Part shown: positions 1 through 10,485 of the stretch, piece by piece
How the letters are laid out: each line of letters starts with the position of its first letter
How positions within the stretch are numbered: position 1 is the stretch's first letter
From: Candidatus Altimarinota bacterium
GTDB taxonomy: Bacteria > Patescibacteriota > Gracilibacteria > GCA-2401425 > JAJOLG01
Length of the DNA stretch: 10,485 nucleotides
NCBI GenBank assembly: GCA_021129445.1
Contig: JAJOLG010000042.1
Coordinates: forward strand, 1 to 10,485
Direction: 5' to 3'
Made by a program: the position numbers and the translations under genes
The notes under the pieces: generated by a model
Seen by the model: only the letters and a program-made list of their open reading frames with translations
Database searches by the model: none
What the model was told of the DNA's origin: nothing

Positions 1-95
1 TTTTTAAACAATACTTGAACATCTTTTGGAATTTTTTCAAGCAATTCTTTTGATATTTTTTTCTTAAAAGTTCATCATTTTTTATGTTTTCACAT
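1..95 (-). CDS. Unknown protein, N-terminal fragment (runs off window)
   Basis: An ATG at 93-95 opens a frame that stays open to the window edge if TGA is read as glycine. The visible residues begin MGKHKKGGTFKKKISKEL and continue as a lysine-rich stretch ending near VQVLF; three of the first eight residues are UGA-encoded glycines. It starts 10 bp after the stop codon of the duplicated dnaG tail at 106-108, on the same strand, so it was probably the original gene downstream of dnaG before the ATPase gene arrived. No family can be named from about 31 residues. That it is a real gene is inferred from the open frame, the strand and the spacing. Confidence 0.5.
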
Positions 96-100
96 ATTTT

Positions 101-192
101 ATTTTTTATTTTTTTAAAATTTTATTTTTCAACATTAGAAGACTTTGGAAGTCTCCAATTTTTTCTTTGTAATTCAAGTTTTTTTTCAAAAA
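101..192 (-). repeat. Direct repeat copy A: duplicated dnaG 3' end
   Basis: This segment aligns without gaps to 1465-1556 at an offset of 1364 bp, with only about four mismatches over the best ~75 bp (117-191). Copy B is the true end of dnaG. Copy A lies beyond the ATPase gene and supplies the last codons and stop (135-137) of that ATPase in a different frame. Similarity may continue weakly to about 214 with a small indel. Confidence 0.9.
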
Positions 193-195
193 ATA
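106..195 (-). pseudogene. Remnant C-terminal tail of dnaG (duplicate)
   Basis: Read in the dnaG frame, copy A still encodes the dnaG tail and ends at the equivalent TAA (106-108). It reads LKKNLNYKEKIGDFQ and so on, against LKKNLNSKEKIGEFQ in the intact gene. The visible differences are conservative or few (Ser to Tyr, Glu to Asp, Ile to Met), and the frame and stop are preserved. It has no start and no upstream primase sequence, so it is not expressed as primase. It overlaps the end of the ATPase gene in another frame. Interpretation: either the displaced original dnaG terminus or a target-site duplicate. Confidence 0.75.
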
Positions 196-1376
196 GTCAA
201 ACTTTTTTCTAAATCTATACATTCTAAACTAAAATCTCAATATTTTTCTAAAAATAATGAATATTTTTTAATATTAAACTTTTTTAAATTAAATTTAACT
301 TCAAAAGCTTTTTTGTCCTTCTCTAAAATAAAATCAATCTCATTTTTATTTTGAGTTCTCCAAAATTTTATTTCATCATAATTATACTTTCCTAAAAAAT
401 TTTTGTAAACAAGATTTTCTAACAAACTTCATTTATCAACCCTTAAATTAAAGTTATCAAAATTTCAGGCAAAATAATTTCTCAATCATAAATCAAAAAA
501 ATACACTTTTGGCATTTTTGTAAACTCCTTTTTAATATTTGTATGAAATGGCTTTATGGCTGAAATATGAAATGATTTTCTCATTATATAAATATAATTT
601 TCAACAGTAGAAACTGACAAATTAACCATATTTGCAATTTCATTCATATTAAGCAAATTTCAAATCTGACTTGCTAAAATTTTTAAAATATAAAAATATT
701 TTTCCCTAAATTCAATTTTAGCCTCGAAAATATCTTTTTGAATATATGAATCTGCAATTTCTTTCAAATATTTTATTTTTTCATCAAAAGAATCCATTAA
801 AACAAGCTCTGGATACGATCAATAATTTATAAACTCATAATACAAATTAAATAATTCTGTTTTATACAAAAGCGGAATATCTTTTTTTCACAGAAACTCT
901 TTATACTCTATTTTATCTTTAAAATCTAAAAATTCATTAAATGATAAAGTATAAATATAAAAAATCTTTTTTCTTCATGCTAAACTATCTTTAAATTTTT
1001 TATCAATATAAAAAGCAGAACTTCAAGTCACAATTAATTTTATCTTATCGGAAAAATTATCATACAACAATTTCAAAAAATTCGATGGATTTTTTAAATA
1101 CTGAATTTCATCAATAAAAACATAAGTTTTTTCCTTGTTATTTCAAATTAATTGAAAAATATTTTCTGGATCATTATCTAAAATATCTCTAAAATTATTT
1201 TTTTCTAAATTCAAAAATTCAGTTTTCTTTCACTGTTTTTCTAAACTGTCTCTTATTTTTTTTAAGACAGTAGTTTTTCAAACTTGCCTTGCTCAAAGCA
1301 ATAATAAAACTTTATCATTCTCTAAATTTTTATTTATCTCGCCTTCTATTTCTCTGGAATATTTTTTATTCTCCAT
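135..1376 (-). CDS. AAA-family ATPase with C-terminal DUF4143 domain
   Basis: A 413-residue predicted P-loop ATPase. The N-terminal AAA domain has Walker A GARQVGKTT (residues 28-36), with both key glycines encoded by UGA, Walker B YVFIDEIQ (85-92), sensor-1 TGSS (117-120), and the signature LAGRKKIF followed by LSFNEFL. A winged-helix-like segment follows (GNLLNMNEIANMVNLSVSTV), then the DUF4143 nuclease-like part with KMPKVYFFDLGLRN, KNEIDFI and FEVKF. Members of this family are common in archaea and CPR genomes; their physiological role is poorly defined. The ATG at 1374-1376 is chosen because the family usually begins a few tens of residues before Walker A. The last ~19 codons lie in the duplicated dnaG tail, read in another frame, so the C-terminus appears to have been created at the junction. 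Its own promoter and repeated boxes lie upstream. Because it already uses UGA for glycine, the donor probably had the same code. Confidence 0.92.
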
Positions 1377-1393
1377 AATATTGGATTTTTATC

Positions 1394-1460
1394 AGATATT
1401 TTTATTGCACTACACTAAAAATATCTAATATTATTAAAATGTCAAACTAAAAATATCTAA
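1394..1460 (-). promoter_or_regulatory. Promoter and repeated operator-like boxes upstream of the ATPase gene
   Basis: On the minus strand a perfect -35 TTGACA (1440-1445) is followed after 16 bp by TATTTT (1418-1423), 41 bp before the ATPase ATG. Three copies of an 11-bp box, AGATATTTTTA, surround it. Two are direct repeats (1416-1426 and 1448-1458, each within a 15-bp identical unit at 1414-1428 and 1446-1460). One is inverted (1394-1404) and forms a perfect 11-bp inverted repeat with 1416-1426 across an 11-nt spacer. The boxes overlap the -10, sit next to the -35, and lie downstream of the -10, as expected for a repressor operator. Regulation itself is inferred. Confidence 0.55.
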
Positions 1461-1464
1461 AAAA

Positions 1465-1556
1465 ATATTTTATTTTTTTAAAATTTTATTTTTCAAAATT
1501 AAAAGACTTTGGAATTCTCCAATTTTTTCTTTGGAATTCAAGTTTTTTTTCAAAAA
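1465..1556 (-). repeat. Direct repeat copy B: 3' end of intact dnaG
   Basis: Partner of the repeat at 101-192. It contains the last ~28 codons and TAA (1470-1472) of dnaG. The two copies bracket about 1.27 kb holding only the ATPase gene and its promoter region. Confidence 0.9.
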
Positions 1557-3239
1557 TTTTTCTTTTTTTTCTAAATTTTTTAAATTTATCGATTTTATCA
1601 AAGATAAAGCCTCTAATTTCAATTTTTCAAAATTATCAAAATCATGCTGAGACTCAATTTGCAATTTAATTTGTAAAAATTTTTTTTCTTCTTCAAAAAA
1701 TTTTTCTTCATCAAAAATATTTTTTTCAAGCTCTTCAAAAATTTTCTCAAAAATTTTAAAATTTTTTTCTGATTTTTCAAAAAAATCAAGCAATAAATTT
1801 TCTTTTACAACTGGCAATAATTTTTTTTCAAATAAAATCAATCAAATTAAATAATTTTCAGGTAAAAAAATATTTTTTTGATCAGAAATTTCTTCATTTT
1901 TTCTCACAATTTTTTTATTTTTTTTATCAAAATTTTGAAAATCATCAAACAAAAAATTTTCTGAAACTCAAAGCAAAAACGAAATTTTTTTCAAATATTC
2001 CTGTTTTTCCAAATTATTTTTTGAAGAAGAAATAATTTGAAAAATCTCCTTTTGAAAAAGTTTTTTATCCTCAATTTTTTTTAAATCATATTTTTTTTGT
2101 AAAGCAAAAAACAAAAATTCCACGATATCCAAAGGGTTTTCAATCGCTTTTTTGAAAAAATCAGTTCAATTTTTCACATCATTTTCAATCGCTTCATCCG
2201 GATCTTTTCAATTTAACATTTTTACAATTTTAATATTTGTATCTCAATCATTCAAAACCTCAAAAGCCCTTTTTATCGCTTCAATTCAAGCTAAATCAGA
2301 ATCAAAACACAAATAAAAATTTTCGGTGTACCTCTTCAAAATTTTAACATGTTTTTCATTAAAAGCTGTCCCCAAAGATGCAACAGCATTATCAAAACCG
2401 GCTCTGTGACAAGCAATTGTATCCATGTATCACTCAGTCAAAATCACAATTTTTTTCTTACGAATTGCATCTTTTGCAAAATTCAAACCATATAAATTCA
2501 TCGATTTATCAAAAACTGACGACTCCGAAGAATTTAAATATTTTGCAGAATTTTCTTCTCAACGAAAAATTCTCCCTCAAAATCAAATGGTTTTTCACAA
2601 TAAATTTTTTATTGGAAAAATAATTCTTCACTTAAATCTGTCGTAAACACCGCTTCAATGCTCGTTTTTCAAGATTACTCAAGTTTTAAAAATGTCTTTT
2701 TCCTCAAATCACAGTTTTCTCAAATGCGAAAAAATCAGACTTGAATCATCTGGTGCAAGTCAAATTTCAAATTTTTTTCAAATTTCTGTTCTTAAAAATT
2801 TTCAATCCTTCTCAAAAAAAAGTTTTCTTCAAACTAAATATTTTTTTGCTAAATTTGAAATTTTCGCATCATCATCAAGTTTTTCTTGATAGAAATTATT
2901 TATTTCTTCTAAAATTTCAATTTGAGAAGTTTTTTCTTCTGATTTTTTAAAATCTTTTTTTTGCAAAATTACACCAGTTTTCGTCGCCAAAACCTCCAAA
3001 GCCTCTTTAAATTCAAGATTTTCAGTGTATTCCAAAAATTTAAAAATATCTCCTCATTTTTGACATTGTCAAAAACACCGACAAATCCCAGAATCCGGAG
3101 ATACAATGAAAGATGGGGTTTTTTCTTGATGCCACGGACAAAGCCCCTTGAAGTTTTTTCAAGTTTTTTTCAATTGCACATACTCTCAAACAAGCTCTTC
3201 AATTGGTAGCCTTTGTTTTATTTCTTTGATTTCGTTCAA
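1470..3239 (-). CDS. dnaG: DNA primase DnaG
   Basis: A 589-residue primase, which makes RNA primers at the replication fork; about the usual family length. Visible parts: an N-terminal CHC2 zinc finger with Cys34 and His37 (LCPWHQEKTPSF) and Cys55/Cys59 (CFGQCQKGGDIF); then the Toprim core with EGYMD (residues 269-273, Gly by UGA), ASLGTAF, and the metal-binding acidic pair in LCFDSDLAG; then a Lys/Glu/Phe-rich C-terminal region that would contact the helicase. The start is the TTG at 3237-3239 (first residues NEIKEIKQRLPIEELV, as in other primases); no in-frame ATG lies nearby upstream. The last zinc pair is Cys-x3-Cys rather than the usual Cys-x2-Cys. The final ~28 codons are duplicated at 106-192. 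It follows an MscS-like gene on the same strand after 134 bp. Confidence 0.96.
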
Positions 3240-3256
3240 TTTTTTAATTTTTTTTA

Positions 3257-3290
3257 TTACAAATAATTTGTAAAACTTTTTTTTACAGCA
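3257..3290 (-). promoter_or_regulatory. Overlapping inverted repeats just upstream of dnaG
   Basis: TTACAAA (3257-3263) and TTTGTAA (3267-3273) form a perfect 7-bp inverted repeat with a 3-nt loop, ending 18 bp from the dnaG TTG. The adjoining GTAAAA and TTTTAC pair in an alternative hairpin. It could be an operator or a 5'-UTR structure. In sequence this AT-rich such short repeats also arise by chance. No convincing promoter was identified. Confidence 0.3.
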
Positions 3291-3373
3291 CAAGAATTTT
3301 TAATATTTATTTTCAACTTTGTTCGAAAATATTTTAATTATTCTCAATTTTATTCAAAAATAATCAAAAACCA

Positions 3374-4105
3374 CTAATCTTTTTTCTCAAAATTAATCTT
3401 CCCCTCCTCAATATCCTTCAACCTATTTTTCACAAAATCAACTCCTCAAAGTCAAATCGCAAGTCAAAGTCAAATCGAAATTGTCGCAACAACTCAAATA
3501 AACAAAATATCAACAAACTTTTCAGCAATTTCAATTTGCATCAAAGCCGCCAAAATCGCAAAAATAATAATAATATTTTTTGCAACAATTCACAAAACTT
3601 CTCATCATTTCACATTTGTCAATTTCATCGTATTTTTAATAAATGATGAAACACTATCCGCAAAATTTAGCCCGATAAGTACGATAAACAAAGCAATTAC
3701 AAGTTTTGGTAAAAACTCAATTACTCAATTAAAAAACTCGGAAACCTGTGTTAATCACATTAAATTTGTTCAAGCAAGAAAAAACACCAAAAAAATATAT
3801 CACTTCAAAAAATCCGCAGAAACCTTTACCGATGATGACTTCACACCTGCTTTTTCAAGGAATTTATCAAATTCAATTTTTTGAAAAATCGTTTTAACTT
3901 TTATTTTCTCAAAAATTTTTAAAATTGTTTTTTCAATTAAACTTCACAAAAGAAATCACACCAAAATAATCCCAATTCATCACAAAACTGATGGTAAATT
4001 CTCCAAAACTTTCCCCATTACCCCGCTTGAATTTTGAAAAATCACTGATGAAATTTCTGTTGCCTGATTCACAAAATCGTTAGTCACAATTGAACTTGTT
4101 CACAT
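3374..4105 (-). CDS. MscS-like conserved TM-helix membrane protein
   Basis: A 243-residue integral membrane protein ending in TAG. About five hydrophobic segments are visible: near residues 38-57 (LGGIGIILVGFLLGSLI), IFLVFFLAGTNLMGL, LPKLVIALFIVLIGLNFADSV, NIIIIFAILAALM, and the last one entering a glycine-rich GLGLAIGLGG motif (212-221) followed by VDFVKNRLKD. Repeated ~50-residue TM units of this form, and a Gly/Ala-rich final helix, are known from small-conductance mechanosensitive channel relatives and the conserved TM-helix family. A role in osmotic protection is therefore likely but not shown. The large cytoplasmic beta domain of MscS is absent; only a short charged tail follows. Many of the membrane glycines are UGA. 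It is divergent from the secreted-protein gene at 4413 and upstream of dnaG on the same strand. Confidence 0.82.
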
Positions 4106-4412
4106 ATTTTAAAAATTATTTTTTCAAGAATATTTTATTTATTTTTTTCACAAAAAATTTTTTTTCATTTGCAAAATGCAAATTTTATTTTTTTTTACTG
4201 AAAAAAAATTTTTTATTTGAGAAAAAATTTTTAGTTTTGTTTTGATTAAATAAAAATTTTAAATTAAAAATATTTTCTCAAAAAATTTGCGAAATCAACT
4301 GTTATTACTTTTTTCAAAAAATTAAAAAAGTATGCAAAACTTTGAAGAAGTTGAAAAAGTTGCTTTGATTGAGAAAATTTTTTAAGAAAATATTTAAAAA
4401 AAAATAACAAAA
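4106..4412. other. Divergent intergenic region
   Basis: This 307-bp spacer lies between two divergent genes and must hold both promoters, but A/T homopolymer runs make individual hexamers unreliable. The only distinct element is a perfect inverted repeat ATTTGCA-AAA-TGCAAAT at 4167-4183, standing out from the surrounding T tracts; it may be an operator or a 5'-UTR hairpin. A 17-codon open frame at 4332-4385 is not considered a gene. No tRNA or other structured RNA is seen. Confidence 0.5.
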
Positions 4413-6059
4413 ATGCATTTCACAAAAAAAATTTTATCTGGAATATTTTTTTTTCTGATATTTTCAGAAAGTGCTTTTTGAGCGATTTGTACCGATATTT
4501 TTAGTGAAAAATGAACCTGTTTTGCAGAAAATTTTTATTCAAATATTTACGATGAAACTGATTATAAAAAAGAATCTTTTAAAAAAACCGCAGAAGAAAC
4601 TGGTTTTAGTGAAGAATTTTTAATTTTATTTTTTAAATGAGAAAAATCAATAGACGACCTATGCACAAACAATCAAACAAAATCATGAAATAAAAATCAA
4701 ATTTATTTTTGTAAAGATATAAAACAAAAAGCAAACAATGTTTTCTACTCAAAACTTTTGAGAGAAAAATTAGAAACTGAATTTAAACTTCAAAAATTAA
4801 AACAAAACCTGCAAGCAAATTGACAAAATGAGGATATTTTTGCCGATTGAGATTATAAAAATTCATTTTTTGATATTGTGACTCAATGGAATATTATTGA
4901 TGCGATTTTATTTTGAAAAAATGGAAGAACGCAATTTTTCAAATATAAACCTGATGACGATGATGACAAAAATCAAGAAAATAATCAAAACCCTGAACAA
5001 AATCAGGTAGAAATAGAGGAGGCTCAAACCGAAACTCAAAAAGATAAAATTTCATATTTTTGAGAATCAAACTCATCGGCAACTCAAAACACAACTACAA
5101 ATTCAACAAATTGAACTACTCAAACACAATATGAGATAATTGCAAATTATGAGGAGCAAAACCAAATTTGTCTTGACCCATTTTTAGTTGCAAATTTTTC
5201 TGAAAATGAAAATATTTTAAACCAACTTTGAAATACTTCAACAAAAATTGAACAAATTATTTCCGAACAAAATAATTCTGGAAAAAATACTGAAACAATA
5301 ATAGAAAATAATACAGAAACAACTAAAAAATATCCAAATATTGAAACAACAAAATACTGATTTTTACAACCAAAAGACTGATGAAATGAATGCAAAAAAC
5401 CACTTTACTGATGATTTATTTGTCTTGATTGATGATCAAAATGAATTTGTACTGAATTTTGAGAAGATTGAAAATATTGAAGTTTTTGCATAAATATTGC
5501 ATTTATCACAGGTTCACAAGATTTATTATGAAACTGAAAAGACGAAAATTGTATCAATTGTTATATTGAAAAATGATTGCAAATAATTGAGGATGAAATT
5601 GATTGACAAGCAGTTTACCCGAGGGAAAATTCGATAAAAAACTGAAACATTCCAAATGCAAAATGAATAAAAAGAGATTACACTTTTTTGGAAATTACAA
5701 AAAAACCCATGCCTTGGGATAAAGAAAATTATAATAAATCTTGAAGAAAAGAAGACATTACAATTCCAGATTTATTTGACCCACTTGTAAAATTTTTTAA
5801 ATCAAAAAATACAAATGAATCTTTAACAAAGAAAACAAAAGACGAAAAATCAGCATGAAAATATATTTTATTTGATAATTTAAAACAAAGCAATTCAGAA
5901 AAAATCGCAATAATAAAAGACTGATATGCCTGAGATGTAAATTGAAGAATTACCGAATTCAGAACACTTTTTGAAAAATGAATTTTAAAAAATATTGAAA
6001 ATTTACCTTTTGAAAAAATTGACAAAGTTAAAAACCAATCATGTAAAAATTTAAAATAA
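4413..6059 (+). CDS. Large secreted cysteine-containing protein of unknown function
   Basis: A 548-residue protein, not recognised as any named family. It begins with a clear signal peptide: KK at 5-6, a hydrophobic core (ILSGIFFFLIFSESAFG), and cleavage likely near residue 23. The mature part has 12 cysteines (26, 36, 84, 100, 253, 327, 337, 346, 359, 380, 383, 544), an even number compatible with disulfides outside the cytoplasm. A hydrophobic-Cys-x-Asp/Asn/Glu motif recurs: ICTD, LCTN, FCKD, ICLD, ICLD, ICTE, FCIN. Residues ~175-315 form an Asn/Gln/Thr/Glu-rich low-complexity linker. Residues ~314-361 are extremely glycine-rich, with about 11 UGA codons in under 50. No transmembrane anchor follows the signal peptide. 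Its TAA overlaps the next gene's ATG (TAATG), suggesting translational coupling. A surface or cell-contact role is conceivable for an episymbiont but is inference only. Confidence 0.85.
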
Positions 6060-6511
6060 TGATTTTCCTACTTGACAATATCCGCTCAAAATTCAATATT
6101 GGAAGTTTTTTCAGAACTGCCGATGCCTTTAATTTGGAAAAATTGATTTTATGCGGATTTACCCCCTATCCACCAGACAAAGAAATCTCAAAAACTGCAA
6201 TCTGAGCCGAAAATTCGGTTAAGTGGCAATATTTTCAAAATTCTTTTGAGGCTGTACAAATTTTGAAAAATCAATGAAAAAAAATAATTTCCGTTGAACT
6301 CGATGAAAAATCGAAAAAAATTTGAGAAATAAATTTTTCCTGAGACGAAGTTTTTGTTTTTTGAAATGAAATAAATTGAGTTGATAAAAAAATTTTGGAA
6401 ATTTCTGATGAAATTTTGGAAATTCCAATGTTGTGAAAAGTCAAGGAATCAATGAATGTTTGAGTTGTTGCGGGTATTGTGGGAGCTTTTGGGTTGTATT
6501 TTAGAAAATAA
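6059..6511 (+). CDS. SpoU/TrmH-family RNA 2'-O-methyltransferase
   Basis: A 150-residue SPOUT-fold methyltransferase that should transfer a methyl group from S-adenosylmethionine to a ribose 2'-OH in rRNA or tRNA. All three family motifs are present: motif 1 DNIRSKFNIGSFFRTADAF with the catalytic-type Arg, motif 2 VFGNEINGVDKKI, and motif 3 IPMLGKVKESMNVGVVAGIV, which forms the trefoil knot that binds the cofactor. The length matches the minimal single-domain members (TrmL-like) without an N-terminal substrate-binding domain. The target nucleotide cannot be told from sequence. The ATG shares an A with the preceding TAA, so translation is probably coupled to the secreted-protein gene. Several motif glycines are UGA. 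Confidence 0.92.
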
Positions 6512-6657
6512 AAATTTTCGAATTTTTCTACTTTACAAAAAAATTATCCATTTTGAAAAAATAATTTTAAAGAAAAAATAAAAATTTTATGCACAAAAAA
6601 ACTTTTTTATCATCAGAAAATTTTTTTCCAAGTTGAGAAAAAAATTTTTTAAACAAA

Positions 6658-6870
6658 ATGATAATTTTTTTAATAGAAATTTACCAAAAAACCCTGTCAA
6701 AAGACCACTCCTGTAATGCGGTTTGATTTTGCAAATTTGTGCCATCTTGCTCGGAGTATGCGAAAGAAAGTTTTAAAAAATATAATTTTTTTAAAGCATT
6801 TTTCAAAAGTTTTTGGAGAATTTTGAGATGTAATCCGTTTAACAAAAATTGAGGGATTGATTTACCATAA
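6658..6870 (+). CDS. yidD: Membrane protein insertion efficiency factor YidD
   Basis: A 70-residue YidD protein, a small membrane-associated factor that assists YidC-dependent insertion. The diagnostic pattern is complete: [12 protein letters not shown] at the start, then the cysteine motif [21 protein letters not shown], and GGIDLP at the end. The conserved Trp is TGG, while glycines in the VGF and NGG positions are UGA. The chosen ATG (6658-6660) gives the usual family N-terminus. A second in-frame ATG at 6589-6591 would add 23 residues and stays open under code 25, but that stretch resembles no YidD N-terminus. The usual neighbours (rpmH, rnpA, yidC) are absent. It is 146 bp after the methyltransferase gene and is followed by a hairpin terminator. 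Confidence 0.94.
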
Positions 6871-6921
6871 AAATAAAAAACAAAAAAGAAAGGGTAATTT
6901 TTATATATAAGTCAAAATTTT

Positions 6922-6956
6922 TTATACCTTTTTAAATCTTTACTAAAAAGGTGTAA
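6922..6956. terminator. Hairpin terminator between convergent yidD and tsaD
   Basis: A perfect 9-bp stem (ACCTTTTTA, 6926-6934; TAAAAAGGT, 6944-6952) with a 9-nt loop extends to 13 bp through one T-G pair and three A-T pairs. A run of T follows at 6957-6960, and A/T tracts flank both sides. It sits 51 bp after the yidD stop and 3 bp beyond the tsaD stop at 6959-6961, overlapping the latter's trailer, so it can serve both convergent genes. Confidence 0.7.
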
Positions 6957-6958
6957 TT

Positions 6959-8062
6959 TTATCCTATATCTACTTCAACCCTCTTAATAAACTCCAAATC
7001 CTGAAAATACCCCGCCGCTCAAATCATCGCTCAATTATCTGTGCAATAAACCATTTTCTTCGGCCACAAAATCTCCAAATCGGTTTTTTCTCAAAACATT
7101 TCTCTCAATCTTAAATTCGCAGAAACTCATCAAGCCAAATGAATCTGCTTTGCTCAAAATTTTTCAACCGCTTTCAAAGTCTTTTTCATCAAAATATCAC
7201 AAATCGCTTCTTGAAAGGATGCTGCCAAATCGCATCTTAATTGTTCTCAAATTTCTCAAAAAAACTCAAAATCTTTTCAATTTTTTACCAAAAATTTTTC
7301 AGAATTTTCAGAAAAATTTTCTCACTCATTAAAAAAATTTTTTTTACCATCATAAAAAATTTTTCCTTCAAAAATATTTTGAATTTTGTACAAAACTGAA
7401 GTTTTCAAGCCAGAAAATGAAAAATTAAAATCTCAAGATTGAACCATTCACCTCGGAAAATCAAATGCTTTTTTATCTCATTTTTCTGCTAATTCTCAAA
7501 CCTCTTTTCAAGCAGGATATCACAAACCCAGCATTCTTCAACACTTATCAAAAGCCTCCCCTGCCGAATCGTCCAAACTTTCTCAAATCAATTCAATTTC
7601 ATTAAAATTTTTCATCAAATGAATTTCATTGTGTCATCAGGAAACTGTTAAAACAATTGCAGGAAACTTGATTTCATCAGGATTTCTTTCCAGTAAATTT
7701 GAAAAAATATGTCAATAAATATGATTTACTCACAAAAGTGGAATTTTGTAAAGATACGAAAGTGTATTCGCAAAAGTAATTCAAGCCATCAAACTTCAAA
7801 TCAAACCAGGTCAATTTGTCACCGCAATTGCATCAATTTCCTCAATTTTTTTTCAAGATTTTTTCAAAGCCTCATTAAAAACCGAGTTTAAAAAATCAAC
7901 TTGCGCCCTCGCCGCCTCTTCTGGAATTATTCATTTTGTGGCTTGATGAAGTGCGATTGAAGTCGCGATTTCCAGCGATAAAACCTCTGTTCAATTGCAA
8001 ATTATTGCAATTGAAGTTTCGTCGCAAGAAGTTTCGATAGATAGAATTGTGTTTTTTTTCAT
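6959..8062 (-). CDS. tsaD: tRNA N6-adenosine threonylcarbamoyltransferase TsaD
   Basis: A 367-residue TsaD (Kae1/YgjD family), which transfers threonylcarbamoyl to A37 of ANN-decoding tRNAs with TsaB and TsaE to make t6A. Motifs in order: LSIETSCDETSIAI (7-20), GIIPEEAAR, TNGPGLIGSLMAG (82-94), metal ligands His114 and His118 (HIYGH), VSGGHNEI, DDSAGEAFDK, FSFSGLKTS, ASFQEAI, HLAGGVSANLRLR, and CTDNGAMIGAAGY with the third metal ligand Asp342. Between GLKTS and ASFQEA the protein carries a Phe/Lys/Asn/Glu-rich stretch of roughly 50 residues, longer than in most relatives. The ATG at 8060-8062 gives the usual N-terminus. It begins 6 bp after the RelB-like gene, so the two are probably cotranscribed. 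Many motif glycines are UGA. Confidence 0.97.
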
Positions 8063-8068
8063 TTAAAT

Positions 8069-8251
8069 TTAATAAATTTCATCATTCAAATTCATTTCAA
8101 TTTTTTTCTCTCTCACAAACTTCTTTAAAAACATATTAACAACAGATGTCAAATTAATTCGCATTTCATTTGCAATCTTTGAGGCCTCTTCTTTTATAGC
8201 TTTTTCAATTCTAAAATTGACATTTATTTTTTGAGAAATTGCTACTGACAT
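8069..8251 (-). CDS. RelB/DinJ-like ribbon-helix-helix antitoxin, no adjacent toxin
   Basis: A 60-residue protein starting MSVAISQKINVNFRIEKAI and containing KEEASKIANEMRINLTSVVNMFLKKFV. The short strand (INVNFRI) followed by two helices matches the ribbon-helix-helix DNA-binding fold of RelB/DinJ antitoxins, which repress their own operon and neutralise a RelE/YafQ-type ribonuclease. It contains no UGA codons, so it would be open under either code. The C-terminal tail after the fold is very short (about 12 residues: EKKIEMNLNDEIY), and no toxin gene follows: tsaD begins after 6 bp. It may be an orphan antitoxin, a regulator of tsaD, or partner of a toxin elsewhere. An inverted repeat upstream could be its operator. 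Confidence 0.82.
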   Translation of the reverse strand: MSVAISQKINVNFRIEKAIKEEASKIANEMRINLTSVVNMFLKKFVREKKIEMNLNDEIY

Positions 8252-8266
8252 AAAAAAATATTATTT

Positions 8267-8296
8267 TATATACATTGTAAAAAAAATTATTTACAA
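8267..8296 (-). promoter_or_regulatory. Possible promoter/operator of the relB-like gene and tsaD
   Basis: On the minus strand TTGTAA (8291-8296) and TATATA (8267-8272) are 18 bp apart, 15 bp before the ATG at 8251. A perfect 7-bp inverted repeat, TTGTAAA and TTTACAA with an 8-nt spacer (8275-8296), lies across the -35 and spacer. A ribbon-helix-helix protein could bind such a palindrome. The match to consensus is weak and the region is very AT-rich. Confidence 0.35.
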
Positions 8297-8309
8297 AAAT
8301 AAAGTCAAA

Positions 8310-10049
8310 TTACTTTTTCTTAAAATCCAAAAACACCTCATCCCTCTCTCAAATATTCAAAATTGGCAAATCAATCTCAAAAACATTTTTATCTCAACTT
8401 ATCCACTTTTTAAAATTCAACTTTTTCACTTCTCAATTTTTCAAAAATTTTACAAAAAGCAAATCATATTTTTTTGAAGTATAAATCTGTAAAATTTCGT
8501 TATTTCATCAAAATCACAAAATTTTTTTTAGTTCAGTTTTTGGAATATCCGATCAAAATTTTTGATACAAAAATTCAAAAAACTTCTCAAATTCTCAATC
8601 AATAAAAAAATTTCTTTTCAAGGAGATTATTTTTTTCGAAGAATTTTCTTTCCAATTCAAAAATTTTTTTTCAACAAATTTTCATGATTTATTTCAGGAA
8701 ATTGAAATAAAAATTTCCTGAATTTCATCAGGTTTTTTAGCATATTTTTTTTGAAAAAAATCATTTATTTTTTCATTCTTTGAATAAAATTTTATCAATC
8801 ATTTTTCAAAAATTTTATTTTTTAAATCAAAAATTTTCTCACCTCAAAGCAAATTCATAAAAAATTCTTTATCAAAAATTTTCCCCTTCAAGGAAAGAAA
8901 AAATTCTCAAATCATCAAAGATTTTGAAGAAATTCAAGTTTTTGACAATTGTTTTTTCGACCCAACAAAATACTGAAAAACAAAGTCCCAATTATTTGAA
9001 TCGACTGAAATTCACAAATTTTTTAATTTAATCGGTCAAGTAATTTTCAAAATCTCAGTCAAAATTTTCGAATCCAAATAAAAAAAATTATCGATAGTCT
9101 GTCATCAAGATTTTTCAAAAAAATAATTAAAATTTTGCGAAGACATTTCAAGATTTGGATTTACATTAAAATCCCTCAAAGACCAGTTTTCCGCTCAAAC
9201 AAGCAACTTTGCTTCAAAAGGAATTTTCTCAAAATTTCATTTCAACTGCCCATCAAACTCGTAAATATCATGAACTTTCCAATACAAAATTTTTCAATCA
9301 TTTGCAATAAAAATCAAAAAACTTCACACAAAACCACCGGTTGCACGACTTTCATTTGAATTTTGGAAAAAAATCACGGAAGTTTGAGGTTTATTTTTTC
9401 AAAAAATTTGAGAAATAAAAATTTTATTTTCAGAAATTTCTTTAAAAATATCAATTAAATCACCCTGGGGGGCAATTATTTTAAAATATTTTTCATCAAA
9501 AACTTTAGATAAAAAAAATTTTCAAAAATCATTTGAGTTAATTTTTGACAACAATTTTAAATTCTCGTCGTTCAATTTCAAAATATTTTCAACAGGATTT
9601 CAGTCAAAATTTTTATCAAAAATCATTCAAAAATTTTTTTCAATTTCCAAAAAATTTTTTCACAAAATTATTCAATCATCAAAAATTTTTTCGAACTCAA
9701 AAAAAATTTTTTTGGCTCAAAATAAAAATTTTCTCTCTCAAATTTTCTCCAAAATTTTTTCTTTAAATTCAAATTTTTTTATCTCCAAATCAGAAAAATT
9801 TTTTTCAAGTGCATCAAAATTTTTATTCTCAAAATTATTTTTAAAATTCTCTCAAATCAGCTTAAAACCTGCTTTTTGATCAGAAAAAAATTTTTTATTT
9901 TCCTTGTAAAAAAAATAATAATCAGCAGAAACCAAACTTGAAAAAATCAAGAATCACCAAAAAAAAATTAGCAAAAAAACTTTAAAGTTTTTTGATTTTT
10001 GAGAGATTTTTTTCTCAATCGGCCAAGAATAATCGAAATTATTTTGCAT
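8310..10049 (-). CDS. Membrane-anchored DUF4012-family protein
   Basis: A 579-residue protein with a short basic cytoplasmic N-terminus, one transmembrane helix at about residues 24-42 (VFLLIFFWGFLIFSSLVSA), a long Lys/Phe/Glu-rich helical region, and then the DUF4012 core. Core features: FFQNSNESRATGGFVGSF (residues ~226-244), KVHDIYEFDGQL, AENWSLRDFNVNPNL, and ITGPIKL. This family is found in Gram-positive and CPR bacteria as an extracytoplasmic envelope protein of unproven function; the ATGGF and LRD motifs are its hallmark. The rest is rich in Lys, Phe and Asn, as the AT-rich genome dictates. Its ATG lies inside lspA, 11 bp before the end of that gene, so translation is probably coupled. 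A 58-bp gap separates its stop from the RelB-like gene. Confidence 0.9.
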
Positions 10050-10485
10050 TATTTTTTACTTTTTCATTTCTCAACTCAACCCGCAAAGCCAAACAAACCC
10101 CAATAAATATAAAAGAATCTGCCAAATTAAAAGTCGGGAACCAACTAAAAACTGAAATAAAATCCGTCACTTTTCAAAAAAATATCCTTTCATAAAGATT
10201 TCACAAAGCTCATCAAATTATCAAAGAAAACGAAAAAACCTCAATTTTGTGTGATAAATCCCAATTTTTCCAAGTATAAAAAATCAAAAATCACAAAAGT
10301 GCACAACTCAAAACAATTTGCAAAATTCAGGTTAAAGGTATTGAAAATGCAATTCATTCGTTAAATTTTAACATAAATTTTGCTCAAAAAATTAGGTCAA
10401 AATTTGAATTTTGTAAAAATTTTTGTGCAAGATTTTTTGTAAATAAATCCAAAAAAATAAAAAGTGCCGTTAATGGAAAAATCAT
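10039..10485 (-). CDS. lspA: Lipoprotein signal peptidase LspA (signal peptidase II)
   Basis: A 148-residue aspartic protease that cleaves the signal peptide of diacylated prolipoproteins within the membrane. Four hydrophobic segments are visible, with Asp13 and Lys17 (FLDLFTK), NEGIAFS (42-48), the GGALGNLYER motif (91-100), GKVTDFI (104-110), and FNLADS (119-124). The second catalytic Asp (Asp123) is present, but the first, normally in GNLxDR, is replaced by Glu99 (codon at 10189-10191). Glycines in the motifs are UGA. The ATG occupies the last three bases of the window; the N-terminus looks complete, although an upstream start cannot be excluded. It overlaps the DUF4012 gene by 11 bp. Confidence 0.93.

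Follow-up and report, generated by a model that had tools for sequence, protein, structure and literature searches.

A duplicated dnaG tail around a DUF4143 ATPase gene suggests a candidate single-gene mobile element in Patescibacteria

The dnaG locus and the gene behind it

The window, i.e., the whole stretch of DNA analyzed, is an entire contig of 10,485 bp (G000:C25) from a genome that uses genetic code 25, with TGA read as glycine. On its minus strand, the DNA primase gene dnaG is followed by an ATPase gene with its leader, by a second copy of the dnaG tail and by the start of a further gene (Table 1).

Table 1. Positions of the features at the dnaG locus (window coordinates)
Feature	Position	Strand	Remarks
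dnaG (DNA primase)	1470..3293	-	Pfam Zn_ribbon_DnaG, DNAG_N, Toprim, DnaB_bind; code 25; start codon provisional
Repeat copy joined to dnaG	1465..1556	-	last 28 codons with TAA, plus 5 nt beyond
Far repeat copy (putative relic tail, severed from dnaG by the insert)	101..192	-	in frame, same TAA
Putatively inserted interval between the copies	193..1464	.	1272 bp; one gene and its leader
AAA_14 + DUF4143 ATPase ORF	135..1376	-	413 aa, code 25; PADLOC PDC-S01
Putative read-through end of the ATPase ORF within the relic	135..181	-	DNA homology with L151 ends at ~181; low pLDDT
ATPase leader	1377..1464	-	TTGACA at 1440-1445
Leader repeat AGATATTTTTAGT	1446-1458 and 1414-1426	-
Partial inverted match AAAAATATCT	1394-1403	-
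Next gene, start only (MGKHKKGG..., table 25)	1..95	-	cut by contig end

The original prediction held that the last ~90 bp of dnaG recur 1364 bp away, and a repeat search in the window recovered exactly this pair as a two-copy family with 87 of 92 bases identical (95%) at a spacing of 1364, the differing bases lying at positions 103, 133, 138, 151, and 170. The pair reaches a Smith-Waterman score of 159, against 49 for the next-best match within the window; among 300 random 10.5-kb sequences of the same nearest-neighbour composition, none exceeded 56. Read in code 25, the copy joined to dnaG gives FLKKNLNSKEKIGEFQSLLILKNKILKK and the far copy FLKKNLNYKEKIGDFQSLLMLKNKILKK, each ending at the stop; the dnaG frame and the same TAA, claimed for one copy, are thus found in both, and a gapped alignment stretches the far copy to about position 214. 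When the repeat was searched against the whole genome (77 contigs), it matched itself with 273 bits and the other copy with 150 bits. No third copy was found in these contigs, and because all remaining matches stay at or below 45.5 bits, we reject the reading as a common dispersed repeat, which had been named as a possible objection to the prediction.

Only 100 bp of sequence lie past the far copy. That this copy sits 101 bp from a contig end, in a genome assembled in 77 contigs, would suit an assembly artefact, or else a chance similarity in A/T-rich DNA. Yet the score is far above random, the two copies differ at five bases, and many independent cases exist (see below), one of them in a single-contig genome (G070); we regard this explanation as extremely improbable. 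Contig C27, the only sigma-70 region 2 match, was considered as the source of the truncated next gene and rejected, as it neither overlaps the window end nor carries rpoD. Elsewhere in the window, a 60-aa ORF (8069-8251, minus strand) resembles by eye a RelB/DinJ-type antitoxin, without an obvious toxin gene, and adjoins a tsaD-like gene (6959-8062).

The interval between the copies had been predicted to hold a single AAA/DUF4143 ATPase gene. This is borne out, with the refinement that the ORF extends 58 bp into the far copy. Pfam assigns the protein to PF13173 (106.7 bits, cut-off 27, E 1e-30) and PF13635 (114.2 bits, cut-off 28.1, E 6e-33), and the PADLOC model PDC-S01 matches it with 323.6 bits (E 4e-97). 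Besides these AAA-type and DUF4143 domains and a weak HTH, the Pfam search of the protein returned nothing, and LAGLIDADG and GIY-YIG were absent; the insert carries no Pfam transposase domain and, with the ATPase as the sole gene between the copies, no tyrosine or serine integrase. The protein displays a Walker A motif (G28xR30xxG33K34T35), a Walker B motif (D89E90), an HTH region, and PD-(D/E)XK-like residues (E320, E346xD348, E359xK361). In alignment A1, G28, R30, G33, K34, D89, E90, E320, and E346 are invariant, and D348, E359, and K361 nearly so. This C-terminal E...ExD...ExK pattern fits the PD-(D/E)XK superfamily, in which PMC12988326 also places the C-terminal domain of PDC-S01; the nuclease-like domain is putative. 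The ExK is missing from some repeat-bracketed members of the family (e.g., L185, LQVS), which makes a cutting role of the motif doubtful in those members.

A structure model built from an alignment with viral relatives has a pLDDT of 80.6 (39 for a single-sequence model), with residues 391-413 under 50. Among the structural matches listed, the best are the archaeal AAA+ ATPases 2qen (PABY2304; Z 18.0) and 2fna (SSO1545; Z 17.6), over 270 residues at 4.0 A, a likeness of the modeled ATPase part in structure alone; no PD-(D/E)XK fold appears among the top matches listed for this search. DNA homology with the gene of the closest relative, L151 (protein 60% identical), stops within the far copy, and together with the low pLDDT of the terminal residues this suggests that the last residues of the window ATPase are read-through into the relic.

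The leader contains short direct and partially inverted repeats. Inverted repeats (score at least 10) are enriched in the leaders of the family (31% vs 11%); they overlap promoter-like sequence, in the window at 1394-1458, and their arms reach 23 bp in L281. Perhaps they serve as an operator or as a binding site of the ATPase's own HTH.

No empty dnaG site was found in relatives, the nearest dnaG in the genomes searched having about 42% protein identity. In the only genome of the same order (G001), dnaG is 37% identical, and a scan of a contig collection gave distant dnaG only. The ATPase has 23 matches in G001, some of which are fragments, and the dnaG of G001 contains no internal TGA, so that ATPase copy number and genetic code differ sharply between two genomes of one order.

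Bracketing repeats across the DUF4143 family

As no near relative of the dnaG site was available, we tested the DUF4143 ATPase family instead. The DUF4143 genes sampled came from the class to which the window belongs (first half) and from other genomes of the phylum (second half). A gene was counted as bracketed if its flanks (300 bp on each side plus 120 bp inside) shared a direct repeat with a Smith-Waterman score of at least 70 and a length of at most 250, and other ORFs of 250-550 codons from the same loci served as controls. Bracketing repeats were found for 26 of the 161 DUF4143 ATPase genes in Patescibacteria and for 2 of the 381 control ORFs (odds ratio 36), with p=9e-13, a value to be taken loosely because the geometry was narrowed once the first results were in and genes within a genome are not fully independent. 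Each half of the survey holds alone (16/91 vs 1/251 and 10/70 vs 1/130), and an initial, wider search geometry led to the same result. The repeats are about 40-155 bp long and enclose intervals of 1.1-1.6 kb, which the ATPase gene occupies in the cases listed. Of 49 Fic genes from this phylum, 1 was bracketed, and of 28 homologues from IMG/VR, 1 was bracketed at threshold; none of 16 plasmid homologues from other phyla was bracketed. Genomes reached through dnaG relatives of other phyla contained few DUF4143 genes.

Some individual arrangements stand out. Direct repeats also flank two solitary Fic genes (L306:5149-6075, 67/68; L378:1111-2142, 56/56), and genes other than DUF4143 ATPases are therefore capable of the same arrangement. 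In an IMG/VR contig that ends within the second repeat copy (L431:2406-4361), 140 nt near the end of a 119-aa gene are repeated behind a DUF4143 ATPase (138/140). Another IMG/VR sequence (L442:2614-4084, 3300038974_000267) has a DUF4143 ATPase with a 35/36 repeat in a phage tail module, between the chaperone and tape-measure genes; its close relatives L448 and L451 have one similar stretch and no ATPase.

These counts bear on the idea that the ATPase is a passenger, e.g., a genuine defence gene, brought in by host processes (transformation, break repair, or illegitimate recombination, for example) that would also produce the duplication. In favor of it, the family is listed by PADLOC as a defence candidate, described in PMC12988326 as common and not yet validated; two Fic genes are bracketed alike, and plasmid homologues lack bracketing. 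The strong excess over both the control ORFs of these loci and the Fic genes of the phylum, however, calls for something specific to the DUF4143 family, and we consider a mere passenger quite unlikely.

Where the duplicated sequence can be identified, it is often the tail or head of the neighboring gene. Tails belong to dnaG, prfA, galE, nadA, PEPCK, dnaX, a MerR-like gene, and an intein-domain gene (the PEPCK case is not among the 26, probably because an incorrect code was applied to its locus), and heads to a PIG-L deacetylase and a GT2 glycosyltransferase. Other repeats comprise part of a DciA-like gene close to its end, a promoter region that reaches as far as the start codon, and the 3' 54 nt of a tRNA-Arg (CCG), the tRNA itself being intact. 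About nine repeats contain terminator-like hairpins and constitute weaker evidence; since such hairpins are real in some repeats and absent from the coding ones, they do not represent a common target structure. Two loci (L283 and L181) each carry a stack of two ATPases at a single gene, whose end is present three times, the farther copy in L283 being more decayed; the stacked insertions of L181 sit in the single-contig genome G070.

The 3' ends of genes and of tRNAs are classic integration sites, and their use here would also be expected from remnants of ordinary integrase-driven elements, with att sites at gene 3' ends, that have lost their integrase. Against this, the ATPase gene takes up the intervals of 1.1-1.6 kb in the cases listed, 5' ends serve as sites as well, and a separate loss of the integrase every time is implausible, which makes this origin very unlikely.

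Occupied and empty sites, and the origin of the duplications

The order protease-prfA-X-dnaA is kept across three genomes of one genus. G106 has prfA, an ATPase, and a relic tail, and G198 the same gene order with one tail and no ATPase. In G199, a DUF4143 ATPase lies on the opposite strand directly behind prfA (L341:2611-3834); being 29% identical to that of G106, it appears to be an independent arrival at the same prfA end. Beyond it, only a 22-bp, chance-level match to the prfA tail was found, which we left uncounted. For galE, the relatives were too diverged for use as an empty site, and for L283 the genomes of the same family gave no useful match.

Among the closest ATPase pairs (60-84% identical), 10 of 11 have no neighbor gene in common. 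The DNA shared by such pairs begins about 55-68 bp before the ATG in most cases and ends near the stop codon (in one pair it begins at -163 and includes the repeat), and in L150 the conserved unit starts at the inner repeat edge. These limits point to a unit made of a short leader and one ORF. No common terminal sequence was seen when the element edges were compared by eye.

The reading we favor, and hold to be moderately probable, is that the insert is a mobile element consisting of a single gene, which on insertion creates a long duplication of its target. The element, a PDC-S01 ATPase/nuclease-like gene with a leader of roughly 60-90 bp, would have entered the last codons of a once uninterrupted dnaG and left the 92-bp direct duplication of its tail. 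The encoded protein may open and nick DNA, cutting the two strands about 40-150 nt apart; the element would then join the break, and fill-in would double the segment between the cuts, the ATPase's own activity presumably driving the process. With so long a duplication, a gene hit within about 100 bp of its end or start would be left with one complete copy and a non-functional relic, and the survivors in gene-dense Patescibacteria would be those at gene ends. At the level of sequence, this reading is supported by the duplication, the single-gene content, the bracketing, the occupied and empty prfA sites, the differing neighborhoods of close relatives, and the stacking; that the protein inserts its own gene is a proposal. 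Counted against mobility are the members without ExK, the lack of common ends, the plasmid homologues (0/16), the low rate among IMG/VR homologues (1/28), the hairpin repeats, and the Fic cases.

An alternative source for one of the copies is a homing-like replacement, in which the element brings a captured donor gene end, and recombination within the shared gene gives the resident gene this foreign end together with the ATPase, so that the native end becomes the relic. The prfA copies of G106 suggest such an event: 16 synonymous changes separate them, against 2 nonsynonymous ones that fall in a single codon, and over the last 48 nt of prfA the relic matches G199 (37 vs 31) and G197 (35 vs 27) better than the joined copy does, although G198 does not discriminate (34 vs 35). 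The same contrast of native relic and foreign end is seen in fungal cases (PMC3630166). There is thus some support for a carried-in joined copy at prfA, where the remaining copy looks native. Seven coding repeats taken together show 55 changes, 23 of them nonsynonymous (a fraction of about 0.8 would be expected at random); without prfA, however, the pool comes to 21 of 37, and the window pair to 3 nonsynonymous and 1 synonymous, so that the remaining coding pairs, that of dnaG included, would fit a target-derived copy with a decaying relic. Furthermore, close ATPases lie at unrelated genes, where a carried end cannot account for the new site and the duplication must be derived from the target. 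Overall, we favor target duplication over import, which is unlikely as the general explanation, and over the still less likely passenger; mixtures are possible, and import could act when an element spreads at the same site between species. Of the original prediction, the entry of an element without integrase at a core gene's 3' end, which stays intact, is supported and general for the family. The restoring copy that it supposed to be carried in may, at dnaG, equally have come from the target.

By extension, it is conceivable, and we advance it tentatively, that DUF4143/PDC-S01 genes form a self-mobile class in which the AAA+ and nuclease-like domains bring about the insertion of the gene that encodes them, with long and variable target duplications and no known recombinase, the "defence" gene being selfish at least in Patescibacteria. 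According to PMC12988326, PDC-S01 ranks fourth in frequency among the "defences" of prokaryotes, its copies number in the tens of thousands, and most such candidates still await validation. If these genes spread by themselves, their abundance and clustering need not signal selection by viruses, and reduced genomes would be credited with too many defences. Such spread would also mean a recombinase-free route by which a single gene colonizes gene ends, those of replication and translation genes included, and the decay of the duplicated ends would give relative ages and point to empty sites.

Comparison with known systems

Integrative elements at gene 3' ends, such as phage 21 and e14 in icd or islands at tRNA genes, carry an integrase and cargo. 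The arrangement described here resembles them in that the end of the target gene is duplicated, its function is kept, and both tRNA and coding 3' ends serve as sites; it differs in having one gene and no recombinase, and in using 5' ends as well. Unlike DDE insertion sequences, the window insert has no transposase domain, and the duplications are not short, and unlike classical homing systems, it has neither a LAGLIDADG nor a GIY-YIG endonuclease. PADLOC PDC-S01 (AAA ATPase plus PD-(D/E)XK, a single-gene phage-defence candidate) is the same protein family as the window ATPase. It is known as a putative defence gene by association, and the available portions of PMC12988326 do not describe bracketing by duplicated gene ends; our literature search on the mobility of the DUF4143/PDC-S01 family found no publication.

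The mobile ORF elements of fungal mitochondria (Allomyces atp6; Glomus atp6, atp9, cox2, and nad3) consist of endonuclease ORFs for which import of the joined gene end is documented (PMC3630166). Here, by contrast, a bacterial AAA+ ATPase with a PD-(D/E)XK-like domain is involved, gene heads and a tRNA are used, import is suggested at most for prfA, and the synonymous-rich divergence of the fungal copies is matched in prfA only. The likeness lies in the layout, a free-standing ORF directly behind a core gene whose C-terminal end is present twice, as joined copy and as relic.
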